Assembly (NCBI RefSeq): GCF_002891535.1
Contig: NZ_PDZR01000001.1
Span: forward strand, 682,001 to 746,000
Reading direction: 5' to 3'
From: Methylocella silvestris
Lineage (GTDB): Bacteria; Pseudomonadota; Alphaproteobacteria; Rhizobiales; Beijerinckiaceae
DNA: 64,000 nucleotides
The notes beneath the pieces were generated by a model. It saw only the letters and a program-made list of their open reading frames with translations, was not told the DNA's origin and ran no database searches. Each line of letters starts with the position of its first letter. Position 1 is the stretch's first letter. Both the position numbers and the translations under genes were made by a program. Shown here one piece after another: positions 1 through 64,000 of this stretch.

Positions 1-18
1 TTCGACGACAAGCCCCAG

Positions 19-325
19 CTATCCCCGCCCGACTCGCACCGTTGCGACGCTCAGCGAACCCGCCGGCAGTGGCCGCAGGAGCGCGGCCTCGGGCTTTTGC
101 AGATAAATCCACGCCTTCCAGTCCTCGGGCCCGCAGCACGACGATTTGGCGGTTGTGGACGGGTTCGACGTCGGCTCCAGGGGCGGTCGTGAGCATCGAA
201 AAGGCCGGCGGCTGATCTCCCTTCTGGTCACGCCATATGCCGGCAATGGCCATGAACGGAGCGGCGTTCAACGTGAAGCGATGCTTGGTCTTCGGCGATA
301 ACGTCAAAGGCGACGGTGGCCCGCG
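19..325 (-). pseudogene. 3' remnant of an SOS response-associated peptidase (SRAP/YedK-like) gene
   Basis: Read on the minus strand this encodes roughly the last 100 residues of an SRAP-family protein, which binds and crosslinks abasic sites in DNA. Visible in order are KTKHRFTLN, GIWRDQKGD, FSMLTTAPGADV, HNRQIVVLR, PEDWKAW and LLRPLPAGSL. SRAP proteins are about 200 residues long with the catalytic cysteine at position 2; that whole N-terminal half is missing, because the upstream DNA belongs to the 84-aa gene ending at 327. One extra G around 127-134 also shifts the frame between VLR and PEDW. Truncation plus frameshift make it non-functional. Family assignment is from recognisable motifs; the decay is seen directly. 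Confidence 0.75.
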
Positions 326-326
326 C

Positions 327-581
327 TTACCTCGCCCCCAGCAGCGCCTCGGCGGCGGGCACGTCGCCAAAGCGCTGGATCACGACGGCGTCTTGAAACT
401 CTCCCGTCCCTGGATCGCCCCTGCGGCTGAAGGCGACGGCGCCCGCAGCTGTCATCGCCAGGCGTTGCGCCTCCCGGACAGCCGCCCCGGCAGTCTGAAG
501 CTCTTTCGCGTCGCCGGCAGCCAAGTCGCCGTCCTCTGTCCTGAAGAAGGGCATGGCCACGAAATACGTCACTTCCGCCAT
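327..581 (-). CDS. conserved hypothetical protein, 84 aa
   Basis: Start ATG at 581 gives a protein beginning MAEVTYFVAMPFF and ending in EALLGAR. It overlaps the 3' end of the upstream minus-strand gene by 13 bases, which implies a two-gene operon. No known domain or signal peptide is visible. The middle is alanine-rich and probably helical, and a stretch near the C-terminus reads DAVVIQRFGDVPAA. Small proteins of this kind are common in accessory islands of Hyphomicrobiales, but I do not recognise a function. Confidence 0.6.
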   Translation of the reverse strand: MAEVTYFVAMPFFRTEDGDLAAGDAKELQTAGAAVREAQRLAMTAAGAVAFSRRGDPGTGEFQDAVVIQRFGDVPAAEALLGAR

Positions 582-859
582 GGGATTTCCCCTCGTTCCC
601 ACGCCGCCTTCTCCTCTTCGACTTTGCGCTGCCCTTCGGTCGCGCCAGGGCTTAGCGGCATGAAATAGTCTGCTTCTGCGGTCAGTTCGGCGGCAAGCGC
701 GTCGATAGCCGCGATCACGGCGTGCACCATCTGGTAGACCTGCCCTCCTATCCTGACCCGTATCGCAATCCCAATCATCGCGTCGCGGCAGGCGCGCAGG
801 GAACGAATGGCCGCGGCTGGATCTTCCGGCATCTCGGGCCGATAGGGCCGTCTCACCAT
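569..859 (-). CDS. conserved hypothetical protein, 96 aa
   Basis: The protein starts MVRRPYRPEMPEDPAAAIRS at the ATG at 859, and a longer frame upstream is arginine-rich and unlikely to be coding. It is mostly helical: a segment RACRDAMIGIAIRVRIGGQVYQ is followed by AVIAAIDALAAELT and a charged tail. It overlaps the next gene (327-581) by 13 bases, so the two are probably co-translated. No catalytic motif is visible and the function is unknown. Confidence 0.6.
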   Translation of the reverse strand: MVRRPYRPEMPEDPAAAIRSLRACRDAMIGIAIRVRIGGQVYQMVHAVIAAIDALAAELTAEADYFMPLSPGATEGQRKVEEEKAAWERGEIPWRK

Positions 860-1348
860 CGCGACGCCTCCGCAATTGTTCCCTGTTTGTTCTAACCGCC
901 TCCGAGGTATTTGTCTAGCGAGCGTTGCCTGCGTCGTCGAGGCCGATGGCGATTTTCGCGCTGAACTGGCGATGATTGACAGCTCAGAGGACAAAAATCG
1001 ATTTTTGAGGGCTTGGCGCCGAGCGCTCAAGCGGTGAGCCGGAGTGAGTTGGCAAAGGGCAGACACTTCCCACGGCCGAACCGGTGGAAAGCGTCCCCCG
1101 CCAGAACGAGTGCGCTCGAAGGGAGCCGCCGTCGTTTCGCTGGCGTCGCGCCTACGACCGACCGTCGCGCGACAGGCTTGCAACTTCTCGACAGGAATTC
1201 GGTCCTGCCGGCGCGGCATGGGCTTCAAGCCTTAGGGCTGCCCTTCCAGTGCATCCGCGCACTTCCCGTGGTCTGGGAACTAGCCTGCGCGCCACGGCTG
1301 AAAATCCTCCACGCAGGATCTTCCAGATAAATCTTTTCGCACCGCGCA
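860..1348. other. intergenic stretch without a recognised gene
   Basis: Several overlapping open frames occur on both strands, but they are arginine- and proline-rich and carry no ribosome binding site or family resemblance. I see no tRNA, terminator or repeat here. It may be decayed island DNA between the 569-859 gene and the palindrome at 1349. Confidence 0.5.
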
Positions 1349-1370
1349 ATGTGGTATTTTGATACCACAT
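1349..1370. promoter_or_regulatory. perfect 9-bp palindrome, operator-like
   Basis: ATGTGGTAT and its exact complement ATACCACAT are separated by TTTG. The GGTAT/ATACC half sites resemble the GATAC/GTATC halves of the operator near 2415. A perfect symmetric AT-centred site in a non-coding stretch suggests a binding site for a small HTH protein. It lies 61 bases from the relic of an XRE-type regulator at 1431-1508. Confidence 0.45.
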
Positions 1371-1430
1371 GTGAGTTTTACCCATATATTTTGACGAACA
1401 TGCCAATGTCCATACAAGATCTAGCGGCTG

Positions 1431-1508
1431 TCACTTCCCCAGCCTCACGCCCGGTCCGCCACCGTTCTCGGCGATGAACTCGACGCAGTGTGTCGCCGCT
1501 TGCAGGCT
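1431..1508 (-). pseudogene. C-terminal relic of an XRE-family regulator
   Basis: On the minus strand the last 25 codons before a TGA at 1431 read SLQAATHCVEFIAENGGG followed by PGVRLGK. This matches the C-terminus of the intact XRE regulator at 2144-2401 (EEAGIEFIPENGSGAGVRLRK) almost residue for residue. No HTH part remains in frame upstream. It looks like the tail of a second, related regulator, lost apart from this end. Confidence 0.6.
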
Positions 1509-1546
1509 GGAATGGCTAGCTGAGGGTTCGTCGTGGCCCGTAGGCG

Positions 1547-1690
1547 TTAGCGTTGCCTTTGCGGTCCCCGCAGGGCTAAATGATGCAATTTTGAAATTAT
1601 TTCGTCGTCTTTCCTGTTTCTGTCCGTAAGAGCGTACAAGGCCGCCCGACGTATCTGTTCTACCGACAGCGCAGGAAGAGCTGAGCTCAC
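1547..1690 (-). CDS. possible small protein, 47 aa
   Basis: From a GTG at 1690 the frame reads MSSALPALSVEQIRRAALYALT and continues with a basic helical segment to TAA at 1547. The composition is protein-like, with an amphipathic helix around VEQIRRAALYAL, unlike most frames in this AT-richer stretch. There is no strong Shine-Dalgarno sequence. It could be the end of a decayed gene. Confidence 0.3.
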   Translation of the reverse strand: MSSALPALSVEQIRRAALYALTDRNRKDDEIISKLHHLALRGPQRQR

Positions 1691-1699
1691 TCGAGCCCG

Positions 1700-1774
1700 C
1701 TATTTCTCGCCGTCGGGACTATAGAGGGCAATTAGCCGAAGCGTTTCCGCAAGATCTCTGACTTGTGGTTCCAC
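1700..1774 (-). CDS. possible leader-sized peptide, 24 aa
   Basis: A GTG at 1774 is preceded by AGGA at suitable spacing and opens a 24-codon frame, MEPQVRDLAETLRLIALYSP plus DGEK, ending just before the 47-aa frame at 1690. The sequence looks like a real amphipathic helix. It may equally be a fragment of a lost gene. Confidence 0.25.
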   Translation of the reverse strand: MEPQVRDLAETLRLIALYSPDGEK

Positions 1775-1904
1775 GTTCTTTCCTAACAAGCACGCATTGT
1801 TCCTATGGATAGTCGCCGTCGGTTCATAAATCTGTCAAATTAAAAGTCATTCGCTGGCAAGAAACCGAACCCCGTCCTGGTGGGCCTATTCGCCTGAAAA
1901 TCGG

Positions 1905-2117
1905 CTAGGGGCGCTCGAACGGAACGCCGATTTCGACAAGGTAATCAATGAAGCGCCTATCGACCAATCTGGCGACGACCGCGCTATTTTTTGGTCCCTC
2001 GACGACCTGATCCTGATTAGCCTCTTTTGCGTCATGCGTCGCGAGGTTAGCTTTCCATTCCTGGTAAGCTTTCGCGATTGTGTCTTCGAGGCATGCGTTA
2101 AACCGGATCCACTGCAT
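1905..2117 (-). CDS. hypothetical protein, 70 aa
   Basis: The protein begins MQWIRFNACLEDTIAKAYQE and ends DYLVEIGVPFERP. Its composition is balanced and acidic, unlike the arginine-rich shadow frames nearby. Start choice is weak: GGGAGCG lies about 20 bases upstream of the ATG, and an alternative frame begins at an ATG slightly upstream. It lies just downstream of the XRE regulator on the same strand, so it may be co-transcribed with it. No family recognised. Confidence 0.45.
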   Translation of the reverse strand: MQWIRFNACLEDTIAKAYQEWKANLATHDAKEANQDQVVEGPKNSAVVARLVDRRFIDYLVEIGVPFERP

Positions 2118-2143
2118 CCGTTGTCGCTGACCAAAAGCGCTCC

Positions 2144-2401
2144 CTAATTCTGAATGTCCTTCCTGAGCCTAACGCCGGCGCCAGATCCGTTTTCCGGGAT
2201 GAATTCGATGCCAGCCTCTTCCAGCGCGGCGATCAGCTTTTGAGCCGTGTCATCACGGCCTCCGATCGGCCCATCCGCCGCCTCGATCCTTTTGACTGTC
2301 GGAACCGACACGGACGACTGCTCAGCCATTTGCTCTTGTGACCAGGCCAGCAAAGCGCGGGCCGCCTTGATCTGCCGAATTGATACTTTTCGTATTGACA
2401 A
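2144..2401 (-). CDS. XRE-family helix-turn-helix regulator, 85 aa
   Basis: A compact one-domain DNA-binding protein. The N-terminal segment QIKAARALLAWSQEQMA is the first half of an XRE/Cro HTH, and SSVSVPTVKRIE is the recognition helix region. The C-terminus EEAGIEFIPENGSGAGVRLRK is typical of small alphaproteobacterial XRE proteins. The start is taken as TTG at 2401, with AGGGGA 6-10 bases upstream, and it gives a complete HTH; there is no ATG that would do so. Two palindromic sites (2382-2396, overlapping the start, and 2415-2433) lie between it and the divergent gene at 2460, so it probably represses itself and that operon. Regulation is inferred. Confidence 0.8.
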   Translation of the reverse strand: MSIRKVSIRQIKAARALLAWSQEQMAEQSSVSVPTVKRIEAADGPIGGRDDTAQKLIAALEEAGIEFIPENGSGAGVRLRKDIQN

Positions 2402-2433
2402 GGCGTTTCCCCTAGCGATACTAAAAGTATCGC
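2382..2433. promoter_or_regulatory. double operator between divergent xre and 2460 operon
   Basis: At 2415-2433 GCGATACT and AGTATCGC form a perfect 8-bp inverted repeat around AAA. A second copy at 2382-2396 (minus strand AATACGAAAAGTATC) matches its core GATACTAAAAGTATC at 13 of 15 positions and covers the first codons of the regulator. Two spaced, related operators in a divergent control region are typical of a Cro/CI-like switch. Confidence 0.65.
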
Positions 2434-2459
2434 ACAATGCGACAACGGGAGCAACCACA

Positions 2460-2942
2460 ATGCCGAACGACACCGTTCCGGCAGCCGCTACAGGCTTGCC
2501 AAATTCAGACATGAACCCGCCGTCAGGCCTAGCAGAAAACCCGGCGGGGCTCGCCGTCATTCGCTCGCAAAGCATCAAGGCGCTGCGGCCGTCGATGCTC
2601 TCCGGAGAGGAGCTAGATCGATTTCTTGTCCAGCTCGACGAGTACGCCAGGGCTGCCGAGAGAGAGAGGCATATTCGCGCCCGCTGCGATGCCGGGATTG
2701 ATCGGTGGGAGGATCGCAGAAAAGAAGTTGGCCCCCTACAGGATAAGGCGGCAGAGATACGCCGCTTTATGAGAAAGCCGATCACGACGATCAGGAAGGC
2801 TCGCTCAAAGACCATCGACGACATCCTGTTCAAGGCAGCCGTCGTCGAAATAGTCGATCCCTACGACTGCGTGTGGAGCAAGACGTTGGGCCATTCCATC
2901 GTCAACGATCTGCTCTCTGCGGCTTGCGAATGGAGGGCCTAG
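2460..2942 (+). CDS. hypothetical island protein, 160 aa
   Basis: First gene of a three-gene run transcribed away from the XRE regulator. The ATG at 2460 follows GGGAG at good spacing and yields MPNDTVPAAATGLPNSDMNP. The centre (LSGEELDRFLVQLDEYARAAERER) is charged and helical, probably a coiled coil, and the C-terminal part has DILFKAAVVEIVDPYDCVWS. There is no signal peptide or enzyme motif. Control by the neighbouring operator is likely. I do not recognise the family. Confidence 0.65.
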   Translation: MPNDTVPAAATGLPNSDMNPPSGLAENPAGLAVIRSQSIKALRPSMLSGEELDRFLVQLDEYARAAERERHIRARCDAGIDRWEDRRKEVGPLQDKAAEIRRFMRKPITTIRKARSKTIDDILFKAAVVEIVDPYDCVWSKTLGHSIVNDLLSAACEWRA

Positions 2943-2944
2943 CG

Positions 2945-3196
2945 ATGGCCGATACACGCAAGCAATTCCTCACGGCCGCGCTCGCGAATTTCATCGCGAA
3001 AGCTGCAGCAGCAGAAGCCGCGGGCAAGGACGCCTCCGTTTTTTACGCGCTTATCCGCAATACCACTGCCTTACTTGAGGCAGGCGATCCGCAAGGGCAG
3101 GAAGCCCCGGCGCCCGTCGCTCCCCGCAAGAAGCCGTGGCAGCTCGAGCCGCAAGAAGGCGACTTCGACATGAACCTCAACTATCAGAGGATGTGA
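2945..3196 (+). CDS. hypothetical island protein, 83 aa
   Basis: ATG at 2945 follows the previous stop by two bases and gives MADTRKQFLTAALANFIAKA. The N-terminal half is an alanine-rich helix; the C-terminal half is proline/lysine-rich (APVAPRKKPWQLEPQEGDFD). It sits three bases before the next gene, so the three form one transcription unit. Function unknown. Confidence 0.6.
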   Translation: MADTRKQFLTAALANFIAKAAAAEAAGKDASVFYALIRNTTALLEAGDPQGQEAPAPVAPRKKPWQLEPQEGDFDMNLNYQRM

Positions 3197-3199
3197 GCG

Positions 3200-3526
3200 A
3201 TGATCTCTCCGAACACTCCTGCGGGGACCAGGGTTGTCTGCATAAATACGCGGGACACCTTTTATGCTCGCCCGATCAGCACCCGAGGAAGCCTCGACGG
3301 CCTGACGGAAGGCCGCGTCTACACGGTTCGCTGCTTCCATCCCGACGAAGACATGATCAGCGGCTTCGTCGTCTATATCGACGAAATCCTCCGCGGACGG
3401 GACGGGGTCCGGCGCCATGAATGTGGCTACGCCCCGCAGCGCTTCCGCGTGTTGCAGACGGCGCAGCATCGAGCCGACACGACAGAGCCCGCGCGCGCTC
3501 GCGTCCGTGAGCTAGAGGACGCATGA
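3200..3526 (+). CDS. hypothetical island protein with possible SH3-like fold, 108 aa
   Basis: The protein reads MISPNTPAGTRVVCINTRD, then GLTEGRVYTVRCFHP, FVVYIDEI and YAPQRFRVL. This pattern (G.+VVCI, L..G+.YTV, V.+.E, +FR.L) is familiar from short phage and island proteins made of one small beta-barrel. The tail is charged. It is the last gene of the run starting at 2460. A biochemical role cannot be assigned. Confidence 0.6.
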   Translation: MISPNTPAGTRVVCINTRDTFYARPISTRGSLDGLTEGRVYTVRCFHPDEDMISGFVVYIDEILRGRDGVRRHECGYAPQRFRVLQTAQHRADTTEPARARVRELEDA

Positions 3527-3919
3527 GGTTCCGCGGCGGGTTTAGCTGCGCGACAAAGAAAAAACCAGGTCAAGGCCTGGTTTCTAATCCGGAGTATCAA
3601 AACCTTTCGTGAGGAGGCCCGGCACGAAAGCGTTAGATCGCAGCTTCTTAGCAGGCCGCGTTGCTCCAGAGATATCCACCCCTCTGGATGAATGATGATT
3701 GCCAATATTCGATAGAAGGCGCAAGATCGAATTTGCAATGGCGCGCCTATTTACGCGCTGGCAGGAAATCTAGACTGCGTTTTTTGATGGATTTGGACGT
3801 CATCACTAGAATCGAACAACGGCAGGGCACAGCCAAGTCCGTGTTTGTCGAGTCGGCATGGGCTGAAGAAATCCGTACCGCCCGCATCTCGGCACGCCAT
3901 CTATCAGGGAGGGCGGACC
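3527..3919. other. intergenic stretch with stem-loops
   Basis: No confident gene. Besides the terminator-like hairpin at 3562-3583 there is a second inverted repeat, CTTTCGT/ACGAAAG, at about 3603-3629 enclosing an AGGAGG sequence. A 28-codon GTG frame begins within that hairpin but has no recognisable product. Confidence 0.4.
3562..3583. terminator. hairpin, probable bidirectional terminator
   Basis: AAACCAGG and CCTGGTTT form an 8-bp stem with a 6-base loop, 36 bases after the 3200-3526 gene. The T-rich tail (TTTTTTC) is on the minus strand, so it would terminate best for leftward transcription, but it also ends the rightward operon. Confidence 0.5.
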
Positions 3920-4237
3920 ATGACGCTACATGAGCCCAGCGCGGCTGAGGTCAGCGTCGAACAGGCGTCCCGCGACTGTGGCGCCGACAACTCGGACATA
4001 GCGCTCAACGTTACGCGGATAGGTGGGGCTTGGACGGTCCAAATGGTTAGTTCAAGCCCGCCAACTTACAAAAGAGGGGTGGGAAGGACGTTGAACGAGG
4101 CGTTTGTCCACGCAAGGGGCCCGCGCGGGCCCGGCCCGCTCCGCGTGCGGGAGGTGTCACGCTTCTTTGGCTTCGGATATTTGCGGAGGAGGGCGATGCG
4201 CCAAGCCGAACGCAATCCGCGAATTGGAGGATGCTGA
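3920..4237 (+). CDS. hypothetical protein, 105 aa
   Basis: ATG at 3920 is preceded by AGGGAGGG, the strongest ribosome site in this part. The product begins MTLHEPSAAEVSVEQASRDC. The central segment LNVTRIGGAWTVQMVSSSPP and GVGRTLNEAFVHA look like a small alpha/beta domain that recurs in short hypothetical proteins of Hyphomicrobiales. The last third is arginine-rich. A terminator hairpin lies downstream at 4340. Function unknown. Confidence 0.55.
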   Translation: MTLHEPSAAEVSVEQASRDCGADNSDIALNVTRIGGAWTVQMVSSSPPTYKRGVGRTLNEAFVHARGPRGPGPLRVREVSRFFGFGYLRRRAMRQAERNPRIGGC

Positions 4238-4620
4238 AACGGGAGCCGGTTGCCCGACTCCCGCCTAACAGAAGAGACGGCATTGTACGGGGGTTCAACG
4301 CGCCCCTCCCGAACGGCTAACTCGGATCGAAAATAAAAGAAGCCGGGCCCTTGCCCGGCTTTAAGTTGAAAGCATTTCGGGGAACAAACAGAAGGGCCGA
4401 GCCACGTATCTGTTTGCCATGCAGCGTTGCTTTCGCCGATGCAAGAGCCAGAGAGGTCCTCTCCAACTCATGACAGATGCTCACAATTATCAATGGAAAG
4501 ATACAACTTATTTGCGAATCGTCTCGCGTCCTTCATCTTTCCTTTCGATCGGGCTTTAGCAGAAATGGGAAAGACTGCCTGACAAGAGCGTGAAACCGCT
4601 GCCAATCGTTACCGGGAACG
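4238..4620. other. intergenic stretch, only a terminator seen
   Basis: AT-richer than its surroundings. The only clear element is the hairpin at 4340-4361. No open frame with a ribosome site was recognised on either strand. Confidence 0.45.
4340..4361 (+). terminator. rho-independent terminator
   Basis: AAGCCGGGC and GCCCGGCTT pair over nine bases around CCTT, flanked by an A-rich 5' side and TTTAAG on the 3' side. It lies about 100 bases after the 3920-4237 gene. Confidence 0.65.
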
Positions 4621-4938
4621 CTACCTTGCAGGGCTATGGTCACCGCGTGGACCTCTAGCGGCCCGAAACTTAGCCAGCGAGATGACTGCGCCGCCCGCGC
4701 CAACTAATGCGGCCCTGCGACTTTCCCGTTTTTGCCTGCGGCATAAGGCGGCGACCCAGGCGGCCATGGCGATGGCCACCTTCGCAGCATCGCCGTCACC
4801 GTTCTCGGCTTTTATCCCAATGCTCACGAGCGACTGCCGCCAACCCCGAATTAAATGGTGGTCGAGATAATTCTGTAAATCGGGGTCCGTCGCTAAGTTC
4901 GGCTTGCGGGCAATGAATGGGATCAGATTTTGGGCCAT
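4621..4938 (-). CDS. hypothetical protein, 105 aa
   Basis: Using ATG 4938, preceded by GGCGGG, the product is MAQNLIPFIARKPNLATDPD and onward. An upstream ATG at 4968 would add ten residues. The middle has AKVAIAMAAWVAALCRRQKR, a short hydrophobic helix followed by basic residues, so weak membrane association is possible. The C-terminus VGAGGAVISLAKFRAARGPR is basic. No family recognised. The palindrome at 4993-5008 lies in its upstream region. Confidence 0.5.
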   Translation of the reverse strand: MAQNLIPFIARKPNLATDPDLQNYLDHHLIRGWRQSLVSIGIKAENGDGDAAKVAIAMAAWVAALCRRQKRESRRAALVGAGGAVISLAKFRAARGPRGDHSPAR

Positions 4939-4992
4939 GTTCCCGCCGTCACAGACTCCAACGAGCAAGAGCTGCGACTGAGCGGGGCTTCG

Positions 4993-5008
4993 TCGTTACA
5001 TATAACGA
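4993..5008. promoter_or_regulatory. inverted repeat TCGTTA-N4-TAACGA
   Basis: A perfect 6-4-6 palindrome lies 55 bases upstream of the minus-strand gene at 4938 and 210 bases upstream of the exported-protein gene at 5218. It could be an operator; no regulator can be named. Confidence 0.3.
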
Positions 5009-5160
5009 ATGAACGCACGTCGTAGTTGTTAGTTGCCCGAATGAAGTCCGTTTTTCACGCCGGTGGGGAAAGACCGAGCGGCCTGGTCGGATGTAACGGC
5101 TAGTCGACGGCTAGCGCCGAAAGTGAGCGGAAGCGCGAGGACGCCTGAAGTTAGGCTTAA

Positions 5161-5185
5161 GGAACGAAAGCCAAAGTAATTGGTT
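5161..5185 (+). promoter_or_regulatory. candidate EcfG (general stress sigma factor) promoter
   Basis: GGAAC at 5161-5165 is followed after 17 bases by GTT at 5183-5185. This matches the alphaproteobacterial EcfG/PhyR-regulon promoter form (GGAAC, N16-17, (C)GTT), except that the base before GTT is G. It lies 32 bases before the start codon of the small exported protein at 5218, a suitable distance. Confidence 0.5.
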
Positions 5186-5217
5186 AGCTCCGCACAAAAC
5201 AAAAAGGGAGAACGCCA

Positions 5218-5469
5218 ATGAACAGACGACTAATGACTTTCGCCGCTGTCGCGACCGTGTTTATAGGCGGGACGGCTCTTGCGGATTCCACGACCAAAAC
5301 TTCTCCATCCGCTGCCAGCAGCGATACGAACGCTACGGATAAAGGCGCAACGGGTAACGGTGGAATGGCAGGGTCGCCGGCAGCTGCCGAAACGCCCAAT
5401 GTCGAAGGGAAGACCGGTTCGCAAAGCGGGGCTCATCCAAACGACAAAATGGCGCCAGAGCAAAAATGA
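5218..5469 (+). CDS. small exported protein, 83 aa
   Basis: The ATG follows AGGGAGAA. Residues 1-22 (MNRRLMTFAAVATVFIGGTALA) form a clear Sec signal peptide. The mature part is about 60 residues of Ser/Thr/Ala/Gly/Asn with scattered charges (TTKTSPSAASSDTNATDKGA) and is likely disordered in the periplasm. Small exported proteins of this composition are often part of the general stress response in Methylobacterium-like organisms, and an EcfG-type promoter lies directly upstream. A specific function is unknown. Confidence 0.7.
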   Translation: MNRRLMTFAAVATVFIGGTALADSTTKTSPSAASSDTNATDKGATGNGGMAGSPAAAETPNVEGKTGSQSGAHPNDKMAPEQK

Positions 5470-5539
5470 GACGTCGTCATTGGGCCGGGCAATCTCTGCC
5501 CGGCATCTGTTTGTGAACGCGCCGTCACGGGAGGCATGA

Positions 5540-5827
5540 ATGTCTACTCTAGCGCAGCGCCAGCAAGCGATGAAGATTGCGCGCCAGCTCGCAAATTCGG
5601 GTCAACATGTCGGCTGGGCGTCGATATTCGCTGAAATGGCATCCACCAAACAAATAACGCGAGCGTTTAATCCGCTGGATGATTACTTCCTTCGCGACGA
5701 GTTGGATTACCTTTGTCTGAGCGCTCGACGTATAAACCGCACACGTGAGATGGCGAGCGTCGAGACTAGGCCGCCAACTCATGCAGAGCGTCGGTCACCT
5801 CCTCGCTCTGGTACGGCTTTGGGATAA
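5540..5827 (+). CDS. hypothetical protein, 95 aa
   Basis: ATG 5540 has GGGAGG six bases upstream. The first 65 residues (QRQQAMKIARQLANSGQHVG, IFAEMASTKQITRAFNPLDD, LRDELDYLCLSARR) look like a folded helical domain; the last 25 are basic and low-complexity. The 3' end overlaps by 62 bases with the convergent response regulator gene ending at 5766. The function is not recognised. Confidence 0.55.
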   Translation: MSTLAQRQQAMKIARQLANSGQHVGWASIFAEMASTKQITRAFNPLDDYFLRDELDYLCLSARRINRTREMASVETRPPTHAERRSPPRSGTALG

Positions 5828-6143
5828 ATATTCCTCCCGCTGGCAACTCTCCAGAGCGGGGAAGTTGGCGGCCAGATGTAAGCAAAAGAGCAATGGGGGG
5901 CCATCGATCACGGATAAGGTTTGCGAGTTGCAGTCCGTCCATGTCGCCGGGAAGGCCCACATCAGAAAACACGATCCGGATGTCGGTGCGGCTTTCCAAG
6001 ATAATGATGGCGTCGGCGGCGCTTTTGGCTTCGAGAGCGACGTACCCGGCGTCTTCAACGATACTGACCGCCAGCAGCATTAGCAGTGGCTCATCCTCAA
6101 TAATTAAGACTATAATGTCGGGTTCCACACATAGATTGACCAT
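5766..6143 (-). CDS. single-domain response regulator, 125 aa
   Basis: A stand-alone receiver (CheY-like) domain with no output domain. All key residues are visible: acidic pair in VLIIEDEP, phosphoacceptor Asp in IVFSDVGLPGDMDG, Thr/Ser in LLLTSGR, and Lys in FIPKPYQ. Such proteins act as phosphate relays or control partners by protein contact. No histidine kinase lies nearby in the island, so its partner must be elsewhere (the kinase relic at 8546 is dead). Start ATG 6143 lies near the N-terminal strand. The family is sure; the pathway is unknown. Confidence 0.85.
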   Translation of the reverse strand: MVNLCVEPDIIVLIIEDEPLLMLLAVSIVEDAGYVALEAKSAADAIIILESRTDIRIVFSDVGLPGDMDGLQLANLIRDRWPPIALLLTSGRQLPRSGELPAGGIFIPKPYQSEEVTDALHELAA

Positions 6144-6322
6144 CTAAACTACCCGTTGCATCCAAATTCCACGGAGTTCCCCCTGGATCTACCATCTTTC
6201 ACTGAATAATTTCGGAATACTCTGGCTCCGACACTTCAAAGCGAATTTTGAGCCGTATGCACGCCGAGAAATAATTGACCAAAGGATTTTTTTGCGACAT
6301 GCTACTTTCTTAGGAGAACGTC

Positions 6323-7567
6323 ATGTCGATCCGCAAGCGCACCTGGAAAACCGGCGACGGACTTCAAAAAGAAGCGTGGGTCGTTGATTACGTCGACCAG
6401 AAGGGGAAGCGGCGCCTCAAGACGTTCGATCGCAAAAAGGAAGCTGACGCCTGGTGGAAGGCAGCCGGCTTCGAGATTGAGAAGGGCTTCCGTACGCCGG
6501 ACAGCCAGAGTGTAACGATCGCGAAGGCCGCAGAGCTTTGGTTGGAAACGTGTCGCGGACATAAGCTTGAGCGATCGACAATCGACGCCTATGCGCAACA
6601 TGTGGAGAATCACATAGCACCGTATCTCGCCCGCGAAAAGCTCTCGCAGTTCACGGCGCCGATGGTGCGCGAGTTTGAAGACAGGTTGAGAAATGGCGCC
6701 GCCGCGCCAGGAGCGGCTGAAGGGAAACCTCGGTCATCTGCGATGGTCAAGAAGATCATCGGGAGCCTTGGATCTCTTATTGCCGATGCGCAGGAACGCG
6801 GCCTGATCGGGCGCAATGTCGTTCGGGAGTTGAGCAAGCGGCGAAAGGGAGCCGATCGGCGGCTTGAGAAGCGGCATAAGGGCAAACTCAAGATCGGCGT
6901 CGATATCCCGTCGCGTGATGAGGTCAAAGCGATTGTCGATCATCTGGAGGGGCGGTGGCGGCCGATTCTGCTGACTGCGATCTTTACCGGCTTGCGCTCC
7001 TCGGAGCTGAGAGGACTGCGCTGGTCCGACGTGGATCTCAAAAAATGCGAACTCCACGTACGACAACGGGTCGACCAGTACAGCGTCATGGGCGCCCCCA
7101 AATCTGAATCGGGACAGCGAACTGTTCCGCTGCCGCCGGTCGTGGCAAATACGCTTCGCGAATGGAAACTTGCCTGCCCGAAAAGCAAAGTCGATCTGGT
7201 ATTTCCGACGGGCAGGGGGACGCCCGAGAACCACGCCAACGTCATCAACCGCGGGCTAATTCCCGCGCAGCTCGCGGCAGGGGTGACAACGCTAGCGCAT
7301 GACGCAAAGGGGATGCCTCTCAAGGACGAGGATGGCAAGCCGGTAATCCGCGCCAAATACACGGGCTTACACGCCTTTCGGCACTTCTATGCGAGCTGGT
7401 GCGTCAACTCGCGGGAGGATGGCGGCTTGGGGCTCTCAGCGAAGGCGGCGCAGGGTCGACTCGGTCATTCGACAATCGCGATGACGCTCGACACCTACGG
7501 GCATTTGTTTCCGCGAGGCGACGACGGGTCCGAGCTTGCGGCGGCGGAAAAGGCTTTGCTCGGGTGA
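6323..7567 (+). CDS. tyrosine recombinase / phage-type integrase, 414 aa
   Basis: The product integrates and excises the island. The N-terminal SAM-like arm-binding region (residues about 1-150, including VDYVDQKGKRRLKTFDRKKEA) precedes the catalytic domain. Visible active-site elements are Arg in TGLRSSELRGL, the His-x-x-Arg box in LHAFRHFY, and LGHSTIAMTLDTYGHLF with His/Trp-position His and the tyrosine nucleophile. The ATG follows AGGAG. It points at a tRNA-Met 3' fragment 80 bases downstream, the usual arrangement of integrase and attachment site. Length is normal for island integrases. Confidence 0.95.
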   Translation: MSIRKRTWKTGDGLQKEAWVVDYVDQKGKRRLKTFDRKKEADAWWKAAGFEIEKGFRTPDSQSVTIAKAAELWLETCRGHKLERSTIDAYAQHVENHIAPYLAREKLSQFTAPMVREFEDRLRNGAAAPGAAEGKPRSSAMVKKIIGSLGSLIADAQERGLIGRNVVRELSKRRKGADRRLEKRHKGKLKIGVDIPSRDEVKAIVDHLEGRWRPILLTAIFTGLRSSELRGLRWSDVDLKKCELHVRQRVDQYSVMGAPKSESGQRTVPLPPVVANTLREWKLACPKSKVDLVFPTGRGTPENHANVINRGLIPAQLAAGVTTLAHDAKGMPLKDEDGKPVIRAKYTGLHAFRHFYASWCVNSREDGGLGLSAKAAQGRLGHSTIAMTLDTYGHLFPRGDDGSELAAAEKALLG

Positions 7568-7647
7568 CTTTTCGGGGTCACGGGAAACTAGTCAGCGACA
7601 TAGCCGCAACATGCAGCCAGAAATAGCTTTAAAAACAACGATCAATA

Positions 7648-7697
7648 GAGGAATCATAATCCTTGTGTCGGGGGTTCGAGTCCCTCCTCCGCTACCA
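7648..7697 (+). tRNA. 3' half of tRNA-Met(CAT): island attachment site, not an intact tRNA
   Basis: From the anticodon stem onward every part fits: GAGGA/TCCTT stem, loop ATCATAA with anticodon CAT, variable loop GTGTC, T arm GGGGG-TTCGAGT-CCCTC, acceptor strand CTCCGCT, then A and the encoded CCA. The D arm and 5' acceptor strand are absent; the upstream bases do not resemble a tRNA. Elongator tRNA-Met is the best match. As the integrase ends 80 bases upstream, this is most likely the att copy left by site-specific integration, with the intact tRNA beyond the window's left edge. Confidence 0.8.
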
Positions 7698-7947
7698 GCG
7701 CAAACCCACTCAATCTGCCTGACGGGGCCAGCCCCGGCTCTTGCGTCAGCTTGGCGATAGCCGCGGAGTTCGATCTCCAGCGGCCCCCGCGGCGGGCTTG
7801 GGCGCACAAGACGCTGTCGACCAGGTCGCGGAACGCAGGCGCGCAGCCGTCCCCGTGGATGCGGTCTCCCGCCGCCAACTCCGCCGAAAGGCGCTCGATC
7901 AGCTCGAGATAGCGCGTCAGCGGCGCGAATATGCTGGATTCGCTCAT
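7654..7947 (-). CDS. hypothetical protein running through the att site, 97 aa
   Basis: ATG 7947 overlaps the stop of the upstream gene as ATGA, the mark of a translationally coupled pair. The N-terminal 55 residues (MSESSIFAPLTRYLELIERL, then LAAGDRIHGDGCAPAFRDLV) look genuine and helical. The last 15 codons (EEGLEPPTQGL) are only the antisense reading of the tRNA T arm. The natural C-terminus was probably replaced when the island inserted or was never longer. Function unknown. Confidence 0.45.
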   Translation of the reverse strand: MSESSIFAPLTRYLELIERLSAELAAGDRIHGDGCAPAFRDLVDSVLCAQARRGGRWRSNSAAIAKLTQEPGLAPSGRLSGFALVAEEGLEPPTQGL

Positions 7948-8327
7948 TCGCGCCCAAGGAAGATATCGGTACAGTGGAGGTCTGGCCCCCCTAGGCGAAA
8001 GGCTCCCGCGCTGCGTAACGCGGCGAGATCCACGCGGCCACCGCAGGTCCGCCCATATTGCCATAGGAACGTGTCCATCAGGACCCGTTTGCTTAGCCAG
8101 AGCGAGTCACATGCGTTCATGGACCCATTGTAACAGGCAATCTGGGCGTCATTGAAGTCTGCGGCCCAGTCGCCCGCTTCAGCGAGCGACGGTTCGATCG
8201 GGGAGGGTAGGTCGTCGTCGGCGCGGGCCCACATGCCACACTCCAAAAAGATGATAAACATTGCGGCGAACCGGACGGTGAGTGTGCTTGTGACAGGCTT
8301 GCTCACAATCTTTCTCCGTGAGTTCAT
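7944..8327 (-). CDS. exported hypothetical protein, 127 aa
   Basis: The N-terminus (KPVTSTLTVRFAAMFIIFLE and on to ARADDD) is a signal peptide. The mature part has four cysteines (IACYNG, NACDSLW, RTCGGR, LHCTDI), probably two disulfides, and the segment RVLMDTFLWQYGRTCGGRVD recurs in short secreted proteins of Hyphomicrobiales. It is the first gene of a pair with the ATGA-coupled 7654-7947 frame. Periplasmic location is inferred; no function is known. Confidence 0.65.
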   Translation of the reverse strand: MNSRRKIVSKPVTSTLTVRFAAMFIIFLECGMWARADDDLPSPIEPSLAEAGDWAADFNDAQIACYNGSMNACDSLWLSKRVLMDTFLWQYGRTCGGRVDLAALRSAGAFRLGGPDLHCTDIFLGRE

Positions 8328-8545
8328 GCCTTCTTCGATTTGCTAGCCGGACCGCATCGCCCTGTCCGTGAATTCACGAACCAGGATAGGACAGAGTGAC
8401 AGGCCTAGAAAGGCCCCCCTATCTACTTGCGCCCCAAAAACAACACATCCTCATTACCGGCGAGCGCAGCCAGCGGCTCCGGACGCGCCTGCGCCTTCTC
8501 CCCCTGGCGCAGTGAAAGCGTAGCGCCTCTGGTGAGGCGTCGGAT
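8328..8545. other. intergenic stretch, nothing recognised
   Basis: Lies between a divergent signal-peptide gene and the sensor-kinase relic. Decayed N-terminal kinase sequence may be present, but I could not follow it. Confidence 0.35.
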
Positions 8546-10013
8546 GTGCCTGACTGCACTTTCCGATACATGTGGCCACGCGTCGAAACGGCTCGTTACG
8601 ATCGCAACACTCCGAACGTGGAGAATATGGAGCCGGGAGACGACAGGGATCGTCTCGCCGCGGCCGGCGTGCGCGGTTGGGCCAGCGTCGTCAGATTGAG
8701 CGGAGATGACGTCGACGCGATCCTCGCCTTTGATACGCCAACGCCCTACGTTGTTTCGCCACACGATGATTTCGGCTTGATGCGCATGGCGCTGGACGCC
8801 GTCGCCAACGCCGTCGGCCGCAGCCGTCTCGAACAGGAGAGGGCCCGTCTGGAACAGCATCTTGCGCGAGCGCGGCGCCTGGAGACGGTTGGCGTGCTGA
8901 CCAGCGGCATAGCGCATAATTTCAACAATATTATTGGCGCCATTCTCGGTTATGCGGAAATGGCGAAAGCGAAAGCCGGGTCGAACGGCCGGCTCAGCCG
9001 GGACCTCCATGAAATCCGGCGCGCCGCAGAGTTGGCGCGCGACCTCATCGACCAGATCCTCATGTTCGGACGACCTCGCGACGCCCGCCGGGTCCCGGTC
9101 CGTCTGGGAGAACTGCTCGGCGAGGCGGTCTCGCTGCTTCGCGCTTCGATCCCCTCAGGCATCGAGCTGATCGTCAATGAGGCGCCGGGCAGCGCTGTGG
9201 TATTCGCAGATCGCGCGCAATTGCAGCAGGTGGTTCTCAATCTCTGCAACAACGCGGTCCAGGCGATGGATGGAAGCGGCGGATCGAAATCGCCTCTGAG
9301 GTCCACGACGTCACGAGGCTGCGAGCGTTCAGTCACGGAAGCCTTGCGCCGGGCCGCTATATCCGCATCGCAATAAGCGACGCCGGCCCTGGCATCGACG
9401 AGGCAGTACTTAGACATGTTTTCGAGCCGTTTTTTACCACTCGCGCTGCGGGAAGCGGCCTCGGACTTGCGACAGCGCGCGATATCGTCCGTGAACATGA
9501 TGGGGTTATGAATGTATGGACGAAGCCCGGCGTCGGAACTTCCGTCGAAGCCTGGGCGCCCTGCATCATGGAGGGCGTCTCGGAGCCGAGCAGACCGCGG
9601 CTTCCTGTGGGGCAAGGCCAACATTGTTGGTTATGGACGAGAATCACGAGGAATTGCTCAAAAGCGAAGAAATTCTGGCGGCCCTCGGTTATGAACAGGT
9701 CGGATTTACCAGCCCCCGCGAGGCGTTGACAGCCTACAGCGCTGGACGACAACGGTTTGACGCGGTGGTGGCGAACTGCTCAAGCGAGGCCGCGCCTATC
9801 CTCAAACTTGCGGCGGCGATTCGCGACATGGAGCCCAATCTGCCGGTCGTCCTGGCGATGGCGTCAGCCGATGAGATCGGGGTCGACGCGCTGCTTCTGG
9901 CCGGTGTGCGCGAGGTTGTGCGCCTGCCCTTCATTTCGGCCGAGGTCGCCGCTGCATTAAGACATTGCCTGGCTGATCCGCAGGCGGCCCCGGCAAGGGC
10001 GCAGGTGTCGTGA
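8546..10013 (+). pseudogene. decayed hybrid sensor histidine kinase (VirA-like) with receiver domain
   Basis: The reading begins inside a sensory domain, passes a coiled linker (SRLEQERARLEQHLARARRL) and enters the HisKA box GVLTSGIAHNFNNIIGAILG with the phospho-accepting His. The N box is QVVLNLCNNAVQAMDGSG. A missing base near 9278-9283 moves the ATPase half into another frame (ISDAGPGIDEAV, EPFFTTRAAGSGLGLATARD). A second missing base near 9619-9622 moves the C-terminal receiver (LLVMDENHEELLKSEEILAA) again. The receiver lacks the phosphoacceptor Asp context. VirA-like kinases of this type are about 800 residues, so the N-terminal half is also gone. Confidence 0.8.
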
Positions 10014-10236
10014 CCCGCGTTTCGATAGGGATGGGGCGCGCCTGACGAAACTGCGCTTGCGCTTTCAACCGTCCTTGGCTGGCCGGTGGGTCTTGCAGCG
10101 GCCTGATACAATCTCAGTCAGGGTCGGACTCGACCTCGCCGACGCATGCCACGTCGGTCAATTGCTGATTAAAGCCGTTCGACGGGGAGGGAGCATGTAG
10201 CCGACGCCTCCGTCCAGATCAGGCGCGGCGCGCTCG
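10014..10236. other. intergenic stretch, probably more gene debris
   Basis: No open frame with a recognisable product. The 3' part runs into the glycosyltransferase relic, so its earlier portion may once have lain here. Confidence 0.3.
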
Positions 10237-10582
10237 ACCAACAGCGGTTACGGAAGCGTCAATCAGGCTTTAAGCTTTGGCGTCCCGATCGTCGCGGCGG
10301 GGCTGGGCGAAGACAAAGCCGATGTGAACGCCCGAATCTCATGGTCGGGAGTGGGCGTTGATCTTCAATCCAACGCGCCGATTCCGCGCTCCGCAAGGCT
10401 GTTCGCCGTGTGCTGGACGAGCCCGTTTATAAGTTGCGCGCCTCGGCCATGGCAAGGAATACCGCGCGATCGACGCGCGCTCGGAAATCCTTCGGATCGT
10501 CGAGGAAGTCGCGGGCGATCCGGCGGCCGGATGGAGGACCAGCGCGAGCGGACCCAAGCAGACGCAACGGGTCGCACGCTAG
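10237..10582 (+). pseudogene. 3' remnant of a GT1-family (MGT-type) glycosyltransferase
   Basis: The first frame reads TNSGYGSVNQALSFGVPIVA then GLGEDKADVNARISWSGVGV. This is the donor-binding region of UDP-glycosyltransferases of the MGT/macrolide type. After a frameshift at about 10386 it continues ALRKAVRRVLDEPVYKLRAS, and after another at about 10457 as EYRAIDARSEILRIVEEVAG up to TAG at 10580. Only the C-terminal quarter of a ~430-residue enzyme remains. Together with the kinase relic it marks this stretch as a decay zone. Confidence 0.75.
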
Positions 10583-10694
10583 TTTCCCGTGACGCCAAAA
10601 GAAGCACTTGCTGCGCGCTCGCCGACGATATCGGCCAGCGCGCAGTTTTTTGCCGGTGCAGCCGTCTGGCCGAGCGGATCTGGCTTTTTTAGTT

Positions 10695-11129
10695 TCAGGC
10701 CGGGGAAACGACCTGAAGAATACGGCGGCTGCGCGGGTGCACGAGGACGATCTCGTTGTTCACGACAGTGAACAGCAGGCGGCTGTCGCCGAGTTCCGCG
10801 GGCACGCGGTACATGGCGATGCCCTTCGGAACGCGCATGCCGGGCTGGACCTGTCCAGCAAAACTATGCGACGGAATGCCGTTTGAGCGGACATATTGCT
10901 GCAGGCTGTAGGCTTGGCCCGGCGCGCCGGTCAGGACGTGCCAGGTCCCGCTGACGCCGCCGATAACGCCGCCGGCGACGCCGCCGATAACCGCGCCAAC
11001 CGGACCGCCGGACTTTGCGCCCTCGGATGCGCCGCTCTGGACGCCGCTGGTGAGTTCATCGGCGAAGGCTCCGGCCGGCGCGGCCAGCAGCGACAGGATG
11101 GCGCTGACAATAAGAAGCTTGCTTTTCAT
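10695..11129 (-). CDS. exported DUF1236-like protein, 144 aa
   Basis: MKSKLLIVSAILSLLAAPAG followed by AFA is a clear signal peptide. Then come a glycine-rich, possibly membrane-inserting segment (GAVIGGVAGGVIGGVSG), a middle linker, and a C-terminal domain with VPAELGDSRLLFTVVNNEIV and the last strand RRILQVV. That pattern (a reported value, Y/FTVVN, V.P.+R+I..V) is that of the DUF1236 proteins common in Hyphomicrobiales. It is predicted to be periplasmic or outer-membrane facing. The domain's role is unknown. Confidence 0.7.
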   Translation of the reverse strand: MKSKLLIVSAILSLLAAPAGAFADELTSGVQSGASEGAKSGGPVGAVIGGVAGGVIGGVSGTWHVLTGAPGQAYSLQQYVRSNGIPSHSFAGQVQPGMRVPKGIAMYRVPAELGDSRLLFTVVNNEIVLVHPRSRRILQVVSPA

Positions 11130-11577
11130 GATAGTCCAAATCCCTTGCGGATTATTGGTGAAGCTGCAGCCGACCCGAGGCTAGCCGCAGAAGGACGCTG
11201 AGGAGCCGCGATCGGACCCTCGGCGCGTCGCGCCGCATGAGCGGTTTCACTATTCATAGAATAGAATGGCGAAAACGCTCCATCTCTTTAGCTATAACGC
11301 ATTATTCAAATCGCAAAGGCTCGCGGCCTCTGCGAAAAAGACTCTATCTAGCGGCGCCCGAAGCGCCGCTAGACAAGCAGCCTTGCTCAAGCACGTTTCA
11401 AGGCGATCTTCAAGCTCTGGGCTGCTGCTGTGAGCGGGTGCGGCGGCAAGGAGCCCGCCGAGCCGCCGCCAACAGAGGCTGGAAACGCAGTTTTTCGCCA
11501 ACTTGACCGAGGCGGCTGCATTCCCGCTCAAGATATTGTAAGGAGCTATGCCCCGTGGCGATGGGTGAGGTATTGGC
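11130..11577. other. intergenic stretch without a confident gene
   Basis: An open frame from about 11377 to 11600 reads like the end of a lipoprotein signal (AAAVSGCGGKEPAEPPPTEA) but has no start codon apart from a GTG inside it, and it runs into the next gene. It is probably a relic or chance. Nothing else was seen. Confidence 0.35.
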
Positions 11578-12483
11578 GTGAGCAGAGATCCCTATGAGGT
11601 CCTAGGCGTTAAGCGTGACGCCCCCGCGCCGGAGATCCAGAAAGCCTATCGCAAGCTCGCAAAGGCGCATCACCCCGACCTCAATCCCGGTGACGCCGCG
11701 GCGGAGGAGAAATTCAAGGAGGCCGCCTCCGCCTATGATCTTCTGAGCGACACCGAAAAGCGCAGGCGCTACGACGCCGGCGAGATCGACGCGTCCGGCG
11801 CTGAGCGGCCGCCGCAGCATTTCTACCGCTCCTATGCCGGCGCCGATCCCGACGCCAGCCCCTATTCCAATGAATCCGCCTATGCCGATTTTCTTGACGA
11901 TGAGACGCTGGCGAGCATTCTTCGCGGCTCCCGCCGGCGCGGACCGGCCAAGGGGCGCAACCTGCATTACCGGCTCGGCGTCGATTTTCTGACCGCCGTC
12001 AATGGCGGCTCCGCCCGCGTGTTGCTTCCCGACGGCGCGGCGCTCGACGTCGCGATTCCGGCCGGCGCCGAGCTTGGACAGACTTTGCGGCTGCGCGGCA
12101 AGGGCGAGCCCGGATTGAACGGCGGCGAACCCGGCGACGCTTTGGTCGAACTCGAAATCGCGCCGCATAAGTTCTTCACCCGCGAGGGCGACGACATCCA
12201 TCTGATCTTGCCGGTAAGCCTTGCCGAGGCCGTGCTCGGGAGCGAGGTAACCGTTCCGACGACGACGGGCGCGGTCAGCATGCGGCTGCCGACAAACGCA
12301 AATTCTGGAACGAAGCTTCGTCTCAAGGGCAAGGGCGTCGCCCGGCCGGACGGGGGCAGGGGCGATGAATATGTGACCCTCAAGATCGTGCTGCCCGATA
12401 AAAGCGATCCGGAACTGGCGTCCTTTGTCGCGAATTGGGCCGTCGGCAAGGCGCATGATCCTCGCGCGGACATGAAACCGTGA
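11578..12483 (+). CDS. cbpA: DnaJ/CbpA-type co-chaperone, 301 aa
   Basis: The J domain (residues 1-70: DPYEVLGVKRDAPAPEIQKA, HPD in KAHHPDLNPG, YDLLSDTEKRRRYD) stimulates DnaK ATPase. It is followed by a short linker and a DnaJ C-terminal substrate-binding domain (DFLTAVNGGSARVLL, then LRLRGKGEPG, APHKFFTREGDDI and LRLKGKGV). There is no zinc-finger domain, which makes it CbpA/class B rather than DnaJ. GTG start with GAGG upstream. It overlaps the next gene by four bases (GTGA); that gene is its likely modulator. Confidence 0.9.
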   Translation: MSRDPYEVLGVKRDAPAPEIQKAYRKLAKAHHPDLNPGDAAAEEKFKEAASAYDLLSDTEKRRRYDAGEIDASGAERPPQHFYRSYAGADPDASPYSNESAYADFLDDETLASILRGSRRRGPAKGRNLHYRLGVDFLTAVNGGSARVLLPDGAALDVAIPAGAELGQTLRLRGKGEPGLNGGEPGDALVELEIAPHKFFTREGDDIHLILPVSLAEAVLGSEVTVPTTTGAVSMRLPTNANSGTKLRLKGKGVARPDGGRGDEYVTLKIVLPDKSDPELASFVANWAVGKAHDPRADMKP

Positions 12484-12785
12484 AGGCGTTGGAGGCGGAA
12501 ATGGTCGATCGGCGAGAATTCATGATCCGCGCGCGCATCGAGTCGGCGACGCTGGATGTCTTCATCGCCGAGGAATGGGTGATCCCCCAGCGCCAGTCCG
12601 GCGCGGAAGCGTTTTCCGACGCGGACGTCGCGCGGGCGAATCTGATCCGTGATCTCAAGGCCGATATCGGCGTCAATGACGAAGGAATCGGCGTGATTTT
12701 GCATCTGATCGACCAGCTTCACGGCGTGCGTCGGACGCTTCGGGACGTGTTGAAGCGCAGCCCGCCGGCGCTGGATCGAGACTGA
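12480..12785 (+). CDS. cbpM: CbpM-like MerR-family chaperone modulator, 101 aa
   Basis: The small protein starts at GTG 12480 inside the cbpA stop codon region. The segment LDVFIAEEWVIPQRQSGAEA and FSDADVARANLIRDLKADIG correspond to the MerR-like winged HTH of CbpM. The C-terminal helix VNDEGIGVILHLIDQLHGVR is the usual dimer/partner helix. CbpM binds the J domain of CbpA and blocks its DnaK contact. The fixed pairing with cbpA supports the call; direct DNA binding is not expected. Confidence 0.8.
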   Translation: MKALEAEMVDRREFMIRARIESATLDVFIAEEWVIPQRQSGAEAFSDADVARANLIRDLKADIGVNDEGIGVILHLIDQLHGVRRTLRDVLKRSPPALDRD

Positions 12786-12804
12786 GCCAGGCGAAAGAGG
12801 TCTT

Positions 12805-13203
12805 GTGAGCGTTCCATCATCAGACGGGCGGCCGGCGCGCCAAAGGCTCCTTGTCGCCGACGATGGGCCGCCCGGTCGCGCGACGCTTGCCGACGCTGTC
12901 CGGAGGTTGCGTCCGGCCGCAGAAGTCATCAGCGCGCGCAATACCGACGAGGCGCTCGGCGCTTTGGCGATGCAGCGAATCGACCTCATTCTGATCGATT
13001 TCAGCCGGCCGGGCGCGGATGGCGTCGAACTCGCCGCCCTGATCCGCCGCACCCGCAACGCGGCGCCAATAGCCATCGCCTCGTCGCAGGGCGACGCCGT
13101 GATGCGCGCGCATGACCTCCAGGCCGTCTTTCTGCAGAACCCGATTTCGGACGAAGCCCTCGCCGCTTTTTTGTCGCGCGCAGAGCTGCAGCTGGACCAT
13201 TGA
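12805..13203 (+). CDS. receiver-domain protein with altered switch lysine, 132 aa
   Basis: GTG start 20 bases after cbpM. The CheY-like fold is clear: RLLVADDGPPGRAT (acidic pocket), LILIDFSRPGADGVELA (phosphoacceptor Asp) and PIAIASSQG (Ser/Thr switch). The C-terminal motif normally reading FLxKP is FLQNPIS, so the conserved Lys is replaced by Asn. This suggests weak or absent phosphorylation signalling. There is no output domain. Being next to cbpAM it may belong to a stress-response set. Confidence 0.75.
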   Translation: MSVPSSDGRPARQRLLVADDGPPGRATLADAVRRLRPAAEVISARNTDEALGALAMQRIDLILIDFSRPGADGVELAALIRRTRNAAPIAIASSQGDAVMRAHDLQAVFLQNPISDEALAAFLSRAELQLDH

Positions 13204-13353
13204 TCCGGGCCGGAGCCGTCTTAAGGTAAAAAAAGTTTGAACGCGGCCGGCTTTTGGCCACAACTAGCGTCGAAACAACAAGCTGAAAAACCTGAGCCGC
13301 AGCCGGCGGGGACGCTTCCGCCGCCTTGCTGCGATCCAAACGGGAAGAAGCCT

Positions 13354-14640
13354 TTGCCTCTCGCCGCGCGGCCGCATGTGATTGTCATCGGGGCCGGCCC
13401 AGCCGGGCTGATGGCCGCCGAAACTGTCGCCTCGAACGGCGTTCGGGTTTCCATTTATGATCGCATGGCCGCGCCCGGCCGCAAATTTCTTCTCGCCGGG
13501 CGCGGCGGCCTCAATCTCACCCATAGCGAGGATTTCGAGATTCTTCTCTCGCGCTATGGCGCGGCGCGCGACCGGCTGCGTCAGGCGCTCGAACTCTTTT
13601 CGCCCAAGGCGCTGCGCGCGTGGTGCGAGGAAATGGGGCAGGCGACCTTTATCGGGACGAGCGGGCGCGTCTTCCCGGCGACCTTCAAGGCCTCACCTTT
13701 GCTACGCGCATGGCTGAAACGGCTCGCCTCGCTTGGGGTCACCATGCATTTGCGCCAGGAGTGGCGCGGCTGGGACGCCAACGGGGCTCTTCTGTTTGCG
13801 GGCCCCGGCGGCGAAACGGCGGTCGAGGCCGACGCGACCATTCTTGCGCTCGGCGGAGCGAGCTGGCCGCGGCTCGGCTCCGACGGCGGCTGGGTCGGCG
13901 CGCTGGAGCGCGCAGCCATCGCCACCGCTCCGTTGCGGCCAGCCAATTGCGGCTTCCTTGCGAACTGGTCCGATCATTTCAAGGATCTGTTCGCCGGCGA
14001 GCCCTTGAAGGGGATCGCCGCATCTTTTGGCGCCCAGCGCGTGCGCGGCGAGGCGACGATCACCCGCGCGGGACTTGAAGGCGGCGCCCTCTACGCCCTC
14101 GCAGCGCCGCTGCGGGACGCCATCGCCGCCACCGGCGAGGCCGCCCTGACGATCGCGCTGCGGCCAGATATGGCCGAGGCCGAACTCGAGCGGCGCATCG
14201 CCAGCCGCGATCCGAAACAGTCCTTTTCAACCTTTGCGCGAAAATCGCTGCGGTTGTCTCCGGCCTCCATCGGCCTCATGCAGGAGAGCGCGCGGGCCGC
14301 ATTTGCGCCGCTTGGCGAGATGAGCCCGGCGCGGCTCGCCGGTTTCGTCAACGCTGTTCCGATCCGGCTGACCGGCGTCGCGCCGCTCGCCCGGGCGATC
14401 TCGACTGCGGGCGGGGTCGTCTTCGATGAGGTGGATTGCGATTTCATGCTGCGCCGCCGGCCGGGGGCCTTCGTCGCGGGGGAAATGCTCGATTGGGAAG
14501 CGCCGACCGGCGGCTATCTGATGCAGGCCTGCTTTGCGACAGGCGCTGCGGCCGGGCGGGGCGCGCTCCAGTGGGCGGCGCACGAACACGCCGCGGAGAG
14601 TTTGGGCAGGCAAGATCTCGTCCTCGCGCCGCCGGCGTGA
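13354..14640 (+). CDS. BaiN/RdsA-family NAD(P)/FAD-dependent oxidoreductase, 428 aa
   Basis: The FAD-binding Rossmann motif is HVIVIGAGPAGLMAAETVA at the N-terminus, followed by RKFLLAGRGGLNLTHSEDFE (the family's GRGRCN/GRGGLN loop). The C-terminal FAD motif GGYLMQACFATGAAAGR closes the fold. It belongs to the HI0933/BaiN-like flavoproteins (TIGR03862-type); the substrate is unknown. The TTG at 13354 is preferred, because upstream residues to a TTG at 13237 are low-complexity. The tail overlaps nothing and lies convergent with pheA, one base apart. Confidence 0.85.
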   Translation: MPLAARPHVIVIGAGPAGLMAAETVASNGVRVSIYDRMAAPGRKFLLAGRGGLNLTHSEDFEILLSRYGAARDRLRQALELFSPKALRAWCEEMGQATFIGTSGRVFPATFKASPLLRAWLKRLASLGVTMHLRQEWRGWDANGALLFAGPGGETAVEADATILALGGASWPRLGSDGGWVGALERAAIATAPLRPANCGFLANWSDHFKDLFAGEPLKGIAASFGAQRVRGEATITRAGLEGGALYALAAPLRDAIAATGEAALTIALRPDMAEAELERRIASRDPKQSFSTFARKSLRLSPASIGLMQESARAAFAPLGEMSPARLAGFVNAVPIRLTGVAPLARAISTAGGVVFDEVDCDFMLRRRPGAFVAGEMLDWEAPTGGYLMQACFATGAAAGRGALQWAAHEHAAESLGRQDLVLAPPA

Positions 14641-14641
14641 T

Positions 14642-15508
14642 CTAGCCGTTCCAGCCATTGGCGCGGCTCTCGATCCGGAACGGATGCGCCGGATAGACGC
14701 CCAGAATCTTCAGCTCCTTGCAGAAGAACGCCAGTTCCTCAAGCGCGCGGGCCAGCGCCGGTTCGTCGGGGTGGCCGTCGACGTCCGCCAGAAATTGCGT
14801 CGCGGTGAAGTGCCCTTCCACCATATAGCTTTCAAGCTTGGTCATGTTGACGCCATTGGTGGCGAAGCCGCCGAGCGCCTTATAGAGCGCGGCCGGCACG
14901 TTGCGGACCCGGAAGACAAAACTCGTGACCGTCGGCGTAGCAGTTGATGACGCAGCCCAGGCAGGCGTTCGCGACAGGATCACGAAGCGCGTCGTGTTAT
15001 TCGGCTCGTCGCCTATGTCCCGCGCCAGAACCTCGAGGCCATAGATTTCGCCGGCGAGCGAGGTGGCGATCGAGGCCTTCGAGGGATCGGCCCATTCGGC
15101 GACCTGGCGCGCCGAGCCTGCCGTATCGGCGGCGACATGCGGAGCGAGGCGCAATTCGCGAATGATCTTGCGGCATTGGCCGAGCGCATGAACGTGGCTG
15201 TAGACCGATTTGACGTCGCCAAGCTTTGCGCCCTTGAGGCCGAGCAGTTGAAAGTCGATCGGCATGAAATGCTCGCCGATGACATGAAGGTTGGCGCGGG
15301 GCAGCAGATGGTGAATATCGGCGACGCGGCCCGCGATCGAATTTTCGATCGGAATCATGCCCAGCTCGGCCTCGCCCTCGGCGATGGCGCTCAGCGCTTC
15401 TTCGAAAGTGTCGCAGGGAATCGGCGTCGCTTGCGGATAGACGGCGCGGCAGGCGATTTCGGAATTGGCGCCGGGCTCGCCCTGATAGGCGATTTTCTGG
15501 ACGGTCAT
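14642..15508 (-). CDS. pheA: prephenate dehydratase, 288 aa
   Basis: Converts prephenate to phenylpyruvate, the committed step to phenylalanine. The catalytic part spans residues 1-180: YQGEPGANSE at the start, MIPIENSIAGRV, and NTTRFVILSR with the essential TRF. An ACT regulatory domain follows (FRVRNVPAALYKALGGFATN, GVNMTKLESYMVEG), where phenylalanine would feed back. It stands alone without a chorismate mutase domain, as usual in alphaproteobacteria. Start ATG 15508. Confidence 0.95.
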   Translation of the reverse strand: MTVQKIAYQGEPGANSEIACRAVYPQATPIPCDTFEEALSAIAEGEAELGMIPIENSIAGRVADIHHLLPRANLHVIGEHFMPIDFQLLGLKGAKLGDVKSVYSHVHALGQCRKIIRELRLAPHVAADTAGSARQVAEWADPSKASIATSLAGEIYGLEVLARDIGDEPNNTTRFVILSRTPAWAASSTATPTVTSFVFRVRNVPAALYKALGGFATNGVNMTKLESYMVEGHFTATQFLADVDGHPDEPALARALEELAFFCKELKILGVYPAHPFRIESRANGWNG

Positions 15509-15791
15509 GACAGAGGAAATCTCAAAATCTCAGGAACGCGATCTAATGGCACGCAAACTGCCTGCGAGGAAGCCGGCGCGCGGCGGCTTGGAGCGGAAAT
15601 TTCCGAAGCGCCGCGCCCGGTGAAAAAAGAAGGATTTGCGCGCAGGCTGGAATCATTATTGTGATGGCGGCCTTAATCCGGATAGGCTATGCAGCGCCCA
15701 AGCTCAGCTGAGTCCGCCCGGTCGCGGCGAGCGGGGTTTTGACGAGACAGACCGCATCATCGGCCAACGCCCCTTAATCGGGAGGACGCAT

Positions 15792-16340
15792 TTGTTTTCC
15801 TTCGAAACCAACAAGATCGCTGGCGCCGTTCTGGGATCACTCCTGCTGGCCATGGGCCTTGGCGTCATCGGGCAAATGATTTTCTCGCATCCGCCCCTGA
15901 AGACGCCCGGCTTCAACCTGCCGGCTCTGGTCGAAACCGCCGACAGTGGCGGCGCGCCGGCCGCTGAGGCGGTCGCGCCCTTGCCCGAGCGCCTCGCCAA
16001 GGCGGACGTCAAAAGGGGCGAGTCGCTGACCAAGGCCTGCCAGGCGTGCCATAGCTTTGAGAAGGGCGGGCCCGTGAAGGTCGGACCGCCGCTGTTCGGC
16101 GTCGTCGGCCGCCCCAAGGATTCCATCGCGGGCTTTGGCTATTCGGACGCAATGAAGGCCAAGGGCGGCGCCTGGACCTTCGACGATCTCGATCATTTCA
16201 TCGCCAGCCCCAAAGGCTTCATCAGCGGCACCAAAATGGGCTTCGCCGGAGAGCCAGATCCGCAAAAACGCGCCGATATCATCGCTTACCTCCGAACTTT
16301 GTCGGATAGTCCGGTTCCGCTGCCAGCCCCCGGCAAGTGA
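15792..16340 (+). CDS. membrane-anchored class I cytochrome c, 182 aa
   Basis: The protein starts at TTG 15792, with GGAGG six bases ahead. One N-terminal transmembrane helix (GAVLGSLLLAMGLGVIGQMI) anchors a periplasmic domain. A Pro/Ala linker leads to the heme site CQACH and a C-terminal Met ligand in SGTKMGFAG. This is the CycM/cytochrome c552 layout: an anchored c-type cytochrome carrying electrons from the bc1 complex to the oxidase. Divergent from pheA; followed 150 bases on by the yej operon. Confidence 0.9.
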   Translation: MFSFETNKIAGAVLGSLLLAMGLGVIGQMIFSHPPLKTPGFNLPALVETADSGGAPAAEAVAPLPERLAKADVKRGESLTKACQACHSFEKGGPVKVGPPLFGVVGRPKDSIAGFGYSDAMKAKGGAWTFDDLDHFIASPKGFISGTKMGFAGEPDPQKRADIIAYLRTLSDSPVPLPAPGK

Positions 16341-16490
16341 AGCCGCTTGGCGCGGGCCATGACAAAACCTAGATAGGGTGATGACTGGTCGCGTGGCGTC
16401 GCTTCGCGGAGGGACCAGCGCGCGGCCGCGCCGGAGCTCCTGCGAGACCCGGCGTCACGCGATCAACCCGCCATCCGACGAGGAAGACTC

Positions 16491-18398
16491 TTGCGCGATT
16501 CATTGGCCTTCTCCCGCCGTTCCTTCGTGCAATATTCCGCCTGCGGCCTGATCGCGCCCCGCCTTTTCACGTCGCCGGCCTTGGCCGCCGAAGCGCTGGC
16601 CGCCGAAGCCCTGGCCTCCGGAGAGAACGAGGTCCACGGCCTCTCCGTGTTCGGCGATCTGGCGCTCCCTGCCGATTTCGGACATTTCGCCTATGTCAAT
16701 CCGGCGGCGCCGAAGGGCGGCGAGATCTCGCTGCAGGTCAGCTCCACCTCCGGCAACCAGAATTTCACGACCTTCAACACGCTGAACGCCTATATCCTGA
16801 AAGGCGACGGCGCCGCCGGCATGGGGCTGATCTTTGATTCGCTGATGACGGGCAATGCGGACGAGCCGGATTCGCTTTACGGTCTCGTCGCCCGAGCGGT
16901 GCGGGTTTCCGCCGACCGCAGCGTCTATCGCTTTCTTGTGCACAAGGAAGCCCGTTTCCACGACGGATCTCCGTTGACCGCGGCGGACGTCGCCTTTTCG
17001 CTCAACATCTTGAAAGCTAAGGGACATCCCTCGATCCGCCAGGCGCTGCGCGATCTCGACGCCGCTGAGGCAGAGGCCGACGATGTCGTAATGGTGCGGC
17101 TAAAGTCGCAGCGCAGCCGCGAGGCGCCTTTGATTGTCGCGGGCCAGCCGATCTTCTCCGCGGCCTATTACAAGACGCATGATTTCGACCAGACGACGCT
17201 CGAACCGCCGCTCGGCTCCGGCGCCTATAAGGTCGGCCGGTTCGATCAGGGCCATTTCATCAGTTTCGACCGCGTCTCCGATTATTGGGGCAAGGGTCTG
17301 CCGGTCAATGTCGGCCAGTCCAATTTCGACCGGATTCGCTTCGAATATTTCGGCGACCGGAAGGTGGCGTTCGAGGCTTTCAAGGCGGGCGTCTTCAGCT
17401 TTCGCGAGGAATTCACCTCGGCGGTTTGGGCCACGGGGTATGATTTTGCCGCGGTGAAGGACGGCAGGGTGCAGCGCGCGACGCTGCCTGACGAATCGCC
17501 GATGGGAACGCAGGGCTGGTTCCTCAACATGCGCCGCGACAAATTCAAGGATCCGCGCATCAGGGAGGCGATCGGCCTCGCCTTCGATTTCGAATGGACA
17601 AATCGCAATATTATGTATGGCGTCTATTCGCGCACCGTCTCCTTTTTCCAGAATTCGCCAATGGCGGCGCAGGGCGTGCCTTCGCCCGAGGAGCTGGCGG
17701 TGCTCGAACCCTATCGCAGCGAACTCTCGCCCGACGTGTTCGGCGAGGTCTACACGCCGCCCGTCTCGGATGGCTCGGGCCAGGACCGTGCTCTCCTCCG
17801 CCGCGCCAATGATCTCTTCGTTTCGGCCGGATGCAAACGGCAGGGCTCGGCCCTGATCCTGCCGGACGGCAAGCCGTTCGAGATCGAATTTCTCGACTTC
17901 GATGGCGCCCTTGAGCCGCATACGGCGCCCTTCATCAAGAATCTGAAGCTGCTCGGAATTGAGGCGCGCTATCGCGTTGTCGACGCAGCGCAATACAAGC
18001 GCCGCACCGATGATTTCGATTATGACATCGTGACCTCACGCTTCGGGCTCGGCCTGACGCCGGGAGAGGGCATGCGCGCGACCTTCGGTTCGGAAGCCGC
18101 TGACATGGCGGGCTCGCGCAATGTGTCGGGCGTCAAGAACAAGGTGGTCGACGCGCTGATCGAAAAAGCGCTTGTGGTCGAGACGCGCGAGGAGCTGACC
18201 TTTATCTGCCGCTCGATCGACCGCATCCTGCGCGCCATGCACCCCTGGGTTCCGATGTGGAACAAGCCCAATCATCTCGTCGCCTATTGGGATCTGTTCA
18301 GCCGGCCCGAGCGCAGCGGGCGCTATGAGATCGGCGTGCTCAACAGCTGGTGGTATGATGAAGAGAAGGCCAAACGCATCAATTTCGCCGGCCGCTGA
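16491..18398 (+). CDS. yejA: peptide ABC transporter substrate-binding protein YejA, 635 aa
   Basis: Periplasmic binding protein of the YejABEF importer (oligopeptides; microcin C in E. coli). The N-terminus has a twin-arginine-like start (SRRSFVQYSACGLIAPRLFT) and a cleavage region ALAAEA. The SBP_bac_5 fold is seen in PDSLYGLVARAVRVSADRSV, FHDGSPLTAADVAFS and GTQGWFLNMRRDKFKDPRIR. Length is typical for YejA (about 600). The TTG start follows GAGGAAG. First gene of yejA-yejB-yejE-toxin/antitoxin-yejF. Confidence 0.9.
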   Translation: MRDSLAFSRRSFVQYSACGLIAPRLFTSPALAAEALAAEALASGENEVHGLSVFGDLALPADFGHFAYVNPAAPKGGEISLQVSSTSGNQNFTTFNTLNAYILKGDGAAGMGLIFDSLMTGNADEPDSLYGLVARAVRVSADRSVYRFLVHKEARFHDGSPLTAADVAFSLNILKAKGHPSIRQALRDLDAAEAEADDVVMVRLKSQRSREAPLIVAGQPIFSAAYYKTHDFDQTTLEPPLGSGAYKVGRFDQGHFISFDRVSDYWGKGLPVNVGQSNFDRIRFEYFGDRKVAFEAFKAGVFSFREEFTSAVWATGYDFAAVKDGRVQRATLPDESPMGTQGWFLNMRRDKFKDPRIREAIGLAFDFEWTNRNIMYGVYSRTVSFFQNSPMAAQGVPSPEELAVLEPYRSELSPDVFGEVYTPPVSDGSGQDRALLRRANDLFVSAGCKRQGSALILPDGKPFEIEFLDFDGALEPHTAPFIKNLKLLGIEARYRVVDAAQYKRRTDDFDYDIVTSRFGLGLTPGEGMRATFGSEAADMAGSRNVSGVKNKVVDALIEKALVVETREELTFICRSIDRILRAMHPWVPMWNKPNHLVAYWDLFSRPERSGRYEIGVLNSWWYDEEKAKRINFAGR

Positions 18399-18407
18399 CG
18401 CAGCCTG

Positions 18408-19499
18408 ATGTTCGCTTATATCGCCCGCCGCATTCTGTTGATGATTCCGACGATCTTCGGAATCCTGGCGATTTCGTTCGTCATCGTGCAATTCGCGCCA
18501 GGCGGCCCGGTCGAGCGCATTCTGGCGCAATTGCAGGGTCTCGATAGCGGCGCGACGGCCCATTTCGGCGGCGGCGGCGGCGAGATCGGCGCCGGCAATG
18601 CGGGCGATTTTTCATCCAAATATCGCGGCGCGCAGGGGCTCGACCCGAAATTCATCGCCGAGCTCGAAAAGCAGTTCGGTTTCGACAAGCCTGCCTATGA
18701 GCGCTTCTTCATGATGCTGAAGAATTACGCTCTGTTCGACTTCGGCCGCTCCTATTTCCGCGACGAGCCGGTGCTGCAGCTGATCAAGGAAAAGCTGCCG
18801 GTCTCGATTTCGCTCGGCCTGTGGATGACGTTGCTTTCTTATGCGATCTCCATTCCGCTCGGCGTGCGAAAGGCGGTCTGCGACGGCTCGCGCTTCGATG
18901 TCTGGACCTCGGCGGTGGTCATCGTCGGCTATGCGATTCCGAGCTTTTTGTTCGCCATCCTGTTGATCGTTTTGTTTTGTGGCGGCTCGTTCTGGCAGCT
19001 CTTCCCGCTGCGGGGCCTCACCTCGGAAAACTTCGATCAGCTTTCGCTGTTTGGCAAGGTGAAGGATTATCTCTGGCATATTGCTCTGCCGGTGACGTCG
19101 CTGACGCTCGGCGCCTTCGCGACCTCGACCTTCCTCACCAAAAATTCCTTCCTCGACGAGATCCGCAAGCAATATGTGCTGACCGCCCGCATGAAGGGTT
19201 TGTCCGAGCGGCGCGTGCTTTATGGGCATGTCTTCCGCAACGCCATGATGATCGTCGTCGCCGGCTTTCCGGGCGCCTTTCTCGCCGCGTTTCTCGGCGG
19301 CTCGCTGCTGATCGAGACCATTTTCTCGCTGGACGGGCTCGGGCTCTTGTCCTTCGAATCGATCGTCAACCGCGACTATCCGGTCGTCTTCGCCAATCTC
19401 TACATCATGTCGCTGCTGGGCCTTGTGGTAAATCTCCTGTCGGATCTCACCTATACGTGGATCGATCCGCGGATCGATTTCTCGACGCGGGAGGTCTGA
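18408..19499 (+). CDS. yejB: peptide ABC transporter permease YejB, 363 aa
   Basis: Inner-membrane subunit of the Yej importer. It begins [20 protein letters not shown], the usual DppB-type N-terminus. Five to six transmembrane helices are visible, with the EAA loop [20 protein letters not shown] that contacts the ATPase. A glycine-rich insert ([13 protein letters not shown]) lies in the first periplasmic loop. It starts nine bases after yejA and ends one base before yejE. Confidence 0.93.
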
Positions 19500-19500
19500 C

Positions 19501-20694
19501 TTGGACGCGCCTGCGGTCGAAGCCCTGATGACGGGGGCGCCCCCCTTGCAGCGGGCGCGCCTCAGCCCCATCAACCAGCGCCGGCTGGCCCTGTTCAAGG
19601 CGCATCGGCGCGGCTATTGGTCGTTCTGGATTTTCCTGGTCCTGTTCGTCCTGTCGCTATTCGCCGAATTCATCGCAAACGACCGGCCGATCCTTGTCGT
19701 CTACAAGGGCGAATTGTTGTTTCCGGTGGCCATCGACTATCCGGAAGAAAAATTTGGCGGCTTCCTCGCCCGCACCGACTATCGCGATGCGGTGATCGCC
19801 GATGAGATCAAGGCGCATGGCTTCATGGTCTGGCCGCCGGTCCATTTTTCCTACCGCACCATCAACCGGCAATTGCCGACGCCGGCCCCATCGCCGCCGA
19901 CCTGGATGCTGAGCCGCGCGCAATGCGCCGCCGCCGCCGAACGCTTCAACAAGTCAGATCCAGGCGGAGGCTGCAACGCCATCGAGTGGAACTGGCTTGG
20001 CACCGACGATCAGGGACGCGACGTGCTGGCGCGGCTGATCTATGGCTTCCGCCTGTCGTTATTGTTCGGTCTGACGCTTGCGATCGTCTCGTCGGTGGTT
20101 GGCGTCGCCGCCGGCGCCTTGCAGGGATATTATGGCGGCTGGACCGATCTTTTGTTCCAGCGCTTCATCGAGGTCTGGTCCTCGCTGCCGCATCTCTATC
20201 TCCTGATCATCATCTCCTCGATCATCACGCCGAGCTTCTTCGTGCTGCTTGGCATCTTGCTTTTGTTTTCCTGGGTCTCTCTGGTCCATGTTGTCCGGGC
20301 GGAATGTCTGCGCACCCGCAACTTCGAATATGTCAACGCCGCGCGCGCGCTCGGCCTCAGCAATCCGGCGATCATCTGGCGCCATGTGCTGCCGAACGCC
20401 ATGGTCGCGACGCTGACTTTTTTGCCCTTCGTCCTCAACGGGTCGATCACGACGCTGACAGCGCTGGATTTTCTCGGCTTCGGCCTGCCGCCCGGCTCGC
20501 CCTCGCTCGGGGAGCTCCTTTTGCAGGGCAAATCCAATCTTCAGGCGCCTTGGCTTGGATTGACGGGGTTCATCGTGATCGCGCTGATGCTGTCGCTGCT
20601 CGTCTTCATCGGCGAGGCGGTGCGCGACGCTTTCGATCCCCGCAAGACGCTGCAATTGGGAAATGATAGGGTCGGGCAGATGGAGGCGGCATGA
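19501..20694 (+). CDS. yejE: peptide ABC transporter permease YejE, 397 aa
   Basis: Second membrane subunit. The start is TTG at 19501, directly after the yejB stop. The N-terminal helix (WSFWIFLVLFVLSLFAEFIA) is followed by a long periplasmic region, then the core GTDDQGRDVLARLIYGFRLS and the EAA loop EYVNAARALGLSNPAIIWRH. This long first loop is typical of YejE. Its stop overlaps the antitoxin start as ATGA. Confidence 0.93.
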   Translation: MDAPAVEALMTGAPPLQRARLSPINQRRLALFKAHRRGYWSFWIFLVLFVLSLFAEFIANDRPILVVYKGELLFPVAIDYPEEKFGGFLARTDYRDAVIADEIKAHGFMVWPPVHFSYRTINRQLPTPAPSPPTWMLSRAQCAAAAERFNKSDPGGGCNAIEWNWLGTDDQGRDVLARLIYGFRLSLLFGLTLAIVSSVVGVAAGALQGYYGGWTDLLFQRFIEVWSSLPHLYLLIIISSIITPSFFVLLGILLLFSWVSLVHVVRAECLRTRNFEYVNAARALGLSNPAIIWRHVLPNAMVATLTFLPFVLNGSITTLTALDFLGFGLPPGSPSLGELLLQGKSNLQAPWLGLTGFIVIALMLSLLVFIGEAVRDAFDPRKTLQLGNDRVGQMEAA

Positions 20695-20918
20695 ACAGGA
20701 TCGTCAAGGAGCATTATCCGGCGGAAAATCTCCCGGAGGATTTGCGCGCGGATTTGACGCCAGGATCGCAGGTGACCGTTACTGTCGTCGAGGAAGACGC
20801 GCCGCCGGAGAAGGTGATGTCTCTGGCAGAGCTTTTCGCTCTACGCCATCCTCCATTTCGCTCCGGCGAAGAGATTGACGCCGATCTTCGGCGTCAAAGA
20901 GACGAATGGGATGGCTGA
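20691..20918 (+). CDS. antitoxin of a PIN-type toxin-antitoxin pair, 75 aa
   Basis: The start overlaps the yejE stop (ATGA). The sequence MNRIVKEHYPAENLPEDLRA and VTVTVVEEDAPPEKVMSLAE resembles short VapB-like antitoxins of Hyphomicrobiales, and the C-terminal piece FRSGEEIDADLRRQRDEWDG is the usual toxin-binding, Asp/Arg-rich tail ending in DEWDG. It overlaps the toxin gene by eight bases. Such antitoxins neutralise the RNase and repress their operon. Here there is no separate promoter space, so transcription would come from the yej promoter. Confidence 0.75.
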   Translation: MNRIVKEHYPAENLPEDLRADLTPGSQVTVTVVEEDAPPEKVMSLAELFALRHPPFRSGEEIDADLRRQRDEWDG

Positions 20919-21387
20919 TATCGTGGCTCGACAGCGCGTTTATCTAGATCCGAACGTCTTTATTCGCGCGTTCGAAAGCCCCGAAGTGGAAGCAGCGCCG
21001 ATCAGAAGGATGTTGGAAGCGCTTCGTCACGACCCGAAGCGCGCTGTCACCAGCGAGCTCACTCTCGCAGAAGTATTGGCTCCGGCGCGAACCGGACCGG
21101 ATCTCCTTATCAAGCGTCGTTTCTATTTGGATTTGATCGTCTGGTCGGGTTTTATAGATTTGCTTCCAGTAACTCGTTCCATCCTGCTCGAAACGCCGGA
21201 TCTGCGGAAAGTCGCAAGGCATAGCTTGCCCGATGCAATACGCGTGGTCTCCGCGATACGAGCGGGCTGCAACTTCTTCATGTCCAATGATAAGGATATG
21301 AAGGCAAATAAGATTCCGCACGGCATGAGGGCTCTGTTGCCCGATTCCTCCGGCGTTGTGACCATCCTGGACGCCCTCCGTGCCTGA
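20911..21387 (+). CDS. PIN-domain toxin (VapC-like RNase), 158 aa
   Basis: A PIN fold with the four acidic positions visible: Asp in VYLDPNVFIRAF, Glu in TSELTLAEVLA, Asp in SLPDAIRVVSA, and Asp in FFMSNDKDMK. PIN toxins cleave tRNA or rRNA. ATG 20911 lies within the antitoxin's last codons; a TTG at 20875 would add twelve residues of no family resemblance. The gene ends eight bases inside yejF, so it is coupled to its neighbours on both sides. Confidence 0.85.
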   Translation: MADIVARQRVYLDPNVFIRAFESPEVEAAPIRRMLEALRHDPKRAVTSELTLAEVLAPARTGPDLLIKRRFYLDLIVWSGFIDLLPVTRSILLETPDLRKVARHSLPDAIRVVSAIRAGCNFFMSNDKDMKANKIPHGMRALLPDSSGVVTILDALRA

Positions 21388-23005
21388 CGCCCCCCTTCTC
21401 GACATTTGCGATCTCTCCGTCTCTTTCCGCGCTGGCGCTACTGCCATGCGAGCAGTCGACGGCGTCTCTTTTGCGCTTGAGCGCGGCCGCACGCTGGCGC
21501 TCGTCGGCGAGTCGGGCTCGGGCAAATCGGTCACAGCGCTCTCGATCCTGCGGCTGCTGGCGCCAGGAGCCGAGACGCAGGGGAAGGCGCTGTTCGACGG
21601 CGAGGATCTGCTGACGGCGTCCGAGGAGCGGCTTCGCGCCATCAGGGGCGCGCGGATCACCATGGTGTTCCAGGAGCCGATGACATCGCTCAATCCGCTG
21701 CACAGCATCGAAAAGCAGATTGGTGAAATTCTGGAACTGCACGGCGCCCACGGCGCCGAAAAAATCCGTGCGCGGGTGGTGGAGCTTCTCGGCGAGGTCG
21801 GCATTCCCGATCCCGCTGCGCGGCTTGGCGCCTATCCGCACCAGCTGTCGGGCGGTCAGCGCCAGCGCGTCATGATCGCCATGGCGCTCGCCAACCGGCC
21901 TGATCTCTTCATCGCCGACGAGCCGACCACCGCGCTCGACGTGACGGTGCAAGCGCAGATCCTCGACCTTTTGAAGCGGTTGCAGGCGCGCCATGGCATG
22001 GCGATGCTGTTCATCACCCATGACCTCAATATCGTGCGCAAAATCGCCGACGACGTCGCCGTGATGCAGAAGGGGCGCATCGTCGAGACCGGGCCGGTCG
22101 CGTCGATCTTTTCCGCGCCGCGCCATCCCTATACCTGCGCGCTGCTCGCCGCAGAGCCCAAAGGAGCTCCGCCGCCGTTCAACGCCGCGGCAAAACCCAT
22201 CGTCAGCGCCGACAACATCAAGGTCTGGTTTCCGATCAGGCGCGGCTTCTTTCGCCGCACCATCGGCTATGTCAAGGCGGTCGACGGCGTCAGCGTCACC
22301 GTGCGTGAAGGCGAGACCGTCGGCGTCGTCGGCGAATCGGGCTCCGGCAAGACGACGCTTGGCCTCGCCTTGCTGCGGCTGATTCGCTCGGAGGGCGCCA
22401 TCGTCTTCCTCGGGCAACGCATCGACGGGCTGCGCTTCAAGGAGCTGCGGCCGATACGGCGCGACATGCAGATTGTGTTTCAGGATCCCTATGGGTCGCT
22501 GTCGCCGCGCCTGCCCGTCGCCGATATCGTCGCCGAAGGCCTCGGCGTGCAGGACAAGAGCCTCAGCTACAGCCGGAAGCGGGAGATTGTCGCCCGCGCG
22601 CTCGCCGACACAGGCCTCGATCCGGCGGCGATGGATCGCTATCCGCATGAATTTTCAGGCGGCCAGCGTCAGCGAATCGCCATCGCCAGAGCCATGGTGC
22701 TTGAGCCGAAATTCATCGTTCTCGACGAGCCGACTTCCGCGCTCGATATGTCGGTGCAGGCGCAAATCGTCGATCTCTTGCGCGACCTCCAGCGCCGCCG
22801 CGGCCTCGCCTTTCTGTTCATCAGCCATGATCTGCGCGTCGTACGCGCGCTGGCGAGCGAAATCATCGTCATGCGTGGCGGCAAGCTGGTCGAAGCCGGT
22901 CCCGCCGCCGAATTGCTGGCGCATCCAAAGAGCGACTATACCCGCGCCTTGTTCGCCGCTGCCTTCGACATGCGGGCGGAAGAGGGCGCGGCGATCCCGG
23001 TTTGA
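21380..23005 (+). CDS. yejF: peptide ABC transporter ATP-binding protein YejF, 541 aa
   Basis: Two fused ABC ATPase domains drive YejABE transport. The first (residues about 5-260) has Walker A GESGSGKS, signature LSGGQRQR and Walker B LFIADEPT. The second (about 280-535) has GESGSGKT, FSGGQRQR and FIVLDEPT. Each is followed by an oligopeptide-transporter C-terminal extension. GTG start within the toxin 3' end. With yejA, B and E it completes the importer. Length fits the family. Confidence 0.95.
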   Translation: MPDAPLLDICDLSVSFRAGATAMRAVDGVSFALERGRTLALVGESGSGKSVTALSILRLLAPGAETQGKALFDGEDLLTASEERLRAIRGARITMVFQEPMTSLNPLHSIEKQIGEILELHGAHGAEKIRARVVELLGEVGIPDPAARLGAYPHQLSGGQRQRVMIAMALANRPDLFIADEPTTALDVTVQAQILDLLKRLQARHGMAMLFITHDLNIVRKIADDVAVMQKGRIVETGPVASIFSAPRHPYTCALLAAEPKGAPPPFNAAAKPIVSADNIKVWFPIRRGFFRRTIGYVKAVDGVSVTVREGETVGVVGESGSGKTTLGLALLRLIRSEGAIVFLGQRIDGLRFKELRPIRRDMQIVFQDPYGSLSPRLPVADIVAEGLGVQDKSLSYSRKREIVARALADTGLDPAAMDRYPHEFSGGQRQRIAIARAMVLEPKFIVLDEPTSALDMSVQAQIVDLLRDLQRRRGLAFLFISHDLRVVRALASEIIVMRGGKLVEAGPAAELLAHPKSDYTRALFAAAFDMRAEEGAAIPV

Positions 23006-23195
23006 TCCCCGCTGTTTCTGCCGCACATCGTCGCGCCAGCGCCGCTGATTGAACAACTGTGAGCCTAAACTTCGCCATTGTGCGATCCAAGACTGGCCAA
23101 GTCAAAAGAACGCCCTCCGCCAGAACGTGCAACGATTCTGCCGATGACGCGTTGACAAGGCGAAGATGGGTCCAGTTTAGGAGATGTATCCGCCT

Positions 23196-24746
23196 ATGGT
23201 TAACCTTGACCTTCTTTACAAGCCTGTGGCGAACAGCTCTGAGGGGTCAATTGGCAGGTTGGTCGTCGTGTCTAACCGCGTGCCGGTTCCGAACGCCTCT
23301 GGTGTTCCCGCGGCGGGCGGCCTCGCCGTCGCCTTGCAGGCGGCTTTGCGCAGCCGGGGCGGCGTGTGGTTCGGCTGGTCGGGAAAGACCGCTCAGGACG
23401 CCGCCGACAGGCAGGTGCAGACGCGCAGCCTTGGCCCTATCACTTTCGCGGTCTCAGATCTCACCCGCCGTGATATAGAGGAATACTATCACGGTTTCGC
23501 CAATCGCGCCCTATGGCCGATCTGCCATTATCGCCTCGACCTCGCCAATAGCTCCGAGCGCGACGCTGCCGGCTATTTTCGCGTCAACGAATTCTTCGCG
23601 CGCCGGCTTGTCAAGCTGCTGCGGCCGGACGACATCATCTGGATTCACGACTACCACATGATTCCGCTGGCGGGCTTTTTGCGCGAGCTTGGGGCTGCGA
23701 ACCGCATCGGCTATTTTCATCACATTCCATGGCCCTCACCTGATACAGCCTCGGCGCTGCCCTTCTACGACCGCATTCTTGAATCCTTCAGCGCCTATGA
23801 TGTCGTTGGATTCCAGACCGTTCCGGATGCGGATAATTTCCGCGATTGCCTCATTCAGTCGGCTGCCGGACGCACCGGGGCCGACGGCGTCTGCGAAGCC
23901 TATGGCCGAAAATTCCTCGTCGACGCCTTTCCGATCAGCATCGATCCAGACAGTTTCGCGCTCGAGGCGCGCCTCGCCGAACGCAATTCTCTTGTGAAGC
24001 GAATGCGCGTCAGCCTTGAAGGGCGCGCCATGGTGATTGGCGTCGACCGGCTCGACTATTCGAAGGGAATCAAGCACCGGCTCGAAGCTTTCGCCGCGTT
24101 CCTTGAGACCAATCCCGACGCCGTGAAGGCGCGGGTCACCATGCTGCAGATCACGCCGAAATCGCGTTCGGAGGTGCCGGAATACGCGCGCATCCAGAGA
24201 GAGGTCGCCGAGGAGGTCGGCCATCTCAACGGCAAGCTCGGCGACATCGACTGGACGCCATTGCGTTACATCAACAAACCAATGAGCCAGGCGGCGCTGG
24301 CAGGGCTCTACCGGCTTGCGCGGGTCGGGCTGGTGACGCCGCTGCGCGACGGCATGAACCTCGTCGCCAAGGAATATGTGGCGGCGCAGGATCCGAATGA
24401 TCCGGGCGTACTTGTGTTGTCGCAATATGCCGGCGCCGCGCAGGAGCTCAAAGCCGCACTGATTGTCAACCCCTATGATATCGAGGCGACGGCGGCGGCC
24501 ATCGCCCGCGCCGTGGCGATGCCGCTGGACGAGCGCCAGGACCGCTGGCGCGACATGATGGCTGCGCTACGCGGCAACAGCATCGATCATTGGACGCACA
24601 AATGCCTGCAGGCGATCAGCGGCGAAGGGGAAGCGGCCAATGAAAGCTCGCTTCACCCGGCGGGCTCGATCATTCGCTCGGGTGTGATACCGGTGGCGGA
24701 GCCGTGGCTTTGCGCGCAATCTCCGGCGCCGGGGCTCCGCCACTAG
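23196..24746 (+). CDS. otsA: trehalose-6-phosphate synthase, 516 aa
   Basis: GT20 enzyme joining UDP-glucose and glucose-6-phosphate. Visible are [12 protein letters not shown] at the N-terminus, [38 protein letters not shown] and [16 protein letters not shown], the last holding the donor-binding Glu region. AGGAG lies 11 bases upstream of this ATG but abuts an earlier ATG at 23184. No otsB follows; the phosphatase must be elsewhere. The next gene (treS) makes trehalose by another route. Confidence 0.95.
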
Positions 24747-25173
24747 ATCGCGATGCTCCCAAATTTCAATGCGCCCGAACTGTTTGGGCATGTTAGCGAG
24801 GTGGCCGTCGAGGCCGTCTTGCTACTCGCCGGCGTCACGCTCGCGGAGAAAACGGAGAAATCAACAGAATGCGGCCTGTCTCCATTTTGCGGAGTCGAAA
24901 GCAGGCTGCAACGCCGGCCGCCACCGGCGCAAAGCTATATCATCTTGACTTGATTTGAAAAATCATTGCGCTTCATGCTCAAATCAGGCCCCAAGAGCGC
25001 TTCCTGAAGCGCTCGCTGGCGACGATGGCCGGGAGTTGTGCATAATGCCACGAACGAGCAGATTTATTCGCATCGACGCGATCCTTTAAGATTCTTCATC
25101 ATTGATTCCTCGTGTCTCGCGCCGCTGGCGCGAGTGACCGCCGCCGCCTCCCCAGTCTCGAACGAGTGTGCTC
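24747..25173. other. intergenic region with two inverted repeats
   Basis: GAGCGCTTC/GAAGCGCTC (24995-25014) is a nine-base palindrome with a two-base loop. CTCGCGCC/GGCGCGAG (25116-25134) lies in the likely 5' leader of treS. A TTGACT near 24945 could be a -35 box. No gene seen. Confidence 0.4.
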
Positions 25174-28100
25174 ATGATCGATCGCAGCGATGTGCATTGG
25201 TATCGCGACGCCATAATCTACCAGCTTCACGTCAAATCCTTCTTCGATTGCAACAATGACGGCATCGGCGATTTCAAGGGTCTGACGCAAAAGCTCGACT
25301 ATGTGAAAGATCTTGGCGCGACGGCGATCTGGCTGATGCCGTTCTACCCCTCGCCCCTGCGCGACGACGGCTACGACATTTCCAATTATCGCGACATCAA
25401 TCCGGCTTATGGCTCGCTGCGGGACTTCAAGGCCTTCGTCCGCGAGGCGCATGACCGCGGTCTTCGGGTCATCATCGAACTCGTCGTCAACCACACCTCC
25501 GATCAGCATCCCTGGTTCCAGCGCGCACGCACCGCCAAGCTTGGGTCGGCGGCGCGGAATTTCTATGTCTGGGCCGACGATGACGAGGCCTACACGGGCG
25601 TCCCGATCATCTTTCTCGATATCGAGAAATCGAACTGGACCTATGACGAGGTCGCCAAGGCCTTCTACTGGCATCGTTTCTACGCGCATCAGCCGGACCT
25701 CAATTACGATAATCCGCGTGTGCTGGAAGCGGTGCTCGACGTCATGCGTTTCTGGCTCGACATGGGCGTCGACGGACTGCGCCTTGACGCCATTCCCTAT
25801 CTGGTCGAGCGCGAAGGAACGCTTTGCGAAAACCTGCCCGAGACGCATGCGATCATAAAGAAGATCAGGGCTGCGGTCGACGCCGATTATCCAGACCGCA
25901 TGCTGCTGGCCGAGGCCAATGTCTGGCCGGAGGAGGCGGCCGGCTATTTCGGCGACGGCGACGAGTGCCACATGGCGTTTCACTTTCCGCTGATGCCGCG
26001 CATCTATATGGCGCTGGCGCAGGAGGATCGCCACCCGATCACAGACATCATGCGTCAGACGCCGGAGCTGCCCGACGGATCGCAATGGGCAATCTTTCTG
26101 CGCAATCACGATGAGATGACGCTCGCCATGGTAACCGACAAGGAGCGCGATTATCTGTGGTCGTTCTATGCCGCGGACCGGCGGGCGCGCATCAACCTCG
26201 GCATCAGGCGCCGCCTTGCGCCCTTGCTCGAGAACGACCGGCGCAAGATCGAATTGCTGAACTCGCTGCTGTTCTCGATGCCGGGGGCGCCGGTCCTCTA
26301 TTATGGCGACGAGATCGGCATGGGCGACAATATCTACCTTGGCGACCGTGATGGCGTCAGAACGCCGATGCAATGGTCGGTTGACCGCAGCGGCGGCTTC
26401 AGCCGCGCCGATCCGGCGCGCCTGTTCCTGCCGGCGATTCAGGATCCGATCTATGGCTTCAGCGCGGTCAATGTCGAGGCGCAGCTCGCGAGCCCGTCGA
26501 GCCTCTTGACATGGACGCGGCGAATGATCGCGGTGCGCCGCTCCACCCTTGCATTCGGGCGCGGCGCGCTGCGCTTTCTCTATCCCGCCAATCGCAAGGT
26601 GCTCGCCTATCTGCGCGAACTCCCGTCCGAAACAATTCTCTGCGTCGTCAATGTTTCGCGCGCGCCGCAGGCGGTGGAGCTCGATCTTGGTGAATTTCGC
26701 GGCTCGGCGCCTGTCGAAATGACGGCCGGCAGTCAGTTCCCGGCGATCGGCGCCGCGCCCTATGTCCTCACCCTGCCGTCCTACGGCTTCTTCTGGTTCA
26801 GGATCGAACCACTGCCGCAGGAGCGCCCGCTGCGCGACTCGATGCCGGAACTGTTCACTCTGGTTGCGGTGGGCAAGCTCGAGACCATTTTTTCAGGCCG
26901 CGAGCTGATCGCCTTCGAGCGCAACGTCGCGCCGCAATATCTTTTGACGCGCCGTTGGTTCGAGGCGCAAACATCGGCGCCGCCGCGCGTCGCCGTCAAG
27001 GATTTCGCGCTCCTCACCGAGGCCGGCGACGCGCGGCGTTTCGTACTGACCCTGCTTGACGTCGAGGCGTTGGACGCCTCGACCGGCGTCTACTTCGCGC
27101 CCTTTGTGGCCGAGCGCGACGGCGAATTCACGCCCTCGCCCTGCGCTGCGGTCGCCAAATTGCGGCGCGGCGCCGAAATGGGCCTGCTCTATGACGCCGA
27201 CGCCTGCGCGCCTTTCGGCGCTGCGATGCTTGACGCGTTTCGCCGTGGCGCGACGACCGGCGCCGCCAAAGGGGGCAAGATCATTTTCTCGCCCGCCGAG
27301 CCGGACAGTCCAGAGCTCGCGATCGCGGCGCTCGAGTGCGAGCTTGTCGCCGCTTCGCAAAGTCATTCGACGCTCGTGCTCGATAAGCAGATCACGCTCA
27401 AGATCTTCCGGCGGCTCGAGGCCGGAGCTCGGCCGGACATGGAGGTCAGGCGCTTTCTGACCGAGGTCGCCCGCTTTCCCAACATGCCGGCCCTGCTCGG
27501 CGCGGTCGAGTACAGCGACGCCGCCGGCGCCCGCATGACGCTTGCGACATTCGAGACTTTTGTGCGCTGTCAGGGCGACGCCTGGACCTGGACGCTCGAA
27601 GCGCTGAAGCGCATTCTTGAGACCCTCGCCATGGCGCCGGCCGCGACCGATCAGGGCGAGCCGCCGCCGCCGCTCAGCTTTTCCACCTATACGCCGCATA
27701 TGCAGCGGCTTGGGCTGCGCACCGCGCAAATACATCAGGCGCTGGCGACGCCGACCGACGATCCGGCGATTGCGGCCGAGCCGCTCGCCGCAGCCGACGT
27801 GCGCCAGAGCGTCCTTCTGCTGCGCGAGGCGGCCGCGCGCGGCTTCGAGCGTCTCGCCGGGGTGGAGGAGGCGAACGCCGAGATCGACCGGCTGCTCGAC
27901 CGGCGGGAGGAATGCGAAAGCCTGTTCGCGATGCTCGACGCAGAGCCGCAGGGCGCGATCAAGATCCGCATCCACGGCGATTATAATTTGCGTCGCGCGC
28001 TCGTCGTGAAGGATGACGTCATCATTGTCGGCTTTCGCGGCGCTGACAGGATGGCGAAGAATCCGCGCGAGAAAAATTCCCCGCTGCGCGATGTCGCGAC

Positions 28101-28422
28101 CATGCTGCGCTCCTTCGCGCAAGTCGCGGCCGCAGCGGAGCGGGCGATCGCGACCCTTGTGCCAGATCCGGTCATGGCGGCGACGCGGCTCAGCGAGCAG
28201 GTTGTGGAATTCTCTGAAATTTTCGTCGAGGCCTATTTCAGCGCCACGCGCGGCGGAGCCGTGTCGATCGTCGATCAGGGCACGCGGCGGCGTCTTCTTA
28301 TTCTTTATCTGCTCGCCGCCGCTTTCGAGGAAATCAGTGGCGATGATCCGTCAGCCGAGACGATCGACGTCGCAGCAAAGGGATTGAACGCAATTCTCGA
28401 TCGCGCGGCGCGGCTGCTCTGA
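25174..28422 (+). CDS. treS: maltose alpha-D-glucosyltransferase (trehalose synthase)-maltokinase fusion, 1082 aa
   Basis: The N-terminal GH13 domain (residues 1-550) interconverts maltose and trehalose. It shows YQLHVKSFFDCNNDGIGDFK, DYDISNYRDI, VVNHTSD, the nucleophile region VDGLRLDAIPYL, acid/base region LLAEANVWPEE and RNHDEMTLAMV. Residues about 560-1082 match the Pep2-type maltokinase that makes maltose-1-phosphate (LKIFRRLEAG, KIRIHGDYNLRRALV, IVGFRGAD). GTG 25168 is an alternative start. The fusion is a known arrangement in the GlgE alpha-glucan pathway; glgE is not in the window. Confidence 0.93.
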   Translation: MIDRSDVHWYRDAIIYQLHVKSFFDCNNDGIGDFKGLTQKLDYVKDLGATAIWLMPFYPSPLRDDGYDISNYRDINPAYGSLRDFKAFVREAHDRGLRVIIELVVNHTSDQHPWFQRARTAKLGSAARNFYVWADDDEAYTGVPIIFLDIEKSNWTYDEVAKAFYWHRFYAHQPDLNYDNPRVLEAVLDVMRFWLDMGVDGLRLDAIPYLVEREGTLCENLPETHAIIKKIRAAVDADYPDRMLLAEANVWPEEAAGYFGDGDECHMAFHFPLMPRIYMALAQEDRHPITDIMRQTPELPDGSQWAIFLRNHDEMTLAMVTDKERDYLWSFYAADRRARINLGIRRRLAPLLENDRRKIELLNSLLFSMPGAPVLYYGDEIGMGDNIYLGDRDGVRTPMQWSVDRSGGFSRADPARLFLPAIQDPIYGFSAVNVEAQLASPSSLLTWTRRMIAVRRSTLAFGRGALRFLYPANRKVLAYLRELPSETILCVVNVSRAPQAVELDLGEFRGSAPVEMTAGSQFPAIGAAPYVLTLPSYGFFWFRIEPLPQERPLRDSMPELFTLVAVGKLETIFSGRELIAFERNVAPQYLLTRRWFEAQTSAPPRVAVKDFALLTEAGDARRFVLTLLDVEALDASTGVYFAPFVAERDGEFTPSPCAAVAKLRRGAEMGLLYDADACAPFGAAMLDAFRRGATTGAAKGGKIIFSPAEPDSPELAIAALECELVAASQSHSTLVLDKQITLKIFRRLEAGARPDMEVRRFLTEVARFPNMPALLGAVEYSDAAGARMTLATFETFVRCQGDAWTWTLEALKRILETLAMAPAATDQGEPPPPLSFSTYTPHMQRLGLRTAQIHQALATPTDDPAIAAEPLAAADVRQSVLLLREAAARGFERLAGVEEANAEIDRLLDRREECESLFAMLDAEPQGAIKIRIHGDYNLRRALVVKDDVIIVGFRGADRMAKNPREKNSPLRDVATMLRSFAQVAAAAERAIATLVPDPVMAATRLSEQVVEFSEIFVEAYFSATRGGAVSIVDQGTRRRLLILYLLAAAFEEISGDDPSAETIDVAAKGLNAILDRAARLL

Positions 28423-28568
28423 CAATGGCGATGAAACACTTGTTCCGCCAATTATTTATCCCGTCGTTCCGGCTTGTTTTCATCGTCGCGCTACGGCATT
28501 CCGGGTCTCGCGAGGCGGTTGGCCGCCGTCCCGCCGCATCTTAGTTGGGTAGGACCCCCGACAGATCG

Positions 28569-28597
28569 TTGACGGCGGCGGCCTTGATGACTATAAG
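28569..28597 (+). promoter_or_regulatory. sigma-70-type promoter of rpsT
   Basis: TTGACG (28569-28574) and TATAAG (28592-28597) are separated by 17 bases, near consensus, about 70 bases before the rpsT start. This is the clearest housekeeping promoter in the window. Confidence 0.65.
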
Positions 28598-28668
28598 CAC
28601 GGCTCCCGGTCAGATGCGGTCCGCTTCACGCGGCGCGGCGCACGGCCTTGTCCAGGACAGATTTCGAT

Positions 28669-28935
28669 ATGGCGAATACCCCGTCGGCCAAGAAGGCCGT
28701 CCGTAAGATTGAGCGTCGCACTGCGGTCAACAAGTCGAGGCGCAGCCAGATGCGGACTTATGTCCGCAAAGTCGAAGAGGCGATCGCTTCCGGTGATCGG
28801 GAGGCCGCGACGCAGGCTTTGCGCGCGGCTGAGCCTCTGGTGATGCGTGCGGCGCAAAAAGGAATTGTGCACAAAAATACCGCTTCCAGAAAAGTCTCTC
28901 GGCTGAGCGCTCGAGTAAGCTCGCTGGGAAACTAA
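28669..28935 (+). CDS. rpsT: 30S ribosomal protein S20, 88 aa
   Basis: Small basic RNA-binding protein of the 30S subunit that binds 16S rRNA helices. It begins [20 protein letters not shown] and has the conserved [19 protein letters not shown] and [19 protein letters not shown]. Full length. Promoter at 28569 and terminator at 28971 make it a monocistronic unit. The neighbouring dnaA downstream is the usual order in this order of bacteria. Confidence 0.97.
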
Positions 28936-28970
28936 GTAGCCCGCTGTAAAGCTTAATAATTCTATTTATG

Positions 28971-28995
28971 AAAGCCCGGCGATCGCCGGGCTTTT
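28971..28995 (+). terminator. rho-independent terminator of rpsT
   Basis: AAAGCCCGGC and GCCGGGCTTTT pair over ten bases around GATC, followed by a T-rich tail. It lies 36 bases after the rpsT stop. Confidence 0.85.
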
Positions 28996-29433
28996 CTTTT
29001 TGCGGGGCTTCAACGCGCTTGCGAGATGCCGAATCGGGGGAAGAAATGTGCTGCACATCTATTTTCCATGCTTTCCAACAGCTTGTAACCAAAGCCCGAC
29101 CTTTCCGCCGAAACGACGCTTCGCCGCCGATTTTTCCCCGACTTTCAAGACAGTTTTTTGACTTTTTTTCGAAGGCGGCTGCATCTTTGCCGCTCTCGCG
29201 CCGGACGCGCAGAATCAGGCGTTTAGTCGAACCGTTTCGACGAAGCCGTCGGACGCGGCGGCAAAGCGGCCGGATCGGGACGAAAATTTCGGGGACGGCG
29301 CCTTGCGGCGAGCTTGGCCTATGTTAAAGTCTTCAGGTTGTCGGGATGGCGAAGCAAAAAGGCTTTCCAGGCTGCCTCTTCTGCAATCTCCGGTTTAGTG
29401 AAGCGTATATGCGTGTTGAGGCGCCGGATAGTC
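28996..29433. other. intergenic stretch before dnaA, no gene recognised
   Basis: Lower-GC DNA with runs such as AGTTTTTTGACTTTTTTTCG. I found no exact DnaA box (TTATCCACA) on either strand, so I do not call an origin here. Confidence 0.4.
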
Positions 29434-29462
29434 TTGCATAAATTTGGCTGAATGCTTTATAG
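29434..29462 (+). promoter_or_regulatory. candidate dnaA promoter
   Basis: TTGCAT (29434-29439), a 17-base spacer and TTATAG (29457-29462) resemble a sigma-70 promoter. It lies about 370 bases before the dnaA start, leaving a long leader containing the CtrA-like and GANTC sites. Confidence 0.4.
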
Positions 29463-29539
29463 TGACGCTTGGATGCAGTCGCTTTTGCCAAACCTTGAAG
29501 CGATTTGCTTGAAATCATGGCGATGAGAGGGGGCAACTC

Positions 29540-29554
29540 TTAAGGTGTTATTAA
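29540..29554. promoter_or_regulatory. CtrA-like site TTAA-N7-TTAA upstream of dnaA
   Basis: TTAA GGTGTTA TTAA is an exact match to the CtrA consensus known from Caulobacter and relatives. It lies 277 bases before the dnaA start codon and about 80 bases after the candidate -10 box. Confidence 0.5.
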
Positions 29555-29608
29555 TTGGGGAGGACCGCGGACGATCGCGTTCGCGGGCGATGCAGCGGGA
29601 CAAGGGGG

Positions 29609-29680
29609 GATTCCGTGATCTTGAACAGATTCGACTTAGATCAGATCCATCAGCTCCAGCGCGACAATGGTCTGCGATTC
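29609..29680. promoter_or_regulatory. cluster of three GANTC (CcrM) sites before dnaA
   Basis: GATTC occurs at 29609-29613, 29628-29632 and 29676-29680. GANTC is the target of the cell-cycle methyltransferase CcrM; at this base composition one would expect about one per 300 bases. Methylation state controls dnaA transcription in Caulobacter. Confidence 0.45.
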
Positions 29681-29830
29681 GGTCGCCAGGCCCCCCCGCC
29701 AGATGCGCTCCGCGCGCCGGCCCGCCGCCGCCGTAAATAGGCTCGGCTCTCTAAATCTCCCATTGTCGACTTGTCACGGCGCTGTGCTTTCACAGCCCGC
29801 CGCCAATGTCCTGCGTTCAGAAGAAGGCCG

Positions 29831-31351
29831 ATGCTGAATTTGCGCACCTCCGTCAACGACAAACCACAGGATCGCGGCGCCGGCGAAGCTTGGATGCGCA
29901 TCTGCCGGAGGTTGCGCGTCGACGTCGGAGAAGACGTCTTCTCATCCTGGTTCGGGCGCCTTGAACTCGATAGCCTTGCGGACGGAACCGCCGCTCTCTC
30001 GGTGCCGACGAAGTTCCTGAAAAGCTGGATTCAGTCGCACTATTCCGAAAAGCTGCTCGCGGCGCTCGCCAGCGAATTCCCCACGGTGAAGCGGCTTGTC
30101 GTCACGATACGGTCATCCAATCGTCCGCCGCTCGGGGTTCCGGCAGCAGTCGACATCGAAGATGAGGAATTCGGACCGATTTCGAGTCACGGCGTCCGCA
30201 AAATGGCGGCGCAGGAGGCCGTGCCGGCAAACGCGAGAGGCTTTGCCCCACTGCGGCCGAACGAGCCGCAATCGGCGAGGGGCCGCGCCGAGGGCGAGGC
30301 CGACATCATCGCGGGCTCGCCGCTGGACGGACGGCTAACCTTTTCGAATTTCGCGGCAGGACGCTCGAACCAACTGGCGCTTGCCGCCGCGCAGCGAGTC
30401 GCCGCCGCGACTCCGGAGGAGCGGCTGCCCTATAATCCGCTTTACCTGCATGCGTCTGTCGGCCTCGGCAAAACCCATCTTCTGCAGGCCGTCGCCCATA
30501 TGGCGCAGACGATGTCGCGCCGCGTCATTTATCTGACGGCAGAGCGCTTCATGTATGGCTTCGTCTCGGCCTTGAAGGCTCAGACTGCGATCGCTTTCAA
30601 GGAGAAGCTGCGCGGTATCGACATTCTCGTCATCGACGACATCCAGTTCCTTCAGGGCAAATCGATCCAGCAGGAGTTCTGCCACACGCTTAACGCCCTC
30701 ATCGACGCGCATCGCCAGATCGTTATCGCCGCCGATCGCCCTCCGTCAGAGCTCGAGAGCCTTGACGAACGGGTGAGGTCGCGCCTTGCCGGCGGTCTGT
30801 GCGTCGAAATCGGCGGCCTCGACGAACAGCTTCGGGTCAAAATTCTGGAAGGGCGAATCGCCGCGGCGAGACACGCCCATCCGAATTTCGAGGTTCCCTC
30901 GGCCGTGATGGCGTTCGTGGCGCATGCGATCCAGACCAACGGCCGCGATCTCGACGGGGCCGTCAATCGCCTGCTTGCGCACGCCTCCCTGAACGGCGCT
31001 CCCCTCGAAGTCGAGACGGCCGAGCTTGCGATTCGCGATCTGGTTCGGGCGCATGACCCGAAACGCGTCAAGATCGAGGATATTCAAAAGCTCGTCGCAA
31101 CCCATTTCAACGTGAGCCGCGCCGACATCCTGTCCTCGCGGCGCACGGCCAATGTCGTGCGGCCGCGGCAGATCGCCATGTATCTTTCGAAGGCGTTGAC
31201 GCTGCGATCGCTGCCGGAAATCGGCCGCCGCTTCGGCGGGCGCGACCATACGACCGTGCTCCATGCGGTGCGCAAGATCGACGGACTCGCCGCGAAAGAC
31301 GGCGCGCTTTCGGAAGAGATCGAGCTTTTGAAACGCATGCTGATGGAGTGA
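29831..31351 (+). CDS. dnaA: chromosomal replication initiator DnaA, 506 aa
   Basis: Binds and melts the origin. Domain I is [20 protein letters not shown] and [21 protein letters not shown] variable linker (residues about 95-160) follows, then the AAA+ domain with Walker [11 protein letters not shown], Walker [16 protein letters not shown] and the sensor region. Domain IV has [20 protein letters not shown] and the signature [18 protein letters not shown] 29831 has AGAAGG at the right distance; an upstream frame from 29771 is arginine-rich and is rejected. Confidence 0.96.
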
Positions 31352-31407
31352 GGGCGGCTGCGCGCCGAGCGGGTGCGATTTTAAGCTTGATGATCTAGAT
31401 TGCGCAG

Positions 31408-31929
31408 ATGAATTCCTCCGTGATTCGAATCATTGGCATCGACCCGGGGCTGCGCAACATGGGATGGGGCGTGATCGAGGCGTCTGGTTCGCGGTTGTCA
31501 TTCGTCGCCTGCGGCGTCATCCATTCAGCGAGCGGCTTGAGCCTTGCCGAGCGTCTTTGCGCGCTGCACGAGGGCCTGCTCGCAACCATCGCGCTGCATG
31601 CGCCGATGGAGGCGGCCGTCGAGGAAACCTTCGTCAATTGCGATCCGCAGTCGGCGTTGAAACTTGGCCAGGCGCGCGGCGTCGCGCTGGTCGCTCCGGC
31701 GCTGGCGGGGCTGCCGGTCGCCGAATATGCCGCAAACCTCATCAAAAAGACCGTCACCGGCAATGGCCATGCTGAAAAGGCGCAGATCGCCATGATGGTC
31801 AAATTTCTGCTGCCCAAAAGCGAAGCCAAAAGCGCCGACTCGGCCGATGCGCTCGCAGTCGCGATCACGCACGCTCAGCTGCGCGCCAGCCGAGCTTTGC
31901 TGAAATCCGCCGCCGCGGCGGCGCGATGA
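31408..31929 (+). CDS. ruvC: crossover junction endodeoxyribonuclease RuvC, 173 aa
   Basis: Resolves Holliday junctions by paired nicking. The catalytic acids are visible in [26 protein letters not shown] and [16 protein letters not shown]. Length is typical. It starts 56 bases after dnaA and overlaps ruvA by four bases (ATGA), so the two are co-translated. ruvB is absent from the window. Confidence 0.96.
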
Positions 31930-32555
31930 TCGGCAAGCTGAAGGGCCTCGTCGATTCGCAGGGGGAGGATTACGTCATTCTCGACGTCAATGGCGTCGGC
32001 TACATCGTGTATTGCTCGTCGCGCACCCTGCAAAACCTGCCGCGGCAGGGAGAGGCGGCGGCGCTGGCGATCGACACGCAGATGCGCGAGGATTCAATCA
32101 AACTCTACGGTTTTGCGTCGGAGACGGAGCGCGACTGGTTTCGCCTGCTGCAATCCGTGCAGGGCGTCGGCGCCAAGGTCGCGCTGGCGATCCAGGGCGT
32201 TCTGCGTCCGGGCGAGATCGTGACCGCGATCGCGGCTCAGGACAGGGCGGCATTCGCCAGAGCTTCGGGCGTCGGCGCGAAACTTGCCGCGCGCATCGTC
32301 GCGGAATTGAAGGACAAGGCGCCGGCGTTGGGCGCCTCGCTTCAGACTCTTGCAGGGCCGGGGAACGCGACTGCGGGCATTGAGGCGCCCGCGCCCGGCG
32401 CGGTCTCGGACGCGATCTCGGTGCTGGTCAATCTCGGCTTCAGCCGTTCGCAAGCTGCGGTCGCCGTCGCCGCCTCCAGCAAGGCTTTGGGAGATCTCGC
32501 CGGCGCCGGCGACCTCGCCAAGCGCGCGCTGCAAGAGCTGGCGCAATCCGGTTAG
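31926..32555 (+). CDS. ruvA: Holliday junction DNA-binding protein RuvA, 209 aa
   Basis: Tetrameric junction-recognition protein that loads RuvB. It begins [20 protein letters not shown] (OB domain), has tandem HhH motifs ([39 protein letters not shown]), an acidic flexible linker and the C-terminal RuvB-binding domain ([19 protein letters not shown]). Complete. It converges on tsaD, three bases away from its stop. Confidence 0.96.
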
Positions 32556-32558
32556 CGC

Positions 32559-33617
32559 TTAAGCCTTGCCGTGATGGGCGGCTTCGGCGTTGGAATCGAG
32601 CGGCCAGCGCGGCCGCGCGGCGAAAGTCATATCGTCGACGAGGCCGAGCGACAGCCGCTCGATCCCGGCCCAGGCGATCATCGCGCCATTGTCGGTGCAA
32701 AGCTGCGGCGGCGGCAGGATCAGCCGCAGCCCGCTTTCGCCGCAAAACCGGCTGAGGGCGCGGCGGATCGCGCCATTGGCGCCGACGCCGCCGGCGACGA
32801 CCATCGCGTTGCAGTCGCCTATACGCTCGCGAAACAGGCGCAGGCCCGCGCGCGAGCGGTCGATCATCATGTCGACGATCGCCGCCTGAAACGAGGCGCA
32901 AAGATCGGCGACGTCTGTCTGGCTCGGCGAATGGATGCGCTGCGCCGCCAGCCGAACGGCGGTCTTCAGCCCGGAAAGCGAGAAATCCGGCTTGGCGCGT
33001 CCTTGCATCGGCCGCGGAAAATCAAATCGCGTCGGATCGCCCTTGGCCGCCATGCGCTCCACTTCGGGACCGCCGGGGTAGGGCAGGCCAAGCATCTTGG
33101 CGACCTTGTCGAAAGCCTCGCCGACGGCGTCGTCGACAGTCGAGCCGAGCCTCAGATAGTCACCGACGCCCTTGACGGCGACGAGTTGGGTGTGGCCGCC
33201 CGACACAAGCAAAAGCAGATAGGGGAACTCGACGCCGTCGGTCAGCCGGGCGGTCAGCGCATGCGCCTCCAGATGATTGACGGCGATAAAGGGTTTGCGG
33301 CTCGCCAGAGCCAGAGCTTTTGCCGTCGTGAGGCCGACGATGACGCCGCCGATCAATCCCGGCCCCGCGGCGGCGGCGATCCCGTCAAGGTCGGCTAGCT
33401 TTACCTTGGCGTCATAGAGGGCGCGGGCGACGAGCCTGTCCAGCACTTCGATATGAGCGCGCGCGGCGATTTCGGGAACCACGCCGCCATAGGCGGCGTG
33501 TTCGGCGATCTGGCTCATCACCTCATTGGATAAAATCTCGCCGGCGCCGCCGGGGTTCAGCTGCACGACCGCGGCGGCGGTTTCGTCGCAGGTGGTTTCA
33601 ATGCCAAGTACGCGCAT
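32559..33617 (-). CDS. tsaD: tRNA threonylcarbamoyladenosine biosynthesis protein TsaD, 352 aa
   Basis: Kae1/Qri7-family ATPase that transfers the threonylcarbamoyl group to A37 of ANN-decoding tRNAs. It starts [20 protein letters not shown], with the metal-binding [42 protein letters not shown] and the C-terminal [17 protein letters not shown]. Start ATG 33617; divergent from hemC with about 180 bases between. Confidence 0.96.
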
Positions 33618-33794
33618 GGCGGATTTCGACGCTTTCGTCAGTTGCGAAAATTATCTGGGGCGGGGCCGTTCCGTCGCGGACGGCGAGCCGGCTTTGTGGC
33701 GAGGCGGCCTATCGAAAAGGTGGTCTTGGCGGGCGAGTTTACCCAAGCTAATATGCACCCTATAGAACCATAAGTTCCATTAAGGAAATCAGCG

Positions 33795-34742
33795 ATTCTC
33801 AGTTCGAGCCGCCCCACGGTCCAGGACCTCAAACTCAGAATCGGGACGCGGGGCAGCCCTTTGGCGCTGGCCCAGGCGCGCGAGCTGCGGCGCCGTCTCG
33901 CCGCCGCGCATGGTGTCGCGGAAGAGGCGCTCGACATCGTCGTCATCAAGACGACAGGCGATATCATCCTCGATCGCGCCCTGAGCGAGGCGGGCGGCAA
34001 GGGTCTTTTCACCAAGGAGCTCGACCTTGCGCTCATGCGCGGCGAGATCGGGATCGCCGTCCATTCGGCCAAGGATTTGCCGACGCAGCTGCCCGACGAG
34101 ATCGCCATTCTCGGCTATCTGCCGCGCGAGGATGTGCGCGACGCCTGGATCTCACCTCACGCGCAGCATCCGCTTGGCCTTGCCGCTGGCAGCGTCGTCG
34201 GCACGGCCTCGCTGCGTCGCGGCGCGATCGTGCGGCGGCTGCGGCCGGACCTTAATGTCGTGCTTTTACGGGGCAATGTCGAAACGCGGCTCGCCAAGCT
34301 CGCGGGCGGCGAGGTTGACGCGACTCTGCTCGCTCTCGCCGGACTGAAGCGGCTTGGCCTCGAGGGCAAGGCGAGCGCATTGCTGAACCCGGAAGAATTT
34401 GTGCCGGCGGCGGGGCAGGGGGCGATCGCGATCACCGCGCGGACGGGTGATGACTCCACGCGCGCGCTGATCGCGCCGATCCTCGATCAGGACACGGGGC
34501 TCGCGCTCGCAGCCGAACGCGCGTTCCTTGCCGTTCTCGATGGTTCTTGCAAAACGCCGATCGGCGCTTACGCGCGGCTGGAGGGCGGGCGCCTCATCTT
34601 CCACGCGCTTGTGCTGAAGCCGGACGGCTCGGCCTGTTTCGAGGCGCGTGTCAGCGGCGAGCCAGGCGAGGCCATAGCGCTCGGCGAAGGCGCCGGGCGC
34701 GATCTCATCTCGCGCATCCCGCCCGATCTGTTCGAGGATTGA
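33795..34742 (+). CDS. hemC: porphobilinogen deaminase (hydroxymethylbilane synthase), about 315 aa
   Basis: Polymerises four porphobilinogens to hydroxymethylbilane in heme synthesis. Seen are LRIGTRGSPLALAQARELRR, GLFTKELDLALMRGEIGIAV, HSAKDLPTQLP, GTASLRRGA, the substrate-binding RGNVETRLAKL and the cofactor cysteine in LDGSCKTPIGAY. The start is the puzzle. TTG 33861 would cut off the conserved IGTRGSP motif, and the only in-frame ATG upstream (33753) is followed by a TAA at 33771. The best remaining choice is ATT at 33795, with AAGGA eight bases ahead. Confidence 0.85.
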   Translation: MLSSSRPTVQDLKLRIGTRGSPLALAQARELRRRLAAAHGVAEEALDIVVIKTTGDIILDRALSEAGGKGLFTKELDLALMRGEIGIAVHSAKDLPTQLPDEIAILGYLPREDVRDAWISPHAQHPLGLAAGSVVGTASLRRGAIVRRLRPDLNVVLLRGNVETRLAKLAGGEVDATLLALAGLKRLGLEGKASALLNPEEFVPAAGQGAIAITARTGDDSTRALIAPILDQDTGLALAAERAFLAVLDGSCKTPIGAYARLEGGRLIFHALVLKPDGSACFEARVSGEPGEAIALGEGAGRDLISRIPPDLFED

Positions 34743-34744
34743 TC

Positions 34745-35506
34745 ATGCTGGTGTTGCTCACCCGAGCCTTGGACGAGGCGATGCGCACGGCGGCCAAGCT
34801 GACCGCGCTCGGCCATCACGCGATTCTCTCGCCAGTGTTCGAAATGGCGCCAACCGGTGCGGAATGGCCGCAAAGCGTCGTCGATGGCGCACTCGCCACC
34901 AGCACACAGGCGTTCGAGCTTTTGTCCCAGTCGGGAGACCGGCCATCGCCGGAGGCGCGGCGTCTGACGCCGCTGCATGTCGTCGGCGAGCGCACCAAAG
35001 CGGCTGCGCGCGAACGCGGATTTGAAGGACGAACCGTCGTCGCTCCGGACGCCAAAATTCTCGCCTCGAGCCTGATCGGCGCGCTCGCCGGCAGGACGCC
35101 GTCGAGGTTCGTTTATCTCGCCGGCCGCGACCGCAAGCCGGACCTCGAGGCGGCGCTGAGCGATGCGGGCCACAGTGTCGACGTCGTCGAGGTTTATGCG
35201 GCGCAGGCGCTGGACGAGCTCGATGCGGAAGCCGCGGCTCTGATCGAGGCGGGGCAGATCGGCGCGATCCTGCATTATTCCCGACGTAGTGCGGATATTT
35301 TCCTGCGCCTCGTGGCAGAGGCGGGGCTCGACATATCGCGCGTCGCGCATATTGCGATTTCGGCTGATGCCGCGACGCCCTTGAAGGCGGCGCGCTTCGC
35401 ATCCGTCCACATTGCCGAAATTCCAAACGAGCAGGGGATGCTCGACGCCCTGCAAGGGCTCGCCCATCAAGAAAGTGTTGATCGCGCCGACTATGTGAAG
35501 TCTTGA
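34745..35506 (+). CDS. hemD: uroporphyrinogen-III synthase, 253 aa
   Basis: Closes and inverts ring D of hydroxymethylbilane. This poorly conserved family is recognised by its position two bases after hemC and by VLLTRALDEAMRTAAKLTAL, LLSQSGDRPSP, LHVVGERTKAAARERGF and the second-domain ILHYSRRSADIFLRLV. ATG 34745. Two-domain HUP-like fold of the usual length. Confidence 0.88.
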   Translation: MLVLLTRALDEAMRTAAKLTALGHHAILSPVFEMAPTGAEWPQSVVDGALATSTQAFELLSQSGDRPSPEARRLTPLHVVGERTKAAARERGFEGRTVVAPDAKILASSLIGALAGRTPSRFVYLAGRDRKPDLEAALSDAGHSVDVVEVYAAQALDELDAEAAALIEAGQIGAILHYSRRSADIFLRLVAEAGLDISRVAHIAISADAATPLKAARFASVHIAEIPNEQGMLDALQGLAHQESVDRADYVKS

Positions 35507-35537
35507 TGTGCGCCTTTTTGCAACCCATCATGAAACC

Positions 35538-36842
35538 ATGAATAATGCCGCAAAGGCGCCTCTTCCCGCAACGCTTGCCGCCGCGGAGGAAGATGACGCG
35601 CCGATACAAAAGGGGAGGAAGACGGTTCGATCGCTTTGGGTCGGATGCGCCTTTGCGCTTCTCGTCGCCTCGCTGTGGGCCTTCGCCGCGACGGCGGCGC
35701 CGCAGACCGGGGGCGCCGCCGCGCCGCTCAATGTCAAGATTGGCGTTATTCGCGCCATCCATTCGCGCGACACGATTTCGATTCTCGACATCCCGGCCGA
35801 AGACGATGGCGTCGCCGGCGCAAGGCTCGCGATTGAAGACAACAACACCACCGGAAAATTCCTCAACCAGACATTCGAGATCGCCGACGTCAAGCTGAAG
35901 GAGGGCGAGGATCCAGTCGTCGCGCTGAACGCGCTTGTCGATCAGGGAATTGGCCTAATCCTTGCCGACGTCCCGGCCGCGCAGCTTCTTGCGCTCGCCG
36001 ACGCCGCGCGCGGCAAGAATGTCCTGTTGTTCAATGTCGGCGCGCCGGAGGATTCGCTGCGCGAGGAGGATTGCCGCGCCAATGTGATCCATGTCGGCCC
36101 GACCCATTCGATGCTGGCCGATGGGCTGGCGCAATATCTTGTCTGGAAGCGTTGGCCGCGCTGGTTCCTGATCAAGGGCTCGCATCCGCAGGACGAGCTT
36201 TTCGCAGCCGCGCTGCGTCGTTCGGCGAAAAAATTCGGCGCCAAGATCGTCGAAGAGCGCGTCTACGAAGATACCGAGGGCGGGCGCCGCTCCGATTCCG
36301 GCAGCGTGCAGACGCAGCGCCTGATCCCGACCGCAACGCAGAGCGCCCCGGCCTATGACGTGCTTGTCGCCGCCGATGAATCCGACGTTTTCGCGGGCTA
36401 TCTGCCCTATCGCAATTACGATCCGCGCCCCGTCGTCGGCTCGGCCGGCCTGAAGCCGACGAGCTGGGACGCGACCCATGAACAATGGGGCGCCATTCAA
36501 TTGCAGAACCGATTCTACAAGCTGGCTTCGCGGCGGATGAACGAACGCGACAATCAGGCCTGGGTCGCCGCCCGCATCATCGGCGAGGCGGCGACCCGCA
36601 CGGGCTCGAATGATCCGAAAACGCTGCGCGACTATATCGTCGGCCCTGAGTTTTCCATCGCCGCCTTCAAGGGGCAGAAGCAAACCTTGCGGACGTGGAA
36701 TCAACAGCTGCGCCAGCCGATCCTGCTTGGCGACGGGCGCATGATCGTGTCCGTTTCGCCGCAGGAAGGTTTTCTGCACCAGACGTCGGAACTCGACACC
36801 CTCGGCCTCGATCAACCGGAAACAAAATGCAAATTGCGCTGA
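35538..36842 (+). CDS. ABC substrate-binding protein of PQQ-dependent alcohol dehydrogenase system, 434 aa
   Basis: The periplasmic binding protein has an N-terminal membrane anchor/signal (SLWVGCAFALLVASLWAFAA after a charged 35-residue cytoplasmic start). The body follows the TIGR03863-type pattern: VIRAIHSRDTISILDIPAED, ARLAIEDNNTTGKFLNQTFE, LFNVGAPEDSLREEDCRANV and HVGPTHSMLADGLAQYLVWK. Family members sit beside PQQ-dependent alcohol dehydrogenases; the analogous lutA of Methylobacterium serves lanthanide uptake. It overlaps the next gene by 16 bases. The substrate is unproven. Confidence 0.82.
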   Translation: MNNAAKAPLPATLAAAEEDDAPIQKGRKTVRSLWVGCAFALLVASLWAFAATAAPQTGGAAAPLNVKIGVIRAIHSRDTISILDIPAEDDGVAGARLAIEDNNTTGKFLNQTFEIADVKLKEGEDPVVALNALVDQGIGLILADVPAAQLLALADAARGKNVLLFNVGAPEDSLREEDCRANVIHVGPTHSMLADGLAQYLVWKRWPRWFLIKGSHPQDELFAAALRRSAKKFGAKIVEERVYEDTEGGRRSDSGSVQTQRLIPTATQSAPAYDVLVAADESDVFAGYLPYRNYDPRPVVGSAGLKPTSWDATHEQWGAIQLQNRFYKLASRRMNERDNQAWVAARIIGEAATRTGSNDPKTLRDYIVGPEFSIAAFKGQKQTLRTWNQQLRQPILLGDGRMIVSVSPQEGFLHQTSELDTLGLDQPETKCKLR

Positions 36843-37813
36843 AATTTTCCGCGAGGGCGGCTGTCGTCTTAGCGCTGTCGCTCGGCTTCGCGCGCTCTCC
36901 CGCGACGGCGGCGACGGCCTATGTCTCGAATGAAAAGGGCAACTCCATCACGGTCATCGACGATGACAAGCTTGCCGTCACAGACACCGTCAAGGTCGGT
37001 CGGCGTCCGCGCGGAATCGTCCTCAACAAGGACAACACCCAGCTGTTCATCTGCGCCGGCGATGACGACACGATCCAGATTCTTGATCTCAAGACTTTGA
37101 AGATTGTCGGCGATCTGCCGTCGGGCGCCGACCCCGAATTGCTGATCCTGAGCCCGGACGGCGCGCTTCTTTATGTCGCGAACGAGAACAATAATCTTGT
37201 CACCGTGATCGAGGTCGCGACGCGCAAGGTCATCGAGCAAATTCCGGTTGGAGTCGAGCCGGAGGGCATGGCGCTGAGCCCCGACGGGAGGATTCTCGTC
37301 AACACCTCAGAGACGACCAATATGGCCCACATGATCGACACGGCGACGCGCAAGATCTTCGCCAATGTCCTCGTCGATGCGCGGCCGCGCTCTGCCCAGT
37401 TCACGCCGGACGGCAAGGAGCTGTGGGTTTCGGCGGAGGTCGGCGGCACGGTGAGCGTGATAAGCGTCGCCGACGCCAAGGTGTTGCAGAAAATCACCTT
37501 CGATATTCCCGGTCTCGCCAAGGAGGCGATCCAGCCTGTCGGCATCCGTTTCAGCCAGGACGGCGCGAAGGCCTTTGTCGCGCTCGGGCCGGCAAATCGC
37601 GTCGCCGTCATCGACGTCGCCTCGCGCAAGGTCGCAAAATATCTGTTGGTCGGCCAACGCGTCTGGCAACTCGCCTTCACGCCCGACTACAGCCATCTTT
37701 ACGCGACCAACGGCGTCTCGAACGACGTTTCCGTGATTGACCCGGCGAGCCTCAAGGTCGTGAAATCGATTCCGGTCGGTCCGTTCCCCTGGGGCGTCGC
37801 CATCGCGCCATAG
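36827..37813 (+). CDS. PQQ-catabolism-associated YVTN beta-propeller protein, 328 aa
   Basis: MQIALKFSARAAVVLALSLG begins a signal peptide ending near ATAA. The mature protein is a chain of YVTN-type repeats (TAYVSNEKGNSITVIDDDKL, LLYVANENNNLVTVIEVATR, HLYATNGVSNDVSVIDPASL), predicted to form a seven-bladed periplasmic propeller. This is the TIGR03866-type protein found in PQQ-alcohol-dehydrogenase ABC clusters. It probably partners the binding protein upstream; its precise action is unknown. Confidence 0.85.
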   Translation: MQIALKFSARAAVVLALSLGFARSPATAATAYVSNEKGNSITVIDDDKLAVTDTVKVGRRPRGIVLNKDNTQLFICAGDDDTIQILDLKTLKIVGDLPSGADPELLILSPDGALLYVANENNNLVTVIEVATRKVIEQIPVGVEPEGMALSPDGRILVNTSETTNMAHMIDTATRKIFANVLVDARPRSAQFTPDGKELWVSAEVGGTVSVISVADAKVLQKITFDIPGLAKEAIQPVGIRFSQDGAKAFVALGPANRVAVIDVASRKVAKYLLVGQRVWQLAFTPDYSHLYATNGVSNDVSVIDPASLKVVKSIPVGPFPWGVAIAP

Positions 37814-37866
37814 CGCTTGTCGCAAGCGCGGCCTGTTGGAAAGATCATCCGTGACGAGGCCTCAGC

Positions 37867-38637
37867 TTGATTGATTCTTCCAAAGACCACGCGCTCGAAG
37901 CTGCGCTGAAAATCGACCGGGTCAGCCATTTCTATGGCAAGCGCAAGGCGCTCGACGATGTCTCCTTTGAGGTGCGTCCGGCGAGTTTCACCGTGCTGCT
38001 TGGGTTGAACGGCGCCGGCAAGAGCACGCTGTTTTCCCTGATCACGCGGCTGTTTGGCGTGCGCTCCGGCGCGATTTCGATTTTCGGCTTCGATGTCGCG
38101 CGAACGCCGGGCGAGGCGCTGCGCCGGCTTGGCGTAGTGTTCCAGGCGCGAACGCTCGACCTCGATCTCTCCATCGCGCAAAATCTTGCCTATCATGCGG
38201 CGCTGCACGGCATTGGAGACGCGACGGCGAAAGCGCGCGCCGCCGATGTCCTCGCCAAGGTCGACATGCTTGATCGGCTCAACGACAAGGCCCGCGCGCT
38301 GTCCGGAGGGCAGATGCGCCGCGTCGAGATCGCTCGCGCCCTGCTGCACCGGCCGCGGATGCTGCTGCTCGACGAACCGACTGTCGGCCTCGACATCAAG
38401 GCCCGCGCGGACATCCTCGCGCATGTGCGCAATCTCGTCGCGACCGAGGGAATTGGCGTATTGTGGGCGACCCATCTCATCGACGAGATCCTGCCCGGCG
38501 ACAATGTCGTTGTGTTGCATCGCGGCAAATTGCTCGACGCGGGCAAGGTCGAGGAGGTCTGCGCGCGGGCCGGCTCGCCTGACATGACCGCGGCGTTCAA
38601 CCGTCTGACCGGCGAAGCCGCTACGGAGGCGCAGTGA
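37867..38637 (+). CDS. ABC transporter ATPase of the PQQ-alcohol dehydrogenase-linked system, 256 aa
   Basis: Single nucleotide-binding domain: Walker A LGLNGAGKSTLF, Q-loop VFQARTLD, signature LSGGQMRR, Walker B MLLLDEPTVGLD and the switch His in LWATHLID. It is of the DrrA/CcmA exporter-like type (TIGR03864-like). TTG start at 37867. It lies 50 bases after the propeller gene and one base before the permease, to which it must couple. Confidence 0.88.
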   Translation: MIDSSKDHALEAALKIDRVSHFYGKRKALDDVSFEVRPASFTVLLGLNGAGKSTLFSLITRLFGVRSGAISIFGFDVARTPGEALRRLGVVFQARTLDLDLSIAQNLAYHAALHGIGDATAKARAADVLAKVDMLDRLNDKARALSGGQMRRVEIARALLHRPRMLLLDEPTVGLDIKARADILAHVRNLVATEGIGVLWATHLIDEILPGDNVVVLHRGKLLDAGKVEEVCARAGSPDMTAAFNRLTGEAATEAQ

Positions 38638-38638
38638 C

Positions 38639-39481
38639 ATGAGCGTTCAGTCCGCCGCGCCCGTCGAACCACGCGGCTTCAGCCTCGTCCAATATGCCGT
38701 CTGCCTCAAGGGGATCGTCTGGCGCGAGGCGCTACGGTTCCTGCATCAGCGCGAGCGCTTCGTCTCGGCGCTGGTGCGCCCGCTGGTCTGGCTGTTCATT
38801 TTCGCCGCGGGCTTTCGCTCGGTGCTCGGCGTCTCGATCATTCCGCCCTACGACACCTATGTGCTCTACGACGTCTACATCACGCCGGGACTCATCGCGA
38901 TGATCCAGCTTTTTAACGGGATGCAATCGTCGCTGTCGATGGTTTATGATCGGGAAATGGGCAATATGCGGACGCTGCTGGTCAGCCCGCTGCCGCGTTG
39001 GTTCCTCTTGACGTCAAAGCTTGTCGCCGGCGCATCGGTGTCGATCTTGCAGGTCTACGCCTTCCTGTTGATCGCCTGGTTCTGGGAGATCGAGCCGCCA
39101 ACGCTTTGGGGCTATCTGACCATTTTGCCCGCGTTGATTTTGTCGGGCTTGATGTTCGGCGCGCTCGGGATGCTGCTGTCCTCGCTGATCCGGCAGCTGG
39201 AGAATTTCGCGGGCGTGATGAATTTCGTCATCTTCCCGATGTTCTTCGCCTCAAGCGCGCTCTATCCGTTGTGGCGCGTCAGGGAGGGCAGCCCGTGGCT
39301 CGCCTTCGTTTGCGAAATCAACCCGTTTACGCATGCCGTCGAATTGATCCGCTTCGCCTTCTGGGGACAGGTCAATCTTACGTCATTGGCGGTGGTCGGG
39401 GGATGCGCCGCGCTATTCCTCGGCGCCGCCATCATCGCCTATGATCCCTCGCGCGGCATGTTGATGCGGCGCGAGGGTTAG
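38639..39481 (+). CDS. ABC-2-type permease of the PQQ-alcohol dehydrogenase-linked system, 280 aa
   Basis: Membrane subunit with six hydrophobic segments, e.g. PLVWLFIFAAGFRSVLGVSI, LVAGASVSILQVYAFLLIAW and NFAGVMNFVIFPMFFASSAL. The ABC-2 motif is seen at LSMVYDREMGNMRTLLVSPL and the end SSALYPLWRVREGSPWLAFV. TIGR03861-type permease. With the ATPase it is an exporter-like module paired with a periplasmic binding protein, an unusual combination typical of this cluster. Confidence 0.87.
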   Translation: MSVQSAAPVEPRGFSLVQYAVCLKGIVWREALRFLHQRERFVSALVRPLVWLFIFAAGFRSVLGVSIIPPYDTYVLYDVYITPGLIAMIQLFNGMQSSLSMVYDREMGNMRTLLVSPLPRWFLLTSKLVAGASVSILQVYAFLLIAWFWEIEPPTLWGYLTILPALILSGLMFGALGMLLSSLIRQLENFAGVMNFVIFPMFFASSALYPLWRVREGSPWLAFVCEINPFTHAVELIRFAFWGQVNLTSLAVVGGCAALFLGAAIIAYDPSRGMLMRREG

Positions 39482-39496
39482 ATGATGACGGAAAGC

Positions 39497-39895
39497 TTAT
39501 TTCTTCTTTCCGTCGGCGTCGAATTGCGACAGATAGGCGACGACATTGTCGCGGTCGTCTTCTTTCGGGAGGCCGGCGAAGATCATCTTGGTGCCGGGAA
39601 CCACGGCCTTCGGGTTGGTCAGCCAGGCGTGCAGCTTTTCCGAATCCCAGGTGACGGCGTAAGCCTTTAGGCCATCGGAATAGGAATATCCCGGAGATCC
39701 CGCGCCAGCGACGCGGCCGACGATGCCATTGAGCTCAGGACCGACGAAATTCTTGGCCCCTTCGCCAATCTTGTGGCACACGGCGCATTTCTGCTTGAAG
39801 AGAGTTTCCCCGGCCGCCGCGTCAGCGGCATAAGCGGCCGCCGTGGGGCCCATGAAAGCAAGCGCCGCGATGATCGAAGCATATCTGAAATTCAT
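39497..39895 (-). CDS. soluble periplasmic class I cytochrome c, 132 aa
   Basis: Signal peptide MNFRYASIIAALAFMGPTAA followed by a heme site CAVCHKIGEG, a central SDGLKAYAVTWDSEKLHAWL and the Met ligand in GTKMIFAGLPKEDDR. This is the cytochrome c2/c550 fold. GGAAGGA precedes the ATG. It is convergent with the permease gene (15 bases between stops). As the gene sits in an alcohol-dehydrogenase-linked cluster, it may take electrons from such an enzyme, but that is inference; a housekeeping c2 is equally likely. Confidence 0.92.
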   Translation of the reverse strand: MNFRYASIIAALAFMGPTAAAYAADAAAGETLFKQKCAVCHKIGEGAKNFVGPELNGIVGRVAGAGSPGYSYSDGLKAYAVTWDSEKLHAWLTNPKAVVPGTKMIFAGLPKEDDRDNVVAYLSQFDADGKKK

Positions 39896-40057
39896 AGCTG
39901 GTTTCCTTCCCCTTGAGCGATGCGCTGTCGCCCCGGCCGACGCCTGGCCTCTGGACTGAATGAAGCTTACGATCCTTAAGATTGTCGCTCGCCCGAAAAA
40001 ACATGTATCCTAAGGCAGCGAAAAAAGACAACCCGAACAATCGGAAGCGAGTGGAAC

Positions 40058-41113
40058 TTGAGCGCAGGAAAACGCCTAATCGGGAGAAACGTTTCATTCA
40101 ACAGGCGGAGCGCGCACAAGGGCGGGCTTGCCGCCGCAGCGGTCATTTGTCTCACCCTGATGATCGGCCTTTGCGGCCGGGCGGAGGCCGCCGACACGCT
40201 CCGTCTTGGCGTACAGAAGACCGGCACCTTCGCCTGGGAGCTCGCGGTCATCAAGGCCGAAAAGCTGGACGCCAAGGCGAATCTTGACCTCGTCGTCACT
40301 GAGCTTGCCTCGACGGAAGCGGGAAAGATCGCGCTGCTCGGCGGTTCGGTCGACCTCATCATCAGCGACTGGCTGTGGGTCGCGCGCGAGCGTGGCCTCG
40401 AAACCAATCTCGTTTTCTATCCCTACTCGACGGCGCTCGGCGCCTTGATGGTTCCGGGAGATTCCGCGGCGCAAAAACTGGACGATCTGCGCGGCAAGAC
40501 CCTTGGGGTCGCCGGCGGGCCGATCGATAAAAGCTGGCTTCTCCTGCGCGCCCTTGTGCAGCGCGACGGACTGGATCTCAAAGCGCGCGCGCGGGTGGTG
40601 TTCGGCGCGCCGGCCCTGCTTTATGAAAAAGCCGTCGCCGGCGAGCTCGACGCCAATCTGACTTTCTGGAATTACGCTGTCGCGCTCGAGTCGCGCGGCT
40701 TTCGCCGGCTGATCGGCATGGACGAGGTCGAGCGGAGGCTCGGCGCGAAAGGGCCGCTGGCGATGACGGGCTATGTCTTCGACGAAAGCCTCGCCAAGAC
40801 CCATGGCGACGCGCTCGCGCGATTCTTCCAGGTCACGCATCAGGCGCGGGAGCGGCTGGCCAGCTCGGACGCGGATTGGCAGAGGATCGGAAAAGAATTG
40901 GGAGTTACCGACCCCAAGGAGCTGGCGCTTTACCGGCAACGCTATGTCGACGGTTTTCCGAAGCGCCCGGTCTCGGACGATGAAGCGGACGCCGCCACCC
41001 TCTATGCGATCGTGCGCGAGATCGGCGGTCCGGAGCTCGTCGGCGCCGCGACGACGCTGAACCCGGGCGTCTTCTACAAGGGCGCGGGCCAGCGAACGCC
41101 GGCGGACCGCTGA
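40058..41113 (+). CDS. NMT1/SsuA-type ABC substrate-binding protein, 351 aa
   Basis: A binding protein for a small organic or inorganic anion-like substrate. An N-terminal basic region and hydrophobic signal (GLAAAAVICLTLMIGLCGRA) end in AEAAD. The mature part starts TLRLGVQKTGTFAWELAVIK, continues GGSVDLIISDWLWVARERGL and KTLGVAGGPIDKSWLLLRAL. The TTG start at 40058 is uncertain. Followed by a permease (three bases) and an ATPase, so it forms a full importer. The substrate is unknown; its position next to the PQQ-linked cluster suggests a role in C1/alcohol metabolism. Confidence 0.82.
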   Translation: MSAGKRLIGRNVSFNRRSAHKGGLAAAAVICLTLMIGLCGRAEAADTLRLGVQKTGTFAWELAVIKAEKLDAKANLDLVVTELASTEAGKIALLGGSVDLIISDWLWVARERGLETNLVFYPYSTALGALMVPGDSAAQKLDDLRGKTLGVAGGPIDKSWLLLRALVQRDGLDLKARARVVFGAPALLYEKAVAGELDANLTFWNYAVALESRGFRRLIGMDEVERRLGAKGPLAMTGYVFDESLAKTHGDALARFFQVTHQARERLASSDADWQRIGKELGVTDPKELALYRQRYVDGFPKRPVSDDEADAATLYAIVREIGGPELVGAATTLNPGVFYKGAGQRTPADR

Positions 41114-41116
41114 GCC

Positions 41117-41857
41117 GTGCCAGTTCGCCTCCTGTCCTTCCTGCTGCTGCTGCTGCTTTGGGAGGCGGCGTCGACGATCGCCGCTTCGCGCCTCCTGCCG
41201 TCGCCGCAGGCCGTGCTGTCCGTCGTCGGCGCGGAGGCGGCGTCCGGCGCACTGGCCTTCAATCTTGCGGCGACGCTTGCGCGCGTCGTCGCCGCCTTCA
41301 TTCTCGCCATGGCGGTCGGAATGGCCCTTGGCGTCGCCATGGGACGCAGCAAGGCCGTCGACCGTTTTTGCGATCCCTGGCTGATCGTGCTGTTGAACCT
41401 TCCGGCGCTCGTCGTCATCGTGCTCGCCTATATTTGGATCGGCCTGAATGAGGTCGCGGCGATCGGAGCAGTGGCGCTGAACAAGCTGCCGAACACGACG
41501 GCGACGGTTCGCGAGGGCGCGCGGGCGCTCGACCGCGGCCTCGACGAGGTCGCCGAGATCTTCGCCATGCCGCTGAAGATCCGCATCTTCGACGTCCTGC
41601 TGCCGCAGCTTGCGCCCTATCTTGCCGCCTCGATGCGATCCGGCCTGTCGCTGGTGTGGAAGATCGTGCTGGTGGTCGAACTGCTCGGCCGCTCGAACGG
41701 GATCGGCTTTGAGATCGGCACCGCCTTCCAGCTCTTCGACGTGACGCGCCTGCTCGCCTATGCGCTGCCCTTCGTCGCCATCATGCTGGCGATCGAGACT
41801 TTCGTGGTGCAGCCGATCGAGCGGCGCGTCTCGCGCTGGCGACCGCAGCATGCTTGA
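41117..41857 (+). CDS. ABC transporter permease (SsuC/TauC type), 246 aa
   Basis: Six predicted transmembrane segments (RLLSFLLLLLLWEAASTIAA, VVAAFILAMAVGMALGVAMG, LIVLLNLPALVVIVLAYIWI) and an EAA-like loop at DEVAEIFAMPLKIRIFDVLL followed by LPQLAPYLAASMRSGLSLVW. GTG start three bases after the binding protein; eight-base overlap with the ATPase gene. Partner of 40058 and 41850. Confidence 0.88.
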   Translation: MPVRLLSFLLLLLLWEAASTIAASRLLPSPQAVLSVVGAEAASGALAFNLAATLARVVAAFILAMAVGMALGVAMGRSKAVDRFCDPWLIVLLNLPALVVIVLAYIWIGLNEVAAIGAVALNKLPNTTATVREGARALDRGLDEVAEIFAMPLKIRIFDVLLPQLAPYLAASMRSGLSLVWKIVLVVELLGRSNGIGFEIGTAFQLFDVTRLLAYALPFVAIMLAIETFVVQPIERRVSRWRPQHA

Positions 41858-42551
41858 CGTCAAGGTCACGCGCAAGGCGCTGCGCACCGCCGCGGGGCAG
41901 AGGCGGACCATTCTGGGCGAGGTGGCCTTTGGCCTCAAATCCGGCGAGGTCGCGGCCGTGCTTGGGCCGTCTGGCTGCGGCAAGACCACCTTGCTGCGGA
42001 TCATCGCCGGCCTCGACCGAGATTTCGAGGGCGAGGTCATGCTGCCGTCGCCGCGTAAAATCGGCATGGTTTTTCAAGAGCCGCGGCTGCTTCCGTGGCG
42101 GAGCGTGCGGCAGAATCTGCTGCTGGCCGGCGGTGTCGCCGGCCCCGTGCTTGATTCGATCGTCGCCGCGCTCGGGCTCGCCGCCCATCTTGATCATTAT
42201 CCCGGTGAATTGTCGCTTGGGCTCGCCCGCCGCGTCGCGATCGCGCGGGCTTTTGCGATCAGCCCGACGCTTCTCCTGCTTGACGAGCCTTTTGTTTCCC
42301 TCGACTCTGCCCTGGCGCTGCGCCTTCGCGCCGAACTTGTCGCCCTTGTGGAGGCGCAAAGGACGACGACGCTGATTGTGACCCATGACATCGAGGAGGC
42401 TGTGGCGCTTGCCGATCGCATCATCATTCTCTCCTCGCAACCGGGCCAGATGGTTGCCGACAAATTCATCGAAACGCCGCGCCTTGCCATGACGCCGGCG
42501 GCTGCGGCGCAGGCCAAAATCGAGATCGAGGCGCTGATCGCTGAAGCGTGA
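41850..42551 (+). CDS. ABC transporter ATPase (SsuB/TauB type), 233 aa
   Basis: Walker [14 protein letters not shown]-loop [12 protein letters not shown], Walker [13 protein letters not shown] and switch [13 protein letters not shown] are intact. The signature, usually LSGGM/Q, reads LSLGLARR, a clear deviation at the glycine pair that contacts ATP. It still has RVAIARA right after. ATG 41850 lies inside the permease 3' end. Completes the three-gene importer. Confidence 0.87.
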
Positions 42552-42610
42552 CGCCGAAAACGCGCAGACTTCTCCGATCGACATCGGACGGCTTAGGAAT
42601 TTGGAGCAGA

Positions 42611-44578
<1,968 letters not shown>

Positions 44579-44729
44579 TGGGCAGGGACGCGGAACGCAA
44601 TCGGTAAGGCGCGCCCTTGGGGACCGCGGCTTGATGAGCGGCCCTGTTGCAGAGCGCCGAAATCGGCTGCAATTCCGATTTTGGCCGTTTCACATAAGAT
44701 CATCGCAATTCAGCGCGGATGAAGATGTT

Positions 44730-46520
44730 ATGGCTCGTCATCATATAAAAAAATCGCCAATCACAAGACTATGTCTTGGCCTGTTGCCTCGCCGGATCCT
44801 CGCCGCCGCTTTGACTGTTGCGATATTCGCGGCCCCGGCGTCGCTCGCAGATACGACGCCACAGACGGCGCCCATCATCGGCCAGGGCGCGCGTTTTCTG
44901 CCTGTGTTGGCGGAACATGGGATGGTCGTCACACAGGAGGCGACCGCGACGCGGATCGGCGTCGAAATATTGCGTCAGGGCGGCAATGCGGTCGACGCCG
45001 CCGTCGCCGTCGCCTTGGCGCTCGCCGTCACGCTGCCGCGCGCGGGAAATCTCGGCGGCGGCGGCTTCATGCTGGTCCATATCGCAAAGTCGAAGAAAAC
45101 CACCGCGATCGATTATCGCGAGACGGCGCCGGCCGCCGCAACGCGCGACATGTTCCTTGATGCAAGCGGCGCCGCCGATCCCGACAAATCGCGCAATTCC
45201 GGCCTCGCCGTCGGCGTGCCGGGCACTGTCGCCGGGCTGGTCCTTGCCTACCAGCGCTATGGCTCGGGCAAGCTCACGCTTGCCGAGCTTGCGGCTCCTG
45301 CGGCGCGCCTTGCCCGCGAGGGCCTCATTGTCGGCGATGATCTAGCCGATTCCCTGCCGCAGGCGCGCCGCCTCGCGCGCTGGCCGTCGAGCGCCCGCAT
45401 CTTTATGCACGGGGATGGCGCGCCGCTCCGCGTCGGCGAGCTTTTGCTGCAACCGGATCTGGCGAATGTGCTCGAGGCGATCGGGCGCGACGGCGACCGC
45501 GCCTTCTACGAGGGCGAGGTTGCGGACAAGATCGTGGCGAGCGTGGCGGCGGCGGGTGGCCGCATGACCCGCGACGATCTCAAATCCTATCGCGCCGTAG
45601 AGCGCGAACCTGTGCGCGGGGAATATCGCGGGCGTCAAATCATCTCCATGCCGCCGCCATCCTCTGGCGGGCTTCATGTCATCGAACTTCTCAATATTCT
45701 CGAAAGCTTTCCGCTGGCTGACCTCGGACCGGATTCAGCCGCGACCATTCATCTTTTCGCGGAAGGGATGAAGCTCGTCTATGCCGATCGCGCGCGCTAT
45801 CTTGGCGATCCGGATCAGGTTTCGATTCCGCTCCAGGCGCTCCTCTCGAAAGCCTATGCGGCGCGTCTTCGGTCCGAGATCTCGACGCAGCGCGCAAGGC
45901 CCGCCAATGAAATCGCTCCTGTCGATCCAACGCCCTATGAGAGCGATCAGACGACGCATTTCTCCATCGTCGACGCCGAAGGCAACGCTGTGTCAAACAC
46001 CTACACGCTCAATTTCTCCTATGGACTCGGCCTCGTCGCCGAGGGAACCGGCGTTCTTTTGAACAATGAGCTCGATGATTTCGCCGCCAAGCCCGGGGCG
46101 CCGAACGCCTTCGGCCTCACCGGCGGCGAAGCCAATGCGCCGGCGCCGCGCAAGCGGCCGCTCTCCTCCATGGCGCCGACCATGGTCTTTCGGGACGATC
46201 AACTCGAACTCGTGACGGGCTCGCCGGGCGGCTCGCGCATCATCACCATCGTTGCGGAAATCATCAGCGACATCATCGATTTCAACATGAACATCGCCGA
46301 GGCGACCGCGGCGGCGCGCGTTCACCATCAGGGAACGCCCGATCAACTTGACGTCGAGAGCGGCTTGTCGCCCGACACATTGCGGCTGCTTGAGGCTCTC
46401 GGCCACAAAGTTGCGCAGCGGGGGGCCTGGGGATCGGCGCAGAGCATTCTTTGCGGCGGCGGGCTGCTGATGGGGGCGGCGGACACAAGACAGCGCGGCA
46501 CACTGGCGGCAGGCTTTTAG
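44730..46520 (+). CDS. ggt: gamma-glutamyltransferase, 596 aa
   Basis: Periplasmic enzyme that hydrolyses glutathione and gamma-glutamyl amides. Signal sequence near RRILAAALTVAIFAAPASLA. The large subunit has VTQEATATRIGVEILRQGGN, LPRAGNLGGGGFMLV and DYRETAPAAA. Autocleavage occurs before the nucleophile Thr in ESDQTTHFSIVDAEGNAVSN, and the small subunit has TLNFSYG, RPLSSMAPTMV and TGSPGGSRIITIV. Complete. It converges on the LprI-like gene with four bases between stops. Confidence 0.95.
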   Translation: MARHHIKKSPITRLCLGLLPRRILAAALTVAIFAAPASLADTTPQTAPIIGQGARFLPVLAEHGMVVTQEATATRIGVEILRQGGNAVDAAVAVALALAVTLPRAGNLGGGGFMLVHIAKSKKTTAIDYRETAPAAATRDMFLDASGAADPDKSRNSGLAVGVPGTVAGLVLAYQRYGSGKLTLAELAAPAARLAREGLIVGDDLADSLPQARRLARWPSSARIFMHGDGAPLRVGELLLQPDLANVLEAIGRDGDRAFYEGEVADKIVASVAAAGGRMTRDDLKSYRAVEREPVRGEYRGRQIISMPPPSSGGLHVIELLNILESFPLADLGPDSAATIHLFAEGMKLVYADRARYLGDPDQVSIPLQALLSKAYAARLRSEISTQRARPANEIAPVDPTPYESDQTTHFSIVDAEGNAVSNTYTLNFSYGLGLVAEGTGVLLNNELDDFAAKPGAPNAFGLTGGEANAPAPRKRPLSSMAPTMVFRDDQLELVTGSPGGSRIITIVAEIISDIIDFNMNIAEATAAARVHHQGTPDQLDVESGLSPDTLRLLEALGHKVAQRGAWGSAQSILCGGGLLMGAADTRQRGTLAAGF

Positions 46521-46524
46521 GGAC

Positions 46525-46914
46525 TCAGTCGCACATCCGGCCGTAAGTCAGGCCGAGGCTTTTTCCAATGGTCGACGCCAGTTCGTCGATGCGCCGGTCG
46601 TAGGCCTCGCCGAGGCAGGCGACATCCTGCGCGCAGACGTTGCGTATCTTTGACGCCCAATTGGCCTGAAGCTCCCGCTGATTGTCGCGAAATTCGCGAT
46701 AAGCCATGCCGCTCCAAGCGGGTTCGACGTCCGTCAGGATCTGATAATAGGCGGCCATTTTGATGTCCCTGGCCTCCAGCGCGGGAACGCTGCAGATCGT
46801 CTTTTCCGCGGGCAAGGCCGCCTTGGCGCAGTCGAAGCTCGCCGTCTGCGCCGGCGCCGCCGTGGACATCGCGGCAAGACAGGCGCCGACGAAAAGAAAC
46901 TTTGGGGCGACCAT
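46525..46914 (-). CDS. secreted LprI-like (DUF1311) protein, 129 aa
   Basis: Signal peptide MVAPKFLFVGACLAAMSTAA, cleaved near AQT. Four cysteines (FDCAKA, TICSVP, NVCAQD, ACLGEAYDRRIDEL) form the pattern of the LprI domain (FDCxKAxxxxExxIC). The domain is described as a lysozyme-inhibitor-like periplasmic fold. Start ATG 46914 follows a purine-rich site. The role in this organism is not known. Confidence 0.85.
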   Translation of the reverse strand: MVAPKFLFVGACLAAMSTAAPAQTASFDCAKAALPAEKTICSVPALEARDIKMAAYYQILTDVEPAWSGMAYREFRDNQRELQANWASKIRNVCAQDVACLGEAYDRRIDELASTIGKSLGLTYGRMCD

Positions 46915-47272
46915 CGAGACCTTCCATTTTTTTGGGGGAGCGCGCAGACGCCGCCGCAGAAAGACTGTTCCGCGCAGGTCGCGTCAGGTCAAGAGCTAAA
47001 GCATCCGCCTGAAAAGCTGAAGGTCTTTTCGACGCGCCGGATGCGTTGAAACAATAGGTTCGAGCAAAAGTCCGTTCAGTGAGATTGATCTTGCTCCAAA
47101 GGCGGGCCCGATTCCGAGCCGTACTCATGATTGGCGGCCGCAAAGCTGCCGATCGCGTCAATTCAGTCGAATTCGCGCGATTGAATTCAGCCTGAAGCAA
47201 GGCCCGCTCGTTAATCATTTTTTCAAGGTTGTCGAAGGCAAGAGGTGGGCGTCGGTCGCCAACATCAATTCG
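46915..47272. other. intergenic region with stem-loop elements
   Basis: GCATCCG (47001-47007) pairs with CGGATGC (47038-47044). GAGCAA (47062-47067) pairs with TTGCTC (47091-47096) around an interior AGTGAGATTGATC. These resemble dispersed palindromic intergenic elements also seen at 53367. The flgD promoter presumably lies in the last 100 bases but is not obvious. Confidence 0.45.
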
Positions 47273-47656
47273 GTGGCAAGCGCCACAGGGACGAGCGCAA
47301 GTGCGTCGACTTCCGCCGCAACCTCGGCGACGGTGGATTATAATCAATTTTTGCAGCTGTTGATTGCTGAAATAAAGAATCAGGATCCAACGAGCCCGAC
47401 CGATCCAACCCAGTATATGAGCCAGTTAGCTTCCTTCTCCTCGGTCGAACAGCAGGTCAAGACGAATTCGACGCTGGACGCGCTTCTCGCAACGCAGGCT
47501 GGAACGCTGATCGGGAAGACGGCGACTTCCGCGGACGGAACGATCAACGGCGTAATCACGTCGGTGACGACGAGCGCGGGCGGCGACGTTACTGCCACGC
47601 TGAAGGATGGAAGCACGATCACACTTGGATCGGGCGTCACGATCAGCGCCACATGA
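47273..47656 (+). CDS. flgD: flagellar hook assembly (capping) protein FlgD, 127 aa
   Basis: Caps the growing hook. A Ser/Ala/Thr-rich N-terminus leads to the diagnostic DYNQFLQLLIAEIKNQDPTS followed by PTDPTQYMSQLASFSSVEQQ. The C-terminus LIGKTATSADGTINGVITSV forms the start of the FlgD Ig/tudor part. It is short, as in Rhizobiales. GTG start. The stop overlaps fliQ by four bases. Confidence 0.93.
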   Translation: MASATGTSASASTSAATSATVDYNQFLQLLIAEIKNQDPTSPTDPTQYMSQLASFSSVEQQVKTNSTLDALLATQAGTLIGKTATSADGTINGVITSVTTSAGGDVTATLKDGSTITLGSGVTISAT

Positions 47657-47919
47657 ACGAGGCAGACGCGCTTGAGCTCATCCGGGTGGCGATCTGGACG
47701 ATCATCGTTGGATCGGGGCCTCCAGTCGCCGCAGCAATGTTCGTCGGATTGATCATTGCCCTGCTGCAAGCTCTGACGCAGATCCAGGAAACAACGGTGA
47801 CCTTTGTGCCGAAGATTGTGGTCATATTTTTGGTCATGTCCGTTGGGGGGCCATTCATCGGCGCCCAGATCTATGCGTTCACGGAACATGTCTACGCTCG
47901 AATCGAAAAAGGTTTCTGA
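47653..47919 (+). CDS. fliQ: flagellar export apparatus protein FliQ, 88 aa
   Basis: Two transmembrane helices (AIWTIIVGSGPPVAAAMFVG with LIIALLQALTQIQE, and FVPKIVVIFLVMSVGGPFIG) form the FliQ hairpin of the type III export gate. The ATG overlaps the flgD stop. Full length for the family. Confidence 0.95.
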   Translation: MNEADALELIRVAIWTIIVGSGPPVAAAMFVGLIIALLQALTQIQETTVTFVPKIVVIFLVMSVGGPFIGAQIYAFTEHVYARIEKGF

Positions 47920-48390
47920 CTGATGTTGGAACGTCGAGGCGCCGCCGGCTTTGGCTTGTGCCAGCCAGCAGTCCCCGCGTCGCGGCGGGTGCGCTGTCAG
48001 CGTCACACCGGTTGAGCGCAGCGGCCATGCAAGGCGGAGCCGGCCAGGACCTGGAACCACGCGCGAGCTGGCGCCATGCACGACATAGCTTCGCGACCAA
48101 TCTTGACCCATCACCCGCTCGAGGCGTCGTTTGGGGACAATAGCGAACTTCAGCAACGAGCGGCGCGGGAGGCCTCCCTCTCACGCGTCGCCAGCGATCG
48201 AGGCGGACGGAATCCCATCACCGACGATGAAGCGCTTCGATATCTGCCGGACGTCCGGTTCCTGCTGCGGTGCGCCTTGACCCTGACCCGCCGCGGGTAA
48301 ATGCAATCCATCGCGCAACGTCAATTTGGCTATGTTCGCGCAAGCTTGGGTAAATAAAAAGCGGACGTCTTCAACGGCCAAGAGCGCTTC
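47920..48390. other. 470-base spacer between fliQ and flhA, with a possible small frame
   Basis: A 74-codon frame from ATG 48076 to 48300 (MHDIASRPILTHHPLEASFG, then NSELQQRAAREASLSRVASD) has protein-like codon use but no ribosome site or known relative. The rest is empty. In related flagellar clusters fliQ and flhA are closer, so this may be inserted or decayed sequence. Confidence 0.3.
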
Positions 48391-50481
48391 ATGTCGGATA
48401 TTGCTTTACGAGGGACGTCTCCGCCTGGGCGAAAGAGCGCTCGGGACGTCGCATTCGCCGCCGGCATCGTCGCTATTCTATCAATCTTTTTTCTACCGAT
48501 CCCTTCGGTCTTGATTGACATAGGGCTTGCCTTTTCAATAGCGCTTTCGGTCCTCATCCTGATGGTCTCGCTGTGGATTGAGAGACCGCTCGACTTTTCG
48601 GCGTTTCCAACTGTGCTGCTTGTCGCGACGCTCTTGCGTCTCGCACTCAACATTGCGACCACACGCCTGATCTTGTCGAATGGCGCCGAGGGCCTGACCG
48701 CGGCCGGCTTTATCATCGGCGGCTTCTCAAAGCTTGTGATGAGCGGCGATTTCGTCATTGGTCTCATTGTATTTGCTATTCTCATGACGGTAAACTTTGT
48801 CGTCATAACGAAGGGCGCAACCCGCATCGCGGAGGTCGGGGCGCGCTTCACCCTTGACGCGATTCCGGGCAAGCAGATGGCGATCGACGCAGATCTGTCC
48901 GCCGGCCTGATCGACGACAAGCAAGCGCAGCGGCGCAGACGCGAACTTGAGGAGGAAAGTTCGTTCTTCGGATCGATGGACGGCGCCTCGAAATTCGTTC
49001 GCGGAGACGCCATCGCCGGGCTGATCATCCTTGCGGTCAATATTTTCGGCGGGATCGTCATTGGCGCCACGCGCCACAATATGCCGCTGCAACAAGCGGC
49101 CGATGTCTACACGAAATTATCCGTCGGCGACGGTCTGGTGTCGCAAATACCGGCGCTGATCATTTCCCTGTCCGCCGCCCTTCTGGTGTCGAAGGGCGGC
49201 ACACGCGGCGCCACCGAGGCGGCGGTCTTAAGCCAGCTTATCAGATATCCGCGGGCGCTCCTGGTCGCCGCGCTTCTTATGTTCGGGATGGCGCTGGCGC
49301 CAGGTTTGCCGTTTTTCCCTTTCGCGCTTCTCGGCGGCGTGCTTGCTTTCGTCAGTTATGAAGCGCCGAAGCGGATCGCAAGAGACGAAGAAGTCCAGCG
49401 CGCGAGACGGGCGGCAGAGGAGCAAGAGGCGCAGAGCGAGGCCAAGGACTCGGTCAAGGAGTCGATCAGATCAGTTGAAATCGAACTGTGCCTTGGCAAG
49501 CAACTCGCCACGCGTCTCGTCGCCTCACACAACGAACTCGCGGCGCGCGTCGCCAAGATGCGGCGCAAATTTGCCAAGCAATACGGCTTCGTCGTTCCGG
49601 AAATCAAACTGTCGGACAGTTTGGCGATGCCGACCAAGGCCTATCAGATCAAGATTCACGGGACGATCGCCGCGGCGAATGAGCTGAAGATCGGCGATCT
49701 TCTTGTCATTATCAACGATGGCCGGCGTCCGAAACTACCGGGGGAAGATTGCCGGGAGCCGGCCTTCGGCATGAAGGCGATGTGGGTGTCATCTGCATTC
49801 GCCAACGAGCTGAAGCGTGAGGGGTTTAGTCCGATCGACAATGTCTCCGTCCTCCTGACACATCTTAGTGAGGTCATTCGCAACAATCTTCCACAGCTCT
49901 TGTCGTATAAGGATATGCGGACTTTGTTGGATCGTCTGGGGCCGGAATATAAGCGATTGATCGACGATATTTGCCCCTCGCAGATCTCCTATTCTGGACT
50001 ACAGGCGGTGCTGAAGCTTCTTCTTGCCGAACGCGTCTCGATCCGCAACCTGCATCTCATTCTGGAGGCGATTGCTGAAATCGCGCCACACGCCCGCCGG
50101 GCGGAACAGGTGGCCGAACATGTCCGCATGCGCATGGCGCAACAGATCTGCGGCGACCTCTCCGAGGGCGGAGTGCTGAAGGTGTTGCGGCTCGGCAATC
50201 GCTGGGACTTTGCTTTCCACCAAAGTCTGAAGCGTGACGCCAAAGGGGATGTGACCGAGTTCGATCTTGATCCGCAAATGGTCGAAGATTTCGGCAAGGA
50301 GGCTTCGGCGGCGATTCGTGAACGCATGGATCAGGGGCATCAATTCGTCCTTGTCGCGACGCCCGAGACGCGGCCCTATGTGCGAATGATTGTTGAGCGT
50401 CTGTTTGCGACTCTACCCGTCCTTTCCCATCTTGAGATTGCGCGCGGCGTGACCATCACGTCGTTGGGGTCCATCTCTTGA
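48391..50481 (+). CDS. flhA: flagellar export protein FlhA, 696 aa
   Basis: Large gate subunit. Eight N-terminal helices hold the FHIPEP-type region (residues about 20-330: [60 protein letters not shown]). The cytoplasmic domain follows from about 350 ([40 protein letters not shown]). Complete, with a four-base overlap with fliR. Unlike fliR it shows no damage. Confidence 0.96.
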
Positions 50482-51232
50482 CCGCAATTGGATCGAATGC
50501 GGTTCTGACCGCCTTCGTTCTTTTCTGCCGCATCGGCGCCTGCCTCATGATCATGCCGGGGATATCCAGCGCGCGCATTCCCGCCCGGGTCAGGCTCTTC
50601 GTCGGCTTTGCTATAACGCTTGGGCTGACGCCTCTCTTGTCGGACGAGGTTGGCCCGGCAATTTCCGCCCCGTCGCCTTTTTTGCTGATCCGAACGATCA
50701 TAAGCGAGAGCCTGATCGGCGGACTTATCGGATTTCTCGGGCGTATTTTCTTCGGGGCGCTGGACGCTTTGGCGAACGCCATAGCCATGGCGATAGGCCT
50801 TTCAAGCCCTTTGGCCCCACCAGCTGACGATAATGAGCCGGCCCCGGCGATTGTCTCGCTCATTTCGCTCGGGGCGCTGATGTTGTTCTTCCTGACCAAT
50901 CTCCATTGGGAGGTCTTGCGCGGGCTGCTTGCGTCCTACTCCGTCTGGCCGGTCTCCGGCTTTTCGACGCACGCCTGGGGCTTGCCGAAATCGGCAATAC
51001 GCTTGCACGTTCTTTCATTCTGGCGCTGCGCGTCAGCAGTCCGTTTATCGTGTACGCCTTGATCGTCAATCTCGCGATAGGGATTGCATCCCGTTTTGCG
51101 CCGCAAATCCCAATCTACTTCATAACAGTTCCAGCCGTTGCGGCCGGTGGATTGTTCCTCCTTTACATCACCTGCCGCAGCCTGTTGGAGCTCTTCATCG
51201 CGGGATGTTCCCTGTGGCTTGCTTCGGGCTGA
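50478..51232 (+). pseudogene. fliR: flagellar export protein FliR gene with a one-base deletion
   Basis: Residues 1-161 in the first frame match FliR (FVLFCRIGACLMIMPGISSA, RIPARVRLFVGFAITLGLTP, LHWEVLRGLLASYSVWPVSG). After GGCTTTT at 50961-50964 the correct sequence (DARLGLAEIGNTLARSFILA, FAPQIPIYFITVPAVAAGGL, SLLELFIAGCSLWLASG) is in another frame. Adding a single T to the T run restores a normal 251-residue FliR. Unrepaired, the protein stops at 51062. It is either a real mutation, phase variation in the T run, or a sequencing error. Confidence 0.85.
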
Positions 51233-51318
51233 TCAGCTTCGGCCGAGCTTCTCCACGTATGTCGGGCCAACGTCATATGTCCCGCCTTGCATCTTTCACA
51301 GGCAGCAAAGGACCAGCT

Positions 51319-51735
51319 ATGGACGAGAGGCTTCGCAAGGCAAGGCGCCTGCTCAAGGCAGTTATCGGATTCGATCGACTGGCCGAACAGCGTGTCGCGG
51401 ACGTCAATCGACGCGCGGCCGAGCTCGAACGAAGACGAGCGGAGCTGGCGGCGTTTATGGCGGCCGAGGATTCAGTTGCGGGCCTGTTTGCGGAGGCGAT
51501 GATGCGGCGTTTCGATCAGATCGAGAGGCATCGCGTCCGTTTGCGCTCCGAGATCGCCGGCGAGACCGAACGCCGCCTTGAGGCGAGGGGACGGTTGCGA
51601 CGGGCGGAGACGCTCGTGGATCATCTTGTCAACGTTCAGCGACGCCATGACGAAAAGGCCTTGCTTGAAAGAATGATCGAGGCGTCGCCGCAAATCAGCA
51701 AGCAAGGTCCGGGCAAGATTGAAGGTTCATCTTAA
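51319..51735 (+). CDS. FliJ-like coiled-coil flagellar protein, 138 aa
   Basis: AAAGGA precedes ATG 51319. The product is almost wholly an alpha-helical coiled coil (RKARRLLKAVIGFDRLAEQR, RRAAELERRRAELAAFMAAE, RRLEARGRLRRAETLVDHLV), like FliJ/YscO proteins that stir the export ATPase. Its place after fliR and before the rod-binding gene fits. Identity with FliJ rests on pattern and position only. Confidence 0.55.
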   Translation: MDERLRKARRLLKAVIGFDRLAEQRVADVNRRAAELERRRAELAAFMAAEDSVAGLFAEAMMRRFDQIERHRVRLRSEIAGETERRLEARGRLRRAETLVDHLVNVQRRHDEKALLERMIEASPQISKQGPGKIEGSS

Positions 51736-51763
51736 GCAGGCCTGAGCGGAAAGGGAGAAAAGC

Positions 51764-52243
51764 ATGTCCATCAATCCTGTCTCGGACATAGTTCTCGACG
51801 TTGCTCGAGCGGCCAATCCTGTTCAGGTCGCGGCGGCCGCGGGACGATTGTCGAGTTTTCGCTCTTCCCTGGCGTCGGGCGGGGATTTCTCTCAATTCAT
51901 CGCTGACGCGACCGGCGGAAGCGGCTTTTCCGTGCGGAGTGAGCCGGGATCATTCAGCGCGTCTGCGCCACAATCAGATCCAGGCGCGAAAGCATACAAG
52001 GGGCTTGAGGAGTTCTTCCTGCAAGGAGTCGTCGAAACCATATTGCCTAAAGGGGAGGGGCTATTCGGCGCGGGAACCGCCGGCGACATGTGGCGATCGA
52101 TGTTGGCCGAGCAATTGGCGAAACAGATCGGCAAATCGATCGATCTCGGGTTGGCGAAATCGAGATCATCCCCGCCTGCAACCCTAAAGAATGAAGCGCA
52201 TGCCCATCCGTCAATCGTCGATTCGAATCGGGGACAGTCTTGA
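51764..52243 (+). CDS. rod-binding protein (FlgJ N-terminal/CheL-type), 159 aa
   Basis: The central motif AYKGLEEFFLQGVVETILPK, then GAGTAGDMWRSMLAEQLAKQ, is the rod-binding domain of FlgJ/CheL. There is no muramidase domain, as is usual in alphaproteobacteria. The AAAGGGAG ribosome site precedes ATG 51764. It overlaps the next gene by four bases. It should help rod assembly in the periplasm. Confidence 0.85.
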   Translation: MSINPVSDIVLDVARAANPVQVAAAAGRLSSFRSSLASGGDFSQFIADATGGSGFSVRSEPGSFSASAPQSDPGAKAYKGLEEFFLQGVVETILPKGEGLFGAGTAGDMWRSMLAEQLAKQIGKSIDLGLAKSRSSPPATLKNEAHAHPSIVDSNRGQS

Positions 52244-52782
52244 CCACGGACGCCACCGAACGTCACATTGGCCGCGGCGCCAGCGTCCCCGCGGCGCAAG
52301 GTTTTGCGGCGCAGATCCCGGTTGACGCCTTTGCGCTTGAAGTCGCGGCGTCCGCAGAAGACTGTTCTTTGCAAATTAGGGGACTTGGGGACGTCATCGA
52401 TGACGTGCAGCAAAAGGGGACAATGGAAGCGCTTTTGCGCGCAATCGAAAGGCTTGAGCGAACGATCCTTCTTGAAACCGGCGCGCTGGAGCGGAACAGT
52501 CTCGTCGATTTACATGAATATAATCATATGAAAAGCCACGGGCTTTTGGAGCTGAAGCGAGCGATCGACGCCTGCCGGGCGCTTGATCGAGCGACTTTCG
52601 AGGAAGAATCGAGAGCCGCGCTGGCCGGTCTCCGCACGAAGCTCGAACGCAATCTGGTCGGACTGCGCATGCAGTTGCGGGCCGTTAGCGAGATTGCAAC
52701 GATCATAGCGCGCGCGATAGAGGATCATGAATCCGATGGAACCTACACCGCGTTGCGTATGGCGAAAGCCGAAATTAAATGA
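52240..52782 (+). CDS. FlgN-like flagellar chaperone, 180 aa
   Basis: TTG start inside the previous stop. A poorly conserved N-terminus is followed by a helical region with LLRAIERLERTILLETGALE, LVDLHEYNHMKSHGLLELKR and NLVGLRMQLRAVSEIATIIA, then HESDGTYTALRM. The Lys-Ser-Arg-Gly-like KSHGLLEL and the SDGTY end recur in FlgN-family proteins of Hyphomicrobiales, chaperones of hook-associated proteins. Call from family pattern and context. Confidence 0.65.
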   Translation: MTTDATERHIGRGASVPAAQGFAAQIPVDAFALEVAASAEDCSLQIRGLGDVIDDVQQKGTMEALLRAIERLERTILLETGALERNSLVDLHEYNHMKSHGLLELKRAIDACRALDRATFEEESRAALAGLRTKLERNLVGLRMQLRAVSEIATIIARAIEDHESDGTYTALRMAKAEIK

Positions 52783-53228
52783 TCCGGACAGCCGCGAGTT
52801 GCGCATGGATTTTGGCGGTGACATTGACCGCGACCTATCTTGGCGCGACATGGAAATCGCCCCCGGAGCAATCAACGGATTCGCGGCAAAGCCCGGAGCA
52901 TCTCGAGCGCAAGAAGACAGAGCCGATCAGCGTGCCAGTGATCGCAGACGGCAATGTCGCCGGCTATGTCGTGGCTCAGTTTATCTATCTCGTCGATCCC
53001 GAAGCGCTGAAGCGGTTGGCGGCGCCGCCGGACGCCTTCATCACGGACGAGGCGTTTCGGAAACTCTATGTTGAGAAGATCGATTTCGCGCATCTCGAGA
53101 AATTTGATCTGCAGGCGTTGACGCGCTTTCTCACCACGCAAGTGAATCGACGGCTCGGGGCCGACATTATCAAGGACATTCTCGTCGATCAGTTCAACTT
53201 TATCTCAAAGAACGACATATCGAAGTAG
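52779..53228 (+). CDS. FliL-like flagellar basal-body protein, 149 aa
   Basis: A single N-terminal membrane anchor (AASCAWILAVTLTATYLGAT) precedes a periplasmic domain with GNVAGYVVAQFIYLVDPEAL, FDLQALTRFLTTQVNRRLGA and the end DILVDQFNFISKNDI. This C-terminal motif is that of FliL-type proteins near the stator. ATGA coupling to the upstream gene. Last gene of the flagellar run. Confidence 0.65.
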   Translation: MIRTAASCAWILAVTLTATYLGATWKSPPEQSTDSRQSPEHLERKKTEPISVPVIADGNVAGYVVAQFIYLVDPEALKRLAAPPDAFITDEAFRKLYVEKIDFAHLEKFDLQALTRFLTTQVNRRLGADIIKDILVDQFNFISKNDISK

Positions 53229-53567
53229 TAGGGTCGTGGCGCCTACAGAGCCGGTCGGGAATGTCACAGAATGGCGCCGAAGAATGGAACCTATGCGCCT
53301 TTGGAGCGTCGTTTGTCTCTTCGGGGCGGCCCGCAGCGGCGCTGTTGCCGGATGCTCGGGCATAATCCGATCAGATTGAAGAAATCTGATCGGCATGAAC
53401 ATACTCAAGTTTTTGACTCTGGGCCGATTTCTTCTCGACCGAATGAGTCCATTTGGTCAAGAAGCGCTCTGGCGCGCGAATTGATAATGAAATGTGGAGC
53501 CATGTTGCAAAGCAGGGCGAAGTTCCGATCCAGCTGAAATGATCCGCCTAAAGCATAGGGTTGAATG
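53229..53567. other. intergenic region holding a strong palindrome
   Basis: No gene recognised. It contains the 11-bp inverted repeat at 53367-53393 and, at its right end (about 53521-53565), a degenerate relative of the element at 47001 (CCGCCTAAAGCATA). Confidence 0.5.
53367..53393. repeat. 11-bp perfect inverted repeat (palindromic intergenic element)
   Basis: CCGATCAGATT and AATCTGATCGG flank a five-base loop GAAGA. There is no T run, so it is not a simple terminator. Partial echoes (TTCCGATCCGGTTGA at about 54226, TTCCGATCCAGCTGA at about 53523) suggest a dispersed family. Confidence 0.6.
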
Positions 53568-54137
53568 ATGGCGCTGCTTCTTAAAGGAAAGGCGATTGAG
53601 ATGGTCTTCGAGCGGTTAACCTGGATCGGCTTCATGATTGTAGCCGCGGGATGGGCATTGTTGTTTTCGTCGCCGCAGCTGGGCTATGTGACAGCGCGGC
53701 TTTCCGGTCAGATCGGCGGGTCGGGCGGCCTTAACTTTGCGCTGGTGGCGCAAAGCGTCATTTTGTGTGGGCTGGGGATCGCGATCATCGGCGCTTTGCA
53801 GACCGGATTTGGAGCCTTGAACAAGTTCTTTGAGGCGGTCATGGCGCGTTCTCAGCCGAAGAGTGGTCGCGGTCAGGCGCAAGCTCCGGCCCCGCAAAAC
53901 CCAGCTAGCCGGCCTTCGCCATCGCTTTCGCCTCAGCCCCCGCTGAAACCTCAGCCTCAGCCGGCAAAGGCCGTGAGCGCGAAGGCGAAGCCGGAGAACG
54001 CCAGGAAGATACTTGAGCGCGGATGGGTGAAAGATCGGGCTTACGTTCAATTCGCCGATGGCAGTGTTGAGGTCGAGACCTTGCTTGGACGCCGTATGTT
54101 TCCCTCCCTCCAGGAAGCGCAGGAATTCATCGCTTGA
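53568..54137 (+). CDS. membrane protein of unknown function, 189 aa
   Basis: Two transmembrane helices in the first 90 residues (LTWIGFMIVAAGWALLFSSP and NFALVAQSVILCGLGIAIIG) are followed by a proline-rich cytoplasmic linker (SRPSPSLSPQPPLKPQPQPA). A small C-terminal domain, ILERGWVKDRAYVQFADGSV, VETLLGRRMFPSLQEAQEFI, is strongly conserved in feel but unnamed to me. Monocistronic between palindromic elements. Confidence 0.65.
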   Translation: MALLLKGKAIEMVFERLTWIGFMIVAAGWALLFSSPQLGYVTARLSGQIGGSGGLNFALVAQSVILCGLGIAIIGALQTGFGALNKFFEAVMARSQPKSGRGQAQAPAPQNPASRPSPSLSPQPPLKPQPQPAKAVSAKAKPENARKILERGWVKDRAYVQFADGSVEVETLLGRRMFPSLQEAQEFIA

Positions 54138-54361
54138 GACCGGTTGTGGGTCGGCCTGGTTCGCGCTACGCCGCATGCGCGACGAAAGGGGGGCGACGAT
54201 AGTGTGGGGACCGGCCTGAAGCATATTCCGATCCGGTTGAGGTGGATGTGCTCGACAAGAATATGCGCCAGCTTTTGAAGCTCAAGGACGTTCTTGCCGA
54301 CCCAATGAATTTGTTCGGTGGGAAAACGCGCCGGAGCGCCACGCGGGAGGAGGGTTTGATC

Positions 54362-55033
54362 ATGGCGGTCGCAGGAAAATTGTTCAAAAAGGCGCGACGT
54401 GGAACGGGCGGAGCGCCGCAGGCCACGGCCGCCGCGGTCGACGGGACGGCGCGACGCAGGCGTTTGTTTTTCGGGTTCGCCTTAACTGCCGCCGCAAAAA
54501 CCTCTGCGTCGGCGTCGACGAAGGCGTCCTCGATTCACGCGCTGGCGCTGACGGCTGATCATGGGTTGATCGCAACGGGCATTGTTGCTGCGGTCGGGTC
54601 GGTGAGCTTTGCCGCAGTCATGATTTCGACGGACAACAGCCGCCCGCTCTTTGGCGGCGTCGAACATCTGATGATCTTTGCGCAGCCGATCGGAGGATCG
54701 CATAAGGGCTCCGATGCGGCGCAGGGTTCTTCGCAAAAACATCCGGTGGATTACAGCGCCACCGGTTCGATCGATCATTCCAAGCAGACAGGCCCGGCAG
54801 CGGGAGCCATGAACCGCGGGGAGGCAAGCGCTGCCGCTCCCACGGGAGTTCTCAAGGGTTATGTGGTGAAGTTCTCAACCGGGGGCTCTATTGTGGTGCA
54901 GAGTCCAAAAGGCAGCTTTGCTGCCGCGCCGGGAGCGTCGCTGCCCGACGTGGGACGAATTCTCTCGATCGAGAACCGCAACGGCCGGTGGGTCGTCGTT
55001 ACGGAGAGAGGAGCGATTACGGAATCCTATTAG
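54362..55033 (+). CDS. membrane protein of unknown function, 223 aa
   Basis: GGGAGGAGGG ahead of ATG 54362 fixes this start over an upstream GTG. One membrane segment (GLIATGIVAAVGSVSFAAVM) separates a basic N-terminus from an extracytoplasmic part rich in Ser/Gly. The C-terminal 60 residues (GVLKGYVVKFSTGGSIVVQS, PDVGRILSIENRNGRWVVVT) form a small beta domain seen in other hypothetical proteins of this order. Function unknown. Confidence 0.6.
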   Translation: MAVAGKLFKKARRGTGGAPQATAAAVDGTARRRRLFFGFALTAAAKTSASASTKASSIHALALTADHGLIATGIVAAVGSVSFAAVMISTDNSRPLFGGVEHLMIFAQPIGGSHKGSDAAQGSSQKHPVDYSATGSIDHSKQTGPAAGAMNRGEASAAAPTGVLKGYVVKFSTGGSIVVQSPKGSFAAAPGASLPDVGRILSIENRNGRWVVVTERGAITESY

Positions 55034-55211
55034 CTGCCTTGGCATGCCGAATCCCTCGGCTCGGGCCGTCGCCCGGAGACAGGCGCAAGGCGGCCCGCGC
55101 GAGATGGGCGTCCAGAGCAAGCAGAAATTAGCTAAAGTCAACGTCGATCAGGCTTCGGCCGTGGAGAATTGAAGCATGGACATTTGAAATCGAGGAGGCT
55201 TCGAAAGACGC

Positions 55212-55664
55212 TTAATCAAGGATCGCGTAATAACGATTGCGGAGACAGGACAGCGCGGTTTTGCCGATGGCTCGCGCGCGGCGCCGGGCGACAAACCGCA
55301 CCCCGAGTTCGTCCTCTTTGCGCCAGACGATTTCGGCGTCCAGCAACCGCTCCGGACAATCCTCATAGAGTCGGATTGCGGCAACTGGCGGAATGTCAGA
55401 GAAGAGCCGCAGGCGGGCGCCGCCGTCCGAACGATCGCGGATCTGGCATTCAATCAAAAAGCGATTGTTCTTATCAAGCAGCTTGCCGGACCGCAGGCGC
55501 GTGCGGCGCCGCGGCGCGCCTCGTCTGTCCGCGTCATTTTTTGGGGGGCAAACGCAATAGGCGAAATCACCTTTCGCGTTGTCGTCGATTTGCGCGATCT
55601 TGGCCGCTTCGAAAAGCAGTCCTGGCGCCTCATCCTCGCACCGGTTACGTGTGCGGCTATTCAT
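55212..55664 (-). CDS. PilZ-domain protein, 150 aa
   Basis: The PilZ domain begins near residue 45 with RRGAPRRRTRLRSGKLLDKN, holds QIRDRSDGGARLRLF (D/NxSxxG-like), and ends AEIVWRKEDELGVRFVARRR. The RxxxR and the (D)xSxxG motif for cyclic di-GMP are present, though the second reads DRSDGGA. A non-conserved N-terminus of 45 residues precedes it. Lying after flagellar genes, it may tie c-di-GMP to motility, but that is inference. Confidence 0.75.
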   Translation of the reverse strand: MNSRTRNRCEDEAPGLLFEAAKIAQIDDNAKGDFAYCVCPPKNDADRRGAPRRRTRLRSGKLLDKNNRFLIECQIRDRSDGGARLRLFSDIPPVAAIRLYEDCPERLLDAEIVWRKEDELGVRFVARRRARAIGKTALSCLRNRYYAILD

Positions 55665-56168
55665 GTCGAACCCTCGGCCGCGCTGCTTCCGGAAGCGGGC
55701 AGACTACCGCGTTTTCGGAAGCGATTAAACGATTGCTTTTGCGGGTTGGTCTTGTGGTAAACGCCGGCGCGCGGTTTGCGCAACTTGTCGAAGGCGCGCG
55801 GCAGCCGCGTTGCAATTGCTTTTTTCAGCGAAGTCGTGTTGCGGAGCGGGGTCCCCTGCGTCAGGCCGGCGACAAAACGCAAAATAGAGCGCAGCGTCAT
55901 TTTTTCGATCTTCAATCCTTGTCGCCCAACGCTAAACAAATGTCCGCCAAGGGGCGAACGCCTGTCGCGATCATGGCGCTTGCGGCCCTTCTGGGGGCGC
56001 CGCCAGCGATCGATCAGCGGACGCGGGGCAATGTGCAACGCGGGGCATTTTATGCGACGGAACGCCGCGTAATGGCAAAGCTCGCTTGCTCATCCTGTAT
56101 AGACTGGGATATATTGGCGCCGCCATCCAGCGCTGACGCGTTGCGTAATCGCCAAAGGAATTTCGGAC
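55665..56168. other. intergenic region before modA
   Basis: One minus-strand frame here is arginine-rich and was rejected. Upstream of modA, TTGCTC, an 18-base spacer and TATATT (about 56085-56114) may be its promoter. GTATA and ATATA halves six to seven bases apart overlap it and loosely recall a ModE operator. Confidence 0.35.
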
Positions 56169-56966
56169 ATGATAAGGATCGCGCGCCGCACGCTTAACGC
56201 AATCGCGCTCGTTTTGACGCTGGCGGCCGGACTGGCTCCGCTGACCGTGGCCGCTCAGGCGCCGGCGGCCGGACCGACGGTCTTTGCCGCCGCCAGCATG
56301 AAGACGGCGCTCGACGCCATCGCGGCGTCCTGGACGGCTCAGACCGGCAAGGCGCCGGTGCTCGTCTATGGCTCGTCGGCCGTGCTCGCCAAGCAGATCG
56401 AGCAGGGCGCGCCCGCAGACATCTTCATATCCGCCGATCTCAATTGGATGGATTATCTCGACAAGGCGAAATTGCTGCGGGCGGGCACGCGCCGCGCGTT
56501 CCTTGGGAATGAACTTGTGCTGGTCGAACCGGCGGACCAGAAGACGACCCTCAAGATCGAGCCGGGGTTCGACCTCGCCGGCCAAACCGGCGGCGGCAAG
56601 ATCGCGGTCTGCACCATCACTTCATGTCCGGGCGGCGTCTATGGCAAGGAATCGCTTGTCGCGCTCGGTGTTTGGGACAAGGTCGAGCCCAAACTGGCGC
56701 AATCGGACAATATTCGCGCCGCGCTCAATCTTGTCGCCCGGGGCGAGGCGCGTTTCGGCATTGTTTACGCTACAGACGCCAAGGCCGAACCAAAGGTCCG
56801 GGTTGTCGGCGTGTTTCCATCCTCGTCACACAGCCCGATCGTCTATCCCGTCGCTGTTCTTGAGGGCTCCAAGAATCCCGAGGCGGCGTCTTTCGTCGCA
56901 TATCTGTCCTCGCAGGCGGCGGTGAAAATTCTGCTCGAACAGGGCTTCTCGATCCTCTCGAAATAA
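56169..56966 (+). CDS. modA: molybdate ABC transporter substrate-binding protein, 265 aa
   Basis: Periplasmic molybdate/tungstate binder. Signal peptide NAIALVLTLAAGLAPLTVAA then GPTVFAAASMKTALDAIAAS, the family's opening strand with the oxyanion-binding Ser. APVLVYGSSAVLAKQIEQGA, ADIFISADLNWMDYLD and the closing FVAYLSSQAAVKILLEQGFS are typical. First gene of modABC, eleven bases before modB. Confidence 0.94.
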   Translation: MIRIARRTLNAIALVLTLAAGLAPLTVAAQAPAAGPTVFAAASMKTALDAIAASWTAQTGKAPVLVYGSSAVLAKQIEQGAPADIFISADLNWMDYLDKAKLLRAGTRRAFLGNELVLVEPADQKTTLKIEPGFDLAGQTGGGKIAVCTITSCPGGVYGKESLVALGVWDKVEPKLAQSDNIRAALNLVARGEARFGIVYATDAKAEPKVRVVGVFPSSSHSPIVYPVAVLEGSKNPEAASFVAYLSSQAAVKILLEQGFSILSK

Positions 56967-56977
56967 AGCCCCGTCAC

Positions 56978-57673
56978 GTGATGCATCTTTCACCCGAAGA
57001 GTGGACCGCGATCTGGCTTTCCCTGCGCATCGCCATCGTTGCGACGATGGCCAGCCTGCCGTTCGGCGTTCTGACCGCCTATGCGCTGGCGCGCTGGAAT
57101 TTTCCCGGAAAGACGCTTTTTAACGGACTCGTTCATCTGCCGCTGGTGATGCCGCCCGTCGTCACCGGCTTCATTCTGCTGATCCTGTTCGGGCGCAGAG
57201 GCGTTTTCGGCCCCTTCCTCGCGAGCATAGGCATTGTTCTGTCCTTTCGCTGGACGGGCGCCGCGCTCGCCTGCGCCGTCATGGGATTTCCTCTGATGGT
57301 GCGGGCCATGCGGCTCTCCTTCGAGGGAATCGACCGGCGGCTCGAATTCGCCTCGAGTTCGCTCGGGGCCGGCAGACTGTGGACCTTCGCCCTGATCACT
57401 TTGCCGCTGGCGGCGCCGGGCATTATCGTCGGCTCGATTCTCGGTTTTGCGCGCGCGCTTGGCGAATTTGGCGCGACTATTACCTTCGTCTCCAACATTC
57501 CCGGCGAAACGCAGACCATCTCGGCGGCGATCTACAGCTTTACGCAGGCGCCGGGAGGCGACGCCGGCGCGCTGCGGCTGACCATCGTTTCGATCGTCAT
57601 CGCCCTCGTCGCCCTGATCGCCTCGGAAATCATCCAGCGCTGGGCCGAAAAGCGCGTGGCCAGTTTTGAATGA
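56978..57673 (+). CDS. modB: molybdate ABC transporter permease, 231 aa
   Basis: Five or six transmembrane helices (SLRIAIVATMASLPFGVLTA, LVHLPLVMPPVVTGFILLIL). The EAA loop is RRLEFASSSLGAGRLWTFAL. LGFARALGEFGATITFVSNI is the conserved ModB segment. Overlaps modC by four bases. Confidence 0.94.
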   Translation: MMHLSPEEWTAIWLSLRIAIVATMASLPFGVLTAYALARWNFPGKTLFNGLVHLPLVMPPVVTGFILLILFGRRGVFGPFLASIGIVLSFRWTGAALACAVMGFPLMVRAMRLSFEGIDRRLEFASSSLGAGRLWTFALITLPLAAPGIIVGSILGFARALGEFGATITFVSNIPGETQTISAAIYSFTQAPGGDAGALRLTIVSIVIALVALIASEIIQRWAEKRVASFE

Positions 57674-58758
57674 TTGAAGTCGACGTCGGTCTCGATCTCG
57701 GAACGTTCAAACTTGACGTCGCCTTCGGCAACGGGCGGGGCATCACCGCTCTGTTCGGGCCGTCAGGATGCGGCAAATCGCTGACGCTTGGTCTGATCGC
57801 CGGCCTGTCGCGTCCGACAAGAGGCGCCATCATCCTTGACGGGCAGGCGCTCGTCGATGTCGAGAAGGGCGTTTTCCTGCCGCCTTACAAGCGGCGCATC
57901 GGCCTTGTCTTCCAGGATTCCTATCTGTTTCCGCATTTGAGCGTGCGGCACAATCTCCTCTATGGGCGCTGGTTTGCGCCGCCCGGCCGCAAGGAGATCG
58001 AATTCGACGCCGTGATCGAGACGCTCGGCATCGACAAGCTTTTGGGGCGGCGGCCGGCGCGCCTCTCCGGCGGCGAACGCCAGCGCGTCGGCATCGGACG
58101 CGCCCTTCTGTCCTGTCCGAGGCTGCTCTTGTTCGACGAACCTTTGGCGGCTCTCGATATGTCGCGCAAGCTCGAGATCATGCCGCTAATCGAGCGCATC
58201 CGTGACGATTTCAAGGTGCCGATTGTTTATGTCTCGCACGCCATCGAAGAAGTTGTGCGACTGGCCGACCGCGTAGTGGTGCTCCAGAGCGGCAAGGTCA
58301 AAGTCATTGGCAGTCCGAATGAAGTTTTTGGCGCGGATGTGAGCGCGGTCGACGATCGTTTTGAGCGGTCCTCGGCTCTGACCGTGACTGTGGGCGGCGC
58401 GGACGCCGCTTATGGGTTGACCGAACTCGTCCATCCGGCGGGGACGATCTGGATGGTCGGGCCGGCTGGAGCGCCGGGGCGACCGATCCGAATCCTGGTC
58501 AAGGCGACCGACGTTATTCTCGCGACAGCCCCGCCGCCGGAAACAAGCATCCGCAACGTGTTGATGGGCGCAGTCAGGAGCATCCACGCCGTCGGGCCGC
58601 TCGCCATGGTGGATATCGCTTTGGACGGAGCGGAGCATCTTGCCGCCGTCGCGACCCGTCACGCCGTGGACAAACTTGAGCTTCGACCGGGTTCGCGGGT
58701 TTTTGCGCTGATCAAGGCGACGGCGATTGACGAGCGCATGGCCGCCGCATCGTCGTAA
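57670..58758 (+). CDS. modC: molybdate ABC transporter ATPase with TOBE domain, 362 aa
   Basis: Walker A FGPSGCGKSLTLGLIAG, Q-loop VFQDSYLFPHLSV, signature LSGGERQRVGIGRALL, Walker B LLLFDEPLAALDMSRK and switch YVSHAIEEVVRLAD. The C-terminal 80 residues (IRILVKATDVILATAPPPET, then VDKLELRPGSRVFALIKATA) are a Mop/TOBE molybdate-binding domain. It completes modABC. Confidence 0.94.
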   Translation: MIEVDVGLDLGTFKLDVAFGNGRGITALFGPSGCGKSLTLGLIAGLSRPTRGAIILDGQALVDVEKGVFLPPYKRRIGLVFQDSYLFPHLSVRHNLLYGRWFAPPGRKEIEFDAVIETLGIDKLLGRRPARLSGGERQRVGIGRALLSCPRLLLFDEPLAALDMSRKLEIMPLIERIRDDFKVPIVYVSHAIEEVVRLADRVVVLQSGKVKVIGSPNEVFGADVSAVDDRFERSSALTVTVGGADAAYGLTELVHPAGTIWMVGPAGAPGRPIRILVKATDVILATAPPPETSIRNVLMGAVRSIHAVGPLAMVDIALDGAEHLAAVATRHAVDKLELRPGSRVFALIKATAIDERMAAASS

Positions 58759-58912
58759 GTCGACGTCGGCAGGCCCTATCGTCCGCCCGGAAAAAATAAT
58801 CGATCTTTGTCACGCAGCCCCTTGAAAGCTATTACCGCTGTCCCAAATAAGCCGGACCAGTCGTTCGATACATGTAAAACTGTCGAAGCATCAGCGGGAA
58901 AAAGGGATCATC

Positions 58913-59662
58913 ATGAGCAAATTGTCTGGCAAGACAGCTATTGTAACCGGCGCATCCAAGGGCATCGGCGCGGCGATCGCGAAAAGCCTTGCGGCCGAAG
59001 GGGCCGCCGTGGTCGTCAATTATGCGTCGAGCAAGGAAGGCGCACAGGCCGTCGTCGCCGATATCAAGGCGAAGGGCGGCAAGGCCATTGCGGTGCAGGG
59101 CGACGTCGCCAAGGAAGCTGACGTGCTGAAGATTTTTGCGGAAACCAAGAACGTGTTCGGCCCCACCGATATTCTCGTTAACAATGCGGGCGTCTATCAG
59201 TTCGGCGCCATCGACGAAGTGACAGAATCTGAGTTCCACAGGCATTTCAACATCAATGTGCTTGGGCTGCTGCTCGCCACGCGGGAGGCGGTCAAGCAGT
59301 TCGGACCGGAAGGCGGAAGCATTATCAACATCAGCTCCGTAGTCACGTCCTTGAACCCGCCGCAGTCTGTTGTCTATACCGCCACAAAGGGCGCGGTTGA
59401 TTCCGCGACGCGCGTTCTTTCGAAAGAGCTCGGGTCGCGCAAAATCAGGGTCAATTCGATCAATCCGGGCGTGATCGACACCGAGGGCACCAACGCCGCC
59501 GGCATCATTGGCAGCGATTTTGAGGCGCAGTTCGTGGCGCAGACGCCGCTGGGGCGCGTCGGGCAGCCGGAGGACATCGCGCGCGTCGCCGTGTTCCTTG
59601 CCTCCGACGAATCAGGCTGGCTCACCGGCGAGTCTCTCGTGGCCTCTGGCGGATTGAAATAG
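58913..59662 (+). CDS. short-chain dehydrogenase/reductase, 249 aa
   Basis: Classical SDR. Cofactor motif [24 protein letters not shown] in [14 protein letters not shown], catalytic Ser in [10 protein letters not shown] and the Tyr/Lys pair in [12 protein letters not shown]. It is closest in look to glucose 1-dehydrogenase/3-oxoacyl-ACP reductase-like enzymes; substrate not assigned. An ArsR-type regulator follows 147 bases on in the same direction and may control it. Confidence 0.88.
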
Positions 59663-59809
59663 AGCCTGGCGCTTTCCTCCTCCCGCTGCGCATTTTCCTG
59701 CAAGGCTTGTGCAAAGTTGCGATAAGAAGGTGAGGCGCGCAAAGAGCTAGCGCGTTTCCTGCGTGAGCGGCGGGCTGGCCTTGGGGCGATTATTCAAAGG
59801 ATCAAAAAC

Positions 59810-60151
59810 GTGTCGCGACATGGCGGCAGGCAGCTAAGCGGCGATCAGGTTCTCCTGATCGCCAAGGCGTTGAGCGACAAGACGCGTTACGAGATTTTGA
59901 AACGTCTTGGCGCGCAAAAGGACGCGCTCGCATGCGTTTCCGTGCGCGATTGCATGCGCGTCAATCCGGCGACTTTGTCGCACCATATGAAAGAGCTTGA
60001 ACTGGCCGGCCTCGTCGGTGTCACCCGAGAGGGCAAGTTCGCGAGCTACACATTGCGGCGCGATGCGCTGGACGCCTTTATCGCGCAGCTGCAGGACGAT
60101 CTCGCCGGCTGCGGCGAAACGCACCGATCAGCCGCCGAGATAGGCGGCTGA
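59810..60151 (+). CDS. ArsR-family winged-helix regulator, 113 aa
   Basis: A winged HTH: AKALSDKTRYEILKRLGAQK, then VNPATLSHHMKELELAGLVG and the wing VTREGKFASYTLRRDALDAF. Three cysteines (ALACVSVRDC, AGCGETH) could sense redox or metals, but the metal site ELCVCDL of classical ArsR proteins is absent. GTG start at 59810. The 3' end overlaps the convergent livF by 24 bases. Confidence 0.85.
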   Translation: MSRHGGRQLSGDQVLLIAKALSDKTRYEILKRLGAQKDALACVSVRDCMRVNPATLSHHMKELELAGLVGVTREGKFASYTLRRDALDAFIAQLQDDLAGCGETHRSAAEIGG

Positions 60152-60844
60152 GACGCCGTCGTGATCGATGAGATCGCGCGCCGGGCCTTCGAGCTTGATC
60201 CGCCCCGCCTCGATCACATAGGCTTGGTCGGCGAGCGCGAGGGCGGCGTTGGCGTTCTGTTCGACGAGGAGGATCGTGCGCCCTTCGCTCTTCATCGTCG
60301 CGAGGATCGAAAAAATCTCCTCGACCATCAGCGGCGCAAGGCCCATCGACGGCTCGTCGAGCAGCAGCAGCGTCGGATCGGCCATCAGAGCTCGGGCGAT
60401 CGCCAGCATTTGCTGTTCACCGCCTGAAAGAAGTCCCGCCTGTTGCGTCAATCTCTCCTTGAGGCGCGGAAAGCGCGCCAGCGCGGCGTCGCGTCTTCGG
60501 CTGATCTCCGCCGCCGAGGGCGCCAGATAGGCGCCGGCGCGGAGATTGTCGGCAACGCTCATCGCCGCGATAATCTGTCGCCCCTCCGGCGCATGCGCCA
60601 TTCCCCGCGCGGCGATGGCGTGCGCGGGGCGGTTGGCGATCTCCTCCCCGTTGAGGCGCACGGATCCCGCGCGCAGCTTCAAAAGGCCAGAGAGGGCGCG
60701 CAGAATGGTCGTCTTGCCGGCGCCGTTGGCGCCGATGAGGCAGGCAATTTCGCCGCGCCGGACCGCGAGGTCGACGTTGCGGACGACAAGCTTGTCGCCA
60801 TACCCTACCGTCAGCCCGCGCGCCTCCAGCATGATGTCCGTCAT
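60128..60844 (-). CDS. livF: branched-chain amino acid ABC transporter ATPase LivF, 238 aa
   Basis: Walker A IGANGAGKTTIL, signature LSGGEQQMLAIARALM, Walker B LLLLDEPSMGLAP and switch LLVEQNANAALALAD. The EQN switch form is typical of LivF. ATGA overlap with livG. Last gene of the leftward liv operon. Confidence 0.92.
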   Translation of the reverse strand: MTDIMLEARGLTVGYGDKLVVRNVDLAVRRGEIACLIGANGAGKTTILRALSGLLKLRAGSVRLNGEEIANRPAHAIAARGMAHAPEGRQIIAAMSVADNLRAGAYLAPSAAEISRRRDAALARFPRLKERLTQQAGLLSGGEQQMLAIARALMADPTLLLLDEPSMGLAPLMVEEIFSILATMKSEGRTILLVEQNANAALALADQAYVIEAGRIKLEGPARDLIDHDGVSAAYLGG

Positions 60845-61638
60845 GCCGAATCCCCGCGAACATGCGCCGCGCCCCTGACGCCGAGATAGGCCTCCATCAC
60901 GGCGGGGTCGGCGCGCACCGCGTCCGGGGGACCTTCAGCGATCTTGCGGCCGAAATTCAAGACCGTGATCGTGTCGCAAAGTCGCATGACGAGGCTCATG
61001 TCATGTTCGACCAGCAGCATGGAGATGTTTTGCGCGCGCAGCTTTTCGAGCAGGAGCCGCAGCGCCGCCGTCTCCGCCGGATTCATGCCCGCGGCGGGCT
61101 CGTCGAGCAGCAGCAGCTTCGGTTTTGCCGCCAGCGCGCGGGCGATTTCGAGCCGGCGCTGATCGCCATAGGACAGTGAGCCGGCCGGCGCATATTCGGA
61201 CGGGGAGAGGCCGACGAAGGCGAGGAGTTCGCGCGCCGCTTCAACCGCCGCGCGCTCGGCTTTGCGAAAGCGACCGAGCCGCGTCAAGATTTCGATGAGC
61301 GACCCGCCGACATGAAGATGCATGCCGACGAGAACATTCTCGATCGCCGTCATTTCGGCAAACAGGCGGAGGTTCTGGAAGGTGCGGGCGAGGCCGCGTC
61401 GCGCCCGCTGCGACGGCGAGAGCCGGTCGATGCGCGCGCCGCCAAGGCATATTTCGCCTTCGTCCTGACGCGTCAGGCCGCTTATCAGGTTGAACAGGCT
61501 TGTCTTGCCGGCGCCATTCGGTCCGATCAGCGCGTCGAGGGCCCCTTCGGTGACGCTGAGGTCAAAATCCTCGATCGCGGCGAGGCCGCCATAGCGCAGC
61601 GTCAACCCCTTGATGCTGAGCAGCGGCGCGGCGCTCAC
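60841..61638 (-). CDS. livG: branched-chain amino acid ABC transporter ATPase LivG, 265 aa
   Basis: Walker A IGPNGAGKTSLFNLISG, a LivG-type insert with ARRGLARTFQNLRLFAEMTA, signature [16 protein letters not shown], and Walker B LLLLDEPAAGMNP. The GTG at 61638 overlaps the livM stop by four bases (GTGA) and is preferred over the ATG at 61668. Confidence 0.92.
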   Translation of the reverse strand: MSAAPLLSIKGLTLRYGGLAAIEDFDLSVTEGALDALIGPNGAGKTSLFNLISGLTRQDEGEICLGGARIDRLSPSQRARRGLARTFQNLRLFAEMTAIENVLVGMHLHVGGSLIEILTRLGRFRKAERAAVEAARELLAFVGLSPSEYAPAGSLSYGDQRRLEIARALAAKPKLLLLDEPAAGMNPAETAALRLLLEKLRAQNISMLLVEHDMSLVMRLCDTITVLNFGRKIAEGPPDAVRADPAVMEAYLGVRGAAHVRGDSA

Positions 61639-62483
61639 GGGCGCGCGCCTATGCGCAGGGGACGCCATGGAATCAGCCCATGCGGCATGTAGAGAACTGC
61701 GACGACAATAATGGCGCCATTGACGACAAGGCGGAAATCCTGCAGCGGGCGCAGAATTTCTGGCAGCAGCGTCAACACAAGGGCGCCGGCGAGCGACCCG
61801 AACGGCGAGCCGACGCCGCCAAGCAGGGCGTAGCTTAAAATCGTCACTGCGGCGTCAAAACCATAGTCGTTCGGACCGATGAAGGAGGAGGCGTGCGCGT
61901 TCAGCGCGCCGGCGAGTCCGGCCAGCATGGCCGAGACGACGAGCGCCGTCATCTTGTAGCGGGGAAGATCGACGCCGCTAACGGCGGCCGCTGTCTCGTC
62001 TTCGCGGATCGCCTCCATCGCGCGGCCGATGCGCGAGCGCGTAATCAGCATCAGCGCCAGGGTCGCGGCGGCGAGGCAGCCATAGATCAACGTGAAACCC
62101 GCCTTGGCGGGAATCCCCGAAAGGCCGAGCGCGCCTCCCGTAAAATCGGATTGAATGAGAAAGATGCGCAAAAGCTCGCCAAGACCGATCGTCGCCAGCG
62201 CGAGATAGACGCCGGACAAGCGCAAGGTCGGCGCTCCGATCGCCAGCGCGAAGGCTGCCGGGATCAGCATCGCCGCCGCCAGCTCGAGCGGGAAGGGCAG
62301 GCCGGTGTGGAGGCTGAGCAGGGCAGAGGCATAGGCGCCAACGCCCATGAAGGCGGCTTGCCCAAGTGAAAGCTGGCCGATCGCCAACACCACATACATG
62401 CTGAGCGCCAGCAGCCCGTTGACGCCAAGCGAGGCGATCAGACTCTGGTAGGTCCACAGAAAATCATCGAGCGCGGCGGGCAT
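61635..62483 (-). CDS. livM: branched-chain amino acid ABC transporter permease LivM, 282 aa
   Basis: Eight or so membrane helices; LSLGQAAFMGVGAYASALLS and GFDAAVTILSYALLGGVGSP followed by FGSLAGALVLTLLPE are family motifs. ATG 62483 shares one base with the livH stop. A much longer upstream frame is only a shadow of livH. Confidence 0.92.
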   Translation of the reverse strand: MPAALDDFLWTYQSLIASLGVNGLLALSMYVVLAIGQLSLGQAAFMGVGAYASALLSLHTGLPFPLELAAAMLIPAAFALAIGAPTLRLSGVYLALATIGLGELLRIFLIQSDFTGGALGLSGIPAKAGFTLIYGCLAAATLALMLITRSRIGRAMEAIREDETAAAVSGVDLPRYKMTALVVSAMLAGLAGALNAHASSFIGPNDYGFDAAVTILSYALLGGVGSPFGSLAGALVLTLLPEILRPLQDFRLVVNGAIIVVAVLYMPHGLIPWRPLRIGARP

Positions 62484-63361
62484 CAGGCGCGCCTGACGCT
62501 CGCCCGGCCGAACAGGCCGAACGGGCGCGCCCAGAGGGTCAATACGAGCAAAAGGAAGCCGACCGCGTCCTTGTAGATCGACGAAATATAGCCGGCGGTG
62601 AGCGCCTCGAGCAGGCCGATCAACAGCCCCGCGATCAACGCCCCGCCGACGTCGCCAAGGCCGCCGAGAATGATGACGGCGAAGCCTTTGAGGGCCATGG
62701 TCTCGCCCATATAGGGCGTGATGGCGTTGTGCTCGAGGCCGATCAGAACGCCCGAGGCGCCGGCGATCGCGCCGCAAAGGAAGGACACGCGCCGCATGAT
62801 CGCGCCCGTGTCGATGCCCATCAGCTCGCCGGCCTGTGGATTTTCGGCCATGGCGCGCATCGCAAGGCCGGTCCGCGTCGCCCGCAAGACGCCGATCAGG
62901 CCGGCGGCGAGCAGGCCGGCTGTCATGACAATAGCGATCTGCGTCAGCGAAATGCTCGCCCCATTGAAACGGAACGGAGCGGACTCGATGAGGCCAAGCG
63001 GAAAGCGTTGGATCTCCGAGCCAATCAAGGCGGTCATGCCGGTATAGAGAAAAAGCGTCGCCCCGAGCGTGACCATCAGCGAGGCGAGTTCAGGCGCCTG
63101 TTGTCGGCGCAGCCGCGACAGCAGCGCAGAGTCGAGAAACACAGCGATGAAGCCCGCCGCGATCGCCGCGAAGGGAAGCGCCAGCGTGATCGGCGCGCCA
63201 TGCAGCGTCGCAAACAGTGCGAGATAGGCGCCGGCCGAAAAATAGAAGCCATAGGTCAGGTTGACGATTTTCAAGACGCCGAAGGTCAGCGTGAAGCCGA
63301 GCGCGAACAGCGCATAGGCCGAGCCGGCGACGATGCCATTGATGATCTGCTGAAGAAGCAT
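62483..63361 (-). CDS. livH: branched-chain amino acid ABC transporter permease LivH, 292 aa
   Basis: MLLQQIINGIVAGSAYALFA is the classic LivH start. LTFGVLKIVNLTYGFYFSAG, TRTGLAMRAMAENPQAGELM and FAVIILGGLGDVGGALIAGL are also seen. The middle membrane component of the operon. 27 bases downstream of the binding protein gene. Confidence 0.93.
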   Translation of the reverse strand: MLLQQIINGIVAGSAYALFALGFTLTFGVLKIVNLTYGFYFSAGAYLALFATLHGAPITLALPFAAIAAGFIAVFLDSALLSRLRRQQAPELASLMVTLGATLFLYTGMTALIGSEIQRFPLGLIESAPFRFNGASISLTQIAIVMTAGLLAAGLIGVLRATRTGLAMRAMAENPQAGELMGIDTGAIMRRVSFLCGAIAGASGVLIGLEHNAITPYMGETMALKGFAVIILGGLGDVGGALIAGLLIGLLEALTAGYISSIYKDAVGFLLLVLTLWARPFGLFGRASVRRA

Positions 63362-63388
63362 GGGCTCGTCTCGCGCGCCGGGAAAACG

Positions 63389-64000
63389 CTATTTCAAGAT
63401 GGCGAATTTTCCGCCGGCGACTTCAAGGACGAGCACGCCCGAGACGACGGCTGGGCTGCGGTCCGGCGTAAAGGCGAAAGCGCCCATGACGCCCTCGAAT
63501 TTGGTCTTGAGCAATGCGTCGCGGATGGCGTCGCCGCTGAGATCCCTGGCCTCGTTCAGCGCCCGCGCCGCAATCTTGATCGTGTCATAGGCCTGCGCTG
63601 CGAACTGGTCGGGGTCCGAGCCATATTTGGCGCGATAGGCCTCGATGAACTTCACATTGAGCGGATCGCTCTTGCCGACGAACCATGGGCTGCCGACAAG
63701 CAGCCCATCGGCGGCGGGTCCGGCGATCTCAAGCACCTTCGGCGAGTTCATGCCATTGCCGCCGATCGCCCGCACGTTTTGCGGCAGGCCGAGCGCCTGC
63801 TTTGCGAGCAGAATTCCGGCGCCGGCGTCGGCCAGCGCCGAGATGACGATCGCGTCGGGATGGAGGCTCGCGATCTTGGTCAGCTGGGCGGAAAAGTCGG
63901 TATCCTTGGCGCCGAATGTCTCCGTCGTCAGGACCTCGAAGCCAAGATCGGCGAGCGCCGTCTTCATCACGTCATAGGCCGATTTTGTGAAGGCGTCGTC
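63389..64000 (-). CDS. branched-chain amino acid ABC transporter substrate-binding protein (partial)
   Basis: The C-terminal ~200 residues of a LivJ/LivK-type periplasmic binding protein; the 5' end is beyond the window. The visible part includes FGAKDTDFSAQLTKIASLHP, VISALADAGAGILLAKQALG, SPWFVGKSDPLNVKFIEAYR and FAAQAYDTIKIAARALNEA. First gene of the liv operon as transcribed leftward. Substrate specificity cannot be told; such proteins also bind amides, urea or other amino acids. Confidence 0.9.
   Translation of the reverse strand, partial: DDAFTKSAYDVMKTALADLGFEVLTTETFGAKDTDFSAQLTKIASLHPDAIVISALADAGAGILLAKQALGLPQNVRAIGGNGMNSPKVLEIAGPAADGLLVGSPWFVGKSDPLNVKFIEAYRAKYGSDPDQFAAQAYDTIKIAARALNEARDLSGDAIRDALLKTKFEGVMGAFAFTPDRSPAVVSGVLVLEVAGGKFAILK

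Follow-up and report, generated by a model that had tools for sequence, protein, structure and literature searches.

A PedA1A2BC/LutABEF-type ABC operon in Methylocella silvestris: a putative lanthanide transporter with dispersed partner genes

Described lanthanide transporters and their Methylocella counterpart

In Pseudomonas putida KT2440, deletion of pedA1A2BC, which encodes a binding protein, a YVTN propeller, an ATPase and a permease, is reported to raise the lanthanum requirement 100-fold while Ca-dependent growth stays unchanged, and the system is described as similar to the transporter of Methylorubrum extorquens (PMC6839425). In M. extorquens, lutE and lutF mutants reportedly do not grow with La and their La deposits stay periplasmic (PMC7391723); the ABC transporter is reported to be needed for lanthanides to enter the cytoplasm (PMC7391723, PMC6839425). 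The lut cluster of this organism comprises lutABEF with lutCDGH and lanM, its order in strain AM1 being taken here from the gene letters and locus tags in the accessible part of the literature. In M. silvestris BL2, lanthanides are reported to repress the YVTN, binding-protein and TonB genes next to xoxF1, which are described as LutBAH homologues, and lanM is given as Msil_0271; the available part of that report does not mention a complete operon near dnaA (PMC9291206).

The stretch of DNA analysed here (the window) comprises 64,000 nucleotides of M. silvestris, and its positions 35538–39481 are assigned by family models as a complete PedA1A2BC/LutABEF-type ABC operon on the + strand. A1 (PedA1/LutA-like; 35538–36842), a predicted periplasmic type I substrate-binding protein with a Peripla_BP_6 domain, scores 480.6 bits against TIGR03863 (NCBIfam cut-off 413.6), its start being placed at the ATG at 35538 inside an open reading frame of 35508–36842. 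A2 (PedA2/LutB-like; 36827–37813), a predicted secreted, seven-bladed YVTN β-propeller, overlaps A1 by 16 bases and reaches 499.7 bits with TIGR03866 (cut-off 287.3). It is followed by B (PedB/LutE-like; 37867–38637), an ABC ATPase with 338.8 bits for TIGR03864 (cut-off 302.25), and by C (PedC/LutF-like; 38639–39481), an ABC-2 type permease (PF01061) with 405.3 bits for TIGR03861, PedC (cut-off 241.35). The cluster linked to PQQ alcohol dehydrogenases that the preliminary description had delimited is thereby recovered to the exact base. Four adjoining genes that each pass their own curated family cut-off lie far beyond chance, and chance resemblance is rejected. A promoter scan returned two overlapping weak matches at 35517–35546, which span the start of A1 and are not relied on.

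The lanthanide (lut/ped) assignment, also proposed earlier, is supported at the level of sequence by the four family scores, computed directly, and by a gene set equal to that of P. putida. Since the homologous system has been published as a lanthanide transporter in P. putida and M. extorquens, the transporter type is already known and the operon counts as a further case of it. The four genes match lutA, lutB, lutE and lutF, whereas no lutC or lutD lies between A2 and B, where 53 bases hold no gene, and the TonB receptor (lutH) is missing from the site; in its place the operon has hemD, a cytochrome and an NMT1-type transporter as neighbours. Unlike pedA1A2BC, the operon is not beside its dehydrogenases, and this genome contains an additional A1A2 pair as well as a LutH-like TonB receptor, of which no close homologue is given for P. 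putida in the accessible part of the source. The pairing of a binding protein with an exporter-like permease, previously called odd, is normal for this transporter family and not specific to the window.

The structures predicted for A1 and A2 are common folds and uninformative on the ligand. The AlphaFold2 model of A1 (pLDDT 84.0) has 3n0w as its best VIA match (Z 34.6, 332 aligned, rmsd 2.6), and that of A2 (pLDDT 93.5), a seven-bladed propeller of 28 strands, has 1l0q (Z 45.6, 293 aligned, rmsd 1.4). The charged x-P-x loops of A2 are invariant in all 37 aligned A2 proteins. PedC has no match among PDB sequences at 1e-3, which says little either way.

Dispersed partners and a putative import route

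The earlier reading of the locus as a split or reduced version is right as far as the dispersal of partner genes through the genome is concerned and wrong on reduction, because all four transporter genes are present. Neither a dehydrogenase nor a TonB receptor is adjacent, as had been noted: the nearest PQQ-enzyme match on the same contig (C11) ends at 510189, about 207 kb away, and the TonB receptor is encoded on a different contig. A search elsewhere in the genome for xoxF, mxaF and a TonB receptor found all of them, namely xoxF1, two xoxF5-like genes, mxaF and, adjoining xoxF1, the LutH-like receptor gene, whose product is 36% identical to a receptor adjoining A1A2BC in another genus (L097). 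Four dehydrogenases pass the methanol/ethanol-family cut-off. The second Asp reported as the mark of lanthanide enzymes (PMC9291206) is present in this genome, with WDYDG in XoxF1, XoxF5 and the C3 enzyme and WDFAG in MxaF.

Computed directly, the genome contains one match for C and one B above cut-off, and two genes each for A1 and A2 that pass theirs. The second pair lies on contig C25 in an operon-like run (L012) of xoxF1, moxJ/ankyrin, cytochrome c, A1 and A2, divergent from the TonB receptor gene. Its gene content equals that of the reported xoxF1 cluster of BL2 (Msil_3146–3149, YVTN, TonB), and the corresponding genes of genome G040, which is probably that of BL2, are 83–97% identical to it. 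A second permease for the xoxF1-linked pair was looked for and rejected, as the genome has only this one PedC match and this one PedB above cut-off. Outside the genus, near relatives of the A1A2 pair in the window adjoin xoxF5.

The operon is likely to encode a lanthanide ABC transporter that imports into the cytoplasm, with one BC motor serving two A1A2 pairs; the ligand and the direction of transport in this organism are what we infer. A lanthanide, probably chelated, would cross the outer membrane through the LutH-like receptor whose gene adjoins xoxF1. A1, a binding protein of the Venus-flytrap type, and A2, a propeller whose conserved face is strongly charged, would present it to permease C, and ATPase B would drive C so that the lanthanide ends in the cytoplasm, to the benefit of the periplasmic lanthanide-dependent PQQ dehydrogenases. 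The single BC motor would be shared by the window pair and the pair of the xoxF1 operon.

B and C also score, below cut-off, to the drug-exporter families DrrA and DrrB, which counts against import and would suit an exporter that delivers PQQ or a lanthanide chelator made in the cytoplasm to the periplasm, as would the strong link of the system to PQQ enzymes. The operon, however, includes a binding protein, and loss of pedA1A2BC is reported to leave growth through the Ca/PQQ enzyme PedE unchanged, so PQQ still reaches the periplasm; these P. putida data contradict PQQ export (PMC6839425), and export of either product is very improbable. Still more improbable is the transport of an alcohol or another carbon substrate, as the TIGR03861 label "alcohol ABC transporter" would have it: an enzyme in the periplasm does not depend on alcohol being imported, and this reading is contradicted by P. 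putida mutants, whose growth on the oxidised intermediates is reported both in the presence and in the absence of La (PMC6839425).

Co-occurrence, copy number and A1 lineages in the family

A sample of 149 genomes of the family was surveyed, in which counts of BC are counts of C. Homologues in lineages without PQQ enzymes had been named earlier as evidence that would speak against the link, and the survey does not refute it: PedC and a PQQ alcohol dehydrogenase occur together in 70 genomes, PedC alone in 1, the dehydrogenase alone in 6 and neither in 72 (Fisher p 5e-34, for related, non-independent genomes), a co-occurrence that is computed directly. The D-x-D-G motif, the XoxF/PedH-type signature, is carried by 23 of 29 dehydrogenase ORFs in 54 A1 or C neighbourhoods, compared with 7 of 26 readable dehydrogenases in ten whole genomes, which are exceptions picked deliberately plus G000. 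The second Asp taken by itself lacks specificity: 20 of these 26 have one. Among the six dehydrogenase-only genomes, D-x-D-G occurs only in G102 (84% complete), and distant dehydrogenases of G067, G096 and G109 likewise carry the second Asp.

In 15 of the 149 genomes a single permease is accompanied by two A1 genes, and in none does a single A1 accompany two permeases. Where A1 lies far from the permease (26 genes), the fetched flank holds a PQQ dehydrogenase in 19 cases; three more (G021, G125, G136) end with an xoxF1-type moxJ gene at the contig end, and four show no dehydrogenase, three on short or broken contigs (G007, G038, G108) and one whose flank was not fetched (G105). In a tree of 38 of the 39 A1 stretches (L121 left out, the later loci L123–L136 not added), A1 clades follow the dehydrogenase type. 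Support for the XoxF1 clade is high with A1 (100/100) and low with A2 (56/56). Such a pattern could come from islands that are simply inherited whole. The literature search found no report that treats lutA/lutB paralogs or their duplication together with xoxF and lanthanide.

These data bear on an alternative drawn by analogy with the NosDFY-type maturation system, which likewise combines an ATPase with an ABC-2 permease. NosD is a right-handed β-helix, and NosFY is thought to power it in the maturation of N2O reductase. BC would then be the motor for periplasmic loading, and A1A2 would be chaperones, one pair per dehydrogenase, that insert the lanthanide (or PQQ–lanthanide) into the apo-enzyme. 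The linkage of the extra A1A2 pairs to the dehydrogenase and not to BC, the A1 clades and the exporter-like permease family would all fit, although co-regulation, or the inheritance of entire islands, would explain the linkage just as well. The lanthanide enzymes known are periplasmic, and Wehrmann et al. question the benefit of cytoplasmic uptake, yet purified apo-PedH is reported to be activated by lanthanides in vitro (PMC6839425). The periplasmic build-up of La in M. extorquens ABC mutants and the need of cytoplasmic uptake for the transporter also argue against loading, and neither periplasmic protein of the operon has a NosD-type fold, A2 being a propeller and A1 a type I binding protein. 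Loading is thus considered unlikely, with import the preferred reading.

Some genomes fit import poorly. G003 and G045 lack A1 but retain BC together with XoxF/PedH-type enzymes, which is unexpected if A1 is an obligate importer receptor and speaks against loading as well; a divergent A1 was rejected there, as a profile built on 38 A1 sequences has no match at E ≤ 0.001. G057 (99% complete) has A1A2BC and no PQQ alcohol dehydrogenase match at 1e-40, and genus g2 has A2 separated from A1-B-C; both count against import. The g2 A2 genes (L133, L134) also show no dehydrogenase next to them.

Tentatively, and with rather less confidence than plain import, one BC per cell may drive exchangeable A1A2 modules, each a delivery or loading device specific to an enzyme class (XoxF1, XoxF5, PedH/ExaF-like, DH_C75-like), with the NMT1-type importer as a further member of the lanthanide system; the modules would be conserved with the enzyme, not the motor, and would not be plain import receptors. 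The question at stake is what happens to lanthanides on their way from the outer membrane to the periplasmic enzymes, and why a periplasmic cofactor needs a cytoplasmic route. This genome combines a single BC with two A1A2 pairs and its genus includes a genetically tractable member, so that gene deletion and module swapping could separate the roles.

Flanking genes and a linked NMT1-type importer

Downstream of the operon lie genes for an NMT1/SsuA-like substrate-binding protein (40058–41113, PF09084), an adjoining SsuC-like permease (BPD_transp_1; 41117–41857, PF00528) and, next to the latter, an SsuB-like ABC ATPase (41760–42551, PF00005), all on the + strand. By sequence comparison this putative importer (40058–42551) tracks the transporter system: a relative of its binding protein (E ≤ 1e-40) is found in 59 of 71 PedC genomes, is missing from 12 and occurs without PedC in 5 of 64, and the dehydrogenase linkage counts of this survey are lower bounds, covering dehydrogenases among the matches listed. 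In strain RH AL1, "ssuABCD" genes are reported to respond to lanthanides and are read as sulfonate/oxidative-stress genes (PMC10848612). The accessible parts of two further papers make no link between xoxF and NMT1/SsuA: in one, sulfonate is only part of a dye name and an unrelated ABC transporter lies behind formate dehydrogenase (PMC10728633), and in the other sulfonate uptake and xoxF appear in separate sections (PMC6754898). The importer is a concrete new candidate gene set.

The cytochrome c noted earlier at the end of the cluster is confirmed at 39497–39895 on the − strand (PF00034, Cytochrom_C, 35.3 bits, cut-off 21.3). Its best NCBIfam model is CycA c-550, with 134.6 against a cut-off of 240, so the exact CycA c-550 name does not apply and the c550-like protein is classed by sequence as a divergent class I member; it is a candidate electron carrier downstream of XoxG. 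This conserved neighbour lies 3′ of C in 4 of 5 congeners and also in L088, L091, L100, L127 and L138; it is 5′ of B in L095 and absent from the congener L085.

Upstream, hemC-hemD (33861–35506, + strand; HemD by PF02602, HemC named by position) ends 31 bases before the ATG of A1, and the order hemC/hemD-A1A2BC is kept in all five congeners. The hem genes are probably a position marker only. The complete A1A2BC operon sits near dnaA.

Gene cluster and its counterparts in the genome

The genes described as a binding protein (A1, 35538-36842), a YVTN propeller (A2, 36827-37813), an ATPase (B, 37867-38637), an ABC-2 permease (C, 38639-39481) and a cytochrome c (39497-39895, reverse strand) are found at these positions, and the A1 start codon at 35538 is verified. 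The first four exceed the curated NCBIfam cut-offs of TIGR03863, TIGR03866, TIGR03864 and TIGR03861, respectively, and are 95-98% identical to those of the congener G040. Since A1 and A2 share 16 bases, B and C are 1 base apart and 31 bases separate hemD from A1, A1 to C are likely transcribed together. The cytochrome, a divergent gene, belongs to class I according to Pfam and misses the cut-off of the NCBIfam CycA c-550 model (134.6 vs 240 bits). In this 4.28 Mb genome, the A1A2BC operon lies close to dnaA, which occupies about 29.8-31.3 kb of the window. Upstream of treS and dnaA, genes at 18408-23005 score to the microcin C/peptide ABC transporter Yej, with YejB and a second permease above the cut-off and a YejF-like ATPase below it.

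The xoxF, mxaF and TonB receptor genes, which the preliminary description suggested looking for elsewhere in the genome, are all present (contigs C25, C20, C8 and C3). Six PQQ-type enzyme genes were read: XoxF1 (C25, locus L012; closest solved sequence 7o6z), XoxF5 (C20, beside a four-cysteine cytochrome and a MoxJ-like gene), MxaF with MxaJ (C8, named from its WDFAG motif and neighbours), a second XoxF5-like enzyme (C3, 62.5% to XoxF5), and more distant members on C75 and C11. WDYDG occurs in XoxF1, XoxF5 and the C3 enzyme, and the second Asp is described as the mark of lanthanide (Ln) enzymes in PMC9291206, whose xoxF1 of M. silvestris has a gene context matching that on C25.

At L012, xoxF1, a MoxJ-type gene with ankyrin repeats, a cytochrome c gene, a second A1 (42% identity with the window A1) and a second A2 (53%) follow one another on one strand, with a TonB receptor and a histidine kinase divergent from this run and a response regulator on its far side. 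Genome-wide, there are two A1 and two A2 above the cut-off, one match to C and one B above the cut-off. The fusion of a MoxJ-type binding protein to ankyrin repeats (L012:10082-11875, 597 aa), an unusual extension of a XoxJ, is conserved in the xoxF1 islands L103-L106, L109, L110, L113 and L120, with alignments of at least 559 aa.

Distribution and gene linkage in the family

A survey of 149 genomes (E <= 1e-60) returned PedC in 71, A1 and A2 in 70 each and PQQ alcohol dehydrogenase in 76. PedC and dehydrogenase occur together in 70 genomes, PedC only in one (G057), dehydrogenase only in six and neither in 72 (Fisher p 5e-34, which overstates independence, the genomes being related). G057, 99% complete, is an unexplained exception, with a complete A1A2BC (L130) and no PQQ alcohol dehydrogenase match at 1e-40. 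Among the six dehydrogenase-only genomes, D-x-D-G, the signature of XoxF/PedH-type enzymes, occurs only in G102 (84% complete); the second Asp is replaced in G093 (Thr) and G077 (Ser), and in G067, G096 and G109, whose enzymes are distant (26-33% identity), the Asp is present without the Gly.

The numbers of A1 and A2 are equal in 70 of 70 genomes. The A1:C ratio is 1:1 in 52 genomes, 2:1 in 15, 2:2 in two, 0:1 in two (G003, G045) and 1:0 in one (G136, 88% complete). In genus g2, A1-B-C lacks an intervening A2 (L093); A2 lies elsewhere in the genome (L133, L134; e.g. G080:C7:210709, G044:C9:24521), adjoining another YVTN propeller, a distant one.

On the same contig and within 12 kb of PedC lie 61 of the 87 A1 matches; 26 are remote. 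Flanks of up to about 10 kb on each side, read for 25 of the remote A1 (all but that of G105), contain a PQQ dehydrogenase in 19 cases and a xoxF1-type moxJ gene at the contig end in three; by the other three (G007, G038, G108; short or broken contigs) no dehydrogenase was seen. By our estimate, about 4% of genes would have a dehydrogenase within 10 kb by chance (at most eight dehydrogenases listed, about 4 Mb). The dehydrogenase ORFs of at least 300 aa in the 54 loci L083-L136 carry the second Asp in 29/29 cases and D-x-D-G in 23/29, the alignment being unsure for the distant L128 and L132. Among the readable dehydrogenases of ten whole genomes, a non-random set made up of the exceptions and the studied genome, with one further enzyme unreadable, the figures are 20/26 and 7/26; the second Asp alone is therefore weak evidence and D-x-D-G better.

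The BC pair also occurs without its partners. In G003 (L127) and G045 (L100), BC occupies the same hemC-hemD position and the dehydrogenases have WDYDG; no A1 was found by a profile of 38 A1 proteins, and no A1/A2 remnant beside BC. In G061, the BC at the hem position has no A1A2 with it, and both A1A2 pairs of the genome adjoin xoxF1 genes; G123 has a truncated A2 (about 120 of 328 residues; L098:11258-11617) beside BC and an intact pair beside xoxF5. Such BC fits the M. extorquens phenotypes given in PMC7391723: no growth with La in lutE and lutF mutants, slow growth in lutA and lutB mutants.

A1A2 modules, enzyme types and the direction of transport

A tree built from 38 A1 proteins has one clade each for the nine XoxF1-linked copies (100/100), the five remote XoxF5-linked copies (95/90), the four linked to a PedH/ExaF-like enzyme (100/100) and the three linked to DH_C75-like enzymes (100/100); judged by these sequences, A1 clades follow enzyme type. 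The name PedH/ExaF-like derives from a single enzyme of these four, that of L117: among solved structures it matches 6zcw/6zcv ("quinoprotein ethanol dehydrogenase") best, which we take to be PedH, and the remaining three are like it in both motif and similarity. In the A2 tree the groups are the same, with weak support for the XoxF1 clade (56/56). The window A1 falls in a clade (96/92) of copies linked to BC; those of G043 and G148 are linked to xoxF5 as well, so that the old partner of the window A1 is probably XoxF5. Inheritance of whole islands would equally give clades by enzyme; less trivial is that the linkage of A1A2 to the enzyme persists while that to the BC motor does not.

A2 is confidently predicted as a seven-bladed propeller (pLDDT 93.5; best structural match 1l0q, Z 45.6, rmsd 1.4 over 293). 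Its D-A loops carry oppositely charged x-P-x motifs (R60/R62, D102/E104, E144/E146, R186/R188) and its B-C loops Glu36, 120, 162 and 204; in propellers, loops of these kinds share one face. The motif residues and glutamates are invariant in 37 of 37 aligned A2 proteins. Two further YVTN propellers of the genome lack them, one having Lys for R60 and the other gaps at some positions. This face is a plausible candidate for a site for a trivalent metal or metal chelate, or for a protein contact. A1 is a type I binding protein (predicted pLDDT 84.0; best match 3n0w, Z 34.6, rmsd 2.6 over 332).

With pedA1A2BC of P. putida as a four-gene homologue, and with the precedents of M. extorquens and M. silvestris BL2, the cluster belongs to an already known type. 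In BL2, according to PMC9291206, Ln represses a xoxF1 set with the "ABC-transporter" protein Msil_3146, YVTN and TonB genes, as XoxF5 and LanM rise. LutBAH homologues are named there beside xoxF1, and Msil_3146 is, by gene order and that text, an A1 homologue; the available main text yielded no mention of an operon near dnaA. Most likely, the operon is an importer of Ln or an Ln chelate that can use either of two receptor modules; the xoxF1-linked A1A2 with its TonB receptor would be a scarcity set, as repression by Ln in M. silvestris suggests. The main rival is that BC is a motor for enzyme-specific cofactor loading, which predicts the gene linkage; however, cytoplasmic uptake in M. extorquens reportedly requires the ABC genes (PMC7391723, PMC6839425), and La deposits remain periplasmic in lutA, lutE and lutF mutants (PMC7391723). 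On our analysis of the present data, we therefore favour import over loading. Within the open-licence literature, covered largely at the level of paper listings, neither one motor with several enzyme-linked A1A2 modules nor a link of NMT1-type importers to an Ln system was found.

NMT1-type importer downstream

Downstream of the cluster (40058-42551), the gene of an NMT1/SsuA-like binding protein is followed by those of a permease and an ATPase; together they make up an ABC importer that in relatives often adjoins xoxF-type genes. The binding protein (40058-41113) stays far from the SsuA-family cut-off (23.5 vs 163.5 bits), a weak match on which any sulfonate-uptake label would depend. Relatives at E <= 1e-40 occur in 64 of the 149 genomes, 59 of which have PedC (71 in total; Fisher p 3e-23, independence again overstated by related genomes), and at least 42 of the 65 copies have PedC or a listed dehydrogenase less than 10 kb away. 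Around the best A1 relatives, 80 named loci, mostly of Bradyrhizobium and not independent, contain a complete A1A2BC in 71 cases, a MoxJ5-like gene in 56, an NMT1-type binding protein with permease in 50, a TonB receptor like that of L012 in 47 and a XoxF5-like enzyme in 23, with MxaF the best match in none.
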